In this document: positions 1 through 62,422 of the stretch, piece after piece
Position numbering within the stretch: the stretch's first letter is position 1
How the letters are laid out: every line of letters starts with the position of its first letter
Assembly: GCA_020247545.1 (NCBI GenBank)
Contig: JADCIX010000002.1
Span: 1-62,422, forward strand
DNA from: Rhodocyclaceae bacterium
GTDB taxonomy: Bacteria > Pseudomonadota > Gammaproteobacteria > Burkholderiales > Usitatibacteraceae
Length of the DNA stretch: 62,422 bases
Direction: 5' to 3'
Position numbers and translations under genes: made by a program
The notes under the pieces: model-generated
Seen by the model: the letters and a program-made list of their open reading frames with translations, nothing else
The model's database searches: none
Told to the model about the DNA's origin: nothing

Positions 1-363
1 AGTCGCCTCGACGCTAAAGCTTCAGTACAATTTGGCATCGGCGTTGCTCGTCTTTTGTGTGTTGATTCGATACCTCCATCATAGAAGAGATAAGAGTCAA
101 CGCCGATTTCTTTTTACAACTATGGTGAAATATTCAGGCTAGTGTTCACTCAACTCATTGAAAACAGTACCGCCTGATGTCGAGATCGCTTTCGGAGAAA
201 GGCCGAGGCAGCCTACCTTGGAGTACGTGCGATCAACTCACGCCGCCCACGCCTATCATGCAGAATCTGCATTGTGGGGAGAACTTATCTGCGTAGGTAG
301 TCCGCTGTCTGTGGGCACATGTCGCTTTTCCCAAGCTACAGGAGCTTCGTTGAACGGCTTTCG
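1..363. other. Non-coding flank downstream of dnaJ
   Basis: I see no convincing gene here. Short open frames exist but lack a ribosome-binding site and family resemblance. A 10-bp inverted repeat (ATCGGCGTTG at 37-46, CAACGCCGAT at 98-107) is separated by 51 bases. It could be a weak structure but has no T-tract, so I do not call it a terminator. Confidence 0.4.
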
Positions 364-1506
364 CTAACCCGCAAAAAAGTCCTTCACCTTATCCATAAAC
401 CCCTTGGCGCGCGGGTTGTGCTTGTCGCCGTCTTTTTTGTTGATCTCTTCCAATTCGCGCAGCAACTCTTTCTGGCGGTCGGTGAGCCGCACCGGTGTTT
501 CGATCACAACATGGCACATCAAGTCACCGTTGGAGGTCTGGCGAATCGGCTTAATGCCCTTGCCGCGCAATCGGAATACTTGACCGGACTGTGTCTCAGC
601 CGGGATCTTGATCTTGGCTTCGCCATCTAATGTGGGGATACTGATTTCTCCGCCGAGTGCCGCAACCGTGAACGAGATTGGCATCTCACAATGCAGGTCC
701 GCCCCTTCGCGCTGGAACACGCTATGTGCCTTCAGTTGCACCACGACGTACAGGTCGCCCGGTGGACCACCGTTGACGCCTGCCTCACCTTCACCGGACA
801 AACGAATGCGATCTCCATCGTCAACACCCGCTGGAATTTTGACTGACAATGTTTTGTGTTTCTTGACGCGTCCCGTCCCGTTACACGCTGCGCACGGCTC
901 GGGGATGACTTTGCCGGTGCCATGACAGGTCGGGCAGGTTTGTTGAATTGAGAAAAAGCCCTGCTGCATCCGTACCTGGCCCGATCCTCCGCAGGTGTGA
1001 CAGGGTTTAGCCTTGGTGCCAGGTTTGGCACCCGAACCATCACAAACATCACAATCTTCCATGGCAGGGATGCGGATCTTGGTTTCCGTACCACGTGCGG
1101 CTTGCTCTAACGTGATCTCCATGTTGTAGCGCAGGTCAGAGCCGCGATAGACTTGCGGGCCACCACCACTGCGGCCACCACGACCACCGAAAATTTCGCC
1201 AAAGATATCGCCGAAGGCATCGGAGAACCCGCCCATGCCTTCACTGCCATATCCGCTAGGACCGCCACCTGCTTGAGGGTTTACGCCGGCATGGCCGTAT
1301 GCATCGTAGGCGCGACGTTTTTCCGCGTCAGATAGGATCTCATAGGCCTCCTTCGCCTCTTTGAATTTTTCTTCGGCGTCTTTGCTGTCTGGGTTGCGAT
1401 CTGGATGGAGCTTCATCGCGAGTTTGCGATAGGACTTCTTGATGTCATCGTCTGACGCGTCGCGATTGACCCCAAGGATTTCGTAAAAGTCGCGTTTTTT
1501 TACCAT
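364..1506 (-). CDS. dnaJ: Chaperone DnaJ (Hsp40)
   Basis: Co-chaperone that delivers unfolded clients to DnaK and stimulates its ATPase in the cytoplasm. The 380-residue product has the full type I layout: an N-terminal J domain with the HPD motif (LHPDRNPD, about residue 34), a Gly/Phe-rich linker (about 75-120), four CxxCxGxG zinc repeats ([32 protein letters not shown]; about 150-210) and the C-terminal substrate-binding domain. Length is normal for the family. It is the last gene of grpE-dnaK-dnaJ on the minus strand, 116 bases after dnaK, and a strong hairpin sits in that gap. The ATG at 1506 starts directly at the J domain. Confidence 0.98.
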
Positions 1507-1572
1507 GGTGTTTATAGATTTACGGTTAGCACAGTGGCGGCTAGTGAAGTTGAGGCGGTGTCAATCATGACA

Positions 1573-1602
1573 AAGGGGGCGAGGACTCCTCCTCACCCCC
1601 TT
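1573..1602 (-). terminator. Strong hairpin between dnaK and dnaJ
   Basis: A 13-bp stem with a single mismatch (1573-1585 against 1590-1602) closes a four-base loop. On the transcribed strand it is followed by only a short TTT. It could be a leaky terminator that lowers dnaJ relative to dnaK, or an RNA processing/stability element. The stem is read directly; the role is inferred. Confidence 0.7.
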
Positions 1603-1622
1603 CAATCGAGTACAACGTTTGG

Positions 1623-3596
1623 CTACTTCTTGTCTTTGACCTCGGTAAATTCAGCATCAACGACATTGCCCATGTCTTTCTCTTTGGCGGGCGCTTCGTG
1701 CGCGCCTCCTGCTGAACCACCGGCACCGGGCGCACCCTGCCCAGTGTTGGCAGCGGCTTCAGCTTGCGCCTTGGCTTGCATGTCAGCGTACATTTTTTCG
1801 CCGAGTTTCTGCGCCGCTTTTGTCAGCGTCTCCGTTCTTGCCACGATGGCGTCTTTGTCATTGCCCTTCAACGCCTCTTCGAGGTCCTTACTTGCCGCCT
1901 CGATTGCAGACTTCTCGCCGGCGTCGAGCTTGTCGCCGTACTCTTCCAGCGACTTCTTCGTCTCGTGAACCAATGCATCCCCCTGATTGCGGGCCGACAC
2001 TAGCTCTAGGGCTTTTTTGTCTTCGTCCGCATTCGCTTCCGCATCCTTTACCATGCGCTGGATTTCTTCTTCGGTCAATCCAGAGTTGGCCTTGATGGTG
2101 ATCTTGTTTTCTTTGCCGGTCGCCTTGTCTTTGGCAGATACGTGCATGATGCCGTTCGCGTCGATGTCGAATGTCACTTCGATCTGCGGCTGACCGCGGC
2201 GCGATGGTGGAATGCCTTCGAGGTTAAACTGACCTAGCGACTTGTTGCCGGCAGCCATCTCGCGCTCACCTTGCAGGACATGAATTGTTACGGCCGATTG
2301 GTTGTCGTCGGCCGTCGAGAAGATTTGTGATGCTTTGGTCGGAACAGTGGTGTTCTTCTTGATCAGTTTGGTCGAGACGCCACCGAGTGTTTCGATACCC
2401 AGAGATAGTGGCGTTACATCAAGCAGCAACACATCTTTCACGTCGCCCTTTAAAACGCCGCCTTGAATCGCAGCACCAACCGCAACCGCCTCGTCCGGGT
2501 TGACGTCCTTACGCGGCTCTTTGCCAAAAATCTCTTTAACCTTTTCTTGCACCTTTGGCATACGAGTCTGGCCGCCGACCAAGATGACATCAGAGATATC
2601 ACTGATCTTCACACCCGCGTCCTTGATGGCGATACGGCATGGCTCGATGGTACGCTCAATGAGTTCATCGACCAGCGATTCAAACTTGGCTCGGGTGATC
2701 TTGACCAACAAGTGCTTCGGACCGGTTGCATCAGCGGTGACATATGGCAGGTTAACTTCGGTTTGCTGCGACGACGACAACTCGATCTTCGCTTTTTCAG
2801 CGGCTTCCTTCAGGCGCTGTAAGGCAAGCACGTCCCTCTTCAGATCAATGCCTTGTTCTTTCTTGAATTCGTCGCAGAGGTAGTCCATTAGGCGTTGGTC
2901 GAAATCTTCACCGCCCAGGAAAGTGTCGCCATTGGTAGATAGCACTTCAAACTGATGTTCGCCGTCGACAGATGCGATTTCGATAATTGAGACGTCGAAC
3001 GTGCCGCCGCCTAAGTCGTACACTGCGATCTTGCGATCACCTTCTTTTTTGTCCATACCGAAGGCCAGTGCTGCTGCGGTCGGTTCGTTGATAATGCGTT
3101 TGACTTCCAAGCCAGCGATGCGACCCGCATCCTTGGTGGCCTGACGTTGCGCATCGTTGAAGTAAGCCGGAACCGTGATGACGGCTTCGGTGACGTCCTC
3201 ACCGAGATAATCCTCAGCGGTCTTTTTCATTTTGCGCAACACTTCTGAGGACACCTGCGGTGGCGCGATTCGTTTGCCACGTACTTCTACCCATGCGTCA
3301 CCGTTGTCGTTCTTGACAATAGCGTACGGCATGAGATTGATGTCTTTCTGGACCTCTTTTTCTTCAAAGCGGCGACCGATCAGTCGTTTTACCGCGAATA
3401 GCGTGTTCTTCGGGTTGGTTACGGCCTGGCGTTTTGCCGATGCGCCAACGAGTATTTCGCCGTCTTCTTGGTAGGCAACGATGGACGGTGTGGTGCGGGC
3501 ACCTTCGGCATTCTCAATTACCTTGGGTTGGCCAGCTTCCATGATGGAAACACAGCTGTTGGTCGTCCCTAAGTCAATTCCAATAATCTTTCCCAT
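1623..3596 (-). CDS. dnaK: Chaperone DnaK (Hsp70)
   Basis: ATP-dependent Hsp70 chaperone that folds and disaggregates proteins and, in proteobacteria, also controls sigma-32 stability. The 657-residue product starts with the actin-fold signature [12 protein letters not shown], carries the other ATPase signature [13 protein letters not shown] and the [10 protein letters not shown] linker-side motif, then the beta substrate-binding domain and the helical lid. The C-terminus is the usual Gly/Ala-rich tail ending EFTEVKDKK. It is slightly longer than the E. coli protein (638). It lies 95 bases after grpE and has its own sigma-32-type promoter in that gap, so it can be transcribed with or without grpE. 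ATG at 3596. Confidence 0.99.
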
Positions 3597-3635
3597 GATG
3601 TTTTCCCTTTTGGTGCGAGTTTTCTAATGATTTTC

Positions 3636-3663
3636 AAATGGGGTCGTTACCCGATGCTTCAAG
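3636..3663 (-). promoter_or_regulatory. Sigma-32-type promoter of dnaK
   Basis: Read on the minus strand: a -35 of CTTGAAG (3657-3663), a 13-base spacer and a -10 of CCCCATTT (3636-3643). This fits the E. coli heat-shock consensus CTTGAAA-N(13-14)-CCCCATnT almost exactly, about 40 bases before the dnaK start. The elements are seen; heat-shock control is inferred from the consensus. Confidence 0.85.
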
Positions 3664-3691
3664 CCTTGCCCCTCGGCATCAACGCCCCGCT

Positions 3692-4240
3692 TCAGGCCTT
3701 GGCTTTGGAAACGGCGACTAATGCCGGACGCATTACACGCTCGTGGAGCGTGTAACCTTTTTGCATGACCGATACCACCGTATTTGGCTCTTGTTCGGAT
3801 TCAACAGCCGCTATGGACTGATGCCGGGACGGATCGAACTTCTGGCCGAGCGGGTCCACTTCTTGAATCGAGAATTTTTCAAACACTGACGACAGTTGAC
3901 GAGCGGTGAGTTCCACGCCTTGTTTATAGGCGTCAACGGACGGCGAGTCCACTTTCAACGCCGCGTCAAGGCTATCTTTAACGGCCAACAGGGCGTCTGC
4001 GATACGTTCGACTCCGTATTTTTGCGCCTTGAGTACGTCTTCGGCCGAACGTCGGCGGATGTTGTCTGTCTCTGCCTTTGCCCGCAGCCACTCGTCTTTG
4101 GCATTGGCTAACGCGGCTTCGGCTGTCGCCAGCCGCGCGGAGAGATCCGCGCCCGGTTCGGCCGCTCCAGCAACGGTTTCGCTGTGCTTGCTTTGCCCTT
4201 GTGAGGAGTTGTCAGGCGCATTTTCTGGTGTTTGTGTCAT
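3692..4240 (-). CDS. grpE: Nucleotide exchange factor GrpE
   Basis: Releases ADP from DnaK and so resets the chaperone cycle. The product of 182 residues has a low-complexity, Gln/Ser-rich N-terminus, a long helical segment (about 35-115) and the compact C-terminal beta domain with the family pattern '[15 protein letters not shown]' and '[26 protein letters not shown]'. Length is typical (E. coli 197). I start at the ATG at 4240; an upstream in-frame TTG two codons earlier is less likely. First gene of grpE-dnaK-dnaJ, with a heat-shock-type promoter about 35-60 bases upstream. Confidence 0.97.
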
Positions 4241-4274
4241 CCCCAATTTCCCTGAAAAATCAAAGTCATGGGGG

Positions 4275-4302
4275 ATATTGGGGTAATCAAGATGTTTTCA
4301 AG
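4275..4302 (-). promoter_or_regulatory. Sigma-32-type promoter of grpE
   Basis: On the minus strand: -35 CTTGAAA (4296-4302), a 12-base spacer and -10 CCCCAATAT (4275-4283). This is a good heat-shock promoter match placed between the small membrane protein gene and grpE. No CIRCE element (TTAGCACTC-N9-GAGTGCTAA) was found by eye here or before dnaK. Confidence 0.78.
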
Positions 4303-4354
4303 CGGACCAGCTTGAAAAACCGCAATTAGTTTGGGGTTAACGTTAGTTCTTTGG

Positions 4355-4714
4355 TTAGGCTGCGGGTCGTTTCGGGTTGTCGCTGATTAGCCAGTTCACC
4401 AACAGGGTGATGACGGAATACATTAATGACCCTACGAATGCCGCCGTGAAACCCGACACTGTAAAACCCTTGACGACCTCGGCGACCAGCCAAAACAGGA
4501 GGGCGTTGATGACAAAGATAAACAGTCCCATGGTCAGCAGCGTCACAGGAAGGGTCAGTAGGATAAGGATCGGGCGAATGATGGCGTTGACCAGGCCAAG
4601 AACCAGTGCGGCGGCGAGCGCGGCAAAGATGCCATCGACATTCACCTCTGAATAGAGGAAGGCCACGGCGAGCAGGGCAAGGGCGTTTACGCACCAGCGA
4701 GCAAGGATTTTCAT
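4355..4714 (-). CDS. Phage holin family / DUF-type small membrane protein
   Basis: A 119-residue protein that is almost entirely hydrophobic, with about four membrane helices. It shows the pattern 'LALVNAIIRPILILLTLPVTLLTMGLF' in near form, which is typical of the bacterial phage holin family 4 superfamily 2 (PF04020). Despite the family name, chromosomal members are not known to lyse cells and the role is unknown. The start is the ATG at 4714 (MKILARW), where the first membrane segment begins. A 47-residue upstream extension is open but has a composition unlike the family. It lies upstream of grpE on the same strand, separated by the heat-shock promoter, so it is probably a separate unit. 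Confidence 0.8.
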   Translation of the reverse strand: MKILARWCVNALALLAVAFLYSEVNVDGIFAALAAALVLGLVNAIIRPILILLTLPVTLLTMGLFIFVINALLFWLVAEVVKGFTVSGFTAAFVGSLMYSVITLLVNWLISDNPKRPAA

Positions 4715-5052
4715 AAACTTGGCCAGTGAGGTTGGCTGAGAGGGCGGGACATATGCGATATGATACCGTGCGTCACTCTTGTTCCTAGTTGGGTCTGGAG
4801 CCGCCGGTCGCTTGGCGAAATCACAATAATTGGCAAGCCTGAATCCACCGAGCACGCAAAGTAGGAAGCCCCTTATTGGCGGGCATTTTCAGCGTATATT
4901 TATCGCCAACAAACGAGCTGATGATTGGTGATAGTTGTGTTGGTCGCCTAACGCCATCAGCGCCAATGCAATGACAACGGGTCAGATGTATGAGCGCATG
5001 GCCTTCCGTTAAACTCCGCCCCGCGTAAATTTGGGCGATACACCCCTAGCAC
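4715..5052. other. Divergent intergenic region with one copy of a 20-bp repeat
   Basis: 338 bases between the small membrane protein gene (minus) and the DUF1631 gene (plus). It must hold two outward promoters, but I cannot name clear -35/-10 pairs. It contains one copy of the window's 20-bp intergenic repeat at 4873-4892. A TTGGCG (4876-4881) / CGCCAA (4904-4909) inverted repeat overlaps that copy. No gene is seen. Confidence 0.5.
4873..4892 (+). repeat. 20-bp intergenic repeat, copy 1
   Basis: The 20-mer TTATTGGCGGGCATTTTCAG occurs here and again, exactly, at 23222-23241. Both copies lie in non-coding DNA 18 kb apart. Here it forms the left arm of a 6-bp inverted repeat ending at 4909. It may be an interspersed REP-like element; the family is not known to me. 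Confidence 0.75.
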
Positions 5053-7482
5053 ATGTCAAAGAATAGGAAGCTCCTTAACGAGCTCAGAGTGAGTCTGGCA
5101 AATGATTTTGCCAAGCGCTTGGTTGAGGCCGTCCCATTGGTCTCGTCTGCACTAGTTGAGATCGCAAATCAGACCGATGATGCCGACATGAAGCGCGCCA
5201 TCCTAGGTGCGCGTGATGCTTGGGAATTGCGGTCCCTCAATTGGGAGGCTGCGGTGCGGGCGGATTACATCAAGTGCTTCGACGAAAAAATATCGGGCGA
5301 ATACGAAAAGCTGTCGAAGACCACCAAGTTTTCAATCGAATCTTTGAAATTGGTTGAACACGAAGAAATGCGCGAGGAAATTTCGCTTGGCAATGTTTCA
5401 ATTCGTCTGAAGGACGAGTGCGACTACGAACTCTTCGCCCTGACCAAACGTATCGAAGGGCTGCTTGATGTTGCCGACCTGAAAGAAGCACAGAACCCAG
5501 TGTTACCGCGGGTGTTCTGTCGCTCGTTATTGGCCGGACTGGCGGCTGCGGAGATCAAGGTTGCGCAGCGTTGCGAGATTTTGCTGGCGGGAACAGCAGT
5601 GCTTGCTGAGTTGCTCAACGAAACGCTCAAAGAAGCTAACGAAGTCTTGGTCAGCCACGGCTTTATGATTGAAATTCCTGTTGCCTACGGTAAACCGATC
5701 AATAGATCCGTTTCGCGTACACCGTTGACGTTGGCTACCGGATCATGGCAATCCCCTGGGGGCAGCGGTGGCGGCGGCAGTGCTATAAACGCGCAAATGC
5801 AGGCCAGCCTGCCCGACCTGTTTGCGCGCTTGCTGGCTAGACTGCCGGCCCCGGATGGACGGCCGCCCGGTCCCGGTGGTAGCAGTGGCGGCGCGAACTC
5901 CATCGGCGGCGCAGCGCGGCCAGATACCCCAACGACGGGGTCCGGCGGCGGGCAGATTACACTTGACCCAAAGTTAATTGAGGCGCTGGAACGTTTTGCG
6001 GCCAGCACCGCTGCCGCACCCACTCCAGCGTCGGCGACAGCAGCGGCCCGTGTGGCTCCGGCCCCGGACGCGAGCGTTGATGCCGCTGCGCCAGCCACGC
6101 GGCCAAGCGTACAAACGCAACCCCCCTCGGCGGCAGAAGGCGGCTTTGAGGCGGGAGTTACACCAGCAGTCGGCGCGGAACAAGCGACGCCGCTTCCGGC
6201 AGTAAGACGTGGCCCGCCGGATCCAAAGTATGCGCCAACGGAAAAGCTCGTTGCTGTGGCTGCGGCACCTGCCCCCGCACTGACGAATCTGGTGCGACAG
6301 GCGGCACCGATACTTGCACCGACGATGCAACCTGTGCAGACCGTGATTACGGACGTGGTCGCAGGTGTGTTCGATCGTATCTTTTCCGCGCCGGACATTC
6401 CCGAACAAATCAAGGCATTAATCGGCAAATTGCAGCTACAGATCTTGAAAGCTTCCATACAAGATCCGCAAATCTTTTCCAACGCCGAGCATCCTCTACG
6501 ACGTTTTGTAGACGAGCTCGCCGACATTGGTGTGAAGCGTCCGCAGTCACTTTTGCCGGGTGACCCGTTCTACGAGCGCATCGCGACCATCGTCGATAAC
6601 CTTCATCAGAATTTTGAAGTTGACTCTAAAGCCATTGAGCGTGCGAATCACCAATTGTCTTCGTTCATCCAGGCCGAAGAGGCAAGTGGGCAGGGCGTCA
6701 TCTTCGACTCTGTTGTTGAAGTACAGCAGCAGGAAGAAGTCGAGATGGGCGACTCGATGGCTACCTTTGAGGTTGACAGGCGCTTTGCTGGCAAGATGTT
6801 CTTGCGGATGATCAAGGAATTTGTGCGCGTTCATTGGCAAGAAGTGTTGGCCAAGGACTATCTGGTTGATGGGGAAGACGGCGAGCAGTGGAAGGCTGAT
6901 CTTGCTACACTCGACGAACTTCTCTGGAGCGTTAGTCCAAAAGAAGTCGCCACGGATCGCGCGAAGTTTCTTAAGTTGCTGCCCACCTTGCTCAGCAGGG
7001 TAAATGCAGGGCTCGATCGTATCGGGCTATCGATGGAAGCGCGTGCGCCTTACTTTCAGGTGATGGAAGCGGCACACAAGTCGTTGCTGCGCAAGGCAAA
7101 AGACGGTGTTGGCCAGCCTTCAGATGACGTTGAACATCAACCACTTCCACTGGCGGATGACCCGCGCAAAAAACTACGCAAACGCACCACGACTATTGCG
7201 CGGGGGCAGTGGATCGCGATGACGGAAGAAAGCGGTGCCGTTCGCCGCTGTCGGCTATCGTGGGTTAGTCCGCTGAAAGAAACGTTCGTATTGAAGAACT
7301 ACGATACCAAAGAAGCAATCACGTTGACAGCCGAGGAATTCCACCTCTTGGAGTCGCAGGGGCGCATCAAGCTCATTGAAGAGAATTCAATCACCGAGCG
7401 TAGTATTCACGGTGCCATTGCTGGCATGCTTGATACGCTAGGCACCTCCGCCAGACTAGGCGACGCGCCGGCAGAAAGTTAG
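5053..7482 (+). CDS. DUF1631 family protein
   Basis: An 809-residue cytoplasmic protein of the DUF1631 family, common in beta- and gammaproteobacteria; the function is not established (some databases label it thymidine phosphorylase without support). The N-terminal part (about 1-215) is helical and charged. A Gly/Pro/Ala/Ser-rich low-complexity stretch (about 225-410) has two glycine-rich tracts and is probably disordered. The C-terminal half (about 420-800) is conserved in character. Its last 90 residues (from about 710, 'ARGQWIAMTEESGAVRRCRL' onward) read like a small beta-barrel module that reminds me of PilZ-like folds. The gene stands alone, divergent from the small membrane protein and convergent with hemH. 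No strong ribosome-binding site precedes the ATG. Confidence 0.8.
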   Translation: MSKNRKLLNELRVSLANDFAKRLVEAVPLVSSALVEIANQTDDADMKRAILGARDAWELRSLNWEAAVRADYIKCFDEKISGEYEKLSKTTKFSIESLKLVEHEEMREEISLGNVSIRLKDECDYELFALTKRIEGLLDVADLKEAQNPVLPRVFCRSLLAGLAAAEIKVAQRCEILLAGTAVLAELLNETLKEANEVLVSHGFMIEIPVAYGKPINRSVSRTPLTLATGSWQSPGGSGGGGSAINAQMQASLPDLFARLLARLPAPDGRPPGPGGSSGGANSIGGAARPDTPTTGSGGGQITLDPKLIEALERFAASTAAAPTPASATAAARVAPAPDASVDAAAPATRPSVQTQPPSAAEGGFEAGVTPAVGAEQATPLPAVRRGPPDPKYAPTEKLVAVAAAPAPALTNLVRQAAPILAPTMQPVQTVITDVVAGVFDRIFSAPDIPEQIKALIGKLQLQILKASIQDPQIFSNAEHPLRRFVDELADIGVKRPQSLLPGDPFYERIATIVDNLHQNFEVDSKAIERANHQLSSFIQAEEASGQGVIFDSVVEVQQQEEVEMGDSMATFEVDRRFAGKMFLRMIKEFVRVHWQEVLAKDYLVDGEDGEQWKADLATLDELLWSVSPKEVATDRAKFLKLLPTLLSRVNAGLDRIGLSMEARAPYFQVMEAAHKSLLRKAKDGVGQPSDDVEHQPLPLADDPRKKLRKRTTTIARGQWIAMTEESGAVRRCRLSWVSPLKETFVLKNYDTKEAITLTAEEFHLLESQGRIKLIEENSITERSIHGAIAGMLDTLGTSARLGDAPAES

Positions 7483-7509
7483 GCACCATCGGTTTAGCCT
7501 GCGCGGGGG

Positions 7510-8625
7510 TTACGTAGGTGCGCCGAGTTTACGAGCGCTCTCTGCCGATCGCGCGTTTTCAGCGGCGGCAAGGTCGAACCGCCAGTTGGCACCGACCCAG
7601 CCGGTGAGATTGTCCATCGCAATACGCGCGAGGGCTGTGACGTAGGGCTGAGTGTCATTTGCAACCGGCAAATAGTTGAATTCTTTACCACCCGCGAGCA
7701 GGAATGTGTCGCGTCCTTCGTCAGCGATCTCCTCCAACGTTTCCAGGCAGTCTGCGGCAAAGCCGGGGCAGATGACGTCAATGCGCCGTGTTCCAGCCGC
7801 ACCGAGTGTCTCAAGAGTTTTGTCGGTGTAAGGTTGTAACCATTCCGCCTTGCCGAATCGCGACTGAAACGTCACGACATAATCATGTGGTTGCAGGCCA
7901 AGACGTTCACCAATCAGGCGGGCAGTCTTGTGGCATTGGCAATGGTACGGATCGCCGCGGTCGAGATGAAACTTAGGCACGCCGTGAAAGGTCATCAGTA
8001 ACTTGTCGGTTATGAAATCTGGGTACCCTATCTGCTGCCAATGTGCGTCTAGGTTTTTCGCCATCGCATCGATGTAGGCGGGATGATCGTGGAAGTTGCG
8101 CACGAAACGGACCCCTGGAACGTTGCGCCATCTGGTAAATACACGAGCGAGTTGATCAAACGTAGAGCCAGTTGTGCTGGCAGCGTACTGTGGGTAGAGC
8201 GGCAGCACCAAAACGTTATTGCACTGCTGGCGCTTGAGTTCGGCAAGCTGGGACGCCATGGACGGATTGCCGTACCGCATCGCCGGCAGCACCACGAGGG
8301 GGGATGGAATGAGACTTGCCAGCTCTTCGCCCACAAGCCTCGCCTGCCGTTCGGTGTATACCCGCAGAGGCGAGCCCTCAGCCATCCAGATGCTGGAGTA
8401 CTTTGCGGCAGTCTTTTTCGGGCGGACGTTCAGAATAATGATGTTGAGAATGAACCACCAAATCAAACGTGGAATCTCGACGATTCGGGTGTCAGATAGG
8501 AACTCCTTTAAGTAGCGCCGAACGGCGACCGGTGTCGCGGCGTCGGGTGTTCCCAGATTGACCAGCAGGATGCCGGTCTTGGCCTGGCTGCCGTGCGTAT
8601 AGTTTGGTTCGGTTGAAAAGGACAT
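7510..8625 (-). CDS. hemH: Ferrochelatase HemH
   Basis: Inserts ferrous iron into protoporphyrin IX, the last step of protoheme synthesis. The 371-residue product has the family N-terminus 'GILLVNLGTPDAATPVAVRRYLKEFLSD', the catalytic His in 'LLMTFHGVPKFHLDRGDPYHCQCHKTA' and the conserved 'CPGFAADCLETLEEI' segment. In E. coli HemH the equivalents of this His and of the Glu in this last segment are active-site residues. The length matches betaproteobacterial enzymes. It lies 132 bases downstream of hrcA on the same strand, a pairing that suggests co-transcription but not a functional link. ATG at 8625. Confidence 0.97.
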   Translation of the reverse strand: MSFSTEPNYTHGSQAKTGILLVNLGTPDAATPVAVRRYLKEFLSDTRIVEIPRLIWWFILNIIILNVRPKKTAAKYSSIWMAEGSPLRVYTERQARLVGEELASLIPSPLVVLPAMRYGNPSMASQLAELKRQQCNNVLVLPLYPQYAASTTGSTFDQLARVFTRWRNVPGVRFVRNFHDHPAYIDAMAKNLDAHWQQIGYPDFITDKLLMTFHGVPKFHLDRGDPYHCQCHKTARLIGERLGLQPHDYVVTFQSRFGKAEWLQPYTDKTLETLGAAGTRRIDVICPGFAADCLETLEEIADEGRDTFLLAGGKEFNYLPVANDTQPYVTALARIAMDNLTGWVGANWRFDLAAAENARSAESARKLGAPT

Positions 8626-8757
8626 GTTCGCTTTGCGCCTTCTACGGCCGGCCGACGGGCTTACGCATTTGATGAAATATTGCGACTTAAGCTGGGTGTG
8701 TCAGGACGGTGCTTTCGGGAGACTACGCGCATCGGCAGCTCGAGGCGACACACTTGA

Positions 8758-9771
8758 CTAGTGCTGGCTTAAGGCGCTCGACAAAAGTTTGGAGGTTACA
8801 TCAACAATTGGGATGACACGTTCATAGGCCATTCTGGTCGGTCCGATCACACCGACCGTGCCAACAATCTGGCCGTCAACTTCGTAGGGGGCCGAGACCA
8901 GCGAAAACTCGTCTAGCGGCATGGTCTCTGACTCCCCACCAATAAATATTTTGACGCCATCGGCGCGCTGGGACGCGTCGAGCAACTCGAACAGTTGGGA
9001 TTTTGCCTCGAACAGATCAAACAACTTCTTTAGACTCGACATGCTCGATGAAATGTCGTTGACATCGAGCAGTTTGCGTTCCCCTGAAACGATGACACCG
9101 CTTGATTCAGAGCCGTTGCTACGTGCCTCAACTACTGCAGCCATCAACGTGGAGATATCCCGGTGTAATTGTGAAAGCTCGTGTTGAACACGGCTCTGTA
9201 GTTGGTCGAACTCGACGCCCGCGTAATGCGAGTTGATGTAGTTCGCGGCCTCCACCAGTTGTGCCGGGGGAATTGGCTTCTCAGTGATGACAATACGATT
9301 TTGCACGTCTCCATCGGTCGCGACGATGATGAGCAGCACCCGCCTTTCGGATAACGGCATGAATTCGACATGTTTCAGGCCCACTCCCTTCCGGCGCGGC
9401 GTCATTACGATGCCCGCGAAGTGAGTGAGCTCGGACAACATTTGTGAGGCCGCCGCCACGACTTGGCGCGGGTCGTTTGGTCGTATCTGATCACGCAAAG
9501 TCTGATGTTCAACCAGCTCTAGCGGTTGGATGGTCAGCAGGGTATCTACAAAAAAACGGTAGCCTTTCGGCGTCGGCACACGACCGGCTGACGTATGCGG
9601 GCTGGCGATGTAGCCCATTTCTTCTAAGTCTGCCATGACATTGCGAATCGAGGCGGCCGACAGTTCCAGCCCCGAGAACTTGGACAGGGTGCGTGAGCCG
9701 ATTGGCTGGCCGTCGGCGATGTAACGCTCGACGAGAAACTTCAGTAGGGCTTGCGCACGTTCATTGATCAT
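8758..9771 (-). CDS. hrcA: Heat-inducible transcription repressor HrcA
   Basis: DNA-binding repressor that normally sits on CIRCE operators and is refolded by GroEL. The 337-residue product begins MINERAQALLKFLVERYI, the standard HrcA start, with a winged helix in the first 80 residues ('LELSAASIRNVMADLEEMGYIASPHTSAGRVPT'), followed by the GAF-like inserted domain. The open frame extends 34 codons upstream, but that part is Arg/Ser-rich and out of family, so I start at ATG 9771. It is divergent from nadK and followed by hemH. I found no CIRCE in the window, so its targets (probably groESL) lie elsewhere. Confidence 0.96.
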   Translation of the reverse strand: MINERAQALLKFLVERYIADGQPIGSRTLSKFSGLELSAASIRNVMADLEEMGYIASPHTSAGRVPTPKGYRFFVDTLLTIQPLELVEHQTLRDQIRPNDPRQVVAAASQMLSELTHFAGIVMTPRRKGVGLKHVEFMPLSERRVLLIIVATDGDVQNRIVITEKPIPPAQLVEAANYINSHYAGVEFDQLQSRVQHELSQLHRDISTLMAAVVEARSNGSESSGVIVSGERKLLDVNDISSSMSSLKKLFDLFEAKSQLFELLDASQRADGVKIFIGGESETMPLDEFSLVSAPYEVDGQIVGTVGVIGPTRMAYERVIPIVDVTSKLLSSALSQH

Positions 9772-9943
9772 TCGACGATTGTAAGAAAAAATTGCCCGTG
9801 GCGGGGAAAAATCACATCTTTGACCCCGGTTTGTGCGCAACGTCGCAGAGGAGCAGGGCGGCCGGGGTTGCAAGAGCGGGAATTTTGGAAAAGAAGGACC
9901 CCCTGTCGAAAACGACGGCGAGACGGTGTGATTTAATCAGTCT

Positions 9944-10819
9944 ATGGCAAAAACATTCAAAACGGTCGCGGTTGTCGGGAAACTTGATGGTGCCGGTGTC
10001 TCGGAGCCGTTGGCGGTACTGCAGTCCTTCTTGGCGAAACGTGGTGTCCGCGTGCAGATGGACGAGCGTACCGCATCGTTGGCGGCTACCGCGCCCGATG
10101 TGGTTGCACCGGTGGAGCGTGCGTTTGATGGCGCCGACCTCGCGATCGCGCTGGGCGGCGATGGAACGCTGCTCGGTATCGCGCGCAGGGTGGCTGATGC
10201 GAGTGTGCCGCTGGTGGGCATTAACCTTGGAACCCTGGGCTTTTTGACCGACATCCCCGCCGATTCAACCGAGAGTATGCTCGGTGCCATGTTGGATGGC
10301 GCCTACACGACCGAGTCGCGCCTGTTACTCAATGGTGCCATCGAGCGCGAGGGCAATGTCGTGTTTTCGACCGTTGCGTTAAATGACGTCGTGGTCTGCC
10401 GCGGCGCGATGGGGTCGATGATCGAGTTTGCCGTGGAAGTCAACGGTGAGTTTGTCTACAGTTTGCGCGCGGACGGCTTGATCATTTCCACGCCAACCGG
10501 CTCGACCGCCTACGCGTTGTCCAGCGGGGGGCCAATTTTGCATCCCAGCCTACCGGCGATTTCACTGGTGCCCATTTCACCGCACACATTGTCTAATCGT
10601 CCGGTAGCCATCCCGAGCAGCTCTGAGGTTCGCGTGCGTCTGATTCGCGGCCAGAACGCGCGAGTCAACTTTGATGTGCAATCGTATTTTGATCCCGAAA
10701 CTGAGGATGTGGTTGCCGTCTGCGGCCATCCGAATCGGTTGACACTGTTGCACCCGGTAGGGCATTCCTACTACGCCATGTTGCGCTCGAAGCTGCACTG
10801 GGCAGAACGCAACTCCTAG
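9944..10819 (+). CDS. nadK: NAD kinase
   Basis: Phosphorylates NAD to NADP with ATP or polyphosphate; the only route to NADP in most bacteria. The 291-residue protein carries the diagnostic GGDGT (71-75) followed by LLGIAR, the second family motif 'ADGLIISTPTGSTAYALSSGGPI' and the 'RPVAIPSSSEVRVRL' region. Length is typical of beta- and gammaproteobacterial enzymes. It starts at ATG 9944 without a strong Shine-Dalgarno sequence. It is followed after 13 bases by recN, an arrangement also seen in many proteobacteria, and is divergent from hrcA. Confidence 0.98.
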   Translation: MAKTFKTVAVVGKLDGAGVSEPLAVLQSFLAKRGVRVQMDERTASLAATAPDVVAPVERAFDGADLAIALGGDGTLLGIARRVADASVPLVGINLGTLGFLTDIPADSTESMLGAMLDGAYTTESRLLLNGAIEREGNVVFSTVALNDVVVCRGAMGSMIEFAVEVNGEFVYSLRADGLIISTPTGSTAYALSSGGPILHPSLPAISLVPISPHTLSNRPVAIPSSSEVRVRLIRGQNARVNFDVQSYFDPETEDVVAVCGHPNRLTLLHPVGHSYYAMLRSKLHWAERNS

Positions 10820-10832
10820 TCGCCGATCAAAC

Positions 10833-12536
10833 ATGCTGCGCGCACTTACTATCACCAACTTCGTCATCGTTGATCATCTGGAACTGGACTTTGAATCCGG
10901 CTTTAGCGCCTTGACAGGCGAGACCGGCGCAGGTAAGTCGATTCTGATTGATGCGCTGTCTCTCGCCCTTGGGGCTCGTGCTGACGGCAACCCGGTGCGG
11001 GTAGGGCAAAACAAGGCCGAGATTACGGCGGAATTCGCCCTGAACTACCTGCCGTCGGCGCGCCAATGGTTGGCAGAGTCCGATCTGGCCGACGACGATG
11101 TCAACATTTGTCTGTTTCGTCGTGTAATCGATACGAGTGGGCGCTCCAAAGCATTTATCAATGGTTCGTCCGTCACACTTTCGCAAATGCGCGACTTGGG
11201 CCAACGTTTAGTTGATATCCATGGACAACACGAACACCAGAGGTTGCTGCGCCGTGATGCACAGTTGGCGTTGCTCGACGATTTCGCGGCAAATGCCGCC
11301 ATACGGGATGCCGTATCGACGGCCCATGCCGAGTGGTCACAGATTGCCAATATTCGCGCGGCACGGCAGCAAAATGAGGCCGCGATTGCTCGCGAGTTCG
11401 AAGACGTTTCCTGGCAAATCCGTGAACTCGAGAAGCTCAACTTCACCCCTGCGCGTTGGGAAGAAACACTCGCTGAGCAGCGCCGTCTTGCCAACGCTAC
11501 AAGCCTGATTTCTGCGGCGGAGGGTGCCATCGATGGGCTCGCTGAGAGTGATAATGCGGTAATCAGCACTATCGACGCACTTGCCAGTGAACTGGGTGTC
11601 GCGGCGCAGACCGATGCGGCCCTGAGGGACATCCACGGTCTGATGACCACCGCGAGGGTTGAACTGAGCGAAGCCGTATCGAGTTTGCGCCACTACCTTC
11701 GTAAATTGGAGGTCGACCCGGCGAAATTGGCGGAACGTGATGGCGAGATATCTGACGTGCTTGAACTCGCGCGCAAGTTCCGCATCGAGCCATCGCGCAT
11801 TCCAGACTACTTGCAACAGAAAAGGGATCGACTTGCGTCACTGGGCGGTGGTCAGTCGCTCGACGATTTGATTGTACGCGAGCAGCTTGCCGAGGCGGCA
11901 TATCGTGAGGTTGCGAAAGAACTGACCAAGTCTCGGCAGGAGGCGGCAAAGACCTTTTCCGCGCAAATCACTGCTTCGTTGCAAGAACTTGCCATGCCGG
12001 GCGGGCTATTTGCGGTCGAGTTTGTAGCCCGTGAGGCCGGGCCAAGCGGTTTGGAGGGGTGTGAATTTCAGGTCGCCGCTCACGAGGGGCAAACACTCGG
12101 GCCATTAGCCAAAATCGCATCGGGCGGCGAGCTGTCGCGCGTATCACTGGCTATCCAGATGATGGCGTCCGCGCGCGGCGGCGTCCCGACGATGATTTTT
12201 GACGAAGTGGATTCGGGTATCGGTGGACGCGTGGCAGAAGTTGTCGGGCGGCTGCTGCGCCGGTTGGGGGAAAAACAGGGGGAAAAAGCGGGTGCCAAAG
12301 ACGAAGGCAAACATCAGGTGCTTGCTGTAACGCATTTGCCGCAAGTGGCGGCTTGTGCGGAATACCAGTTTCAAGTCAGCAAGGGTGCGTCTGATGTAGT
12401 TGTGACGACCAATATCGTGTTGCTGAATAAGAAAGCGCGTATTGAAGAAATTGCCCGTATGCTGGGCGGCATGACGATTACGGCAACAACACGCAAACAC
12501 GCCGAAGAAATGCTGGCTAGCGCAGCGAAGGCCTGA
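10833..12536 (+). CDS. recN: DNA repair protein RecN
   Basis: SMC-like ATPase that holds broken DNA ends for recombination repair. The 567-residue product has the Walker A motif GETGAGKS (29-36) right after the N-terminal beta sheet, two long coiled-coil stretches (about 155-240 and 270-390), and the C-terminal ATPase lobe with the ABC signature 'ASGGELSRVSLAIQ' and Walker B 'MIFDEVDSGIGG'. Length matches E. coli RecN (553). The gap to nadK is only 13 bases, so the two are probably one operon. A Lys/Glu-rich insert (GEKQGEKAGAKDEGK, near residue 490) is longer than in most homologues. Confidence 0.97.
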   Translation: MLRALTITNFVIVDHLELDFESGFSALTGETGAGKSILIDALSLALGARADGNPVRVGQNKAEITAEFALNYLPSARQWLAESDLADDDVNICLFRRVIDTSGRSKAFINGSSVTLSQMRDLGQRLVDIHGQHEHQRLLRRDAQLALLDDFAANAAIRDAVSTAHAEWSQIANIRAARQQNEAAIAREFEDVSWQIRELEKLNFTPARWEETLAEQRRLANATSLISAAEGAIDGLAESDNAVISTIDALASELGVAAQTDAALRDIHGLMTTARVELSEAVSSLRHYLRKLEVDPAKLAERDGEISDVLELARKFRIEPSRIPDYLQQKRDRLASLGGGQSLDDLIVREQLAEAAYREVAKELTKSRQEAAKTFSAQITASLQELAMPGGLFAVEFVAREAGPSGLEGCEFQVAAHEGQTLGPLAKIASGGELSRVSLAIQMMASARGGVPTMIFDEVDSGIGGRVAEVVGRLLRRLGEKQGEKAGAKDEGKHQVLAVTHLPQVAACAEYQFQVSKGASDVVVTTNIVLLNKKARIEEIARMLGGMTITATTRKHAEEMLASAAKA

Positions 12537-12541
12537 ACAAG

Positions 12542-15289
12542 CTAAGCTGCCCCACAGGAGGCAAACATTGACCACCAAAGGCTGGTCACGGCCGCGCGCT
12601 CGTCAACTAACTCCTTCGGCGTAATCCATGCCTTGCGCTCGCCATTGTTTTGCGCAATGTGTAACCGGTGCCGGTACGCAAGATAGGCTTTAGCGGCCGC
12701 CGCGGCTTGCTCTTCCTCGATCAATCCCAGCGCTGCGGCGCGGTTGAGCAGCGCAAAATTGCCCATGTTGGATAAGAACTCTGGGTACTCACCACTGTGC
12801 GCCAAAATCAAGTATTGCACGATGAACTCAATATCGACGATGCCGCCTTCGGTGTTTTTCAAATCGAGGGAATCTGGCTTGTCCTTTTTTTCCAGGCGCA
12901 TTTTTTGCCGCATCTCGATAATGTCGATCCTCAGCTTGACGATGTCACGCCGCTTTGAGAGAACCTCTGTACGAATGTCTTCGAATGGTCTGGCAAGCGA
13001 TGCATCGCCCGCGCACCAGCGCGCGCGGGTCAGTGCCTGATGCTCCCAAGTCCAAGCGCGGTTAACTTGGTAATCGCGAAATGCGGAAAGGCTTGATACC
13101 AATAGCCCTGCCGCTCCATCAGGGCGTAGTCGCAGGTCGGTCTCATAGAGCACGCCTCCGGCGGTCATAGTGTTGAGCCAGCTATTCACCCGTTGCGCAA
13201 GTTTGGCAACCAAATCGGCTGGCATGCCTGATTCTGGATCGTAGAGAAATACGAGGTCAAGGTCGGAGGCATAACCCAGTTCTTTGCTACCCCATTTGCC
13301 GTAGCCGATGACGGCAAATCCCGCCGCAGTGGCTGACGTGGTTGCCGGTTGGATCGCCCGCCATGCCATCTTTACTGCACAATCCACCAGCATATCCGCC
13401 AGCATCGAAAGTTCGTCCGACAAGGCCATCACCCCGAGCCGGCCCTCGATGTCAGCAATATTGAGTTTGAGCATAATGCGCTGTTTGGTGTGCCGCAGCA
13501 GCTCGTATTGCTGTTCGACGTCATTGCCAATAGCCTGGCATTGTGTCTCTAACATACGACGCTCCCCTTGCCAGTCGATCAACCCTCGTGTTGGCGTTCC
13601 CAGCTCGGCGCGGACGGCAGGCGGTAGCATCACATCATCGAGCAATATTGGGTGTCGTTGTAACAGGCTGGCGGCCCAGGCGCTTTGATGGGCAATCCGC
13701 GCAACACGCGCCAGCGCGGCGGGATACTCAAGCAGAAAAGCGAGGTAGGTTTCGCGCTTGTCGATTGCTTCCAGCAAATCGAATAATCGAAACAAGGTTG
13801 TTGAAGTGGTATCGACGGTGGCGCAGGTGTCGACCGCACGTCCGATCAGTGTCTCCAGCCGACCCCGAAGTTTCGGCGGCAGCGCCTGCATACGGCTTGA
13901 GGCAAACCACCGCTGAATACGATCGGCGATCGGCGCACGATAGACTTCATCGTAAAGTCTAGTATTGAAGGGAACTTCCAAGCCATTTACCTTGAAACTG
14001 CCCGTGTTTGTTAGGGTTTGACTTTTTTCGATGCGCGTCTCTGCATCGCCGAACACCGCCTCAAATTCGCCGGTAACCACGGCGCGGTGCATATTGAGTG
14101 TCTGTAAAAACGGCTGCCAATCGGCAAAACCCATGGCGTCGGCAATACGTTGCTGCTCCTCTGGCGAGGCGGGTAGTGACTGTGTCTGCTGGTCGTCTAG
14201 GTACTGCAAACGGTGCTCGAGGTTGCGCAAAAATGTGTATGCCTGAGATAACGCCGCGACACGGGGTATTGGGATGATTCCATGCTGGCCGAGCTGTGAC
14301 AGCGCTTCACGCGTGCTGCGGGTTTGCAGTCCAGTGTGATTAGTACCACCACCGGTTTTTCCAACGCTGCGCCCGCCGCGGATCAGCTGGTGAATCTGTG
14401 TCACAAACTCGACCTCGCGAATGCCACCTTCGCCAACCTTTATGTCGCTTTGTTTGCCACGTTTGTTGGCGTCCGCCCGAATCTGGCTGTGCAAGGCCCG
14501 CATCTCTTCGATGGCGGCGTAGTCGTGGTAGCGACGAAATACAAACGGCGTCGCCAAGGCGTCAAGCGCAGCGACGTTGGTTGCCTCACCGGTCATCACC
14601 CGGGCCTTCAGCCATGCATATCGTTCCCATGGACGCGCTTGTTGCAGAAAGTAGGACTCAAGAGAGGCTAGCGAGGTCACGAGCGGTCCACTGTCGCCGA
14701 ACGGTCGAAGGCGCATATCGACGCGGAATACATAACCGTTTTCGTCAACATTATCGATTGACCGGATCACCCGCTTCCCCAACTGGTGGTGAAATTCGTG
14801 CCAACTCTTGTCAGCGTTCGCCGCACCGTCTTCCGCGTGAACAAAGATCAAGTCGATATCGGAGGACACGTTGAGCTCCAGAGCACCGAGTTTGCCCATG
14901 CCAACAACCATCAGGTCACTTTGTGGCGACGCCGACACCCCGTACTCATCCAGCAGGGCTTTGGTGTGGTGGGCCAGCGATAGGCGAACCACATCGTCGG
15001 CAAAGTGTGAAATCGCCGTTACCACTTCGTCGAGATCTGCCAGGCAGTTGATGTCGCGAAGCATGATTGCAAGCATCACCTGTTTGCGACGCAGGCGCAG
15101 GGTGGCGTCGATTGTGGATTCTGTCGTAATTGGCGATGCGGAGAAGGCGGCGACCGTCTCGACCGCAGACTGATCGGCATGGCTCCTTAACCACTCACGC
15201 AGTTCCGGCGTAGCAAACATCAGCCGCTCGGCATAGCGCGACGCGCGAAACAAACGTGCTACAGCAATGTCGAATGTTTCGTGGTCCAT
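12542..15289 (-). CDS. glnE: Bifunctional glutamine synthetase adenylyltransferase/deadenylase GlnE
   Basis: Adds AMP to, and removes it from, glutamine synthetase in response to PII and glutamine. The 915-residue protein has two nucleotidyltransferase domains, each with the G-[KY]-[LW]-G-x-x-E-L-x-x-x-S-D-[IL]-D-L pattern: 'GMGKLGALELNVSSDIDLIFV' (N-terminal, about residue 125) and 'GYGKWGSKELGYASDLDLVFLY' (C-terminal, about 660). Each is followed by the helical GlnE/GlnD domain. E. coli GlnE has 946 residues. The ATG at 15289 (MDHETFDIAV) is chosen over a longer open frame with an Arg/Tyr-rich extension. Divergent from yhdP. Confidence 0.97.
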   Translation of the reverse strand: MDHETFDIAVARLFRASRYAERLMFATPELREWLRSHADQSAVETVAAFSASPITTESTIDATLRLRRKQVMLAIMLRDINCLADLDEVVTAISHFADDVVRLSLAHHTKALLDEYGVSASPQSDLMVVGMGKLGALELNVSSDIDLIFVHAEDGAANADKSWHEFHHQLGKRVIRSIDNVDENGYVFRVDMRLRPFGDSGPLVTSLASLESYFLQQARPWERYAWLKARVMTGEATNVAALDALATPFVFRRYHDYAAIEEMRALHSQIRADANKRGKQSDIKVGEGGIREVEFVTQIHQLIRGGRSVGKTGGGTNHTGLQTRSTREALSQLGQHGIIPIPRVAALSQAYTFLRNLEHRLQYLDDQQTQSLPASPEEQQRIADAMGFADWQPFLQTLNMHRAVVTGEFEAVFGDAETRIEKSQTLTNTGSFKVNGLEVPFNTRLYDEVYRAPIADRIQRWFASSRMQALPPKLRGRLETLIGRAVDTCATVDTTSTTLFRLFDLLEAIDKRETYLAFLLEYPAALARVARIAHQSAWAASLLQRHPILLDDVMLPPAVRAELGTPTRGLIDWQGERRMLETQCQAIGNDVEQQYELLRHTKQRIMLKLNIADIEGRLGVMALSDELSMLADMLVDCAVKMAWRAIQPATTSATAAGFAVIGYGKWGSKELGYASDLDLVFLYDPESGMPADLVAKLAQRVNSWLNTMTAGGVLYETDLRLRPDGAAGLLVSSLSAFRDYQVNRAWTWEHQALTRARWCAGDASLARPFEDIRTEVLSKRRDIVKLRIDIIEMRQKMRLEKKDKPDSLDLKNTEGGIVDIEFIVQYLILAHSGEYPEFLSNMGNFALLNRAAALGLIEEEQAAAAAKAYLAYRHRLHIAQNNGERKAWITPKELVDERAAVTSLWWSMFASCGAA

Positions 15290-15447
15290 GCGGAAATTGC
15301 TGCCTTTGTACCCTTGGGCGCGGCGATTTTGTGCGGGATAGTATGCTTGTGTGCGCCGATAGCGTCGTCGCCCGTTAAAATAATACGTAAATTTTTGTCT
15401 TCGAGGACACCATTCTTCATATCGCCAAACGAATCGGCCAAATCTGC

Positions 15448-18400
15448 ATGCGCACGGCATATTGGTTGGTCATCGTTTTGGCGCTGTTGGTGGCCGCCAT
15501 ACTGGCAAGTCTTAAGTACCTGGTAATGCCTAACATCCAAGGCTACGAGGCAGCGCTTCGGGCCAAAGTGGCCGAGGCGTCCGGGATGGAAGTTTCCGCC
15601 ACTTCCATCGAGGGAGGTTGGTCGGGCTTCTCCCCATTCGTCGACTTGACCGGTGTGGAGTTACGTGAGCCCAAGGGCGTAAAGTCGCCAACCCGAACGG
15701 CGGGCAGTGTTGCGCTTCGCCTGCCCGCAGTACGGATCTCGCTTTCCATCCCGTACCTGATGGTCGGTCAAGTGCGTTTCAGCGAAGTCACCATTATTCA
15801 ACCCGAGTTGTCCCTCATTCGCGCCGCAGACGGATTCATTTACTTTGCCGGGAGGCCGTTGAACAAAAAAAGTGAGGAGCCGGATGATGGTCGCCTGATA
15901 GATTGGCTAATTTCTCAGCCAAGTATCGATATCCAGCAGGCCACGCTGACATGGCGCGACGACACGCATCCCGCGCCGGAACTGACGTTTAAGCAGGTCG
16001 GTATCCGGATCGATAAATCGCTGGGGCGACACACGTTTGGTTTTGTCGCCACACCGCCGCGCGGCCTGGCGGGACCGATCGAAGTGCGTGGGAAACTGCG
16101 TTTCGGTAAAGCAGACGCCAATGATGAAAAGCCTGCTGAAGCGATGCGTTGGCAAGTTGATGGCAGCATTTATGCAGCGGCACGCGACGCGAACCTTGCC
16201 GAACTGCGCCGCCACTTGAACGTGCCGAACAGTTGGCAGTCGGGCGTAGGTACCGTGCGCTCGTGGCTTGAGTTGGATAGTCGGTCGGAGGGGGCACAAA
16301 AACTGGCGGTTTCAAAGACTGCTACGAATAATCCCACCAGCCCGATCAATCCGATCAAGGCCATCATTGCCGACGTCGCGATCATCAACGCGCGTGCGCA
16401 GTTAGCCGATGATGCGTCACCCCTCTCGATCGCAAAGCTCACCGGTCGCCTGAGCTACCAGCGTCTCGAAGACGGCTTGCGCATCGGCACCAACAAACTT
16501 GAGTTCCGCACGCAAGAAGGCGTGAACTCGCTGCCGGCAGATTTTTCGTTATCCCTGCAGAGTGCGGGTAGCGTCGATAAAGAGCGTGGCGAGATCACGG
16601 CCAATGGCATCGACTTGAAAGTGATGACCTCGCTGCTCGAGTACTTCCCAATCGGTCGGGAGTTGCGCCAACTCGCGGCTAAGTTTGGGCTGCGTGGTGC
16701 CGTCAAAGACATCCGCTTTGCTTGGACTGGCCCCTTACAGAAACCCAAGACCTATACCGTCAAGGGCACGCTCGTCGATTTTTCGTCAAACCTAACTGAA
16801 TCGATTCCCGGCGTATCGGGTGTCAGCGGTAGTGTTGAGGGGAGTGAGAAAGGCGGGAGGTACATTCTCAACGCGAAAGGCGTGGCCCTCGACATTCCGG
16901 CGATTTTTCGCGACACGGTGCGCTTTGATATTCTCGAAGGGCGGGGCGGTTGGCAGGTTGATGCCAATCAGCTTTCAATTAATTTCGACGGTGTCAAGGC
17001 GAGCAACCGGGACTTGTCCGCCCAGGTGAGCGGAAAGTATCAGAAGCTGCGCGAAAAACCGGGTGTCGAGATACCGCTTGAAAAGCGCCTGGGCACAATT
17101 GACCTCACGCTGCGACTTACTGAGGTTAACGCGCAGCGCCTACCGACGTATTTGCCGAATGGGGCCGCCAACACGCGTGAATATTTGGAGGGAGCGGTAC
17201 GCGATGGCAAAGTGGAATCAGCCGTGTTGGGCCTTAAAGGAAATTTGAATCAGTTCCCGTTTCATAATGGCGTTGGCGGTAACTTTACGGTGCGGGCAAA
17301 TCTGAAAGACGTTGACTTTCGTTATTTAGAAGGCTGGCCGGTCGCCAACGATATCGATGCTGAACTTCTGATCGACAACACTGCGATCCGTGTAAAGGTA
17401 GATAAAGCCCGCTTCTTCAATGCTAGGGTACGCAACACCCAAGTCGTCATCGCTGATTCTCACGCCTGGCCGTTTTTGCTCGCAATCGTTGGGGAGGCGG
17501 ATGCCCGTGCGGAGGACGTGTCCCGTTATCTTCGCGAGAGTCCGTTGGTTGACGGTGTTGGTGCATTCACCAAGGTCGTCGCGCTTGAGGGGCCTGGCAA
17601 ACTCAACATAGACATAAAGATACCCGTCGGGCCCGCGCCGGCGGCAACAGCGCCAAAAGATGCACCAAAGTTTCGTTTGTCCGGAAAGTACAGCCTCAAC
17701 AAGGGCAGCGCCAAGCTGAGTTTTGGCACACATATAAGCAACCTTAGCGGTGCCATCAGCTTTACCGACAAGAGTGTCACCAGCAGCAACGTAACCGGCG
17801 TGGCTTTCGGCTCACCAATCGCCATTGCCATATCCGGTGGTGGCGAAGCAGGCGTGGTCACCGACTTTGCCGGGCGCCTCGACGTTCAGCAGTTAGGTGA
17901 CTTATTGCCTTTCTCAATGCCATCGCAAGTTGACGGCAATACCGACATTACCGGACGTGTTGTTAGTTCGGCCGCAGGTTTGGAGGTGGTGGTTGACTCG
18001 AGCCTAGTTGGGGTAACGTCAGCGCTGCCAGTCCCGCTGGCCAAACGGCCCGACGAGCCGCGTCGACTGAATCTGCGACTCGTCAACGTTGGGCAGCCGG
18101 GAGCAAAGATTCGTCTGACCGTTGCGGGCAATGCATCGGTGGGGGGGACGTCCGATGCTGCGAGCAATAGGATCGAAGCGCGCTTTCAGCGTAGACGGGA
18201 TGCTGAAGGCGCGGCGCAGTTTCAGGGTCTTGCGAGCGTGGGCCTCCCCATATCAGAGACACCGTTGGCCGATGGGCTCTGGCTGATGGGCAACATGAAG
18301 ATTCTCGACTTCGATCAGTGGCTTGCAGCCGTAAACGCGTTCTACCCAAAGCCAACCACATCAGCGGCTGCGCCCGCCGCCCCGAGCGACTCGCTGATCA

Positions 18401-19638
18401 CCGGCTTTGATTTTTCGCTTGATCGATTGAACGCCTACTCGCGTAGTTTCTCCGAGGCCAAGATTCGTGGCCGCAAATCCGCAGATCGCGCCAACCCTAC
18501 CTGGGCGATATCGGTGGCGAGCAAGGAAGCGGAGGGCGATCTTACTTGGCGTAGTGCAGCCTTTAACGAGCGTGGTGCAGTGCGTGCGCGGCTGAAACGC
18601 CTGATTCTGCTGGACGATGCGGGTGCTGCTTCGAGTGTTCAACCCACGGCGGCGGAGCTTGCAGCGGCTGAGCAAGACCTGCCGGCTCTTGATATTGTTG
18701 CGGACGAATTCACGTTTAAGGAGCGTTGGCTGGGCAAGCTTGAATTGAAGGCGACGCCGCAAGCCGCGAACTGGCGTATCGAGCAACTGTTGATCAGCAA
18801 CGGTCATGCCCGAATGGAGATGGACGGCCTGTGGCAGCGATACGGTGACCCGTTTGCGCCACCACGCGCCGGCCCTGTGAAGTCATTGTCCACCATGAAC
18901 ATTAAGGTTGACTCCACCAACCTGAATGCCTTGTTCGCACAGTTTGGTTTTGGGGATCAGATCCGTGGAGGGCGTGGTGGCTTGGAAGGCAAGTTGTCGT
19001 GGCCCGGCCACGTTTACCAGTTTCAGACGGCGAATTTGTCAGGGGCGTTCAAGGTAAACGCCGAACGCGGTCAGTTTGTGAAGATGGATCCGGGGGCCGC
19101 AAAGCTGCTTGGGCTCATGAGTTTGCAATCGATCCCGCGCAGGCTGACGTTTGATTTCCGCGATTTGTTCAGTGAAGGTTATGCATTTGACAAGATCGAG
19201 GGTGACCTCACAATCACCGATGGTGTGATGTTCGCGAAAAAATTCGATATTTCTGGTCCCGCCGCGGACGTGCGTATGACGGGGGATATTGCGCTGCCGA
19301 CCGAGCGTGTTAATTTAACAATGACCGTGGCACCGAGGCTGAGCACCGCCGCTGCGATTGGAGCCGGGGTACTGGTCAACCCACTTGTCGGTCTTGGCGT
19401 ATTGCTGGGCGGAGAAGCCCTAAAAAGTCCACTGGAGCGTGTACTCTCGGTGCAGTACACGGTTTCGGGCAAGTGGGATAATCCGGATGTTGAGCGCGTC
19501 GGCAAAACGACCGCGCGTGTGGACATTAAGGAAATAGGGTCGCCTGGCGCTCCCCTTTCCGGCGTCTCACCCGCGCCAAGCGAAAAATTACCCGAGAAAT
19601 CAACCGCAAACGATCCGAATAAGAAAACCAAGCCGTGA
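15448..19638 (+). CDS. yhdP: YhdP family AsmA-like envelope protein
   Basis: Very large inner-membrane-anchored periplasmic protein of the YhdP/TIGR02099 (DUF3971 plus AsmA) family; in E. coli YhdP is one of the AsmA-like bridges implicated in phospholipid transport to the outer membrane. The 1396-residue product has one N-terminal membrane segment (about 5-27), a long repetitive beta-strand body and the C-terminal AsmA-like block ('GRGGLEGKLSWPGHVYQFQ', 'SLQSIPRRLTFDFRDLFSEGYAFDKIEGDL', near 1170-1260). A charged Pro/Lys/Ser tail ends the protein. Its stop overlaps the start of the amidase gene by four bases, implying translational coupling. Length is as expected for the family. Confidence 0.95.
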   Translation: MRTAYWLVIVLALLVAAILASLKYLVMPNIQGYEAALRAKVAEASGMEVSATSIEGGWSGFSPFVDLTGVELREPKGVKSPTRTAGSVALRLPAVRISLSIPYLMVGQVRFSEVTIIQPELSLIRAADGFIYFAGRPLNKKSEEPDDGRLIDWLISQPSIDIQQATLTWRDDTHPAPELTFKQVGIRIDKSLGRHTFGFVATPPRGLAGPIEVRGKLRFGKADANDEKPAEAMRWQVDGSIYAAARDANLAELRRHLNVPNSWQSGVGTVRSWLELDSRSEGAQKLAVSKTATNNPTSPINPIKAIIADVAIINARAQLADDASPLSIAKLTGRLSYQRLEDGLRIGTNKLEFRTQEGVNSLPADFSLSLQSAGSVDKERGEITANGIDLKVMTSLLEYFPIGRELRQLAAKFGLRGAVKDIRFAWTGPLQKPKTYTVKGTLVDFSSNLTESIPGVSGVSGSVEGSEKGGRYILNAKGVALDIPAIFRDTVRFDILEGRGGWQVDANQLSINFDGVKASNRDLSAQVSGKYQKLREKPGVEIPLEKRLGTIDLTLRLTEVNAQRLPTYLPNGAANTREYLEGAVRDGKVESAVLGLKGNLNQFPFHNGVGGNFTVRANLKDVDFRYLEGWPVANDIDAELLIDNTAIRVKVDKARFFNARVRNTQVVIADSHAWPFLLAIVGEADARAEDVSRYLRESPLVDGVGAFTKVVALEGPGKLNIDIKIPVGPAPAATAPKDAPKFRLSGKYSLNKGSAKLSFGTHISNLSGAISFTDKSVTSSNVTGVAFGSPIAIAISGGGEAGVVTDFAGRLDVQQLGDLLPFSMPSQVDGNTDITGRVVSSAAGLEVVVDSSLVGVTSALPVPLAKRPDEPRRLNLRLVNVGQPGAKIRLTVAGNASVGGTSDAASNRIEARFQRRRDAEGAAQFQGLASVGLPISETPLADGLWLMGNMKILDFDQWLAAVNAFYPKPTTSAAAPAAPSDSLITGFDFSLDRLNAYSRSFSEAKIRGRKSADRANPTWAISVASKEAEGDLTWRSAAFNERGAVRARLKRLILLDDAGAASSVQPTAAELAAAEQDLPALDIVADEFTFKERWLGKLELKATPQAANWRIEQLLISNGHARMEMDGLWQRYGDPFAPPRAGPVKSLSTMNIKVDSTNLNALFAQFGFGDQIRGGRGGLEGKLSWPGHVYQFQTANLSGAFKVNAERGQFVKMDPGAAKLLGLMSLQSIPRRLTFDFRDLFSEGYAFDKIEGDLTITDGVMFAKKFDISGPAADVRMTGDIALPTERVNLTMTVAPRLSTAAAIGAGVLVNPLVGLGVLLGGEALKSPLERVLSVQYTVSGKWDNPDVERVGKTTARVDIKEIGSPGAPLSGVSPAPSEKLPEKSTANDPNKKTKP

Positions 19639-20516
19639 TACTGAATAAAAACTCTCCAACGCTCCCCGAGGCACTGGCGAAGGCGCAGCAGTCGACACAA
19701 TCGTTTTACCGCGTCGCTGCGATTCAAATGGCCTCCGGCCCGCAGGTCAAGGCGAATCTGGAAGAAGCCAGCCGATTGGTCGCGCTCGCGGCGACCACCG
19801 GTGCGCGTATTGTGGTGTTGCCAGAGTACTTTGCGCTGATGGGTATGCGCGATACCGACAAAGTAGAGGCAATGGAAGCAGATGGCAGCGGGCCGATCCA
19901 AGATTGGCTGGCTGAAACTGCGGCCAAACACTCGCTTTGGCTGATTGGCGCAGGCGTGCCGATTTCGGCGGACGTGCCGGGTAAGGTAAAAAACAGCTGC
20001 CTGGTCTATGACAAGGCGGGAAAGCGTGTTGCCCGTTACGACAAAATTCACTTGTTTAGTCTGTCGATGGGGCAGGACCAGTTCAATGAGGCGCGCACCA
20101 TTGAGCCTGGTGATACGGTCAAAGTGGTTGATTCACCATATGGACGTATCGGGCTCTCGATTTGTTACGACCTGCGTTTCCCCGAGTTGTACCGCGCTAT
20201 GGGGGAAGTCGATATCATCGTCATTCCTTCGGCATTCACTGCAACGACCGGTAAAGCCCACTGGGAGCCCTTGGTTCGTGCCCGCGCCATTGAGAATTTG
20301 GCATATGTGATTGCTTCCGCACAAGGTGGTTACCACGTCAATGGGCGGGAAACCCATGGTGACACGATGATTGTTGACCCTTGGGGGATGGTGCTTGACC
20401 ATCTGCCGCGCGGGTCGGGTGTGGTGGTCGCAGGCATCAATCCGCAGTATCAGCAAACAATACGCAAGAGTCTTCCTGCGTTGTCGCATCGCCACCAGCA
20501 TCTCAAGACGGTTTAA
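19635..20516 (+). CDS. Carbon-nitrogen hydrolase (Nit-type omega-amidase, probable deaminated-glutathione amidase)
   Basis: Nitrilase-superfamily amidase. The catalytic triad is visible: Glu64 (LPEYFALM), Lys137 (ARYDKIHLF) and Cys177 (GLSICYDLRFPELYR). The motif spacing and the 'YDLRFPELYR' segment fit the NIT1/YbeM branch, whose characterised members repair deaminated glutathione. The 293-residue protein starts at a GTG that overlaps the yhdP stop (GTGA), and tldD follows nine bases later, so yhdP-nit-tldD is one transcription unit, as is common in betaproteobacteria. The first 22 residues are poorly conserved in character; a later start is possible but lacks a better signal. Confidence 0.93.
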   Translation: MILNKNSPTLPEALAKAQQSTQSFYRVAAIQMASGPQVKANLEEASRLVALAATTGARIVVLPEYFALMGMRDTDKVEAMEADGSGPIQDWLAETAAKHSLWLIGAGVPISADVPGKVKNSCLVYDKAGKRVARYDKIHLFSLSMGQDQFNEARTIEPGDTVKVVDSPYGRIGLSICYDLRFPELYRAMGEVDIIVIPSAFTATTGKAHWEPLVRARAIENLAYVIASAQGGYHVNGRETHGDTMIVDPWGMVLDHLPRGSGVVVAGINPQYQQTIRKSLPALSHRHQHLKTV

Positions 20517-20525
20517 AGGTAACGC

Positions 20526-21983
20526 ATGAACACCAAGCAACTCGACACCCTCTCGACAGCACGTGCCACACTTCTTGCGCCATATGGTTTGACCGACGCG
20601 TCGATTGAACGCGTTTTTGGCGAGATCATGCATCACGATGCCGACTACGCCGATCTGTACTTTCAATATGCACGAACTGAAGGCTGGAGTCTCGAGGAGA
20701 GTCGTGTCAAATCGGGCAGCTTCAACATCGATCAAGGTGTGGGTGTGCGTGTGGTGTCGGGTGAAAAGACGGCGTTTGCCTACTCCGACGATATCGGCAT
20801 CGAAAGTTTGACGGCGGCGGCGCACGCTACACGCAGCATCGCCAGGGCGTCGCAAAGCGGTAGCGCCGGTCGTGTGGCCTCGATTCGGGAGTCGGCCGGA
20901 CACTCGTTGTACCAACCCAATGATCCCGTCTCTGGATACTCCGACGCGGAGAAGGTGCGGATTCTTGAGCGGTTGGAAAAATTTGCACGAGCCATCGACC
21001 CCCGGGTCAAAGAGGTCATGGCGCGCTTGTCCGGCGAGTATGAAGTGGTGATGGTGGCGCGACACGATGGTGTGTTGGCCGCCGATGTACGTCCGCTGGT
21101 GCATATCGGGCTGACCGTCATCGCCGAACAAAACGGCCGACGCGAGCAAGGGCATACCGGCGGCGGCGGACGTTACGATTACAGTTATTTCACTGACGAA
21201 ATACTGCGCTCGATGGCGGAGTTGGGCGTGCGCGAGGCGTTAATCAATCTCGACGCCAAGCCGGCGCCTGCCGGCCCCATGACGGTCGTGCTCGGTGCAG
21301 GCTGGCCCGGCATTTTGCTGCACGAAGCGGTCGGCCACAGTCTCGAGGGCGACTTCAACCGTAAGGGCAGTTCCGTGTTTTCCAATTGTCTCGGCGAACG
21401 CATCGCTGCTCCCGGTGTGACGGTGATCGATGACGGTACGTTGAAGGATCGCCGCGGCTCGCTGAACATCGACGATGAAGGCAATCCGACACAGCGCAAC
21501 ATCTTGATTGAGGATGGCATTTTGAGGGGCTACATGCAGGATTCAATGAACGCACGGCTGATGAACGTTCCGGTAACGGGCAACGCACGACGGGAGTCCT
21601 ATGCGCACATCCCGATGCCGCGGATGACAAACACCTATATGCTCAATGGCGACAAGTCACCCGAGGAGATTATTGCCAGCGTCAAACGCGGACTCTATGC
21701 GGCCAATTTTGGCGGCGGGCAGGTGGATACAACGAGTGGCAAGTTTGTCTTCTCCGCGTCAGAGGCCTACATGATCGAAGACGGCAAGATCACCTATCCG
21801 GTGGTCGGTGCCACGTTGATTGGTAACGGTATCGAGTCACTCAAACAGGTGGCAATGATCGGCAACGACATGAAGCTCGATTCGGGCGTCGGTGTTTGCG
21901 GCAAAGAAGGGCAGAGTGTTCCCGTCGGCGTCGGGCAGCCGTCGTTGCGTATTGAGGGTCTGACAGTCGGTGGTACTGCTTGA
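20526..21983 (+). CDS. tldD: Metalloprotease TldD
   Basis: Catalytic half of the TldD/TldE (PmbA) heterodimeric protease that digests unfolded peptides and matures certain modified peptides such as microcin B17. The 485-residue product contains the TldD zinc motif in 'LLHEAVGHSLEGDF' (about residues 263-276), where the two His and the Glu form the HExxxH site, and the family C-terminus 'CGKEGQSVPVGVGQPSLRIEGLTVGGTA'. Its usual partner tldE/pmbA is not in the window. It is the third gene of yhdP-nit-tldD and starts at ATG 20526 with AAAGGTAA just upstream. Confidence 0.98.
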   Translation: MNTKQLDTLSTARATLLAPYGLTDASIERVFGEIMHHDADYADLYFQYARTEGWSLEESRVKSGSFNIDQGVGVRVVSGEKTAFAYSDDIGIESLTAAAHATRSIARASQSGSAGRVASIRESAGHSLYQPNDPVSGYSDAEKVRILERLEKFARAIDPRVKEVMARLSGEYEVVMVARHDGVLAADVRPLVHIGLTVIAEQNGRREQGHTGGGGRYDYSYFTDEILRSMAELGVREALINLDAKPAPAGPMTVVLGAGWPGILLHEAVGHSLEGDFNRKGSSVFSNCLGERIAAPGVTVIDDGTLKDRRGSLNIDDEGNPTQRNILIEDGILRGYMQDSMNARLMNVPVTGNARRESYAHIPMPRMTNTYMLNGDKSPEEIIASVKRGLYAANFGGGQVDTTSGKFVFSASEAYMIEDGKITYPVVGATLIGNGIESLKQVAMIGNDMKLDSGVGVCGKEGQSVPVGVGQPSLRIEGLTVGGTA

Positions 21984-22016
21984 GTGCAGACGTTGGTCTT
22001 GTGACGTGCGGTAGAA

Positions 22017-22541
22017 ATGGCTGACACCAACGAACAACTTGCACCGGCGCGTGTGCCGTTGAAGTTCCCACCGTATTTCTCGTGGACTGCGGTGGCGCTG
22101 GTCATGGCAGAAAAGTTTGGCCTTCGGGGATTACGCATCACGGCCATGATCGGCGTGATGGTTGGGTATTTTTGGTGGCGCGGTTGTGACGGCTTGGTGT
22201 GTACGATCTTGTATGTGATGGCGGCCGCCACGGGCGTACTGCTAGTGCTGGTAGTTTGGACGGCGAAAGAGTCGCTTGACCGCTTTGCTAAAGAGCATGC
22301 CGACCGAGCGTGGTTGATCATCGATGTCGACGGGGTCGGTGGCGAGGCCGTACTTGCTGACGGTGAAAAGCGCTTCAAGATGCCTTGGAATGAATTTCGG
22401 CGGGTGAAGGAACGATCACGCTTTTGGCTACTCGAAACAAACTCTCGGAGTTGGATGGTGTTGCCGACGACCCACTTCACCGCTGAGGCTTGGGCACAAA
22501 TGCGAGCGCATCGTCGCGATGTAGTTCTACGAAAAACGTAA
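22017..22541 (+). CDS. YcxB-like membrane protein
   Basis: A 174-residue protein with two hydrophobic segments (about 38-55 and 62-85) followed by a cytoplasmic domain of about 85 residues. The C-terminal part, with a 'WNEFRRVKERSRFWLLET...VLPTTHF' pattern, resembles the YcxB-like C-terminal domain, a small beta fold found in many membrane proteins of unknown role. It begins 33 bases after tldD on the same strand and may be co-transcribed with it. No function can be given. The resemblance is from pattern only. Confidence 0.6.
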   Translation: MADTNEQLAPARVPLKFPPYFSWTAVALVMAEKFGLRGLRITAMIGVMVGYFWWRGCDGLVCTILYVMAAATGVLLVLVVWTAKESLDRFAKEHADRAWLIIDVDGVGGEAVLADGEKRFKMPWNEFRRVKERSRFWLLETNSRSWMVLPTTHFTAEAWAQMRAHRRDVVLRKT

Positions 22542-22661
22542 GGCTGTGGGCAAGTTGGCGACTGATGCGGTATCACCTGAAACCGATTGTCTGCGACCCG
22601 CGAATGAACGTAGCGGGCATGGACTGATCTGCGGCTCCAACCGGATAACCTAGGAACAATA

Positions 22662-23207
22662 ATGAAGCGACGTAATTTTCTGACCACTGTGGCGGTAACT
22701 GCCGGAGGATTGACCGTGTTAAAGGATCTTTTTGCCCAACGTATGGGCCCAAGCGCGCCCGATGCTGCAACCATTAAGACGGCCATGGCGCAAGCCGCCG
22801 GCCCTTCCCCGAAGTTCGAAAAATTGGAGCTGAGCAAGGATGAGTGGAAAAAGCGTCTGACACCGGCGCAGTTCGATGTGTTGCGCAACGAAGGAACGGA
22901 GCGCGCCACCACCAGCCCGCTCAATAACGAAAAGCGCAAGGGCGTGTTTCACTGCGCTGGATGTGACCATCCCTTGTTTACATCAGAGATGAAGTACGAA
23001 AGCGGTACCGGCTGGCCGAGCTTCTTCACCACGTTGCCCGGCGCTTTTGCGAAATCGACTGACTACAAATTGATTTATCCGCGTACTGAGTACCATTGTG
23101 CAAGATGTGGTGGTCATCACGGGCATGTGTTTAAGGATGGCCCCGCGCCGACTGGCGAGCGGTGGTGTAACAACGGTATCGCACTGGTTTTTAAGCCGTC
23201 TGCATAG
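22662..23207 (+). CDS. msrB: Peptide-methionine (R)-S-oxide reductase MsrB with Tat signal
   Basis: Reduces methionine-R-sulfoxide in proteins. The 181-residue product has the zinc pairs CAGC (98, 101) and CARC (146, 149) and the catalytic Cys169 in 'GERWCNNGIALVF'; many MsrB have RYCxNxxxL[KR]F here, so the Tyr-to-Trp change is a variant. Unusually, it starts with a twin-arginine-type signal (MKRRNFLTTVAVTAGG, then a hydrophobic stretch), so it probably acts in the periplasm on oxidised envelope proteins. A ribosome-binding site TAGGAAC lies just upstream. No membrane reductase partner gene is adjacent. The next plus-strand unit begins after a hairpin. Confidence 0.93.
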   Translation: MKRRNFLTTVAVTAGGLTVLKDLFAQRMGPSAPDAATIKTAMAQAAGPSPKFEKLELSKDEWKKRLTPAQFDVLRNEGTERATTSPLNNEKRKGVFHCAGCDHPLFTSEMKYESGTGWPSFFTTLPGAFAKSTDYKLIYPRTEYHCARCGGHHGHVFKDGPAPTGERWCNNGIALVFKPSA

Positions 23208-23221
23208 ATAATGAAAGTCTA

Positions 23222-23241
23222 TTATTGGCGGGCATTTTCAG
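23222..23241 (+). repeat. 20-bp intergenic repeat, copy 2
   Basis: Exact second copy of the 20-mer at 4873-4892. Here bases 23229-23240 form the left arm of a hairpin whose right arm is 23253-23264. Confidence 0.75.
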
Positions 23242-23264
23242 ACAGTTTTGCTTGAAAACGCCCG
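23229..23264 (+). terminator. Hairpin after msrB
   Basis: Eleven of twelve bases pair between 23229-23240 and 23253-23264, with a 12-base loop. It lies just after the msrB stop. There is no immediate T-tract, so it may act as an RNA 3'-end stabiliser or a Rho-dependent site rather than an intrinsic terminator. Confidence 0.5.
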
Positions 23265-23322
23265 AGAATAGGGGAGTTTTACGTTTTTCCATTTCTGCTT
23301 TTGCCCTGCTACTATTTGGCAC

Positions 23323-23388
23323 ATGATCATCTGCGCAACCTTCTGTTTTTGGTACTACTTTTCTAAGCCACAGGCGGAGAAAGGGTAG
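23323..23388 (+). CDS. Aromatic leader peptide of the aroG attenuator (candidate)
   Basis: A 21-codon open frame from ATG 23323 to TAG 23386-23388. Codons 7-13 read Phe-Cys-Phe-Trp-Tyr-Tyr-Phe, so six of seven are aromatic. It is followed 30 bases later by a strong intrinsic terminator and then by aroG (DAHP synthase), the entry enzyme of aromatic biosynthesis. Together these are the marks of ribosome-mediated attenuation. Bases 23358-23364 can pair with 23378-23384, with an inner GCC/GGC pairing (23367-23369 with 23373-23375). A ribosome stalled on the aromatic codons would cover the left arm and free GGCGG (23373-23377) to pair with CCGCC of the terminator (23421-23425). No clear Shine-Dalgarno sequence is visible. 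The peptide and stems are read directly; the mechanism is inferred. Confidence 0.8.
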   Translation: MIICATFCFWYYFSKPQAEKG

Positions 23389-23418
23389 CGCGCATCACTC
23401 GCTCACCAGATTTCAAAA

Positions 23419-23451
23419 AACCGCCGACCAAACCACCGGCGGTTTTTTTTT
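23419..23451 (+). terminator. Intrinsic terminator of the aromatic attenuator
   Basis: A perfect 8-bp GC-rich stem, AACCGCCG (23419-23426) with CGGCGGTT (23437-23444), a 10-base loop and a run of nine T (23443-23451). It lies 60 bases before aroG, so as a plain terminator it would silence the gene; its place after the aromatic leader peptide makes it the likely attenuator. A run of A before the stem would also allow it to work on the other strand. Confidence 0.9.
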
Positions 23452-23510
23452 GCCGCATTTGGGCATTACGGTCGACATCAGCATGTTTCATCCGGTCGCA
23501 AAACTCACCA

Positions 23511-24641
23511 ATGAATACCCCCGCTAAAATGAAAAGTCCTTCACTATCCCTCGTTACCAGCAAAGCAGATACCGATATGCCTTATAACACCGACGACCTT
23601 CGAATCCGTGGCATCAAAGAGCTGACGCCGCCCGCACACCTGATGCGAGAGTTTCCCTGCACTGAGGCGGCATCGGCGACGGTGTTTCGTGCGCGCGAAG
23701 AAATTCACCGAATCATGCATCGCGGCGACTCGCGGCTGTTGGTGATTGTCGGACCTTGCTCGATTCATGATTACGACGCGGCAATGGACTACGCCAAACG
23801 CCTGCAGGCCTTGCGCCTGACGATGGAACCCGACCTGACAATTGTGATGCGGGTTTACTTTGAAAAACCGCGCACGACCGTGGGTTGGAAGGGTTTCATC
23901 AACGATCCCAATCTCGACGACAGTTACGACATCAACAAAGGCTTGCGGCAGGCGCGCAAACTGCTCCTCGACATTAATGATCTAGGCCTCGCCGCAGCCA
24001 CAGAATTTCTCGATTTGATCTCACCGCAGTACCTTGCCGACTTAATCGCTTGGGGGGCGATAGGTGCGCGCACCACGGAAAGCCAGTCGCACCGGCAACT
24101 TGCGTCCGGTCTATCGTGTCCGGTCGGTTTCAAGAATGGCACCGACGGCAATATACGGATCGCGGTCGATGCGATTAAAGCCGCTTCCGCCCCGCACCAT
24201 TTCTTGTCCGTGACCAAAGGTGGACACTCGGCCATTGTTTCGACCGCAGGCAACGAGGACTGCCACATTATATTGCGTGGCGGGAAAGAGCCCAACTTTG
24301 ACGCCGCGAGTGTTGACGCAGCTTGTCAGGAACTCGGCAGGGCGGGACTTGCGCAGCGCGTGATGATCGATTTTTCGCATGCAAATTCCTCCAAGCAGTA
24401 CAGCAAACAGCTGGATGTATCCGCAGCTGTCGCGCAGCAGATTGCTGCGGGAGACAGCCGTATCGTAGGTGTGATGGTCGAAAGCCACATCAATGCTGGA
24501 AGACAAGACATTGTGCCGGGAAAACCATTGGCGTATGGCGTCTCGGTCACCGACGCATGCCTTGGCTGGGAAGACACGGAAAAGTTATTGATGCAACTCG
24601 CGGCGAGTGTCCGCGCCCGCCGGTTGGCCAACGCAGAATAA
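23511..24641 (+). CDS. aroG: 3-deoxy-7-phosphoheptulonate synthase, class I alpha (AroG/F/H type)
   Basis: Condenses phosphoenolpyruvate and erythrose 4-phosphate, the first step of the shikimate pathway. The 376-residue product has the full metal and substrate site: 'VGPCSIHDYDAA' with metal-ligand Cys83, 'KPRTTVGWKGF', and 'MIDFSHANSSKQ', which match E. coli AroG. The start is uncertain. ATG 23511 gives a 22-residue extension over E. coli; ATG 23577 (MPYNTDDLRI) matches the family N-terminus. Neither has a strong ribosome-binding site. It is preceded by the leader peptide and terminator and followed 16 bases later by a second DAHP synthase-like gene. Which aromatic amino acid inhibits the enzyme cannot be read. 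Confidence 0.95.
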   Translation: MNTPAKMKSPSLSLVTSKADTDMPYNTDDLRIRGIKELTPPAHLMREFPCTEAASATVFRAREEIHRIMHRGDSRLLVIVGPCSIHDYDAAMDYAKRLQALRLTMEPDLTIVMRVYFEKPRTTVGWKGFINDPNLDDSYDINKGLRQARKLLLDINDLGLAAATEFLDLISPQYLADLIAWGAIGARTTESQSHRQLASGLSCPVGFKNGTDGNIRIAVDAIKAASAPHHFLSVTKGGHSAIVSTAGNEDCHIILRGGKEPNFDAASVDAACQELGRAGLAQRVMIDFSHANSSKQYSKQLDVSAAVAQQIAAGDSRIVGVMVESHINAGRQDIVPGKPLAYGVSVTDACLGWEDTEKLLMQLAASVRARRLANAE

Positions 24642-24657
24642 CGAGAATCGAAACAAT

Positions 24658-25593
24658 ATGGCCACTGAACTCAGAATATTGGGGCGTCACCAGATTGACG
24701 ATCACAAAGTTGGATTTAGCTACAACGGTGTGGCCTTTGGCCAGAACACGCTACATACGTTCGCTGGATTAAATGCCGTCGATACCCGCGAGTACGTTGA
24801 AGCCACCTTTGCATGTTTGCGTGAACATGGACAGCAGTGCGCGCGGATGGGGGCCTACAAGCCGCGTACCAGCCCGTACTCATTTCAAGGAATGGGCAAG
24901 GAGTGTCTGCCTTGGGTATTTGAGTTGGCTGGCAAATACGATATACGAGTGATTTCGATGGAGGTGACGCGTGAAGCGCACGTCGACGAGATCAATGAGG
25001 CGCTTGAGATTACCGGTCGACCCACTGGTGTGATGCTGCAAATCGGCACTCGCAACACGCAGAACTTTGAGCTTCTGAAGGCGGTCGGCCGCCAGCATGA
25101 GTTTCCAATCTTGCTAAAGCGCGGCTTCGGCATTACGCTCGACGAGTCGTTAATGGCAGCCGAGTACTGTGCTTCCGAAGGAAACACCAAAATTGTGTTT
25201 GGCCTGCGCGGCATGAAAACAAATTTTGGTGACCCGCACCGCAACCTCGTTGATTTCGCCCATGTGCCAGTGGTTCATCGGCTGACGCGTATGCCCGTCT
25301 GTGTTGACCCGTCACATTCAGTTGGTGCGCGGGGTGCCTCGCCAGACGGTATCCTCGACGTTTTTCATGTGGCGGCCCAAGGCATCATCGCCGGTGCAAA
25401 CATGCTGTTGGTGGATATGCACCCCGAGCCCCGCAAATCGCTGGTTGATGCAGCGCAAGCGATCTCGCTCACAGAGTTGCCGTATTTTCTGGAGGATGTC
25501 GCGATTGCGCGTGAAGCCTATCTCCGGCGACTTGCGCTCACAGAACGAGTGAATCAGTCAGCAGAGAATACGCAGCAGCAGCGAGCTGCATGA
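24658..25593 (+). CDS. DAHP synthase-like protein, class I beta / KDO8P synthase superfamily, Asn-type site
   Basis: A 311-residue TIM-barrel enzyme related to class I beta DAHP synthases (Thermotoga, Bacillus) and not to AroG. It keeps GAYKPRTSPYSFQG (65-78; the KPRTS loop is typical of erythrose 4-phosphate users), QIGTRNTQNF (128-137), ILLKRGF (151-157) and DPSHS (217-221). The usual AGPCSVE motif reads AGLNAVD (36-42): the metal-ligand Cys is Asn39, as in metal-independent KDO8P synthases such as E. coli KdsA (GMN). The ligand Glu before HPEP is Asp253. It lacks the N-terminal regulatory or chorismate mutase domain of relatives. ATG 24658 follows aroG by 16 bases. A DAHP synthase role is likely but unproven. 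Confidence 0.75.
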   Translation: MATELRILGRHQIDDHKVGFSYNGVAFGQNTLHTFAGLNAVDTREYVEATFACLREHGQQCARMGAYKPRTSPYSFQGMGKECLPWVFELAGKYDIRVISMEVTREAHVDEINEALEITGRPTGVMLQIGTRNTQNFELLKAVGRQHEFPILLKRGFGITLDESLMAAEYCASEGNTKIVFGLRGMKTNFGDPHRNLVDFAHVPVVHRLTRMPVCVDPSHSVGARGASPDGILDVFHVAAQGIIAGANMLLVDMHPEPRKSLVDAAQAISLTELPYFLEDVAIAREAYLRRLALTERVNQSAENTQQQRAA

Positions 25594-26462
25594 CTTCCCG
25601 TAGAGCGGCTGGTAGACACGGATATGTGCTTGCCTCGGTGAGGCCGCTGTTTGTCGCCGCCGCGCTTGCATCTGGCGCAGCGATTTACGCTGCTGAGCCC
25701 GCGAAGCGTATTGCCGCGCTGGCCCCGTCCATAACAGAGCTGGTCTATGCTGCTGGTGCCGGCAAGAGTCTCGTCGCGGTTTCGGCATTCAGTGACTATC
25801 CTGAAGCGGCTAGGCAGCTGCCGCAAGTGGCGGATTTTGCCGGCATCAACCTTGAAGCATTGATTCGACTTAAGCCCGATCTTGTGCTGGTTTGGGAGTC
25901 TGGTACACGTCAGGCAGATATCGCCCGACTGCGTTCTCTGCAAATTCGTACGGAGTCGATTCGAATCGATACATTTGACGACGTGCCGAAGGCGATTCGT
26001 AGGATTGGCGAGTTTGCGGGTACAACTGAAACAGCGTATGCGGCAGCGGAAAAATTTGTTTTACGCGCCAAAGAATTGGCAGACAAAAATCGAGGCAAGC
26101 CGAAAGTGAGCGTGTTTTTTGAGATTGGGCGCTCACCGCTGTTAACGATCAACGGCCATCACTTCATCACGCAGGTATTGTCTATCTGTGGTGGTGTGAA
26201 CGTATTCGCCAGTGCGTCGCAGCAGGTGTTTCAGCCTTCGCATGAAACGCTGCTACAGATTGATCCTCAGGTAGTTATGCGAGGTGCCTCCCCGCACGGC
26301 AATCGTGATCGAGACGATGGTCTCTATCAAGGTTTCGCGGCGTATCGCCGAGGACAAATATTGTCGGTTAACGCCGATCACATACTGCGGCCCGGTCCAC
26401 GTCTTATCGATGCCGCCGCCGATGTATGCGACGTGTTAGACGGCATTCGCGCAGCCAAGTAG
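25590..26462 (+). CDS. BtuF-like periplasmic ABC substrate-binding protein
   Basis: A helical-backbone metal-receptor protein of the BtuF/FhuD/TroA type, 290 residues. An N-terminal signal peptide (about 10-35, ending AAIYAAEP) directs it to the periplasm. The family opening 'RIAALAPSITELVYAAGAGKSLVAVSAFSDYPEAA' is very BtuF-like, so a corrinoid is the first guess for the ligand. The ATG overlaps the stop of the DAHP synthase-like gene (ATGA), so it is translationally coupled to an aromatic pathway gene. No ABC permease or ATPase gene is adjacent, so it must borrow a transporter or serve another function. It ends convergent with the receptor pseudogene. Confidence 0.82.
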   Translation: MTSRRAAGRHGYVLASVRPLFVAAALASGAAIYAAEPAKRIAALAPSITELVYAAGAGKSLVAVSAFSDYPEAARQLPQVADFAGINLEALIRLKPDLVLVWESGTRQADIARLRSLQIRTESIRIDTFDDVPKAIRRIGEFAGTTETAYAAAEKFVLRAKELADKNRGKPKVSVFFEIGRSPLLTINGHHFITQVLSICGGVNVFASASQQVFQPSHETLLQIDPQVVMRGASPHGNRDRDDGLYQGFAAYRRGQILSVNADHILRPGPRLIDAAADVCDVLDGIRAAK

Positions 26463-26549
26463 CGGGCACTAGATTGGTATTTTGATGGTCAGCTGATTGT
26501 CAGATTGCTGCTGCAGTCTGTAGTTTGAAAATGCCGACCAAACGATTCG

Positions 26550-27915
26550 GGCTTTGTGCTTTGTGATCAAAGCTGGTAGCAGCGCCGTATTTTGTTGGGT
26601 CAGTTGATCGAGCTACGCGATGGCTTGGCTGGCTTGCTCAATGCCGCCGGATTGTTCTTCAGTCGTCAGTGAAATTTCTTTGACCAATTCCGTGACACGT
26701 TGAACATTAGAGACGGGCTCGCCCATCGTCTCACCCGCAGCGGGAACACGTGCCGATCTGCTTTCGACCGTTGACACGCTTTCGGTGATGAGCTGTTTAA
26801 CCTCGTGGGCGGCCTCGGCGCATCTTTTGGCCAGCATCCGCACTTCGCCCGCGACAACATTGAAGCAGCGGCCCTGTTTGCCAGCACGTGTGGCCTCGAC
26901 CGCAGCGTTGAGTGCGAGTATGTTTGTATGAAAAGCGATCGCATCAATGACCGCGATGATTTCAGAAATTTTCTTCGAGGATGTCTGGATTTCGGACATG
27001 GTTTTGATCGCACGCGCAACGCGCTTGCCGCCTGTCTCCGCCGCTTCTGTCGCACCAACCGCCAGAGTTGAGGCGCGTTGTGCGGTTGTGGCACTTTGTT
27101 TTACCGTGGCTGTAAGTTGCTTGATGGTCGCGGCGGTTTGCTGCAGATTTGCCGCTTGATTTTCGGTTCTGCTGCTAAGGCCGGAGTTGCCCTGCGCGAT
27201 TTCTGAGGATGCGGTGGCGACTGACTGGTGCTGCGAACTTCGCTTACCACCTCGTTGAGCCATTTCTACATGGACTTGGCAAGAGTGCCGTGCTCGTCGT
27301 CTCGCGTGACGGAAATCCGACGTTATGCCGATCCACATGGCGGCATTTTCTGCGGACTGCTGGAGCTCTTTTCGCTATACGTCCGCATGCGAATCAGTGT
27401 TTTTGGCAAGTTCGTCCAACGCTTTATCTGCCGCCCGGACGTCTGCTTTGGATTTTTGCACGGCCTTGTTGGCACCCCAAGGATAGTTGATTTTTCCGGT
27501 CTCGATATCCCTTACGTTACTTTCGTAACCCGCTGAGTATCCGGTTAGCCCCTTACGGATCGCGCCAATGGCTTCGTTATGGCCCGTCGTGCTGATCGCC
27601 TCTATGCGGTGGAGGGTTTTTTGCAGGTCGGCAACTTCGTTTCTCCACTGCTGTTGGTACTTCTTGAAGTCTGCCTATTCGGCCAGTTGAGAAAAGTAAT
27701 TTTTTCGTAGCGGCGCACGTTTGCCAGGCTCCCACGCGCTGCTCCCGGGGCAACAACAGCTGCAACGTATTCGGTGATGAATTCACTGGAGCGGTTTGTT
27801 TCGCTGCGCACATGGCCCTAGACAACACCGCTCATTGCGGCGATGGCGAGCAACATAACACCGCACAACGCGAGCAGACGAAAGCGGATTGTGAAAAGTG
27901 TTAGGGATGTCGAAC
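26550..27915 (-). pseudogene. Degraded methyl-accepting chemotaxis protein
   Basis: Remains of a class with an N-terminal membrane segment (LTLFTIRFRLLALCGVMLL, near 27910-27850), a helical periplasmic domain and the cytoplasmic signalling hairpin. Residues near the tip ([37 protein letters not shown]) are still readable at 26800-26960. In-frame stops lie at 27818-27820, 27675-27677, 27375-27377 and 26613-26615. There are frame changes near 27695 and between 27330 and 27230. After the last stop, the usual LDQLTQQNTALL continues. The longest intact piece is 26613-27338. The gene cannot give a working receptor. Multiple independent lesions argue against a sequencing error. Confidence 0.9.
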
Positions 27916-28238
27916 TATGCTTTCCGGCAAGAAACTCCTGCTTACATGTGCGCCAGCGGTGCTCCGCGCCGTTCAATTCAATTAGCAACCATCCGGTGTT
28001 TCGATGCGTCAGATTGTTATGTTCGGACAAGATGACTTAAATCAATTTGGCGAAGAGGCGGCGGAAAGCCTGCCATTTGTCGGTGCCCGTGTGTCGTTTT
28101 GGCTAACGAAGCTCCAAACGTGGCCGATAGAAAGTCGAATGACCTCCGGCTCGCGGTTGAGCTGCGGCGGATGGGTAATCGGCTGTCGGCCGCGTGGCGT
28201 GGTCGGCTAACTTCTTTGGAATTGAGGCGAGGTGGTAA

Positions 28239-28625
28239 ATGGCAGTAACAAATCACACGGTCACGGGCTCGTTTGACTTTGCTGCCGCTTTGGCGAAGGT
28301 ACAACCGACCGTTGTCACGGTGTTCGGGCCGACCCTGCGCGACGCTGCTCCAGCAGAGTTTCAGGCAATTGCGGCGACCGTCCTTCCGGAAGATTACGTG
28401 ACGGTTCGAAGACTGAGTCTCTCGTGGGGTGGATTTTTTGAGGCGCTTGGGGCGACGCCGCTGGTCAGGCATCCACAGCGATTGGAGAAGCCTGCCAATA
28501 TGGAAGACGCTGTTGGCGTCGCCAGCGCACTTGGCCCGATGCGCGAGGACCTCGCCCGCTTTTGCCGTAGCCTGTCGCAGATGCTCGAAACGCGCTCTGC
28601 GGACCGGTCATTGCGTCCCGTCTAG
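28239..28625 (+). CDS. Hypothetical protein, 128 residues
   Basis: I do not recognise this protein. It is soluble, starts MAVTNHTVTGSFDFAAAL and has helical stretches (about 40-50 and 85-120) with no signal peptide, membrane segment or cysteine cluster. A good ribosome-binding site (GGCGAGGTGG) precedes the ATG, which is the main support for its being real. An open frame overlaps on the other strand (28017-28472), without a start signal; I prefer the plus-strand reading. It sits between the dead receptor and the CheB-CheR fusion, so a signalling link is possible but only by position. Confidence 0.5.
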   Translation: MAVTNHTVTGSFDFAAALAKVQPTVVTVFGPTLRDAAPAEFQAIAATVLPEDYVTVRRLSLSWGGFFEALGATPLVRHPQRLEKPANMEDAVGVASALGPMREDLARFCRSLSQMLETRSADRSLRPV

Positions 28626-28917
28626 GGGATCCGTCGAGAGAAGCATCCTTGCGTGCTTCGTGTTGAACGTTGTGCCCACCGTCCCCGCCGATACAAACTT
28701 GGCGGTTGGCGGACTTCGTGATTTAGTGACCCCTGTCCCTTGGAAAGTCCTGCCAGTCCCGTGATCGGCAGGTTTTGCGCGGTGAGCGCGTATTTAAATC
28801 CTGCAAAATCGCAAGATACTGGGAGCAGCACAGATCGACCGCTAGGGCAAATTATGTTAAAAGGTCGGATAGCGGTTGAGTCACACCGCAAAGTGCCTAA
28901 TTTGTCCGGGATAATCG
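28626..28917. other. Intergenic region before the CheB-CheR fusion
   Basis: 292 bases with no gene I can support. It should hold the promoter of the CheB-CheR fusion, but no sigma-28 or sigma-54 type site is visible. Confidence 0.4.
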
Positions 28918-31884
28918 ATGTTGAGCGAGCGCGAAAATGTAGTTCGACTGGTTCAAGCCGCCGGTACCACTCACGAGATGCCATCCGGTGATTGGCCGGA
29001 CATTTCGATTGTGGCAATCGGTGCTTCAGCAGGTGGCCTAGAGGCGCTTGATCGCTTTTTCTCCTCTCTACCGCCTTGTCCCAATACCGCGTTTGTGGTG
29101 ATTCAGCATCTTTCCCCTGACCACAAGTCAATGATGGGGGATATCTTGAGTCGACACACGACCATGCCCGTCCATGTTGCCGAACAAGAGATGCATGTTC
29201 TTCCCGGACACGCCTACGTGATTCCTCCGGGGATGACCATGACACTGGTTGGTAGTGAGCGTATCCGGCTTACCCCCAAACCCGCGCGGGGCCTATCGCT
29301 ACCGATCGACGACTTCTTCATCAGCCTTGCGACCGAGTTGCAGGATCGAGCTATCGGCATCGTTTTGTCCGGAACAGGATCCGATGGGTCGCGCGGCATA
29401 TTGGTGCTGAGCGACGCCGGTGCATGGGTGTTTGCGCAGGATCCGGATACCGCAAAGTTCGACGGCATGCCACGTAGTGCCATTGCAACCGGGGTGGTCG
29501 ACAAGGTGCTCAGCCCGGAGGGCTTGGCTGCGGCGGTTGCAGCCTGCGTGATGTCCGCCACAGATAGAAAGTCACAAAGCCCGACGACGATTCAGGAGGC
29601 GGATAACGTTGATGCGCTGAGTATGCTGCTCGGGCAACTCGCAAGTACCCTGACCATCGACTTCCAAGAGTACAAAAACAACACCATCATGCGGCGCATC
29701 GAACGGCGCATGAATGCCTGTGGATGCAATACGTTTAAGGATTATCTCGATTACACAAAACGTGTTCCCAGCGAAATCTTTAGGTTGCGCAAAGAGTTGC
29801 TAATCCCCGTTTCGGCGTTTTTGCGTGATCCCGATTCATTTGAGGCTCTCAAGGCGCTGGTACTCATCCCACTGATTCATCGTCATGCCCTGCCGAAGGC
29901 GCCGCCAATTCGTGTTTGGGTGACGGCAACTGCAAAAGGGGAAGAGGCCTATACGGTTGCGATGTTGATTGACGCAACCATGCGTGAAATCGGTGTGTTA
30001 GTCGACTTCAAAGTCTTCGCTACTGACGTCGAAGCATCCTACGTGGAGGCAGCCGCCGAGGGTCGATTTGCGGTAGACGCAGTGGCGGCCCTGCCACTTC
30101 AGTGGGTTGAGCGCTACTTCAATTATTCACCCGATGGCACCGCAGTCCATATCGCGTCCAACTTGCGGCAGAAGATCGTGTTTGCCTGCCACAATCTGTT
30201 GTCGGACCCACCGCTGACGAACATGGATCTGGTGTCGTGTCGCAACATGTTGATCTACTTGCGGCCAACTGCGCAGACCCGCGTTTTGCAGCGCCTTGCC
30301 TATAGTCTGAAGGTTGGTGGCTGTCTGTTCCTTGGTAGTAGCGAATCACTACTCGATGAGGGAGTCCACTTTTCAATAGTGGACTCGCGGCACAAGCTGT
30401 TCCAGCTGGCTGATCGCTCAATGGGTTTTCCCGTATCAAGCGTTTCACGAGCGTTATCAACACCAAGAATGCGATCAGGGAGGCATGGCCGAGGTTTTGG
30501 CAGCGAAGCGGGCAATCAAACAAGCGTTGTTGACGCTGCCACCAGCGAACTTATTGCGCGTTATTCGCCGGCGTCGTTGCTTGTTACAGCGTCGCGTGAG
30601 CTGGTACACGTGTATGGGCAGGGGCAGGAGTACCTACAATTCCAGGACGGGCGAGCGTCCCTCGATATCATCGATTTGTTGCCCAAGGCGGTTGGCGCAG
30701 TTGCCGCAGCATTGATCGCAAGCGTATTCCGGGACAACCGACCGCAGAGATCCAGTGCGGTGGAGATGGAAGTTGGTGGTAGAGGCGTCCGAGTTTTTTT
30801 GTCGGTATTCCCGGTTGATCAGCAAGGTAAGACAGAACATGTGTTGTTGTGCTTTGAGCCGGACCTCTCGGTAACAGGTGCCGCCAGCGTCCTGACGCCC
30901 TCGGAAATTGATCAAATTACGTTACGTCGGATTGCCGATCTCGAAAATGAGCTGGCGCTGACACGTGCGAGCTTGCAGGAGTCGATCGGTGAACTTGGCG
31001 CGGCGAATGAAGAGTTGCAAGCGACGAACGAGGAAATGGTCGCGGCTAATGAAGAGCTACACAGCACTAATGAAGAATTGCAGTCGGTCAATGAGGAATT
31101 GCATACGGTCAACGCTGAGTTTCAATCCAAGATTCAGATGCTGGATGGCGTTAACGCCGACCTTGAATCCTTTATCGGCGCGATAAGAATTCCTACCCTG
31201 ATCGTCGATGAGCAATTGTGTCTTCAGCGCTTCACGCCGCAAGCCACCTTGCTGTTTAGGCTGCGCGATGTTGATATGGGACGACCGATCGACGAGTTAA
31301 ATCACCGACTCAATTACCCGGAGATATACGATGATCTGCGCCGGGCGATTCAAGATGGTCAGGCAAGTTCAAAGCGGGTTACTACGCAGAACGGCCAGCA
31401 CTATCTTGCGGATGTGCAGCCTTATACCATTCGCTCTGACAAGCAGCGTCGGGCGGTCGTTACTTTTATTGATGTCACCAAGTTGCACGATGCTCGGCGC
31501 TTGCAGTTGGTACTTGACGCGCTTCCAGCAAATGTCGCGGTGCTCGACCACTTGGGAGAGATTCAACTGGTAAATGCGGCCTGGCGCAACTTTGCGTTGG
31601 GTAATGGTGCAACCGATATGGGGAGCACCGGCATTGGGATCGATTATCTGGAAATATGTCGTCATAGTGCGTTGACTGAGCCGTACGCGCAACAAGCCTT
31701 TGACGGTGTTTCCGCCGTCTTGAAGCGCAGCATTCCCTCGTTTGAGCTTTGTTATCCCTGCCATTCACCGGATGAACGACGGTGGTTTTTGATGCACGTC
31801 ACGCCGCTCGATTTTGACGAGGGCGGCTGCGTTATCAGCCATCTCAATATTACTGCACTGCTCGATCCGGCGCGGAAAACATGA
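28918..31884 (+). CDS. CheB-CheR fusion protein with PAS domains
   Basis: A 988-residue cytoplasmic protein that joins a methylesterase and a methyltransferase. CheB part (about 29-215): catalytic Ser in GASAGG, His in [11 protein letters not shown], Asp in [10 protein letters not shown]; it lacks the CheB receiver domain. CheR part (about 225-495) follows, with [11 protein letters not shown]-type helical region and the SAM-binding beta sheet ('[11 protein letters not shown]'). A repetitive coiled coil follows (about 680-735, repeats of NEEL: '[10 protein letters not shown]', '[10 protein letters not shown]'), then two PAS-like domains (about 740-850 and 860-980). Such fusions are usually input modules of hybrid kinases. 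The product ends just before a hybrid kinase gene, so the two likely act together. The dead receptor nearby is not needed for it. Confidence 0.93.
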
Positions 31885-31915
31885 GGCGCGACTTGCGGCA
31901 CGTCGTTGACAGGCC

Positions 31916-34465
31916 TTGGCTGCCATACGACAGTCGAGTGAATTGATCGATCAAGTGAACAAGAAGTTTATCTCCCCACTTCAGTTGCTTCGTAGCGGCG
32001 ATTTCGAAAGCGCGGTGGAAGCGCTTGCCGTCGGCGAGGCTTCACAAAAAGAGCTCTCGGAAAGTATCAAGATCTACCATGCTGAGTTGGTGGCGCAGTC
32101 TGAAGAACTTATTGAATCGCAAGCAAAGCTGCAGGAAGCGGCGCTGCGTTTTCAGCACCTTTTTGAGGCGATTCCGCTTCCCGTATTTGTAACCGACCGT
32201 AGGGGGTTGATCTCCCGAGCAAATGCAGCGGCGCGGGGAGTGTTTGCGCTCCAAGTTAGTCGTGCGGCGGTCAGCCCAATCTCACGGTTGTTTGCAGACG
32301 AAGTTTCGCGTTCGCGCGCACATGCGTTACTGGAAGCTGAACAAATCAGCGAGCAGCGGACCTTAAGGGCGTTGGATTTTGTTGGCGGCAATCGTGCGGC
32401 ATTTGTAGGCGACCTTCACCTAGATGCCCTCGAGTCAATCAGCAATGAGGGGCTTACACAGAACTTCATATGCGTTGTGGTTGATCTTTCTGAACAGAAG
32501 GCGGCCGAAGAACAGCAGCGGCTCTTGATGGCCGCGCTCCGTGAACGCGAGAAAGAAGTTAGTACGCTTGCACAGGTCGTACGGAGTACCAATCATCTGG
32601 TGCTGCTTGCGGACGCCAATGCCAACATCACTTGGGTGAACGACGCATTTGTTCGCACCAGTGGCTACTCTCTGGATGAATTGATCGGCAGGCAACTCGA
32701 AGAGGTTGTTCGCGGTACGACAACGGAGCCCGGTCCAACACGACAAATTCGGGAGCTCATTCGCGCTGAGAAGCCTGTGGTCCAGCTAGAAGTGCTAAAC
32801 ACGGCCAAGGATGGAAGGACATATTGGCTGTTGGTCGATATTCTGCCCATGATGGGGGCGGGGCGCGAGCTGTCGGGATACACATCAGTGCTGACCGACA
32901 TTACCTCGTTGAAGGCTGCGCAGATATCGCTGAGAAGGAGTGAGGCTTTTCAGCGTGCTGTCTTCGAGGCAGACCCCGATCTGGTTGCGGTGTTAAGACC
33001 GGATGGTGTGATTGTTCAGCTCAACGGTAACGGCGCGAAGATGCTCGGTTATGGGAGCGGCAACGAAGGGGTTGGACTCGCCGTCGGTGAGGTGATCGTG
33101 CCCAGTTACGAGGCGGCGTTTAAAACTGCGTTTGCCAGTGCGATGTCGGGTAGAACTGTCGATTTAAATGCGATGTTGAAACGGCGTGATGACTCTTTCA
33201 TGGACGCACGCCTGTTGCTCCAGCCACTGGTTATCCAACAAACCGTCGAGGGGGCAGTGCTCATTGGCAGGGATCGTACGGTTGAGTTACAGCGGACGAT
33301 GTTGGAGTCACGTACAGCGTCACTTGAGGCAATGTCGGCGGCCAAAACAAGATTTTTAGCGCATATTAGTCACGAGTTTCGAACCCCGCTAAACGCAATC
33401 CTTGGATTCACGCAACTCATTGACCGAACCATCCATTCCGGGCAAACGGATCGCGCTGCCGCCTATGCCCGGCATGTGCTGCATGCCGGGGAGCACCTTC
33501 TGCGCATGGTCGACGATCTACTCGACCTATCGCGGGTCGAGGCATCTGCCGTGAGCTTGAATTTTGAAAACATCGATCTGCGCGAAGTAATCGTAGCGAG
33601 TGTGGAGTTGTTGTCTAAACAGGCCGTAGAACGCGGGATAGCCTTGGATATTGAAAAACTTCGCCTCGGTGTCACCGCCTACGCCGACCGTCAGCGATGC
33701 CAGCAGATCATCCTGAACTTAGTATCGAACGCCATTAAGTACAACCGGACTGGTGGTAAGGTTGACCTACGTTCCGGAACCGAGTCGGAGTATTGTTGGT
33801 TTTCTGTGACCGATGAGGGGCCGGGACTTTCGAATGATCAGGTGGCGAATTTGTTTCAAGCATTCAACCGGCTTGGTGCCGAAGGCTCCGCGATTCAGGG
33901 AACTGGTATTGGTTTGGTGATTACCAAGCAGCTTGCCGAATTAATGTCCGGCGCGGTCTCGGTTGAGAGTGCGCTGGGCCATGGCACGGTGTTTCGTGTC
34001 AGGCTTCCCCTGGGTCGTCCCGAGCTGGTAAGCCGCGCCAATTTACATGAAGCAAGATTCAGCATTACGGGTGCAAGTGGCAAGAATGGCCCAAAGCATA
34101 AGGTGTTGTGTGTTGAGGATAACGCCGCGAACAGCGAGTTTTTCGGTGCGGTGATCGGGCTGCTTGATAATTGCGAATTTGTCTCGGCGACCAGTGCTGA
34201 AGAAGCGCTTGTCCTGATGAAGTCGCACCGCCCTAGTCTGCTCTTGCTTGACGTGCAGCTTCCGGGTATGTCTGGGATTGAATTTAAGCGTATGTTGAAT
34301 CTTGAAGCGCGGTGGCGTGATATCCCCTGCGTGATGGTGACGGCGAACGTTCGGCCCGAATACGAAGAAGAGGCTAAAGCGGAGAACGTCAATGCATTTA
34401 TTTCAAAGCCAGTCGACCTAGACCAGTTTCTCCGGGTCGTCGCGACCTTGCTGCCAACTCACTGA
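31916..34465 (+). CDS. Hybrid PAS sensor histidine kinase with receiver
   Basis: A cytoplasmic hybrid kinase of 849 residues. In order: a charged coiled-coil (about 1-75), three PAS-like domains (about 80-200, 215-335, 345-455), a HisKA dimerisation domain with the H-box 'AHISHEFRTPLNAILG' (about 480), an ATPase with N-box 'NLVSNAIKYN' and 'GTGIGLVITKQLA', and a C-terminal receiver (about 725-845) with acceptor Asp in LLLLDVQLPGMSG. There is no membrane segment. The frame opens at TTG 31916 with a weak signal, 31 bases after the CheB-CheR stop; an in-frame GTG also lies a few codons on. It has no Hpt domain of its own, and a lone Hpt gene lies just downstream. Confidence 0.88.
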   Translation: MAAIRQSSELIDQVNKKFISPLQLLRSGDFESAVEALAVGEASQKELSESIKIYHAELVAQSEELIESQAKLQEAALRFQHLFEAIPLPVFVTDRRGLISRANAAARGVFALQVSRAAVSPISRLFADEVSRSRAHALLEAEQISEQRTLRALDFVGGNRAAFVGDLHLDALESISNEGLTQNFICVVVDLSEQKAAEEQQRLLMAALREREKEVSTLAQVVRSTNHLVLLADANANITWVNDAFVRTSGYSLDELIGRQLEEVVRGTTTEPGPTRQIRELIRAEKPVVQLEVLNTAKDGRTYWLLVDILPMMGAGRELSGYTSVLTDITSLKAAQISLRRSEAFQRAVFEADPDLVAVLRPDGVIVQLNGNGAKMLGYGSGNEGVGLAVGEVIVPSYEAAFKTAFASAMSGRTVDLNAMLKRRDDSFMDARLLLQPLVIQQTVEGAVLIGRDRTVELQRTMLESRTASLEAMSAAKTRFLAHISHEFRTPLNAILGFTQLIDRTIHSGQTDRAAAYARHVLHAGEHLLRMVDDLLDLSRVEASAVSLNFENIDLREVIVASVELLSKQAVERGIALDIEKLRLGVTAYADRQRCQQIILNLVSNAIKYNRTGGKVDLRSGTESEYCWFSVTDEGPGLSNDQVANLFQAFNRLGAEGSAIQGTGIGLVITKQLAELMSGAVSVESALGHGTVFRVRLPLGRPELVSRANLHEARFSITGASGKNGPKHKVLCVEDNAANSEFFGAVIGLLDNCEFVSATSAEEALVLMKSHRPSLLLLDVQLPGMSGIEFKRMLNLEARWRDIPCVMVTANVRPEYEEEAKAENVNAFISKPVDLDQFLRVVATLLPTH

Positions 34466-34508
34466 GCACTGACGCCCGACAATATACCCGCCGTCGACGA
34501 TGTTTTCT

Positions 34509-34925
34509 TCAGCGTGGGAGCACTCGCAGTCTGCTTAGAATTTCCTCGCTCGCGATGTTGAGGAGGTTTTCAAGATCGCCGCCTAACCCTAACGTCAGCC
34601 CGTTCCCTGCCATTGCTTTGTGTTCGATGATGCTGGCAGTAGCAGCGACTTGTAACGCGCCGACCAAAAGGCTGTTCGACTTCAAAGAATGCGCGGCCCG
34701 CCGAACCTGTTCATAGTTTCGGGCTTCTATTCCGGCGACAATCCGATTTAGCAGCGGGCTCGCATCTGCAAGGTAGGTTTGCAGCGCGTACTGATAGAGT
34801 TTGGTACCAGACTTCAGATCCTTATGCCGTAGATCCTTCAGGGCGATATCGCAAAAATGTTGCGCTTGCACTGAGACGAGCTGTGGGAGGTCGGCGGGAG
34901 GCGAATGATGGTAATTGGCTAACAT
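34509..34925 (-). CDS. Stand-alone Hpt domain protein
   Basis: A 138-residue four-helix phosphotransfer protein. The acceptor His is in 'RRAAHSLKSNSLLVGA' (about residue 79), which matches the Hpt motif AAHxLKG/S. It carries no other domain. It lies 44 bases from the end of the hybrid kinase, on the opposite strand, and upstream of the response regulator genes. Since the hybrid kinase has a receiver but no Hpt, this protein is the natural next step of a phosphorelay; the final acceptor could be the NarL-type regulator or the receiver-kinase just beyond. That order is inferred from position. Confidence 0.85.
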   Translation of the reverse strand: MLANYHHSPPADLPQLVSVQAQHFCDIALKDLRHKDLKSGTKLYQYALQTYLADASPLLNRIVAGIEARNYEQVRRAAHSLKSNSLLVGALQVAATASIIEHKAMAGNGLTLGLGGDLENLLNIASEEILSRLRVLPR

Positions 34926-35016
34926 GACCTATATTCGGCGGCAAGCTCGATTACTTGAGTTCTGCCGAAACGCAGCCAGATCTTCACCAACCGATCGACG
35001 CTGAATCACGGTTTTG

Positions 35017-35649
35017 TTAGTCGACTAATCCATTTTTGAGTGCGTAGTGCGTCAACTCGGCGTTGTTCGAAAGCCCCATCTTTTCCAGTAGCCGGGCTCT
35101 GTACACACTGACTGTTTTGGGTGAGATCGCGAGCGCCTCCGCCACTTCCGAGAGTTTTTTGCCGGAGGCAATGAGGCGTAAGGTCTGGAACTCCCGGTCG
35201 GAGAGATTTTCGTGGGGATGGTCATCAACATCGGCTGTCAGGCTGTTGGCCATCGCTTCCGCGATTTCCGGCGTGATGAATTTTTTGCCGGCGGCAATTT
35301 TGAGGATAGCTTCTATGAGCATTTCCGGCGCGCTTGCCTTATTGAGGTAGCCATATGCCCCGGCGCGCAGGGAACGCACTGCATATTGGTCTTCGGTGAA
35401 CATGGAAAGAATGAGCACCTTGCATTTGGGGGCTTCTTCCCGCATGGCTTTAAGAATGTCGATGCCGTTTTTGCCTGGCATATTGATATCCATGACGATA
35501 ACGTCGTACTGGCAGTTTGGTAGCAGTGTCCGTAACTCGCCGTAGTCGCCCGCCTCACCGACAACCTCGATTTCGGTGTGGTCCTCTAGCGTTAGCCGAA
35601 TACCCCGCCGAACCAGTGCATGGTCATCGACTAATATCACTCGAGTCAT
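35017..35649 (-). CDS. Response regulator, NarL/FixJ (LuxR-HTH) family
   Basis: A 210-residue DNA-binding regulator: a receiver (about 1-120; acceptor Asp in VIVMDINMPGKNG, about residue 54; Lys in LNKASAPEM) and a C-terminal LuxR-type helix-turn-helix (about 148-205, 'LSDREFQTLRLIASGKKLSEVAEALAISPKTVSVYRARLLEKMG'). The start overlaps the stop of the upstream kinase gene by four bases (ATGA), so the pair is translationally coupled. It is a plausible output of the local relay. Target genes are not visible. Length and motifs are normal. Confidence 0.94.
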   Translation of the reverse strand: MTRVILVDDHALVRRGIRLTLEDHTEIEVVGEAGDYGELRTLLPNCQYDVIVMDINMPGKNGIDILKAMREEAPKCKVLILSMFTEDQYAVRSLRAGAYGYLNKASAPEMLIEAILKIAAGKKFITPEIAEAMANSLTADVDDHPHENLSDREFQTLRLIASGKKLSEVAEALAISPKTVSVYRARLLEKMGLSNNAELTHYALKNGLVD

Positions 35650-36782
35650 GTCGCACTTTCCCCAGCATGCATCTGGCCAACGTTGTCGATGATAACCATC
35701 GCGACGGTCCCGGTTTCAAGGCCCGTATAGGTCGTATCAAACTCCAGCGTACCACCGACAGAGCTAATCCGTTCGCGCGCAGAAAAGATACCAAAGCGAC
35801 TAGGGTTCATAATCTGTTCCAGTGTACAACCGACACCATCATCGCTGATGACAATGGTCAATCCGCCATCGATATAGAAGACTGCACATCGAACGTACTG
35901 GGCTTTGGAGTGCATCTCGACGTTTTCAATCAATTCACCAACAGCATGATAAGCGGCAAGCGCAATGTTGTCTGGCAGCGCGAACTCACGCGGGCTGGCG
36001 CTAAGATGCGCAACGATGCCTGAACGTTTCTGTAGTTGGGTGAGTCGCCACTCGATTGCGGCCACGATACCTTGGTCGAGGAGGTTACTTCTAAGGCTGG
36101 TGTAGAGCTTTTGGCTGGCATCGACGGCCTTTTGTACCAATTCAGCGGCCTCGTGGATCTCGGCATCAAGTTGTTTTAGCTGCGGTTCGACCAGCGGACT
36201 GGTTGCGATCATACGCTCAAGTCTCGTCAGGGCAAACTTTGCGGCGAGTAGGTTGCCGCCAATCTCGTCATGCACCTCGGTCCGGATGGCGGCGCGGTCG
36301 CGTTCCCGGACGTCGGAAAGATGCATTGCGAAAGCGCGTAGCCGACGCTCGCTCGATAGAAGGTTTTGCTGGGCGAGGTTTCGCGCAGCTCGGGTCTTGG
36401 CTGCCTCAATGGATCGTTCGATGGCGACTGGCAGCCGCTTTAGCCTGCCTTTGACAAGGTAGTCGTCGGCTCCGTTTCGCATGGATTCGACTGCAAGATC
36501 TTCCCCCATTTGCCCAGAAACGATGATGAAGGGCAAATCTTCACTGAATTGCTTAACAATTGCTAAGGCACACTCAGCCGACAATTGAGGCAATTGGTGG
36601 TCGGAAACCACCAAATCCCAGCGCTCGCTTGTAAGGGCGTCAATGAGCATCAACTCGGTTTCCACGCGCCGAGCGTCTAGGGCTAGGCCAGCATTGATCA
36701 GCCCCAGAACAATGAGTTCATAGTCCAGTTCAGAGTCTTCGACGAACAATATTCTGAAGGATTTGCTGGAGGAATCAGTCAT
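35646..36782 (-). CDS. Receiver-linked HisKA_3 histidine kinase
   Basis: A 378-residue soluble kinase of the NarX/LiaS (HisKA_3) class. An N-terminal receiver (about 8-125, acceptor Asp in WDLVVSDHQLPQL, then VKGRLKRLP in place of the usual Lys region) replaces the usual sensor. The HisKA_3 dimerisation box has His in 'RTEVHDEIGGNLLAAKFAL' (about 168), and the ATPase domain has 'LIENVEMHSKA' and 'ISDDGVGC'. There is no membrane segment, so its input is probably a phosphoryl group on the receiver, possibly from the neighbouring Hpt protein. It is coupled to the NarL-type regulator by a four-base overlap. ATG at 36782. Confidence 0.9.
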   Translation of the reverse strand: MTDSSSKSFRILFVEDSELDYELIVLGLINAGLALDARRVETELMLIDALTSERWDLVVSDHQLPQLSAECALAIVKQFSEDLPFIIVSGQMGEDLAVESMRNGADDYLVKGRLKRLPVAIERSIEAAKTRAARNLAQQNLLSSERRLRAFAMHLSDVRERDRAAIRTEVHDEIGGNLLAAKFALTRLERMIATSPLVEPQLKQLDAEIHEAAELVQKAVDASQKLYTSLRSNLLDQGIVAAIEWRLTQLQKRSGIVAHLSASPREFALPDNIALAAYHAVGELIENVEMHSKAQYVRCAVFYIDGGLTIVISDDGVGCTLEQIMNPSRFGIFSARERISSVGGTLEFDTTYTGLETGTVAMVIIDNVGQMHAGESAT

Positions 36783-37076
36783 GTCGAGACGTGAATACTG
36801 CCGTGGTCGGCCAACTTAAGCGAGATGCTGCATGCAAAACAACGCGATAGCGGGGAGAAATAGCCGCATATCTTCCCGCTTTTCAACGCCTTGATCAGTC
36901 AGCTTGGGCCTGAAAATTGTTCTCACATTGTGGCACCTGAAAAAAGCAGTCCCGACCGGATCTGCTGACCGAACGCCAGGTCGAGAGTGTAGCACGATGA
37001 CTAGCTACCTGATCGCTAACCGTCGGGTAGCTTGGGCGATGTTGGGGCAGCACAGAATCACATAATTGGAGAATTC
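36783..37076. other. Divergent intergenic region between kinase and chemotaxis operon
   Basis: 294 bases that must hold the promoters of the kinase-regulator pair (minus) and of the chemotaxis operon (plus). I see no convincing sigma-28 (TAAA-N15-GCCGATAA) or sigma-54 (TGGCAC-N5-TTGC) site. There is no gene. Confidence 0.4.
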
Positions 37077-37487
37077 GTGGAACACGCACATTCAGTCACA
37101 CAGGCAATTGCGGTCATTGGGCCGCAGCTCCGAATTGCGCAGTCCGAAATTGGGCGCATGAAGGGGATCATTGATACCGCCGCGACTGAACTGCTTAGCA
37201 GCTTCGGCGAGATTCAAGGCGTCTTTCGTGCGGTCGATAACGGGCAATTTGTAATCGCTGATGCCGCGCTGAGCCGGGCCATGACAGCGTTACAGTTTCA
37301 AGACATGGTGGGTCAGCTGATGACTGGGTTAAGCGAACGAATAGGGATGGCAACACGTGTCTTAGATCACGCATCGAGAACGGGTGTGGCGTCGACAACG
37401 AGTGAGGTTACAGAGCAAATTCACACCTTTCCGCGCCAGGTCGTCCTGCAACACGATGTCGCCAGCGGGGACATCGAGCTGTTTTAG
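37077..37487 (+). CDS. Small CheZ-like phosphatase protein (candidate)
   Basis: A 136-residue all-helical protein at the head of the chemotaxis operon. Residues 73-80 read QFQDMVGQ: Asp76 and Gln80 have the D-x-x-x-Q spacing of CheZ (FQDLTGQ with Asp143 and Gln147 in E. coli), the pair that attacks CheY-P. The product is much shorter than E. coli CheZ (214) and lacks its CheY-binding tail. It ends GDIELF instead, the same six residues that end CheD in this operon. I take GTG 37077, with GGAG five bases upstream; a longer frame opens at TTG 37032 without a site. cheY follows 58 bases later. CheY-P dephosphorylation is the best guess but is not shown. Confidence 0.7.
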   Translation: MEHAHSVTQAIAVIGPQLRIAQSEIGRMKGIIDTAATELLSSFGEIQGVFRAVDNGQFVIADAALSRAMTALQFQDMVGQLMTGLSERIGMATRVLDHASRTGVASTTSEVTEQIHTFPRQVVLQHDVASGDIELF

Positions 37488-37545
37488 GTCGGCAAATGGG
37501 GTATTCGGTAGGACATTTTTAATTTTTGAATTGAGGAAACTGGCA

Positions 37546-37908
37546 ATGCTTTCAATTTTGGCGGTAGATGATTCGCCCTCAATCCGGCAGATGGTCTCGT
37601 TCACGCTGAAGAGCGCCGGATACAGCGTAATCGAAGCGGCAGATGGCACGGAAGGATTGGCCAAGGCCAAGGAAAAGGCGGTGAATTTAGTGCTAACAGA
37701 CCAGAACATGCCGCTGATGGACGGCATCACACTGGTTAAGAATCTGCGGGGGCTGCCGATGTACGCAACGACGCCGATTCTGATACTGACCACCGAGTCT
37801 TCCGATGATATGAAGGCCAAAGGGCGAGCGGCGGGTGCGACCGGCTGGCTGGTGAAGCCATTTGATCCGGTTCGGCTGGTTGAAATCGTGAAGAAAGTAA
37901 TCCGTTAG
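37546..37908 (+). CDS. cheY: Chemotaxis response regulator CheY
   Basis: A 120-residue single receiver domain that carries the signal from CheA to the flagellar switch. The acceptor Asp is in NLVLTDQNMPLMDG (about residue 52), the acidic pair is in ILAVDDSPS, Thr is in ILTTESSDD, and Lys is in WLVKPFDP. This is very typical of CheY. The ATG at 37546 follows TTGAGGAAA. It lies between the CheZ-like gene and cheA, and FliM in the same window has the N-terminal CheY-binding motif (LSQDEVDALL). Its length is slightly shorter than that of E. coli CheY (129). Confidence 0.96.
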   Translation: MLSILAVDDSPSIRQMVSFTLKSAGYSVIEAADGTEGLAKAKEKAVNLVLTDQNMPLMDGITLVKNLRGLPMYATTPILILTTESSDDMKAKGRAAGATGWLVKPFDPVRLVEIVKKVIR

Positions 37909-37977
37909 TTTCGACGGACAGCACCTGAATTTGGGTGAGCGACTTAATGCGAAGTGACTAGTAGGGCAGAGGATGAT

Positions 37978-40056
37978 ATGGGCGAGATGAGCAATCAAGG
38001 GCTACAGCCGGGCGGTATGGGGATCGACCTCAGTCAATTCTTCGAAGTTTTCTTCGAAGAAGCGTACGAGAACCTTGCTTCCTACGAATCACTGCTTCTC
38101 GATACGAATCTGGATGGTCCGGATGACGAGGCGCTAAACGCTATATTTCGTGCAGCTCATTCCATCAAGGGCGGGAGCGCCACGTTTGGATTTGTCGACG
38201 TCGCGGAGCTGACACATGAACTCGAAACGTTACTTGATCTTGCGCGCAAACGCGAGTTACAGCTTTCCACGGAGATGATCGATTGTCTGCTTGCTTCGGG
38301 CGATGCGTTGCGGGCGCAGTTAAAGCGCCACCAAGACGGCGGAACAGGGGAACCGACGCCAATTGCTCATCTTATCTCTGACTTGCGTCGCCACGCGACC
38401 GGACAGCGCCAGAGCGCACCGGACAACCATACAAGTGCAGCCATTCCCAGCGTGACACTGCCTAGGCAGATTTTGAAGGATGGTGAACGCACCATTACGA
38501 TCCGTTTAGGTCCGATTCCGGCTGGATTTGACGTGCAGAACTTGCTAAATCTATTTGACGAAATCCCCGGTATGGGCAAGGCGACATTTGCGCCAAGCGA
38601 TGATCCGACCTCTGAGGAGTTCCGCGACCTAAACGTGGTGACCGCAAGCACAAACGGAGAGCTGATCGATTTGTTCACGTTCTACATTGATCGTGACAAG
38701 GTCACGATCATGGAAGCCCCTCTAGGTGCTAACCCTGCTACAAACTCTATGCCGGTGGACTTGGGGTTTGGCCTGTTCGAAGAGCTGCCCATGGCCACTA
38801 CGGAAAGTGTTACCACCAATATTGAGGCGTCGACTAGTCACTCCTCGCCGGCACCTATCGTTGCGACACCCGCCAAAGTGGAGAAGCCCGCAGCCGCTGC
38901 CGAGTCGACAACGTTGCGAGTTTCGGTGGAAAAAATTGACCAACTAATCAACTTGGTCGGTGAACTGGTGATTACGCAGGCGATGTTGGCGCAGAAGGCA
39001 CTGGCCCTCGACCCTAATCAGCACAATGGCGTGGTTGCGGGCCTAACTGATCTAGAACGAAATACACGGGATCTTCAGGACTCTGTGATGGGCATTCGGA
39101 TGATTCCGATGTCGTTCGTGTTCAATCGATTCCCTAGAATGTTGCGCGACTTGGCTGCCAAACTTGGCAAGAAGGTCGAGCTAAAGACCAGCGGTGAGGC
39201 AACCGAGCTCGATAAGGGCTTGATCGAAAAGATTACCGATCCACTCACTCACCTAGTAAGAAACTCTGTGGATCATGGAATCGAGAGCCAGGCAGACCGC
39301 GCCGCAGCCGGCAAGACCGCCCACGGGACGATTACCCTTTCTGCACGACATCAGGGCGGCTCGATCGTGATCGAAGTCCGCGATGATGGTAGGGGTCTCA
39401 ATCGCCAACGAATCCTGGAGAAGGCAGCTGAGAAAGGAATTCCTGTCTCCGATCATATGTCAGATCAGGAAGTCTGGCAGCTCATCTTCGCCCCGGGCTT
39501 TTCCACAGCCGATGTAGTAACTGACGTGTCTGGGCGAGGCGTCGGCATGGACGTCGTCAAACGAAATATTACTTCGCTCGGAGGCACAGTTGAGCTTGAT
39601 TCCAGCCCTGGGCAGGGCACGCGCGTATCGGTTCGGTTGCCGCTGACGCTTGCGATCATGGACGGCATGTCGGTTGGTGTCGGCGGGGAAGTCTATATAT
39701 TGCCGCTTGCATCGGTGGTGGAGACCTTTCAAGCCGACCAATCAAAGCTGAAGTCATTGGCGGATCAAGGAAAGGTAGTCCAAGTCCGTGACGAATATCT
39801 GCCAGTACGAAACCTTGCGGCTATTTTTGATGTTCCGACCATTCGAGCGCAGTCTGACCGCGCGATTATGGTGATTGTCGAGGCGGAGGGACGCAGATCA
39901 GCCCTGATCGTTGACGAGTTGATTGGTCAGCACCAGGTCGTGGTAAAAAACCTCGAAGCAAATTATCGCAAGGTTGATGGTATCGCTGGCGCAACAATTC
40001 TCGGCGACGGTCGCGTTGGCCTGATTCTTGATATCGGCTTTTTAGTGACCTATTAA
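37978..40056 (+). CDS. cheA: Chemotaxis histidine kinase CheA
   Basis: Central kinase that phosphorylates CheY and CheB. The 692-residue product has P1 (Hpt) with the phospho-His in 'FRAAHSIKGGSATFGF' (about residue 55), a P2-like region (about 140-260), the P3 dimerisation helix ('SVEKIDQLINLVGELVITQAML', about 320), the P4 ATPase ('HLVRNSVDHGIE', 'FSTADVVTDVSGRGVGMDVVK') and the P5 CheW-like domain ('LPLASVVETFQ' to the end). A GTG at 37954 is open, but ATG 37978 has AGAGG five bases upstream and is preferred. No cheW gene is adjacent. The C-terminus ends in P5 without a receiver. Confidence 0.96.
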   Translation: MGEMSNQGLQPGGMGIDLSQFFEVFFEEAYENLASYESLLLDTNLDGPDDEALNAIFRAAHSIKGGSATFGFVDVAELTHELETLLDLARKRELQLSTEMIDCLLASGDALRAQLKRHQDGGTGEPTPIAHLISDLRRHATGQRQSAPDNHTSAAIPSVTLPRQILKDGERTITIRLGPIPAGFDVQNLLNLFDEIPGMGKATFAPSDDPTSEEFRDLNVVTASTNGELIDLFTFYIDRDKVTIMEAPLGANPATNSMPVDLGFGLFEELPMATTESVTTNIEASTSHSSPAPIVATPAKVEKPAAAAESTTLRVSVEKIDQLINLVGELVITQAMLAQKALALDPNQHNGVVAGLTDLERNTRDLQDSVMGIRMIPMSFVFNRFPRMLRDLAAKLGKKVELKTSGEATELDKGLIEKITDPLTHLVRNSVDHGIESQADRAAAGKTAHGTITLSARHQGGSIVIEVRDDGRGLNRQRILEKAAEKGIPVSDHMSDQEVWQLIFAPGFSTADVVTDVSGRGVGMDVVKRNITSLGGTVELDSSPGQGTRVSVRLPLTLAIMDGMSVGVGGEVYILPLASVVETFQADQSKLKSLADQGKVVQVRDEYLPVRNLAAIFDVPTIRAQSDRAIMVIVEAEGRRSALIVDELIGQHQVVVKNLEANYRKVDGIAGATILGDGRVGLILDIGFLVTY

Positions 40057-40183
40057 AGGCGGCCTGAAGCATAGCTATACGCTAGCTGTCAATCGGCTTT
40101 AGACGCCGGCTATCGAGGATAAGTGAGACGCTCCTCAATTTCCACCATATCGCGGACTCGACGGATTGCAATCTTAAGTTCTT

Positions 40184-41329
40184 ATGCTAAATCGACCACC
40201 GCTTATCACTTATTCTCCCCTGACGAACAAGCAACATGTCATGCTTGGTGTGCACTTGCGGGTGCACAGCGCGGAAAGCAGCGAGACATCTCTGGTGCGA
40301 TCACTGACAGCGCTTAGTTCGGTCTGGCCGGAGCCACCAGCATTGACCTTGGTCGAGTTTGTCAGCGAAATAGGTACTCCACTCCCGCACGGATGGCACC
40401 CGCCAGAATCTACGGTGCTTTTCTGCAGCACTAACGCCGATTCATCCGATGTGGTTTCGATCACCAATGACGTGACACCACGCTGCCTCCTTGTTCGCGA
40501 CGTCGCGGAGATAGAAAGTCAACCCGCTGAATTCTTTGCAGTCGCCAAGTCTATGCTGGCTGAGTTACCGAGACTGGTCGCAAAATCCAAATCACCAATC
40601 ATCGTGCTGGACGTGAATGAGCCCATTGATCAAGCACGCGCAAGTAGCGCGGGTGCCGTGGCTACCGGCGGTTGGTCCTGTTTGAACTGGAAACGCCGTC
40701 CAGCCGACAAGAAAGTGGGGCTGTTATCAAATCTCTTAAAACTATTGCAGCTTATCGAAAGAGACGCCGATACAATCGACCTCGAAGCAATACTGAAGCG
40801 CGACGCAGTGCTTTCTTACAAGTTGTTGTCAATGGCCAACTCTGCGGCATATGGTTTGACGGTAGAAGTGGCTTCACTGCGACATGCGCTGAGTATTCTA
40901 GGCCGGCAAGAAATTAGGCGATGGCTGTCGCTGCTACTTGTTCAAGCTGGCGGAAGTGATACACCACAAGTGCTGTTGCAGGTTGCATTCATCCGTGCGG
41001 CTTTTCTCGAGGCATTAGGCAACACAATCGACTTAGGCACACAAAACGAGGACCTTTTCCTGTGCGGGGCATTCTCGTTACTCGACAAAATTCTTGGCAT
41101 CTCAGTGACCGAGCTACTAGGACGGGTCTCGGTGTCGGAAGCCATCACAGAAGCCCTAGTTGGAGACGAGGGGCCGATTGCACCGCTATTGAAACTTATC
41201 AAGTCTGTTGAAGCCCGGGATGCCTTGTTGCTCGGTGCGCATTGCGAGTTACTAGCAGTGAGTCCGGATGAAGTCAATCAAGCGCTCTTGCAGGCGATTA
41301 AGGCGACCAAGGAAGTGTCAAGCTTGTAA
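40184..41329 (+). CDS. HDOD domain protein with degenerate N-terminal region
   Basis: A 381-residue protein of the EAL-HDOD (YuxH/CdgJ-like) kind. The N-terminal 170 residues ('LPLPHGWHPPESTVLFCS' onwards) have none of the EAL motif residues I would look for (no ExL, no DDFG), so any phosphodiesterase function is lost. The C-terminal HDOD domain (about 185-380) has the pattern 'LKRDAVLSYKLLSMANSAAYG', 'LRHALSILGRQEIRRWLSLLL' and 'FLCGAFSLLDKILG'. It lacks the HD-GYP catalytic residues, as is normal for HDOD. It lies between cheA and cheR with 127 and 123 base gaps. The start is uncertain (ATG 40184 or 40241). Such proteins affect motility elsewhere; the role here is unknown. Confidence 0.75.
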   Translation: MLNRPPLITYSPLTNKQHVMLGVHLRVHSAESSETSLVRSLTALSSVWPEPPALTLVEFVSEIGTPLPHGWHPPESTVLFCSTNADSSDVVSITNDVTPRCLLVRDVAEIESQPAEFFAVAKSMLAELPRLVAKSKSPIIVLDVNEPIDQARASSAGAVATGGWSCLNWKRRPADKKVGLLSNLLKLLQLIERDADTIDLEAILKRDAVLSYKLLSMANSAAYGLTVEVASLRHALSILGRQEIRRWLSLLLVQAGGSDTPQVLLQVAFIRAAFLEALGNTIDLGTQNEDLFLCGAFSLLDKILGISVTELLGRVSVSEAITEALVGDEGPIAPLLKLIKSVEARDALLLGAHCELLAVSPDEVNQALLQAIKATKEVSSL

Positions 41330-41452
41330 CTAAGGTGTGTCCCCCCCACTGATCGCAAGATACCTGTTGCTATTGCATCAAGATTGTGCCGAACGGGCCG
41401 ATATTGAAATTAGGCTTTGTGCGCGTATCGACGATCTAACCGGAAACAGGAA

Positions 41453-42349
41453 ATGATAAGTTCACATACAGAGATATCGTCAGAAAGCAAAGAGTACACG
41501 TTCTCGAATGCGGACTTCGAGCGGATACGCGCCCTGATCCGCAAGACCGCAGGAATCAGTCTTAACGCTACCAAACAAAACATGGTTTATAGTCGGCTAT
41601 CGAGACGACTGAGAACGACGGGGCACACCAGTTTTCAGAGTTACCTAGACGACCTGGAGGGGCGACAGTCAGACGAATGGCAAGAGTTCACCAATGCGCT
41701 GACCACAAACCTCACTTCTTTCTTTCGCGAAGAACATCATTTCCCCATACTTGCGGATTTCATCCGTACGCGGGACCAGCCGGTAAAGATTTGGTGTGCG
41801 GCCGCTTCGACAGGTGAAGAGCCCTACTCTATCGCTATGGTCATGTCCGAGTGTGCGGCCGCTGGTGTAGCAAGCTCAAAACTAATCGCTACTGATATTG
41901 ATACTAACGTCCTTGAGACTGCGTCAAATGGTGTTTACTCTGCCGAAGGTCATAAAGGCTTGAGTGACGAGCGTCGCAATCGCTTTTTTCTGAAGGGAAC
42001 AGGTGCTAACGTAGGGAAGATACGTGTCCGCCCCGAATTACGAAAACTGATCGAGTTTGCGCCCTTGAATTTACTTGCGGATGTTTATGCCGTGCCGATG
42101 GATCTTGACGTGGTTTTTTGTCGCAATGTCCTCATCTACTTTGATAAGCCAACCCAGCACCTCGTGTTGAACCGGCTTGCCACGCACTTAAAGGTCGGCG
42201 GGCTGTTGTTCGCTGGCCACTCGGAGAATTTCTCAGATTGCCGCGACATTTTTCGTCTCCGTGGAAAAACTGTGTATGAACGAGTCGACCACCGCGTCGA
42301 CACTGCCGGAGTGTCTTCTGCCAGGCTGCGCAAAAGTGTGGGTACTTGA
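41453..42349 (+). CDS. cheR: Chemoreceptor methyltransferase CheR
   Basis: Methylates glutamates on chemoreceptors using S-adenosylmethionine. The 298-residue product has the N-terminal helical domain ('IRALIRKTAGISLNATKQNMVYSRLSRRLR'), the 'TNLTSFFREEHHF' motif, the SAM-binding 'WCAAASTGEEPYSIAMV' and 'DVVFCRNVLIYFDKPTQ'. I take ATG 41453, which has CAGGAA directly upstream; the frame is open 12 codons further back. It lies in cheA-HDOD-cheR-cheD-cheB, with cheD starting three bases after the stop. The nearest receptor gene is broken, so the substrates are encoded elsewhere. Confidence 0.96.
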   Translation: MISSHTEISSESKEYTFSNADFERIRALIRKTAGISLNATKQNMVYSRLSRRLRTTGHTSFQSYLDDLEGRQSDEWQEFTNALTTNLTSFFREEHHFPILADFIRTRDQPVKIWCAAASTGEEPYSIAMVMSECAAAGVASSKLIATDIDTNVLETASNGVYSAEGHKGLSDERRNRFFLKGTGANVGKIRVRPELRKLIEFAPLNLLADVYAVPMDLDVVFCRNVLIYFDKPTQHLVLNRLATHLKVGGLLFAGHSENFSDCRDIFRLRGKTVYERVDHRVDTAGVSSARLRKSVGT

Positions 42350-42352
42350 ACC

Positions 42353-42988
42353 GTGGGAATGAAGCAATCAGGGGATGCACTCTTCGCCAAAGATGCGTCG
42401 GCACCAATCGGTTTTGCCTCGTTTCGTTATACGGAGCGAGGTTTCAAAGTTCAGGCGGTAAAAGTGCTTCCGGGCGAATTTTACGTTGATACCGACGACA
42501 CCCCAATTGTCACGGTTCTAGGCTCATGTGTCGCGGTTTGCCTGCGCGATCCTGCTGCGCAAGTGGGGGGAATGAACCACTTTCTGCTTCCTGATGGCGG
42601 TGATAGCGGCCTTGCCAGTACAGCCGGACGTTATGGGGTCAATGCAATGGAGATGTTGATCAACGAATTGGTAAAGCGGGGAGCTCAACGGCACCGCCTG
42701 GAGGCCAAGGTATTTGGCGGAGGGCACGTGATGAGAAACTTCACAAGCCTTAACGTCGGACAACGCAACGCTGAGTTTACGAAAGAGTTCTTGAAGACGG
42801 AGGCGATCCGACTGCTATCTGAAGATCTGCTTGACATCTATCCACGAAAAGTATGTTTCTTACCAAAGTCCGGACGCGCGTTAGTCAAGAAACTTGCTGC
42901 GGCAGACGAAACTTTGGTCATGCAAGAGAAGCAGTACCAGAGCCAGCTAGTTGAAAAGCCAGTAGCCGGCGATATAGAGCTGTTCTGA
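42353..42988 (+). CDS. cheD: Chemoreceptor glutamine deamidase CheD, with GDIELF tail
   Basis: Deamidates glutamine to glutamate on chemoreceptors, as in Thermotoga and Bacillus. The 211-residue product has the catalytic Cys in 'TVLGSCVAVCLRDPAA', His in 'VGGMNHFLLP' and the family segments 'GRYGVNAMEMLINEL' and 'KVFGGGHVM'. It is longer than minimal CheD (about 160) because of N- and C-terminal additions. The last six residues are GDIELF, identical to the end of the small CheZ-like protein 5 kb upstream. The start may be GTG 42353 or ATG 42359. The spacing to cheR is three bases; cheB starts 18 bases after the stop. Confidence 0.95.
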   Translation: MGMKQSGDALFAKDASAPIGFASFRYTERGFKVQAVKVLPGEFYVDTDDTPIVTVLGSCVAVCLRDPAAQVGGMNHFLLPDGGDSGLASTAGRYGVNAMEMLINELVKRGAQRHRLEAKVFGGGHVMRNFTSLNVGQRNAEFTKEFLKTEAIRLLSEDLLDIYPRKVCFLPKSGRALVKKLAAADETLVMQEKQYQSQLVEKPVAGDIELF

Positions 42989-43006
42989 AGACTTTGGAGC
43001 TTGGCG

Positions 43007-44125
43007 ATGTCAAAAATACGTGTACTTGTAGTCGATGATTCAGCGCTGATTCGAAATCTCATGAAAGAGATTATCGACAAGACCGACGATATGGAAACGG
43101 TCGGTGTCGCATCTGACCCGCTGGTGGCACGCGAACTCATTCGCAGCCTTGATCCAGACGTCATCACTCTCGATATTGAGATGCCAAAAATGGATGGGCT
43201 CGATTTCCTCGAGCGTCTGATGCGGCTACGGCCAATGCCGGTGGTCATGGTCTCTACACTGACCGAGCGAGGGGCTGACGCAACGTTTCGTGCGCTAGAA
43301 CTTGGTGCGGTGGACTTTGTGGCAAAACCCAAGCTTGGCATTACCCAAGGAATGAGCGACTGCGCAACGGAAATTCGCGAGAAGATTCGCGCTGCTGCCA
43401 CATCTAAGCAGCCGCGCCGGCGCGACCTGAGCGCAGAAACGACACCACTGACGCCTATCGCGCCGGCCAAGGTTTTGCATCCGATTCGCGCTGATGGCAA
43501 TACGTCGCTGGCAAGGGAAACGCGCACAGCGGGGACGGAGAAAATTATTGCGATCGGCGCTTCTACTGGGGGAACCGAGGCCATCAAGGAGGTACTTTGC
43601 CGATTGCCTGCTGACTCCCCTGCGGTGGTGATTACGCAGCATATGCCGCCAGGATTCACAAAGAGTTTCGCGGAGCGTCTAGATGCGCTTTGCAAGATAA
43701 TTGTGAAGGAGGCAGAACACGGTGAACGTGTCCTTCCCGGTCACGCTTATATTGCGCCAGGAGGGCGCCATCTTGCGCTCGGGAGATCCGGCGCAAATTA
43801 TGTTGTCGAGATTTCTGACGAGGCCCCGGTCAATCGCCACCGTCCTTCAGTAGATGTGCTCTTTTCTTCCGTTGCCTTGAACGCTGGTGCCAATGCGATT
43901 GGGGTGATGCTCACGGGCATGGGGAAGGACGGGGCGGCGTCAATGTTGAAGCTAAAGAACAAAGGCGCATTCACCATCGCGCAAGACGAATCAAGCTGCG
44001 TGGTGTTTGGTATGCCCAGAGAGGCAATCGCCATTGGCGCTGTCGAGGAAACTATCGGCCTGAGCCATATCGCAGACCGATTGGTTTCCAAGTTCGCAGA
44101 AGCCGGCGGCCACGTCCGCGTGTAA
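43007..44125 (+). CDS. cheB: Chemotaxis response regulator methylesterase CheB
   Basis: Phosphorylation-activated methylesterase that removes receptor methyl groups. The 372-residue product has an N-terminal receiver (about 1-120; Asp in [14 protein letters not shown]), a linker (about 125-175) and the esterase domain with catalytic Ser (GASTGG), His ([11 protein letters not shown]) and Asp (GMGKDGA). It is the last gene of the chemotaxis operon and converges on fliR. I start at ATG 43007 (GGAG seven bases upstream), two codons after a TTG. Note that the window also has a second CheB domain in the CheB-CheR fusion; this one is the receptor-adaptation enzyme. Confidence 0.97.
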
Positions 44126-44177
44126 TCGATCTCATCCAAGCGTAGGGTGCTGTAGCGTCCCTAACTACTGGCCTGCC

Positions 44178-44945
44178 CTAGATTCGGCTGAGCATGCTGG
44201 TGCTTTGCTCTAGCAAGATTCGCAATGGCCGTTCCATGTAAGGCAGCATGAGCAGCACTGCGCATAGACCAACTGCCAATGAAATTGGGAACCCGACAGC
44301 GAACACATTTAGCTGCGGCGCGATTCTGGACATAATGCCCAGGCCGATGTTGACGACCAATAGCGTGACGATGATGGGCAAAGAGATTGACAGAGCGACC
44401 GAGAAAATCTTCGCTCCCATTTGTGTGATGGCCTTGGAGATACCAAGTAGATCATCGCCAGCGCCGACGGGAATGTGTTGAAAGCTGTTGACGACGCCGG
44501 AGATCAGTAACAAATGCCCATTTATTGACAAGAAAAGTAGTACCGCCATGATACCGAAGTAACTGCTAACGGCGGTATTGTTACTACCACTGCTTGGGTC
44601 GATATATCCTGCAAAGGAGAGTCCCATCTGCAAACCTGCGATTTCGCCGCCCATCTCGATGCCGGCGAATATCAAGCGAACCGTAAAGCCCATTGCCGCG
44701 CCGATGAGAATTTCACGACCGATCGTCGCGTAGCCGAGGTATGAGTCGACGGGTGCCGAGTATTGTTCTGGCAGCAATGGTGCGGACGTGATCGCGATTA
44801 AAACTGACAGAGCGATCTTTACGCGCGCTGGGATGGCGCGATTTCCTAGCACTGGAACAACTGCCATCATCGCCATGATGCGCAAAAATGGAAAGAAGAA
44901 CTGGGCAATGTAGCCGTCGAGAGCCGCCTGTGTAAATGTGAACAC
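44178..44945 (-). CDS. fliR: Flagellar export gate protein FliR
   Basis: Integral membrane part of the flagellar type III export gate, together with FliP, FliQ, FlhA and FlhB. The 255-residue product has about six membrane segments and the family patterns 'RIMAMMAVVPVLGNRAIPARVKIALS' and 'ILIGAAMGFTVRLIFAGIEMGGEIAGLQMGLSFA'. Length is as in E. coli (261). It is the last gene of fliLMNOPQR and converges on cheB with a gap of 52 bases. In some species fliR is fused to flhB; not here. Confidence 0.95.
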   Translation of the reverse strand: MFTFTQAALDGYIAQFFFPFLRIMAMMAVVPVLGNRAIPARVKIALSVLIAITSAPLLPEQYSAPVDSYLGYATIGREILIGAAMGFTVRLIFAGIEMGGEIAGLQMGLSFAGYIDPSSGSNNTAVSSYFGIMAVLLFLSINGHLLLISGVVNSFQHIPVGAGDDLLGISKAITQMGAKIFSVALSISLPIIVTLLVVNIGLGIMSRIAPQLNVFAVGFPISLAVGLCAVLLMLPYMERPLRILLEQSTSMLSRI

Positions 44946-44957
44946 AGCCGCCCTGCG

Positions 44958-45227
44958 CTAGCCGATGACAAAGGGAATTTGTGCAAACAGCTGCTGCATA
45001 TAGGAAACCATCCGCGCAATCATCCACGGACCTGCCAAGACGATGGTAATGGCAACGGCGACAAGTTTCGGCACGAACGAAAGTGTTTGCTCGTTGATCT
45101 GCGTTGCCGCCTGTAACACACTGATGACGAAGCCAACAAGGAGCACAACCAACAGCAGCGGTGCCGCGAGAAGTAGCATGGTTTCGAGTCCGTTGGCACC
45201 GATACCGATAACTTGTTGTGGGGTCAC
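44958..45227 (-). CDS. fliQ: Flagellar export gate protein FliQ
   Basis: Small export-gate subunit, 89 residues, two membrane helices (about 16-38 and 50-72). It begins MTPQQVIGIGANGLETMLLLAAPLLL, and has the family segment 'AATQINEQTLSFVPKLVAV', both characteristic of FliQ. It sits between fliP (10 bases upstream) and fliR (12 bases downstream), the standard fliPQR order, and the spacings indicate one transcript. No unusual features. Confidence 0.96.
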   Translation of the reverse strand: MTPQQVIGIGANGLETMLLLAAPLLLVVLLVGFVISVLQAATQINEQTLSFVPKLVAVAITIVLAGPWMIARMVSYMQQLFAQIPFVIG

Positions 45228-45237
45228 TGAGTATCCT

Positions 45238-46011
45238 TTAGGTCACAAAACTTGCGGCGAGGGAGCCGATCAAGAGGTTCCATCCGTCCGCAAGTACAAA
45301 CAACATGAGTTTAAATGGCAGTGCGATAAGCATTGGCGAAAGCATCATCATTCCCATCGACGTAAGAACGCTTGCCACGACCATATCGATAATCAAAAAT
45401 GGGATAAAAATCAAAAAGCCGATCTGAAACGCTGTCTTAAGTTCTGATGTGACAAATGCCGGGACGAGAACCCTCAATGGGATCGCTTCAGGCGACGCTA
45501 CGGCATCTGTCTTCGCGAGTTTGAGAAATAACGCGAGGTCGGCTTCGCGGGTTTGTTTGAGCATGAAGCTTTTCAGCGGTTGTTGGGCAGTATCGAGGGC
45601 GCGCTCCATGGGCATCTTGCCCACCGAATAGGGCAGGTAAGCGTCGTTGTATATCTTGTCAAATACAGGTGACATGACAAAGAAGGTTAAGAATAGCGCA
45701 AGTCCCACCAACACTTGATTGGGTGGTGTTGACTGTGTGCCAAGCGCTTGGCGGAGTAATGAAAGAACAATGATAATGCGTGTAAAGCCCGTCATCATTA
45801 GAAGGATCGCAGGGAGAAATCCTAGGGCTGTGAAGAATAGTAGTGTCTGGATGGGGACCGACCAAGTTTGTCTCCCACCCGTGCCCTGCTGGCTCGTCAG
45901 GGAGAGTATTGACCCATCCGCAGCGTAGGCCGTTTGCGAGTAGAGTCCAATTGCCGCCACTACGCTGGCCATGGCAATCGGACCGGTGCTCCTCAGTCGG
46001 TAACGAATCAC
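45238..46011 (-). CDS. fliP: Flagellar export gate protein FliP
   Basis: Core export-gate subunit. The 257-residue product has an N-terminal signal-like segment (about 1-30), as FliP is made with a cleaved signal, and then the conserved '[60 protein letters not shown]' block plus the '[32 protein letters not shown]' block near the end. The ATG overlaps the fliO stop by four bases (ATGA). It is followed by fliQ after 10 bases. Both signature regions of the family are intact. Confidence 0.97.
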
Positions 46012-46472
46012 TTGTTCACTCCAACTTGTCTGCCAGCCGAATCAGTCGGCTTAAGGCGTCCTAGCCATCGGTCGAGGAGCGCCTTTTCGGTTATCGTGCT
46101 GCTTTGAACTGGAGTTGTTGTGTCGACGATGCCTTTCGTGAGAAGCGATATCTGGCTTGCAGTAATGCCGATGACCAGAAGCTCGCCTTGGAACTGGATG
46201 ACGGCAACTTTCTCTTTCGGGCCGACCGCGATCTGCGTAACTGGCTTCAATAATGTGCCCGCTTGCCGAAGACTTGGGCGCACCCGCCGCAAGATAAAGC
46301 CTGCAGCTAAAATTGTGCCGATCACCAAACCCAGTGACACCATAGTGGGCAACACGGTGGCGCTATAGGTGGGGGAGGCAATGGCAGGTTCGGCAGTCTT
46401 TGCCATACCGGCATCGCCGGCATAAACATTGAATGCAACCACGCAAAGCAGAGTAAGAACGAAACGTATCAT
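46008..46472 (-). CDS. fliO: Flagellar protein FliO
   Basis: A 154-residue bitopic membrane protein needed for stable assembly of FliP. It has an N-terminal signal segment (about 1-18), a main membrane helix (about 40-62, '[21 protein letters not shown]') and a short cytoplasmic domain with the FliO pattern '[37 protein letters not shown]'. It follows fliN by 31 bases and overlaps fliP by four bases. Members vary a lot in sequence, so identification relies on context and on this pattern. Confidence 0.9.
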
Positions 46473-46503
46473 CGGATCAACTAAGTAGGGTGGGTGATTT
46501 AGG

Positions 46504-46938
46504 TCATCGGTTCAGGCGGCGGACTCGTTCCGACGGAGTGACAATATCGGTTAACCGGATGCCGAACTTTTCATTGACTACCACCACCTCTCCCTGCGCG
46601 ATGAGGCAGCCATTGACCAGCACGTCCATCGGTTCGCCAGCTAGTGCGTCTAACTCGATGACAGAGCCCTGAGCGAGTTGCAGAATGTGTTTGATTGGAA
46701 TTCGTGTGCGTCCCAGCTCAACGGTTAGGGTGACGGGAATGTCGAGGATGAGGTCAATGTCACTGGTTTGCTCATTTGCGGAAATCCCCGTCTTAGCAAG
46801 GCGTTGGAAGACATGCGGCTCGCCGGGGGCCGTCTCAATAGCGCTGGTGGCGTCTTCGCCCTCGGCTGATTTAGTTTCTGTCAGTGCTGCTGCCCAGTCT
46901 TCTTCGGTTACGTTCGGATTGTTGATTTCGCTTGACAT
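46504..46938 (-). CDS. fliN: Flagellar motor switch protein FliN
   Basis: C-ring subunit of 144 residues that stacks below FliM and docks FliH. The first 60 residues are acidic and variable; the C-terminal SpoA-type domain (about 65-140) has the family pattern 'ILDIPVTLTVELGRTRIPIKHILQLAQGSVIELD' and 'VNGCLIAQGEVVVVNEKFGIRLTDIV'. I take ATG 46938 (MSSEINN), with TGGAGC just upstream; an earlier ATG at 46962 would overlap fliM and has no site. It lies directly after fliM in fliLMNOPQR. Confidence 0.96.
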   Translation of the reverse strand: MSSEINNPNVTEEDWAAALTETKSAEGEDATSAIETAPGEPHVFQRLAKTGISANEQTSDIDLILDIPVTLTVELGRTRIPIKHILQLAQGSVIELDALAGEPMDVLVNGCLIAQGEVVVVNEKFGIRLTDIVTPSERVRRLNR

Positions 46939-46951
46939 GATTGCTCCAGTT

Positions 46952-47959
46952 CTACGATGCATTTGGGCTTGGTGCCGACTCTTCTTGCGAGATGGTGAGA
47001 ATGGTGTCGATCTTTATCGAGTAGTGGTTGTTTAGAGTGCCGTACTTACAATCAAAAAGCGGCACGCCGTCAACTTTTGCGGGAATTGTTTCCTTTAGCG
47101 GCAACTCAATGAAGTCGCCGCGCTTCATTTGTAGTAGGTCACCGACAGTGACGCGGGTCGAGCCGAGTTCAGCAATAAGGTCAATTTCCGCCATCTGCAC
47201 CTGTTTGGTTAGCAGCGCGAGCCAGCGCTTGTCGGTAGAGGTGGAGTCACCCTGTAAGGACGAATAAAGCAGATCACGAATTGGCTCAAGCGTTGAGTAT
47301 GGAATACAGATGTAGACTTCGCCGCCAGCTTCACCAATCTCCAATGTGAATTTGGTTGTCACCATGATCTCGCTCGGGGTGGCGATGTTTGCAAACTGGG
47401 TGTGCATTTCCGAACGCTGGTATTCGAGCTGCAGTGGATAGACGCCTTGCCATGCCTTGGCGTATTCGGTGGTGACTACCTCTAGTAGTTTTTGAATAAT
47501 ACGTTGTTCCGTTGCGGTAAACTCCCGCCCTTCTATGCGTGTATGGAAGCGGCCATTGCCGCCAAACATGCTATCGATGACTGTGAACACCAACTTTGGG
47601 TCGAGTATTATGAGACCGGACCCGCGTAATGGCCTTACGCTGACGATATTGATGTTGGTTGGCACCACGACGTCACGGAGGAAAGCGCTGTACTTTAATA
47701 CCCGGACTTGCCCGACTGCCAATTCCGGGGAGCGGCGCATAAAATTAAACAGACCGATACGAAAGTTCCGTGCAAAGCGCTCGTTGATGATTTCAAGGGC
47801 TGGCATGCGCCCTCGGACGATCCTCTCTTGATTCGCAATATCATACTCACGAATACCTGCTGCTGGTGCGTCTGTGGTCTCATCCTTCGATGTGCCATTC
47901 ATGCCATCTAGAAGGGCATCGACTTCATCTTGAGACAAAAATTGTTGTTGTGCTGACAT
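46952..47959 (-). CDS. fliM: Flagellar motor switch protein FliM
   Basis: C-ring subunit that binds CheY-P and controls rotation sense. The 335-residue product begins MSAQQQFLSQDEVDALLDGM, so the N-terminal CheY-binding motif (LSQDEVDALL) is intact. The middle CheC-like domain ('INERFARNFRIGLFNFMRRSPELAVG', 'GGNGRFHTRIEGREFTATEQRIIQKLL') and the C-terminal SpoA domain ('LIAELGSTRVTVGDLLQMKRGDFIEL') follow. I take ATG 47959; a TTG nine bases upstream is also open. The start lies 40 bases after fliL. It is the physical target of the che operon at 37-44 kb. Confidence 0.97.
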   Translation of the reverse strand: MSAQQQFLSQDEVDALLDGMNGTSKDETTDAPAAGIREYDIANQERIVRGRMPALEIINERFARNFRIGLFNFMRRSPELAVGQVRVLKYSAFLRDVVVPTNINIVSVRPLRGSGLIILDPKLVFTVIDSMFGGNGRFHTRIEGREFTATEQRIIQKLLEVVTTEYAKAWQGVYPLQLEYQRSEMHTQFANIATPSEIMVTTKFTLEIGEAGGEVYICIPYSTLEPIRDLLYSSLQGDSTSTDKRWLALLTKQVQMAEIDLIAELGSTRVTVGDLLQMKRGDFIELPLKETIPAKVDGVPLFDCKYGTLNNHYSIKIDTILTISQEESAPSPNAS

Positions 47960-47999
47960 GTTTGTCAATTCACTGAGCGGTTAGGACTGGTGTACTTCA

Positions 48000-48524
48000 C
48001 TACTGCATTACAAACTGCGAGAAATGCACCTCGACCAGTGATTTGTCTGCTTCACTTAAGGACATCACTTTTCGGGCATCCTCGAGTATGTCTTTGGCTA
48101 GTTTCTCCTTGCCTTCGCGACCAAGCAGTTCAGCGGTGGTTTTGCTGGATAACGTCATCAAAACACGGCTGCGTATGGCGGGCATTTGGGCCTTAACCAG
48201 GTCGCCGGTGGCGGGGTCGACGGCCTCTATCGAAAATACCACCTGCGCGTAGCGCTCATTCTCCTTGTCGTTTAAGTTCACCGTAAACGATTCAAATGGA
48301 ACAAACGTAGGCTTCGCTTTGGGGTCGCGCTTCACCTCATTTGAGGCTTCCGGCTTGCCGCCGTCTTTACCCGTATCTTTGCCGGCCTCGGCAGGTTTGG
48401 GTTTCATCATCATGAAGGTGCCAGCACCACCACCCAAGGCTAAAGTTGCTAGGATCGCGCCAATGACGATGAGTTTCTTCTTGCCCGAAGGTTTTGCGGA
48501 TGCGGCTTCGACGGCGGCTGACAT
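48000..48524 (-). CDS. fliL: Flagellar basal body-associated protein FliL
   Basis: A 174-residue inner-membrane protein that surrounds the stators and helps torque and swarming. It has a short cytoplasmic N-terminus, a single membrane helix (about 18-40, 'KLIVIGAILATLALGGGAGTFMMM'), a charged Lys/Gly/Asp-rich linker (about 45-68) and a periplasmic domain with 'FVPFESFTVNLNDKENERYAQVVFSIEAVD'. Length is typical. It heads fliLMNOPQR, 161 bases after fliK, so a separate promoter is likely; I could not identify one. The last residues (HFSQFVMQ) fit the family end. Confidence 0.93.
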   Translation of the reverse strand: MSAAVEAASAKPSGKKKLIVIGAILATLALGGGAGTFMMMKPKPAEAGKDTGKDGGKPEASNEVKRDPKAKPTFVPFESFTVNLNDKENERYAQVVFSIEAVDPATGDLVKAQMPAIRSRVLMTLSSKTTAELLGREGKEKLAKDILEDARKVMSLSEADKSLVEVHFSQFVMQ

Positions 48525-48685
48525 AGGTTTCCTCTTACGACGTGCCCCATGGGGGGCGGTTAAGGTGCAAGAAGTATGCGTGGCGCTGTCCGCCGCTATT
48601 GGCCGAAAAAGCTGGGTAAATCCGGTGTATTTAGACGCTGAGTACGATCTCGCTAGGAGGCGTGACTTTGGCCACGCTAGGGGAC

Positions 48686-50077
48686 TCAGGCGAAGAAATC
48701 CACCCTACCGGCGCGCGATGCAGGTATCAGTATTCGGGCAGGCTTGGCTGGGATAACTTGGACAGCTTCGGACTCTCGTTGGGAGTCTTTTGTCTGTCCA
48801 AAGTTATTAGGATTCGCGTCGCGCGGTGCTTCACGACCGACACTCGACTGGCCGAGTGAAAGACCGGACTTCTCAAGCATGTCTTGTAGCACTGGCAAGG
48901 AGGCATTGACCGCGTGGCGGACTTCGCTGTTCTCAGCATTGAAGCCCAAGGAAACTTTGCTTCCCTCAAGCGCAATCGTGATACTGATTGTTCCCAGGTG
49001 ATCTGGTGTGACTGTCAAGTTTGCCTGGGTGATTTGTTCCGTCGCGAGCCTAACGATCGAGGAACTGAAAACAGTAGGCCACTGCAGTGAGCTTAGATGT
49101 GTAGAAATCACCTGCTGCTGCGACGGGCTGGGCCCCTGATGCGGCAGCATCAGAGACTGCCCACCCTGCGTTATCACAGGCGGCGAGTCGAGCCCATGTA
49201 TCAACGATGTCGACGGACACTCTTTGGTGAATTGTAACTTTCCCGCAACTCCAAGTAGCTCGCCCACACCAAAAATCGGAGCGGGATCGTGAGACATGGT
49301 TGGCGATTCGGCGTCAGTGCTAACCGTGAAGCGGAAATCCAACCGCGAGATTGGTCCGCTTTGAGCGGACATCGGGGAAGGTAACATCGGCGTTACTAGA
49401 GAGATGGCGGCGGGTGAGAGCTCGCTGTCGGGCACCGTCTGCGCTTGAAGTGCAAGCCCGGTGGTGACATTCATGCGTCTAACCGGTGCATCGCCTTCGA
49501 TTTTCTTTCGTGTCTCATGGTTTAGGCGTTGGGTACTATTAGGTAAACCGCCGGTCACCACTTCAAAGCTGGCCCCGAAAGGATTTGCGCTGTCCGACAA
49601 GTGCGGCGTGGTCATCGGGTCGGACAAATGGTTGTAGCCCTTGGCAATGCCCGATTGATCGATAGCTACCCGCTGGTCGCAGACCGCAGGGTCAGGCGCA
49701 CCAACCCGTAGCGGCGCGCTTAAAGTTGTGGAAAAGCGTTGGTCGCTCAAACGGGGACGTTCCAAGGCTTTGAAATCCGCACCGGCAGTTGGCGGTACTC
49801 GTAGTGGATCAATGTCGGGCAGTTTTGTTAATTCAGCTTTATCCCCTCCGTTTCTCAAAAGGCTTTGAGCCGCCATCGCTTCGGTCGAGGCATGCTCCTC
49901 AGTCAATTCAGGGATAGCCAACGACACGTCCGGGGTGGAATTGATAAAGCCACCTAAAATGCCCGCAAAGTCGAATAGCTCGGGCTGGATTTCCGCCTCA
50001 CTTGAAGTTCCTGACTTTGCTTGGCGGAGCGACGTAGCGGCTTCAGGCGCTAAGCTTAAAAAATTGAAATCCATCAT
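48686..50077 (-). CDS. fliK: Flagellar hook-length control protein FliK
   Basis: Molecular ruler exported through the hook to set its length and switch export specificity. The 463-residue product is poorly conserved through the first 330 residues, with Pro/Ser/Asn-rich low-complexity sequence as usual. The C-terminal Flg_hook domain (about 335-425) has 'LATEQITQANLTVTPDHLGTISITIALEGSKVSLGFNAENSEVRHAVNASLPVLQDMLEKSGLSLGQ', the piece that identifies it. It lies after fliJ by 27 bases and before fliL. Length fits FliK (E. coli 375; others up to 500). Confidence 0.9.
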   Translation of the reverse strand: MMDFNFLSLAPEAATSLRQAKSGTSSEAEIQPELFDFAGILGGFINSTPDVSLAIPELTEEHASTEAMAAQSLLRNGGDKAELTKLPDIDPLRVPPTAGADFKALERPRLSDQRFSTTLSAPLRVGAPDPAVCDQRVAIDQSGIAKGYNHLSDPMTTPHLSDSANPFGASFEVVTGGLPNSTQRLNHETRKKIEGDAPVRRMNVTTGLALQAQTVPDSELSPAAISLVTPMLPSPMSAQSGPISRLDFRFTVSTDAESPTMSHDPAPIFGVGELLGVAGKLQFTKECPSTSLIHGLDSPPVITQGGQSLMLPHQGPSPSQQQVISTHLSSLQWPTVFSSSIVRLATEQITQANLTVTPDHLGTISITIALEGSKVSLGFNAENSEVRHAVNASLPVLQDMLEKSGLSLGQSSVGREAPRDANPNNFGQTKDSQRESEAVQVIPAKPARILIPASRAGRVDFFA

Positions 50078-50104
50078 TTTCTTTATTGGCCAAGAACAAC
50101 ACAG

Positions 50105-50548
50105 TTAGCGGCGATGTTGGTTTGAATACATGCTGCTAGCAGCGGTTTGATCTTCCAATCTTCTGTTGCTGCGGTAGTGTAGCTCGCGTGCTTCGACGGA
50201 CTTTCGATCACGTAACTTTTCAAATGAGAGTAACTTGCGCTGGGCCTCGCGTTCTGCTTCTACAATTTCCCGGCAACGCAGCTCACAGGCCGCTAACTCA
50301 CTCTGTTGTTGCAAGATTGCCGTATCAAGTTTTAGGATGAACGTATTGAAGTTTCTCAACGTCTCTGCACCCGAGCCCGATTTTCGGTTGCCCAAGCGCT
50401 GCAGATAATCGGACCGGTATCGATCAAGCATATCTAGCTGCGCGCGCGCGGCGGTAACGCAAGCGTTGGCGTCAGCCAAGCGTTTACTTGTCGTGTTGCG
50501 CTCGCGTTCAGCGAGGTCAACCAAGAGTGAGAATATTGTGTCGGACAT
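50105..50548 (-). CDS. fliJ: Flagellar export chaperone FliJ
   Basis: A 147-residue coiled-coil protein that sits in the FliI hexamer and links it to the export gate. The sequence is a helical hairpin rich in Arg, Glu, Leu and Ala, with 'LVDLAERERNTTSKRLADANACVTAARAQLDMLDRYRSDYLQRL' at the start and 'RKLLSFEKLRDRKSVEARELHYRSNRRLEDQTA' at the end. It has the standard length. It lies 53 bases after fliI and before fliK. The whole protein is predicted to be helical, with no other domain. Confidence 0.93.
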   Translation of the reverse strand: MSDTIFSLLVDLAERERNTTSKRLADANACVTAARAQLDMLDRYRSDYLQRLGNRKSGSGAETLRNFNTFILKLDTAILQQQSELAACELRCREIVEAEREAQRKLLSFEKLRDRKSVEARELHYRSNRRLEDQTAASSMYSNQHRR

Positions 50549-50601
50549 TTTATATCGGGGTAGGTAGATTAGTTATATAGTTTGTAGACGTTTGCGGAAT
50601 G

Positions 50602-52032
50602 TCAAAGCAAATTCGCTGTGACGGTCATTAACTCACTTGTGGATTCGACGAATCCAATTTTTTGCGTCATCGATTGTTGTAGGTATTGATCAATTGATGC
50701 TCGAAGACGTATAGCCTCATCGAGCAATGGGTCAGTGCCGGCAACATATGCGCCGACAGAAATCAAGTCATGATTGCGTTGCAGTCGGCTGATCAAAGCC
50801 TTCATATGACGTGCGGCAAGCTGGTGGCGTTCAGAAACCACGCTACTCATGACCCTTGAAATCGACTGCTCAATATCGATCGCCGGATAGCGTCCCGTTT
50901 CTGCAATTTTTCGCGACAAGACGATGTGTCCGTCTAAGATAGCTCGTGCGCTGTCGGCGACGGGATCTTGTTGATCATCACCCTCCGCCAGCACGGTATA
51001 GAAGGCTGTGATTGAACCGTTGCCATCGGCACCCATACCAGCACGCTCAACAAGCGCCGGTAGTTTTGCGAAGACCGAAGGCGGGTACCCCTTGGTTGCC
51101 GGTGGCTCACCGATTGCCAATGCAATTTCACGCTGAGCCATCGCGTAACGTGTCAGCGAATCCATGATCAACAAGACGCTCTTGCCTTGGTCACGAAAGT
51201 ATTCCGCGATGGCCGTTGCATACGATGCTCCCTGCATGCGGAGTAGTGGTGGTAGATCCGCCGCTGCAGCGACAACGCAGGCACGTTTCAGTCCCGTTTG
51301 TCCAAGAATCTCTTCGATGAAGTCCTTGACTTCGCGACCTCGTTCGCCGATTAACGCGACAACGATTACGTCAGCCTCTGTGTATTTGGCCATCATCCCC
51401 AACAGCACGCTCTTGCCAACACCAGACCCGGCGAACAGGCCAACCCGCTGTCCCTTGCCAACGGTTAGGAGCCCGTTTATTGCCCGCACACCGACATCGA
51501 GTGATGATGCGATTGGCTCCCGCTCGATCGGGTTGAGTGGGCGACTTCTGATTGGTCGCGGTTGCACACGTACCAACGCGCCGCGCCTATCTAGCGGCGA
51601 GCCATCGGCACCGACGACACGACCTAACAAGCCATCACCAATTGGGAGTTGTCGCGAACGGTCTTCTGGCCTTCGCCATGGATGGTGATACTTGCCTGGC
51701 TGTAGGCGTTGTGTTGGAGGGTCAGTTGCGAAAACGGAGGCACCGGGACTTAGCCCGTTGATATCGCTGACCGCCATTAGGAAGAGACGATCCTCAGCAA
51801 AGCCCACAACTTCGGCGTCGATGGGTGTGGTGCCAGCACTACAAATTCTGCAAGTCGAACCGAGTGGCAGGCTGAGGCCGACACACTCCAGCACAATGCC
51901 CGAGACCTTGACTAACTTGCCACTGCGTTGCAGAGGTAGAGTTGAATCGGCAAACGCTGCGTGGTCGTCAATGAACTGACGCCACTTCGCTGTGAGCGGA
52001 ACATCGGGTGCGTTAGCGAGCTGGGGTGACAT
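50602..52032 (-). CDS. fliI: Flagellar export ATPase FliI
   Basis: Hexameric ATPase of the flagellar type III export apparatus, related to the F1 beta subunit. The 476-residue product has the P-loop '[15 protein letters not shown]' (about residue 190), the Walker B region '[19 protein letters not shown]' and the family segment '[18 protein letters not shown]'. I start at ATG 52032 (MSPQLAN), which overlaps the end of fliH by 20 bases; a longer frame lacks a signal. Length matches other betaproteobacterial FliI. It is the fourth gene of fliFGHIJK, between fliH and fliJ. Confidence 0.97.
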
Positions 52033-52687
52033 TGCCGTATTCGCTGCCGTTGTAACCCATGTTGTTGAGTGCGCGTTCCCACCTTGACTCGATAGTCGCA
52101 TCCACCGTGGAAGTGTCACTTTCGAGTCGGCAGCCTCCCCTGGAGATGCTAACGTCTGCGATGAGTCGACAGCCGCGCACAGACATCTCCTCTCCCAACA
52201 CCGACTTGATCAAATTTAGGTCGTCCGGATTTACATAGATACCGGGGAATGTTGCCTTCAATGACAGGCTGTGTAATGCGTCTTTCACCGACGTTGCCAC
52301 CAGCTCCGGGCGTAGTTCTAGCTCGCTACGAACTACCTGCCTTGCGAGTGAGAACGCCAGACCCAATAGGGCGTCCGCGACATCTTGATCAAAGGCTTCA
52401 AATTGGGATTGCATGGAGGCAACTAGCGAGTCGATGTGACTCGCCATGCTGCCCGACTCTCTTGCGATGTGTTCAGTGCCAGCCCTAAAGCCCTCCGACA
52501 ATCCTCGTTGATAGGCGGATTCAAGGGCGCGCTGCGCCAATTGTTTGCCACTAACGGGTTCTTCACTACTACTAACATGAGGACCTGTGTCACCGGGGTT
52601 GCCGGCAACGTCGCCTAGTGGGGCGAACTTCCAGCGAGTCGCGATGTCCGGTTTGCCGTCTGTTTTTGTCTTAGACGTAAGCGTCAT
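52013..52687 (-). CDS. fliH: Flagellar export apparatus regulator FliH
   Basis: Stator-like protein that binds FliI and regulates its ATPase and docks it to FliN. The 224-residue product has a variable N-terminus, a helical middle with small-residue patterns ('[22 protein letters not shown]'), and the C-terminal FliH domain (about 110-220, '[28 protein letters not shown]'). The ATG at 52687 overlaps the end of fliG by 17 bases; a longer frame of ten more residues is open, without a site. Tight overlaps on both sides (fliG and fliI) indicate translational coupling. Confidence 0.94.
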
Positions 52688-53666
52688 CGCTGTTGCCTCC
52701 CAAAGATATTTGGCCATCCTCGGCTAACCGCCTAACCGCTTTCAGAATCTCTTTCTGCTCCGCCTCGACTTCAGAGACTTTTACAGGCCCTCGGGACTCA
52801 AGATCTTCCCTGAGCATTTCTGCAGCGCGAGTGGACATGTTCTTGAAGATTTTCTCCGCGAGTTCGGGTTTGGCACCCTTCAGTGCGACCGTGAGCGAAT
52901 CAGTTTGAATCTCGCGTAACACGAGCTGGATGGCTTTATCATCCAAATCGAGCAAATTGTCGAAGGTGAACATCTGGTCTTCAATCTTGGTCGCAAGTTC
53001 CGGATCGTATTCACGGATAGCGTCTAGTGTCGATTGTTCGACAGAGGCACCCATGAAGTTAAGGATGCCAGCAGCGCTTTTGACGCCGCCTAAAGTAGCC
53101 TTCTTCAGCTTGTCGCTACCGGCCATGATTTTGGAAAGGACGTCGTTTAGTTCCGCCAATGCATTTGGCTGAATACCATCGATGGTAGCGACGCGCAGCA
53201 ACACATCATTGCGGAGGCGTTCACCCAGCTTGGACAGAATATCGCCCGCTTGATCCTGCTCAAGATGGACGAGTATGGACGCGATTATCTGCGGGTGTTC
53301 GTTACGAATCAGCTCCGAGATGGTGTCGGCGTCCATCCATTTGAGACCTTCGATTCCCGATACATCCCGCCCGGCAAGAATCCGGTCAATCAGAAAGCCC
53401 GCCTTTTCCTCCCCCAACGCTTTGGTCAATACCCCGCGGACAAATGCATCGGAATCGCTTACTAGCGAGGCCGCGCTGTTTGCATGTTCGGCGAAGGTAG
53501 TCAGTACACTTTCGACCTTTTCTTTGTCGACCGTACGAAGGCGAGCCATCGTCTCGCCGAGCTTTTGCACTTCTTTGGGTGCAAGAAACTTAAAGACTTC
53601 TGCAGCCTGCTCCTCGCCGATTGACATCAGCAAAATAGCGCTGTCGACTAGGCCTTGTTCATCCAT
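52671..53666 (-). CDS. fliG: Flagellar motor switch protein FliG
   Basis: C-ring rotor subunit that transmits torque from MotA. The 331-residue product has the N-terminal domain that binds FliF ('AILLMSIGEEQAAEVFKFLAPKEVQKLGETMARL'), the middle armadillo domain ('EHPQIIASILVHLEQDQAGDIL') and the C-terminal torque domain, with the charged helix 'LKGAKPELAEKIFKNMSTRAAEMLREDLESRGPV' visible. It overlaps the end of fliF by eight bases and fliH by 17 bases. Length matches E. coli (331). All three domains are present without gaps. Confidence 0.98.
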   Translation of the reverse strand: MDEQGLVDSAILLMSIGEEQAAEVFKFLAPKEVQKLGETMARLRTVDKEKVESVLTTFAEHANSAASLVSDSDAFVRGVLTKALGEEKAGFLIDRILAGRDVSGIEGLKWMDADTISELIRNEHPQIIASILVHLEQDQAGDILSKLGERLRNDVLLRVATIDGIQPNALAELNDVLSKIMAGSDKLKKATLGGVKSAAGILNFMGASVEQSTLDAIREYDPELATKIEDQMFTFDNLLDLDDKAIQLVLREIQTDSLTVALKGAKPELAEKIFKNMSTRAAEMLREDLESRGPVKVSEVEAEQKEILKAVRRLAEDGQISLGGNSDDAYV

Positions 53667-55236
53667 TGCTACCCACCCATTGGCGGACTACGTTTGCTAC
53701 GACCGCCGGATCATTCTTGGCGATTTCCCTAATCTTCTCGACTTGCATCTCTCCGGCGCTAGCCGGAGCCGGTAGCCCTGGCGCATCGACAGTCCCGTCT
53801 GCCAGCAGTTGTTGGCCCTCCGTTGGTGCTGCCATGGTCGACGTCGCACCTTTGATGGCCGGCCTAATGACACCGAAGACAATGACGAGCAACCCTAGCA
53901 TCAGCGCGAGGCCTTTACCGAGTTCTTTCGCAAGCGACACGTTCGCGGGGTCTTTCCACCAAACAATTTCGGTTGCTGCCGTGACCGGATCTTGCGAGAA
54001 GGGGGCATTAACAATATTGATCGAGTCGCCGCGTTCTTTGTTGAATCCAATCGCCTCTCGAACCAGTGCTTGGATCTGGGCCATCTCCGCTTCGTTGATT
54101 GCGGCGTAGGTCACCTTACCGTCGCTTTCAAGCGTTTTCCGGTGGTTGATCAAGACCGCTGCAGTGACGCGCTTGACAGTGCCTGTCTGGTTGCGGACAC
54201 GGCGAACCATCTTGTCGACCTCGTAGTTGGTGACGGCTTCGCGGCGCCCGTTATTGTTGGCGTTTGTTGTGCCGGCTGCGGTAGATGCTCCGGCTACAGG
54301 GCCGCCCGAAATCGGCGCTGACGTTGGCGCGGCTGGTAGGTTGCTCAGGGCACCTGGTACACCGCCAGCGCCGTTTGCCGTGGTGTTCGCCTCTAGTGTC
54401 GTTTGACTGCGAACAGACGCCTTTGCATCGGCGCCCTGATTCGGTGCAAAGGTTTCCGCAGTGGACTCAATCTGGGTGAAGTCGAGATCAGCCGATACTT
54501 GTGCGCGGACACTGTCTCGTCCAACCAGCGGTTCCAACAAGCCGATCACGCGGCGAGCAAGTCCATCTTCGATTTCGCGCACATAGTTCAGTTGCGTCGA
54601 GTCATAATTTTGTGAGCCTGTCACGTCGAGTTGCGCGGAAAGTAACTTGCCGTTCTGATCAAGAATTGACACCTGTTTGGGTGAAAGGTCGGAGATTGAC
54701 GAGGAAATTAGGTGGGTGATGCCAGCGACCTGATGTTGGTCGATCACGCGACCGGCGTGTAATGTCAAAATTACGGATGCCGACGGTTTTTGTTGTTCAC
54801 GCAGGAATACCGACTGTTTTGGCAGTGCTAAGTGCACACGCGCAGCCTGAACCGAGGCTAGGGATTGGATGGACCTTGCCAGCTCACCCTCGAGCGCACG
54901 TTGATAGTTGACATGCTCTTGGAACTGAGTCACGCCAAATTTTTGACCATCCATCACTTCAAAGCCGACATTCCCCCCGCGCGGCAGGCCTTGGGAGGCT
55001 AGCTTCAGACGTGCCTCATGCACTTTGTCAGCTGGAACCATGAGTGCACCGCCGCCCTCGGTGTACTTGTATGGCACATTCATCTGCGAAAGCTGGGCTA
55101 TGATTGCTCCGCCGTCTTTGTCCGATATGTTGGAGAACAAGACTCTGTAATCTGGTTGTGAACCCCAGATGGCTGCCGTAACAACGAGGGCGATCAGCGC
55201 CGCAGCGCCAAAGGCAAATGTGAGTTTTGCCTTCAC
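53659..55236 (-). CDS. fliF: Flagellar MS-ring protein FliF
   Basis: Forms the MS-ring that anchors the motor in the inner membrane and bears FliG. The 525-residue product has an N-terminal membrane helix (about 5-26, 'TFAFGAAALIALVVTAAIWGS'), the ring-building periplasmic domains ('YRVLFSNISDKDGGAIIAQLSQMNVPYKY', 'GNVGFEVMDGQKFGVTQFQEHVNYQRALEGELARSIQSL'), a second membrane helix (about 435-455) and the FliG-binding tail ('DPAVVANVVRQWV'). The start is GTG 55236, with an AAGGGA site. This leaves only four residues before the first helix, whereas E. coli has over 20. An in-frame stop lies nine codons upstream, so no extension is possible. It is divergent from fliE. Confidence 0.95.
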   Translation of the reverse strand: MKAKLTFAFGAAALIALVVTAAIWGSQPDYRVLFSNISDKDGGAIIAQLSQMNVPYKYTEGGGALMVPADKVHEARLKLASQGLPRGGNVGFEVMDGQKFGVTQFQEHVNYQRALEGELARSIQSLASVQAARVHLALPKQSVFLREQQKPSASVILTLHAGRVIDQHQVAGITHLISSSISDLSPKQVSILDQNGKLLSAQLDVTGSQNYDSTQLNYVREIEDGLARRVIGLLEPLVGRDSVRAQVSADLDFTQIESTAETFAPNQGADAKASVRSQTTLEANTTANGAGGVPGALSNLPAAPTSAPISGGPVAGASTAAGTTNANNNGRREAVTNYEVDKMVRRVRNQTGTVKRVTAAVLINHRKTLESDGKVTYAAINEAEMAQIQALVREAIGFNKERGDSINIVNAPFSQDPVTAATEIVWWKDPANVSLAKELGKGLALMLGLLVIVFGVIRPAIKGATSTMAAPTEGQQLLADGTVDAPGLPAPASAGEMQVEKIREIAKNDPAVVANVVRQWVGSNG

Positions 55237-55561
55237 TTCCGGATTCCCTTCATAGTGCCCTTATAGTCCGCAGGCGGCATTGCGTGAACGATATGCCCGC
55301 GCTGTGCAATATTGGAGGTGCCCATAGGTTACGATTTCGGCGGATACATGGTTGTGGGACGAAACAGTCGGCTTCAGTCGAGACGATTCGATTGGCTAAT
55401 GAAGCATTATGCGAAGCGCGTGTGGATCAGAACTGTCGAAAAGGCGCGGATATCCCGCCTATTTTTGTGCGATAAAGCTCGGCTAGAGGAGGTAGAGTGC
55501 TGACACTGAGCGCCGCTACCATCATCCTTCCGGCATGGCGGACTAAAGAAGAGGTACAACC
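55237..55561. other. Divergent region between fliF and fliE
   Basis: 325 bases with promoters for fliF (minus) and fliE (plus). I looked for sigma-54 (TGGCAC-N5-TTGC) and sigma-28 sites and found none convincing; a GGGCAC and a TTGCAC near 55299-55323 have the wrong spacing. A 30-codon open frame (55233-55325, minus) overlaps the fliF start; it has no family match and is not called as a gene. Confidence 0.45.
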
Positions 55562-55900
55562 ATGGATCCATTACAAACAATCGCGGGTGGCACTTTTGGC
55601 ATTGGAAAATCCAATCGGACTGGATTCGGCACCAGTCTCACGGCAACTCCGACCGAGCAAGCTTCGAATCTGGGCGGTGTCAGCTTTATGGAGGTAATTG
55701 GCGCAGCTGTCGACAAAGTGAGCGAGCTGCAAGGCGAGTCCAGCAGCTTGTCAAAGGACTTTCAGCTAGAGAAAGGCGATGTCGGGCTGGAAGAAACGAT
55801 GATTGCGATGCAAAAAGCCTCACTTGGATTCCAGGCAGCAGTACAGGTGAGAAACAAAGTAGTGCAGGCGTACAACGATATTATGAATATGCCGGTTTAG
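55562..55900 (+). CDS. fliE: Flagellar hook-basal body protein FliE
   Basis: Adapter between the MS-ring and the rod, and the first exported substrate. The 112-residue product has the conserved C-terminus 'DVGLEETMIAMQKASLGFQAAVQVRNKVVQAYNDIMNMPV', which identifies it. The N-terminus is Gly/Thr-rich ('FGIGKSNRTGFGTSL'). It begins at ATG 55562, with an AGAGGT site, and is the only plus-strand flagellar gene here, divergent from fliFGHIJK. Length is typical (E. coli 104). Confidence 0.96.
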   Translation: MDPLQTIAGGTFGIGKSNRTGFGTSLTATPTEQASNLGGVSFMEVIGAAVDKVSELQGESSSLSKDFQLEKGDVGLEETMIAMQKASLGFQAAVQVRNKVVQAYNDIMNMPV

Positions 55901-55941
55901 CTGGCTAGCGGTGACGCTGAGGCTGTGGCTGTGGCTAGCCA

Positions 55942-56697
55942 CTACGATTTTGCAACCGAATTGCGGCGGCTAACATTGACTTGATTGATGTACCGCTGAA
56001 TCAGTCTGGTGCTTGCACCGCTAATACGCAAGAATTTGCAGCCATAACGCTGCGTGGCGCGACCCGCGCCGTCGTGATGGCGGGAGACATGGCGAATTTC
56101 AATAGAAACCTCTATTGTTCCTACCTTGGGTATTTCTAACCTGCAGCCCAAGAAGACTTCACCGACTGAAAGGGTTGTTATCTCACTTAGGGCTGAGAAC
56201 GATAGCCCCGCACACGATATGTCACTAACACGCGCCTTGAACGGTTCGACGAAACCTTCTTGCAGCACGCTTATCGTAGGGGCGGCCAGCACGGGAGCCT
56301 TCGCCCGATAGTCCGATCTTCTTTGTAGCCGGATGACCGACGCCGGAAGCCGCATCCTGAATGCGGGCTGATTTTCAAACAATGTAGGTTCCACATCTGT
56401 GGAGTCGAACGTCACTTTGATGTGGTTGTGAAAAGCGTGTACATACAGTGTCGGCGCACAACACATTGCGATTTTAGACGCCGCGTTTGCAATTCCATCG
56501 AATATGAGTTCTTCATATTGTGGGTTGACTGCAAGTAGGCGCGTGACAACAAAGTTGTCAGACCCACCAAAAAATACAGTCACCAGAACGCTGTCTGCCG
56601 CGAGAGCGCGCAGGATTGCGACGACGTCAGCCCGTGAGGTGATACGAAATTGTTCGTCATGGCTTTCCTCGTTGGAATGTGCGCGTTCAGCATTCAT
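55942..56697 (-). CDS. ycgR: c-di-GMP flagellar brake protein, YcgR/FlgZ type
   Basis: A 251-residue protein with an N-terminal YcgR-type domain (about 15-115) and a C-terminal PilZ domain (about 120-240). The c-di-GMP motifs are intact: 'LQRRSDYRAK', which holds RxxxR, and 'DISCAGLSF', the (D/N)xSxxG motif. Such proteins bind the motor or stator when c-di-GMP rises and slow swimming. It is the third gene of fliS-fliT-ycgR (gaps 43 and 66 bases), so it is probably under the same sigma-28-type promoter. This ties braking to filament assembly. The name ycgR is by function; FlgZ is equivalent. Confidence 0.92.
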   Translation of the reverse strand: MNAERAHSNEESHDEQFRITSRADVVAILRALAADSVLVTVFFGGSDNFVVTRLLAVNPQYEELIFDGIANAASKIAMCCAPTLYVHAFHNHIKVTFDSTDVEPTLFENQPAFRMRLPASVIRLQRRSDYRAKAPVLAAPTISVLQEGFVEPFKARVSDISCAGLSFSALSEITTLSVGEVFLGCRLEIPKVGTIEVSIEIRHVSRHHDGAGRATQRYGCKFLRISGASTRLIQRYINQVNVSRRNSVAKS

Positions 56698-56763
56698 TGT
56701 TTTCGATTTGCGACCACATTTTATCTGTAGTCATGTCCATTTGGCCTCGAGGGAATGGCTTGA

Positions 56764-57081
56764 TTAGTGATACGGTGCCTGCGAGGTTGAGCTAGGCGGT
56801 GGCATACCCAACCAACTCGACAACCTTGAAAGCCACGGCTCCTTTAGGTTACGGATCTCTGCATCATCTGCAAGAATCGATCGCAGCAATGCGCGCTTGC
56901 GCCGCTCTTCGTGGTCTGTGAGAGACTCCCACTCTTGAACTGCATTTAGTTCGGCAATGAGATATGAGCAAATTTCTTCTACCCGAAAGACTTCATTCCA
57001 GTCGCCTTCGCGGGCGGCACCCACCATCAGCTTGCTGGACGAGGCGAGCGATTCATAGTAATGGAGTAGTGTGTTGGACAT
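56764..57081 (-). CDS. fliT: Flagellar chaperone FliT
   Basis: A small helical export chaperone for FliD (and a regulator of FlhDC in enterics). The 105-residue product is all alpha and charged, with 'NTLLHYYESLASSSKLMVGAAREGDWNEVFRVEEICSYLIAELNAVQEW' and 'RRKRALLRSILADDAEIRNL', which fit the FliT family. I take ATG 57081 (MSNTLLHYYE); the frame is open to 57153, but the added part has the character of the fliS end. It lies between fliS and ycgR. Identification depends partly on the neighbours because FliT sequences are variable. Confidence 0.85.
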   Translation of the reverse strand: MSNTLLHYYESLASSSKLMVGAAREGDWNEVFRVEEICSYLIAELNAVQEWESLTDHEERRKRALLRSILADDAEIRNLKEPWLSRLSSWLGMPPPSSTSQAPYH

Positions 57082-57124
57082 CTTTTGTACCTTAAGCGAG
57101 ATGTGGGGCTGTACCAGCAAATAA

Positions 57125-57586
57125 CTACGCGTGGTTTGCCAAAGTTGCAGCACCGAGCGTGCTATCGACTACCGCCACAATCCCCACCCAGCCAGAGCGA
57201 ACCTGCTGCAATAATCGTCCCACTTCCGCATACCCACCTGGGTCATTTTTTAAGTTTGCCAGTAGCATTCGGCGCGCCATATAGTCGTAAAGTTCGTCCA
57301 GACGCTGCGCAATTGAACCGCCATTTCCGCGATCCAAACTGGCGCGAAGGCCTTCCTCAATGATACGAAGAGCTTTGGAGGCAGCGGCATTTTTAGCCGG
57401 CGTATTGTTTGACGCCAGATGGGCTTGCGCCTGCCCGATGGCTTCGAGCGCGCCATCAATAAGCATCAGGATTAGCGTATGCGGACTCGCGTCAAGCGTC
57501 CCGCTCAGGATATTTGTTTCAGCGTAGGCAAACGCGGCACGGCGCTTTGAGGGTCCAAATTGATGAGAAGCAGAAAAATCGATCAT
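57125..57586 (-). CDS. fliS: Flagellin chaperone FliS
   Basis: Binds the C-terminus of flagellin and keeps it unfolded for export. The 153-residue product has the FliS pattern 'RAAFAYAETNILSGTLDASPHTLILMLIDGALEAIGQAQAHL' and 'ALRIIEEGLRASLDRGNGGSIAQRLDELYDYMARRMLLANL', then 'LQQVRSGWVGI'. I start at ATG 57586 (MIDFSASHQFG). It is first in the operon fliS-fliT-ycgR and has a sigma-28-type promoter upstream. Length is a little above average (E. coli 136). Confidence 0.95.
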   Translation of the reverse strand: MIDFSASHQFGPSKRRAAFAYAETNILSGTLDASPHTLILMLIDGALEAIGQAQAHLASNNTPAKNAAASKALRIIEEGLRASLDRGNGGSIAQRLDELYDYMARRMLLANLKNDPGGYAEVGRLLQQVRSGWVGIVAVVDSTLGAATLANHA

Positions 57587-57625
57587 GTTGTTAGACCTTG
57601 ATGATTTGTGGCAGACAGTAACTGA

Positions 57626-57652
57626 ATATCGGCAGGCATTCGCCATACGTTA
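57626..57652 (-). promoter_or_regulatory. Sigma-28-type promoter of fliS-fliT-ycgR
   Basis: On the minus strand: -35 TAACGTAT (57645-57652), exactly 11 bases, -10 GCCGATAT (57626-57633). Consensus for FliA is TAAAGTTT-N11-GCCGATAA; six of eight and seven of eight bases match. It lies 40 bases before the fliS start. Confidence 0.75.
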
Positions 57653-58075
57653 GGGTGCTCTCCACATGTATTTCTGCTGAAATAGCGCTTGATCACAGTT
57701 TGTTTCTGGCTGGTAATTGACCATCCTATGCGCTTGCCCATGCTCGATTACGGAAAGGACAATCGAGGAATCAGAATAACAGCGTGCGCCGTGAGGTGCT
57801 AGCTTGAAATTTTCACCAGGGGCCCGCAGCTCCGGGGCGCGTTACCCCTGAACGATTGCCAAACCAATTTGGATCGTTGCTCTGTTACTGCAGATGCGGG
57901 TTGCTCGCTCTCGCTCCGACGAGCGCACAGCCACGTGTTTGCCAAACGCGCCAGTCACTCTTTGCATAGCCTGCTACGCTGTGGCCGGTCAGGGGAAAAC
58001 TCGTTCCCCTACTCAACCGTTTTCGAACGCGCCGCCATGGCATATTCAGGCTAGTTTGGCACCGGTCGGCGGCGG
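57653..58075. other. Intergenic region between fliS promoter and fliD
   Basis: About 420 bases without a gene I can support. A perfect 7-bp hairpin (AGGGGAA 57991-57997 with TTCCCCT 58004-58010, six-base loop) and a longer GC-rich inverted repeat (near 57818-57850, CAGGGG...CCCCTG) lie here. They may be the fliD 3' end, but neither has a T-tract. I saw no decayed gene. Confidence 0.4.
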
Positions 58076-59533
58076 CTAGTTTCTGTTCTGAAGGCTTTGT
58101 TGGAGTGCGGACAACTGCTGGGAGACTGATGTTCCCAAGGACTGCAGTCCGGCAACTTTTGAATCCATGGACTGATACTGGGCGCGCAGGCGCGCCTCGC
58201 GTTGCGACAGACGATTTTCTAGCGCCTCTTGGTTCCTTTGGTTTGAGCGGATGCTGCGATTCAGTCCGTCAGTGCGCGAGGTGATGGATCCGCTAGTACC
58301 CAACCATTCACTGGCAAGAGCATCCAGGCGCTTCGCAAAGCCGAGGCTGTTGGGGTTTCCTGCTGTACCCTCGCTGGAGAAAAGGCGCGCGAGCTTCGCA
58401 GGATCGTTGTTTGCTGCATTCCATTTCGTTTGATCAAGCGCTAGGTTGCCGTCGGTTTGGACCGATACACCGACATCGGACAAGCGGGAGAAGTCGCCCG
58501 CTTGTCCGATGAATTGGCCGAACATAGTGGATCTCAAGCGCTGCAAAATCGAAATCGCCGCATTGTCGCCCTGCAGTGGGGATTGCGTCTTGGCCCCTTC
58601 GACGAACTTAGTTTGGTCCTTAATTAGTTTCTGCAAATCGTTATACGCCGAAATCAGGCCACTTACAGATTTTTGAATCGCGGCTGCGTCCTTCGTGATG
58701 GACACGCTTACCGCTGTTGCGGTTTCTGCGAGCAGGTTAAAGGTGATGCCTTCTACAATACCTCGTGCTGTGTTCGAGGGCGATGACGCGGAGATACCGT
58801 TCACACTGAACAGGGCATCCTGTGCCGTTTGCAAGGAGTCAAGATTTTTGCCGGACCCTGCACTGGCCGAGGGAATAAACGCGAGTCTGGACAATCCGGC
58901 GGCGTTGGTGTTACTGCCGTCGCTATCGGTAGTGGTGATTTGGATTGCGTTCTGGGCACCAGTATCTTTGGCGGTTAGCACCAATCGTGATCCACTGCCA
59001 GTGTTTACGATGGTTGCAGTCACACCCGCATTAGCGGAATTAATGGCATTGCGAATAGATTTCAGTGATCCATCACCAACGTTTACGCTGACGACACTTC
59101 GACCGGGTTGCAATGTGAATGCACCGGTGACGCTATCGATGCTACCGACCGATATCTCTAGGGTGCCGGTACCAACAACAGTTGACTCATCTGTGTAAGT
59201 GCCAGAGGCGAGTTGTGCACTTTTTGCGAGTTGGCTTACCGTTAAAGCGTAGTTGCCCTCATTTGCGTTGCTCGTTGCGGTGGCCGTGACAGACGATGAA
59301 TTTGAGGAACTCGCCTGGTAGATCTGCCACTTATCCGATCTCGCAAGTGCGCGAACCGCGTCTTGGAAGGTGGAAACTGCACTCGCGAGCTTTCCATACG
59401 CGCTGATGGAGGACTGCAATGAGGACTGATCCGTCTTGAGACGTTCAAGCGGTTTTCTCTCAACCGCCATCAACTGTGTGACGATCGAGTTGATATCGAT
59501 TCCGCTGCCGACTCCAGAGGCGCTGATAGGCAT
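58076..59533 (-). CDS. fliD: Flagellar filament capping protein FliD
   Basis: Cap protein at the filament tip that helps flagellin polymerise. The 485-residue product has the N-terminal FliD_N region ('SGVGSGIDINSIVTQLMAVERKPLERLKTDQSSLQSSISAYGKLASAVSTF') and the C-terminal helices ('NRSIRSNQRNQEALENRLSQREARLRAQYQSMDSKVAGLQSLGTSVSQQLSALQ'). Middle domains (about 70-370) are Ser/Thr-rich and include the hook-in motif area. Length is typical (E. coli 468). A sigma-28-type promoter with perfect GCCGATAA lies 50 bases upstream. It lies between fliS and the second flagellin. Confidence 0.96.
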   Translation of the reverse strand: MPISASGVGSGIDINSIVTQLMAVERKPLERLKTDQSSLQSSISAYGKLASAVSTFQDAVRALARSDKWQIYQASSSNSSSVTATATSNANEGNYALTVSQLAKSAQLASGTYTDESTVVGTGTLEISVGSIDSVTGAFTLQPGRSVVSVNVGDGSLKSIRNAINSANAGVTATIVNTGSGSRLVLTAKDTGAQNAIQITTTDSDGSNTNAAGLSRLAFIPSASAGSGKNLDSLQTAQDALFSVNGISASSPSNTARGIVEGITFNLLAETATAVSVSITKDAAAIQKSVSGLISAYNDLQKLIKDQTKFVEGAKTQSPLQGDNAAISILQRLRSTMFGQFIGQAGDFSRLSDVGVSVQTDGNLALDQTKWNAANNDPAKLARLFSSEGTAGNPNSLGFAKRLDALASEWLGTSGSITSRTDGLNRSIRSNQRNQEALENRLSQREARLRAQYQSMDSKVAGLQSLGTSVSQQLSALQQSLQNRN

Positions 59534-59583
59534 GAGAGTATCCTGTTAATAACGTAGAAAGAAATAACCCCAGTATTGGTATT

Positions 59584-59610
59584 TTATCGGCAGTTGCGGC
59601 GATAGCTTAA
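59584..59610 (-). promoter_or_regulatory. Sigma-28-type promoter of fliD
   Basis: On the minus strand: -35 TTAAGCTA (59603-59610), 11-base spacer, -10 GCCGATAA (59584-59591), a perfect FliA -10 element. The fliD start is 50 bases downstream. Confidence 0.8.
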
Positions 59611-59735
59611 GCGCGGAATGAACGGGTTTCTCGATTCGGTCTGAAAAAACGTTAAATTGGCCAAGATTGATCCGATGTGTCTGACCGTTGCCACACTGAA
59701 CGCGCTTCCTGAGCATGTGTTGTCTTCAGGGAGTG

Positions 59736-60566
59736 TTAGCCCTTAAGCAACTGCATCACGTTATTCGGTAACGCATTTGCTTGGGCCACCATGGCCATAC
59801 CCGCTTGCTGTAAGACTTGGGTGCGCGAGAGGTTTGCAGTTTCTGCGGCAAAATCCGCGTCCACAATACGACCACGTGATGCGGCTTGATTTTCAGATGC
59901 GACTTGAAGATTGGCGATAACGCTCTCAAAGCGATTTTGACCTGCGCCAAAACTGGCGCGCGCCGTCGAAATTTCCGTGAGCGCGTCGTCGATGTCGTCC
60001 ATGGCAGTCAAAGAAGCCGCTGCGGTGGTGATAGCGCTAGCAGTAACTGCTGAAACGCCTGCACCGGTTGTCAGATCGGTCGTGCTGATCGAAATCTGAT
60101 CGGTCGCACCACTGTTGGCACCAACTTGAAACGTCAGTGTGGCGGCCGAGTTCAAGACGGCGGCACCATTAAATGTGGTGCCTGACAATACGCGTGTGAC
60201 TTCATCATTCAGTGCTTGATATTCTGCATCCAAGTTCGCGCGGTCGCCAGTTGAGTTTGTGGCGTTGGCTGATTGTACGGCGAGCTCACGCATACGCTGC
60301 AATGTATCTGCTACCTTTCCAAGTGCACCCTCGGCCGTTTGCGACAGGCTGATGGCATCACTCGCATTGCGGATCGCAACATTCATGCCCTTAACCTGGG
60401 TGTTCATACGTTCGGCGATGGCAAGGCCAGCGGCATCGTCTTTTGCGCTGTTGACCCGCATGCCTGACGACAATCGCTGCATGGACGTCGTTTGTGACAT
60501 TTGTGAAGACGTAAGGTTGCGCTGTGCCGTCAGCGAGTTCACATTGGTATTAATGGTTTGTGGCAT
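59736..60566 (-). CDS. fliC2: Flagellin FliC, second copy (short, D0-D1 only)
   Basis: Filament subunit of 276 residues. It has the canonical helical N-terminus ('LTAQRNLTSSQMSQTTSMQRLSSGMRVNSAKDDAAGLAIAERM') and C-terminus ('FESVIANLQVASENQAASRGRIVDADFAAETANLSRTQVLQQAGMAMVAQANALPNNVMQLLKG'), joined by a short central region, so it lacks D2/D3 outer domains. It is preceded by AGGAGATCG, a strong ribosome-binding site. It is the paralogue of the flagellin at 60935-61765; long stretches are nearly identical in DNA. I see no good sigma-28 site before it (only a weak match). fliC2 is only my label for this copy. Confidence 0.97.
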   Translation of the reverse strand: MPQTINTNVNSLTAQRNLTSSQMSQTTSMQRLSSGMRVNSAKDDAAGLAIAERMNTQVKGMNVAIRNASDAISLSQTAEGALGKVADTLQRMRELAVQSANATNSTGDRANLDAEYQALNDEVTRVLSGTTFNGAAVLNSAATLTFQVGANSGATDQISISTTDLTTGAGVSAVTASAITTAAASLTAMDDIDDALTEISTARASFGAGQNRFESVIANLQVASENQAASRGRIVDADFAAETANLSRTQVLQQAGMAMVAQANALPNNVMQLLKG

Positions 60567-60934
60567 TTCGATCTCCTGTGTGCCCCTTGGGGGAGGCGTT
60601 AAATTGAGACCCAGCGTAGCCGGGGAGGAACATACCCGGTCCAGCGGGCTTGGGTTGGAGGAGATCGTGAAGATATAACTGCCAAGCTCCTACCATCACC
60701 TCTGGATGACGGCATCTTGACAGAGGGTGCATTCAGCTTAGCGTTTGATAAAGGAGGAAAAAGTGCGCTATTTCTCCAGTTACCGTAATACGGAGGGAGT
60801 AGTGGTGACGTCGCGTTCTTGAGCAACACAAAAAATTTACCCGGCGCGACTCCCGAACAATAGTGTCGAGAGTCGAAGCCGGGCAAACGGTGGGCGACTG
60901 GTGAGGTGCCCTGTTGCTGCTTGATTTTCGTTGA
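60567..60934. other. Intergenic region between the two flagellin genes
   Basis: 368 bases. It holds the terminator of the upstream flagellin gene (60840-60883) and the leader of the downstream copy. A possible promoter for the second flagellin (TAAGCTGA-N11-GTCAAGAT near 60712-60740, minus) matches the sigma-28 consensus only weakly. Confidence 0.5.
60840..60883 (-). terminator. Intrinsic terminator of the first flagellin gene
   Basis: On the minus strand, a two-part stem: CCCGGC (60840-60845) with GCCGGG (60878-60883) and a 9-bp stem (60847-60855 with 60867-60875), loop 60856-60866. It is followed by TAAATTTTTT. This is a strong terminator 50 bases after the flagellin stop. Confidence 0.85.
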
Positions 60935-61765
60935 TCAGCCGCGCAGCAACTGCATGACGCCGTTTGGCATTGCGTTTGCCTGGGCCACCATCGCCATACC
61001 AGCTTGTTGCAACACTTGGGTGCGCGACAAGTTGGCGGTTTCGGCGGCAAAGTCAGCATCAACGATACGGCCTCGCGATGCAGCTTGGTTTTCGGCGTTG
61101 ACTTGCAGATTCGAAATGACTGCCTCAAAGCGATTTTGTGTTGCGCCAAAACTGGCGCGCGCCGTCGAAATTTCCGTGAGCGCGTCGTCGATGTCGTCCA
61201 TGGCAGTCAAAGAAGCCGCTGCGGTGGTGATGGAGCCTCCGGTAACTGCTGAAACGCCTGTACCAGCAGTTAACTGGGTGGTGGTGACCGAAATTTGATC
61301 GGTGGCGGAATTGTTTGCGCCAACTTGGAAGTCAAGCGTCCCTGCGGTGTCCAATACAGCCGAGCCGTTAAACTTCGTACCGGTTAGAACGCGTGTGACT
61401 TCATCATTCAGCGCTTGATATTCCGCATCGAGATTTAAACGGTCGCCATCAGAATTAGTCGCGTTAGCGGACTGAACAGCAAGTTCGCGCATACGCTGCA
61501 ATGCATCTGCTACCTTTCCAAGTGCACCCTCGGCCGTTTGCGACAGGCTGATGGCATCACTCGCATTGCGAATCGCAACATTCATGCCCTTAACCTGGGT
61601 GTTCATACGTTCGGCGATGGCAAGGCCAGCGGCATCGTCTTTTGCGCTGTTGACCCGCATGCCTGACGACAATCGCTGCATGGACGTCGCAAGTGAAGAC
61701 TGTGAAGCAGACAGATTACGTTGTGCGGTTAACGATGAAACATTAGTGTTGATTGTGGTTCCCAT
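60935..61765 (-). CDS. fliC: Flagellin FliC, first copy (short, D0-D1 only)
   Basis: Major filament subunit of 276 residues with the same D0-D1 design as the downstream copy and no outer domains, so the filament surface is simple. The N-terminus reads 'MGTTINTNVSSLTAQRNLSASQSSLATSMQRLSSGMRVNSAKDDAAGLAIAERMNTQVKGMNVAIRNASDAISLSQTAEGALGKVAD' in type; the C-terminus ends in 'MAMVAQANAMPNGVMQLLRG'. It has a strong ribosome-binding site (AGGAGATATAA) and a near-consensus sigma-28-type promoter about 140-165 bases upstream. Its terminator follows at 60840. It is the likely main flagellin. Confidence 0.97.
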   Translation of the reverse strand: MGTTINTNVSSLTAQRNLSASQSSLATSMQRLSSGMRVNSAKDDAAGLAIAERMNTQVKGMNVAIRNASDAISLSQTAEGALGKVADALQRMRELAVQSANATNSDGDRLNLDAEYQALNDEVTRVLTGTKFNGSAVLDTAGTLDFQVGANNSATDQISVTTTQLTAGTGVSAVTGGSITTAAASLTAMDDIDDALTEISTARASFGATQNRFEAVISNLQVNAENQAASRGRIVDADFAAETANLSRTQVLQQAGMAMVAQANAMPNGVMQLLRG

Positions 61766-61904
61766 TTATATCTCCTGTTTAAAAAGTAGTTCCCAGCGTC
61801 AAGATAAGCCCAGCGCAATTGCCGGGGTGAGTTACGGCACCCGTTAACCGGGCTTCTTGGCGGACGGAATCGGTTTGTGAAGATTCGAACCGCCAACAAA
61901 TCGT

Positions 61905-61931
61905 ATTTCGACTACTTACTAAGAAACTTTA
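61905..61931 (-). promoter_or_regulatory. Sigma-28-type promoter of fliC
   Basis: On the minus strand: -35 TAAAGTTT (61924-61931, perfect), 11-base spacer, -10 GTCGAAAT (61905-61912; five of eight). It implies an untranslated leader of about 130 bases, in which a GC-rich inverted repeat lies (near 61825-61850). Confidence 0.78.
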
Positions 61932-62104
61932 GGGCTTACGCACAGAACGCTTGCGTCTTCCCAAAAGTTAGCTCGTGAACCGAAAAAATTTGAGCTGTGA
62001 TGTATTTTCGGTAATGCGATGTAACACTTTAGGATTCACGCTTCACTTTGGCTGTGACCAAACGACGACAGTCAGTGTTTTGAACTCGTCTGCCGCAGAT
62101 GAGG

Positions 62105-62422
62105 TGCACTGCCCCCCCCTCTGTCACGATAGTTGTCCGGTCTCTTGAAGAGACAAATTCAATCCACTGAGGGGCGGGAAAGATGACACTCATGCCAGTC
62201 TATGGCCCGCAATTCAAAGAGCAGATCGTTAAAAAGATGATGCCGCCTCACAACCAAAGCGTTTCCCAAATCAGCCGCGACACCGGTGTGGCCGTGCCGA
62301 CCTTGTATTCTTGGAAAAAACTCTTTCGCAACCAAGGATTCGTCGTGCCAGCAAAGCCCTCTCGCCCAGATGACTGGGACTCCAAAGCCAAGTTGGCCGC
62401 CATCATTCAGACGGCCGCTCTG
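62105..62422 (+). mobile_element. Left end of an IS3-type insertion sequence, cut by the window edge
   Basis: From about 62105 the sequence TGCACTGCCCCC could be the left inverted repeat of an IS3-family element; the boundary is a guess. A transposase gene starts inside it at 62183. The right end lies outside the window. The insertion site is about 170 bases upstream of the fliC promoter and would not break it. Confidence 0.5.
62183..62422 (+). CDS. Transposase, N-terminal part (IS3-type), truncated by the window end
   Basis: An open frame of 80 codons that runs off the window. It starts MTLMPVYGPQFKEQIVKKMM and carries a helix-turn-helix ('SVSQISRDTGVAVPTLYSWKKLFRNQG', about residues 26-52), the typical N-terminal DNA-binding part of IS3-family transposases. 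It is followed by 'PDDWDSKAKLAAIIQTAA', also seen in such proteins. There is a GGGCGGGAAAG stretch before the ATG. The catalytic DDE domain lies outside, so activity cannot be judged. Confidence 0.75.
   Translation, partial: MTLMPVYGPQFKEQIVKKMMPPHNQSVSQISRDTGVAVPTLYSWKKLFRNQGFVVPAKPSRPDDWDSKAKLAAIIQTAAL

Follow-up and report, generated by a model that had tools for sequence, protein, structure and literature searches.

DAHP synthase commits carbon to all of the aromatic amino acids, and in the textbook scheme its genes are controlled by TyrR and TrpR. The aroG locus examined here raises the question of how this step is governed where these repressors are not found. In work on the TyrR/TrpR regulon, as far as the text available goes, they are described as retained by many gammaproteobacteria and missing from other classes (PMC5343134). 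The window, the whole stretch of 62,422 nucleotides that was analyzed, is one contig of a 3.54-Mb genome, and a search of this genome gave no TrpR match and no TyrR-type HTH match, with a positive E. coli control. The logic therefore appears to be other than that of E. coli, as a reading of the DNA made from its letters alone (the sequence-only reading) had suggested. From the sequence analysis, it is likely, with a probability of roughly 90%, that aroG is controlled by a ribosome-mediated transcription attenuator responding to the supply of charged aromatic tRNAs.

The putative target, aroG (23529 to 24641, plus strand), encodes a DAHP synthase of the AroFGH type whose product scored 598.7 bits against the NCBIfam AroG model (cutoff, 568 bits); a protein search of the genome gave a single gene of this type. 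The longest ORF runs from 23511, but the ATG at 23529 is the more probable start, as loci L001 to L004 have an ATG there in a like context. A second DAHP synthase-like gene, of the I-beta type (24658 to 25593, plus strand), begins 16 nt after aroG. It fell below the NCBIfam cutoffs and matched solved DAHP synthases with a best E value of 3e-46, and it also lies behind aroG in the other loci of the genus, L003 excepted, in the piece covered. The two genes probably form one operon, in which case the second would probably be under the same attenuator. A gene for a BtuF-like substrate-binding protein (25590 to 26462) overlaps the second gene by 4 bases, and a similar sequence comes next in the loci of many relatives. 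Tandem pairs of aroG copies were observed in related genera (L017, L018, L027, and L135); in one such genome (G019), the first copy (L135) is preceded by a leader of the kind described below, and the search showed none ahead of the second (L017), nor ahead of the second copy at L027.

Upstream of aroG, an ORF of 21 codons, MIICATFCFWYYFSKPQAEKG, extends on the plus strand from the ATG at 23323 to the TAG at 23386 to 23388 and carries the run F C F W Y Y F at codons 7 to 13 (23341 to 23361), exactly as the sequence-only reading had described it. It is thus a short ORF with many codons for the end products of the pathway. Among the 1,413 short ORFs of the window (10 to 60 codons, both strands, one per stop), it was the sole case in which six of seven consecutive residues are aromatic. 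An overlapping TTG-started, Leu-rich frame at 23301 to 23366, MPCYYLAHDHLRNLLFLVLLF, was regarded as a side effect of the T-richness of the control codons.

An intrinsic terminator lies between the leader and the structural gene (23415 to 23451, plus strand; −16.6 kcal/mol). Its hairpin of 12 pairs and a 10-base loop (23415 to 23426 with 23437 to 23448; z, −5.2) runs into nine T residues at 23443 to 23451. It begins 26 nt after the leader stop, with 32 nt from the stop to CCGCC, so the distance of 30 bases given earlier was about right. A generic scanner run over 23200 to 23600 reported no terminator and no promoter; its loop limit is 8, against a loop of 10 here, and the promoter hexamers are weak.

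Two further helices would compete with the terminator, giving three mutually exclusive structures. The protector hairpin, formed by segments 1 and 2 (23355 to 23388, plus strand; −13.1 kcal/mol), pairs 23355 to 23364 with 23378 to 23388 around a bulge at 23383 and adds GCC/GGC pairing within 23367 to 23375. It takes in control codons and would sequester GGCGG. The antiterminator, formed by segments 2 and 3 (23373 to 23425, plus strand; −16.2 kcal/mol), consists of one helix between GGCGG (23373 to 23377) and CCGCC (23421 to 23425) and another between GAAA (23379 to 23382) and UUUC (23411 to 23414). It excludes the terminator (segments 3 and 4), as both use the CCGCC at 23421 to 23425. The GGCGG/CCGCC pairing had been proposed correctly from the letters alone; the protector proved longer than proposed, and the GAAA/UUUC helix had been missed. 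Elsewhere in the family, other genera have GGGA/UCCC or a like pairing as the second antiterminator helix, with an accompanying change in the protector.

To what extent these elements are kept elsewhere was assessed in 230 stretches upstream of aroG, comprising 30 from relatives, 80 from named genomes (the best 80 of 588), and 120 from the order, taken among the matches listed by similarity. These are neither random nor wholly independent, as some genomes occur in two sets (for example, L010/L031 and L065/L115), and a few are second copies of tandem genes (L017 and L027). An aromatic-rich leader together with a CCGCC...GGCGG terminator was found in 21/30, 33/80, and 45/120, respectively, or 99 of the 230, and was missing from 131 under the scan used. 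The reverse strand gave 0/230, as did each of five dinucleotide shuffles. Within the genus, a leader with F/Y/W runs plus terminator was present at 11 of 12 loci, counting the window; the twelfth (L005) is cut at the contig end, and its terminator and GGCGG segment are still there. The attenuation reading thus survived the comparison with relatives that had been suggested for it, the leader and terminator being kept and the protector and antiterminator pairings maintained in concert. Named carriers included Burkholderia, Paraburkholderia, Caballeronia, Cupriavidus, Massilia, Rugamonas, Janthinobacterium, Bradyrhizobium, and Xanthomonas, and a Thiobacillus metagenome assembly also carries both parts. 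In Cupriavidus, the leader was seen in C. lacunae (L054). In the enterobacterial stretches (for example, Citrobacter, Erwinia, and Serratia), leader and terminator were not both present.

A covariance model was built from 40 of 98 leaders (L147, counted among the 99, was left out from this point), and those 40 rematch by construction. In the genome of the window, it gave one full-length match, before aroG; six further matches up to E 0.1 were partial, mostly to the terminator part, and one of these was the aroG terminator on the opposite strand. Across 397 genomes sampled from the phylum, 96 were matched at E 0.001, many by the terminator only, and 57, among the matches listed, were matched over the full length with an E value no higher than 1e-5. 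In this sample, the full-length matches reached the order, the rest of the class, and other classes of the phylum. All of the best 30 matches, the window included, lay before aroG with an aromatic leader. Rfam gave no match in the window at the gathering score, and at 12 representative loci none of its families (Phe, Trp, and others) matched at the leader with E up to 0.1.

The 98 leaders correspond to 86 distinct peptides, 91 distinct leader DNAs, 95 distinct sequences when the upstream region is included, and 89 with the GGCGG anchor, which excludes L067 and L155, where the anchor is lacking. All three residues (F, Y, and W) occur in 43 of the 86 peptides, F and Y in 39, F and W in 2, and F only in 2. 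Relative to GGCGG in the 89 anchored leaders, the F/W/Y share at codons −10 to −7 was 89, 92, 97, and 97%; codon −5 was aromatic in 69%, and aromatic residues were nearly absent from −3 onward. GGCGG keeps a single reading phase in 78/89. The start of the last aromatic codon lies 14 nt before GGCGG in 48/89, including the window. A ribosome covers about 12 to 13 nt past the first base of the A-site codon, so that one stalled at the last aromatic codon would just leave GGCGG free; the control codons thus sit at stalling distance from segment 2.

Conservation of the helices was less simple to demonstrate by alignment. In an alignment of 40 sequences, the terminator pairs next to the core vary on both sides, and RNAalifold recovered the terminator alone, with no protector, from all 40, because the protector register differs among clades. 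With seven sequences of the genus, it recovered the protector core and missed the terminator. For this reason, segment energies of matched leaders were tested against permuted combinations, a test in which kinship among leaders can inflate significance. For the 89 leaders, the protector averaged −13.0 when matched and −11.8 when permuted, and the antiterminator averaged −18.4 and −17.1; in neither case were any of 2,000 permutations as good. With 34 representatives, 1 of 5,000 permutations was as good for the protector and 22 of 5,000 for the antiterminator. Synonymous recoding of 91 leaders indicated that the protector region is stabler than recoded versions on average (mean z, −0.94; 79% below zero). 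The antiterminator was likewise better than in recoded versions, with a mean z of 1.30, 98% of leaders above their own mean, and p 0.05 reached singly in only 3%. For either helix, most individual leaders fell short of significance. Taken alone against its synonymous recodings, the window did not stand out in either helix (protector z, −1.03; antiterminator p, 0.495), and the antiterminator is weak at locus L006.

The leader also lacks a Shine-Dalgarno site. An extended −10 element, TGC-TACTAT (23307 to 23315, plus strand), has its hexamer end 7 nt before the leader ATG, and transcription is predicted to start at 23321 to 23323, giving a leaderless or nearly leaderless RNA. In all 20 leaders of the family that were tested, a TGnTAnnnT box ends 6 to 10 nt before the ATG. 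Over 95 leaders, 35 such boxes fell at 6 to 10 nt, compared with 8 across all distances from 11 to 60. A Shine-Dalgarno duplex of −4.5 or lower was found in 5% of the 95 leaders, at 21% of random places, and at 78% of 91 aroG starts, the last figure being generous, as the best of the candidate starts was used (no start was found in 4/95). For the leader in the window, the duplex energy was −0.9, that is, it has no Shine-Dalgarno site. Given the missing site and the −10 box so close to the ATG, the leader mRNA is probably leaderless, and in the family of the window the transcript probably starts at the ATG itself. The Burkholderia and Massilia types have no close −10 box and, by eye, no Shine-Dalgarno site either. 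An extended −10 motif, TGnTA, is reported on leaderless mRNAs of Bradyrhizobium japonicum in the text available (PMC4842269).

From these features, we infer the start site, leader translation, stalling, and read-through, which may be arranged as follows. RNA polymerase would begin at the leader ATG or within about 2 nt, and a leaderless leader mRNA would lock transcription start and leader translation together. When aromatic amino acids are plentiful, the ribosome would reach the stop codon and cover segment 2 (GGCGG...), the terminator would form, and a transcript of about 125 nt would be released. When charged Phe, Tyr, or Trp tRNA is short, the ribosome would stall in codons 9 to 13, open the protector, and leave GGCGG free; GGCGG-GAAA could then pair with UUUC-CCGCC, no terminator would form, and aroG would be transcribed. 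If the leader is not translated, the protector would form and transcription would end. As to which amino acids count, the prediction is that the leader reads Phe, Tyr, and Trp together.

Other explanations of the same features were weighed. Arrest peptides such as TnaC sense a ligand in the ribosome exit tunnel, and the leader might likewise sense a free aromatic amino acid or another ligand there, its codons not being read as tRNA supply. The peptide is compact and strongly aromatic, and its spacing from the RNA switch is fixed, which would suit such a role. Arrest peptides usually keep exact residues, however, and here F, Y, and W replace one another and change order, with only their aromatic class preserved: the 86 distinct peptides differ in this way, and codon −8 is F in 41, Y in 31, and W in 14 leaders. 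Because of this variation, an arrest peptide is not favored and is considered unlikely. Still less probable is that the attenuated transcript works mainly as a small RNA, perhaps with its peptide, in trans and does not control aroG in cis. The predicted leaderless transcript of about 125 nt with a strong terminator at its end would suit such a role, and rnTrpL/peTrpL of Sinorhizobium meliloti is a precedent in the text available (PMC7298713), but conservation is poor between segment 2 and the terminator, the geometry is in keeping with cis control, and the element stood before aroG in every one of the 30 best matches. A trans role in addition to cis control may nevertheless exist.

A third rival, in which the hairpin simply ends the msrB transcript from upstream and the ORF is there by chance, draws on the position of msrB (22662 to 23207), which lies on the same strand and ends 115 nt before the leader, and on the A- and T-runs flanking the hairpin, which could serve both strands (reverse-strand hairpin matches occurred in 86/230 stretches). 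The aromatic codons, the spacing, and the helices are nevertheless kept in relatives, including those whose covered piece showed no msrB (for example, L004, L008, L009, L010, and L013), and the ORF is the most aromatic of its size class in the window. A chance ORF or a plain msrB terminator is hardly credible and was rejected on the conservation and the controls. Attenuation of aroG by the supply of charged aromatic tRNAs remains the preferred reading.

Mixed ilv and thr leaders are known. A mixed aromatic leader is also less unusual than the sequence-only reading had claimed, as a Phe-Tyr-Phe leader (aroR) precedes the DAHP synthase gene aroF in Corynebacterium glutamicum, where a response to Phe limitation is reported (PMC11802643, PMC4046766), Phe supply mattering and Tyr supply being without effect (PMC11802643), in the text available. 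The element described here resembles aroR in joining an aromatic-codon leader peptide and an attenuator to a DAHP synthase gene; it is set apart, by description, from that actinobacterial leader, for which the available text mentions no Trp. Competing helices and ribosome stalling are shared with pheL/pheA, trpL, and pheST of E. coli, each of which reads one amino acid before different genes (in part in PMC11802643, in the text available). The S. meliloti trpL attenuator RNA likewise begins at the leader ATG, and attenuation there operates without transcription repression, but it reads Trp only and stands before trpE(G) (PMC7298713, in the portion available). The uORFC-13-1 motif, a predicted Phe-containing upstream ORF with a terminator before aroF in Acholeplasma, is also similar; compared by its description, it differs in having at least one Phe codon and 24 sequences from Acholeplasma and environmental sources (PMC8632094, text available in part). 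For ilvBNC of C. glutamicum, a branched-chain amino acid operon, the title of Morbach 2000, as cited in PMC4046766, describes a leader peptide that is produced although no ribosome binding site is present. With two aroG genes of Ralstonia solanacearum, deleting either one is reported to have raised a reporter of the other 10- to 20-fold (PMC6379268, in the text available), which would be compatible with control by starvation.

Neither attenuation nor leaderless leaders are new in themselves, a DAHP synthase gene with a Phe/Tyr leader is on record in C. glutamicum (aroR), and the mechanism is of a known kind; what sets this case apart is that a leader with three residues stands before aroG, together with the putative leaderless start and the breadth. 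No description of a three-residue proteobacterial aroG leader was found in the open-access literature; parts of it may already be contained in Neshat 2014 or in older predictions for proteobacteria (Vitreschak 2004, Panina 2001, and the attenuator site of Merino, for which see PMC1173090). A term search of the main texts of PMC2965389, PMC4603805, PMC5688073, and PMC4842269, as available, did not return "aroG." The element offers a concrete answer to how proteobacteria without TyrR/TrpR may control the DAHP synthase step and would tie attenuation to leaderless translation in many lineages. The covariance model allows it to be found elsewhere, and a three-input sensor in a single peptide becomes directly testable. 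We hold only tentatively, at odds a little short of even, the wider view of an old, Pseudomonadota-wide attenuator family in which one leader peptide reads Phe, Tyr, and Trp for entry into the shikimate pathway in place of TyrR/TrpR, from a leaderless mRNA in many lineages, with a by-product of about 125 nt that may also act in trans.

Elsewhere in the same genome, no aromatic leader was found at pheA. Upstream of trpE, a Trp-rich short ORF, MMFVDKTNWSWRWQNWR, was observed on the minus strand (L262, 2118 to 2171; contig C32 of G000), ending 77 nt upstream of the point where trpE probably starts. In this genome it is not followed by a T-run; T-runs are present there in three relatives (L267 to L269). 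At the trpE loci of the genus, a Trp-rich ORF occupies a like place in 9 of 11, this genome included (L272 has none, and L273 is cut short), and by its sequence it is a possible trp leader.
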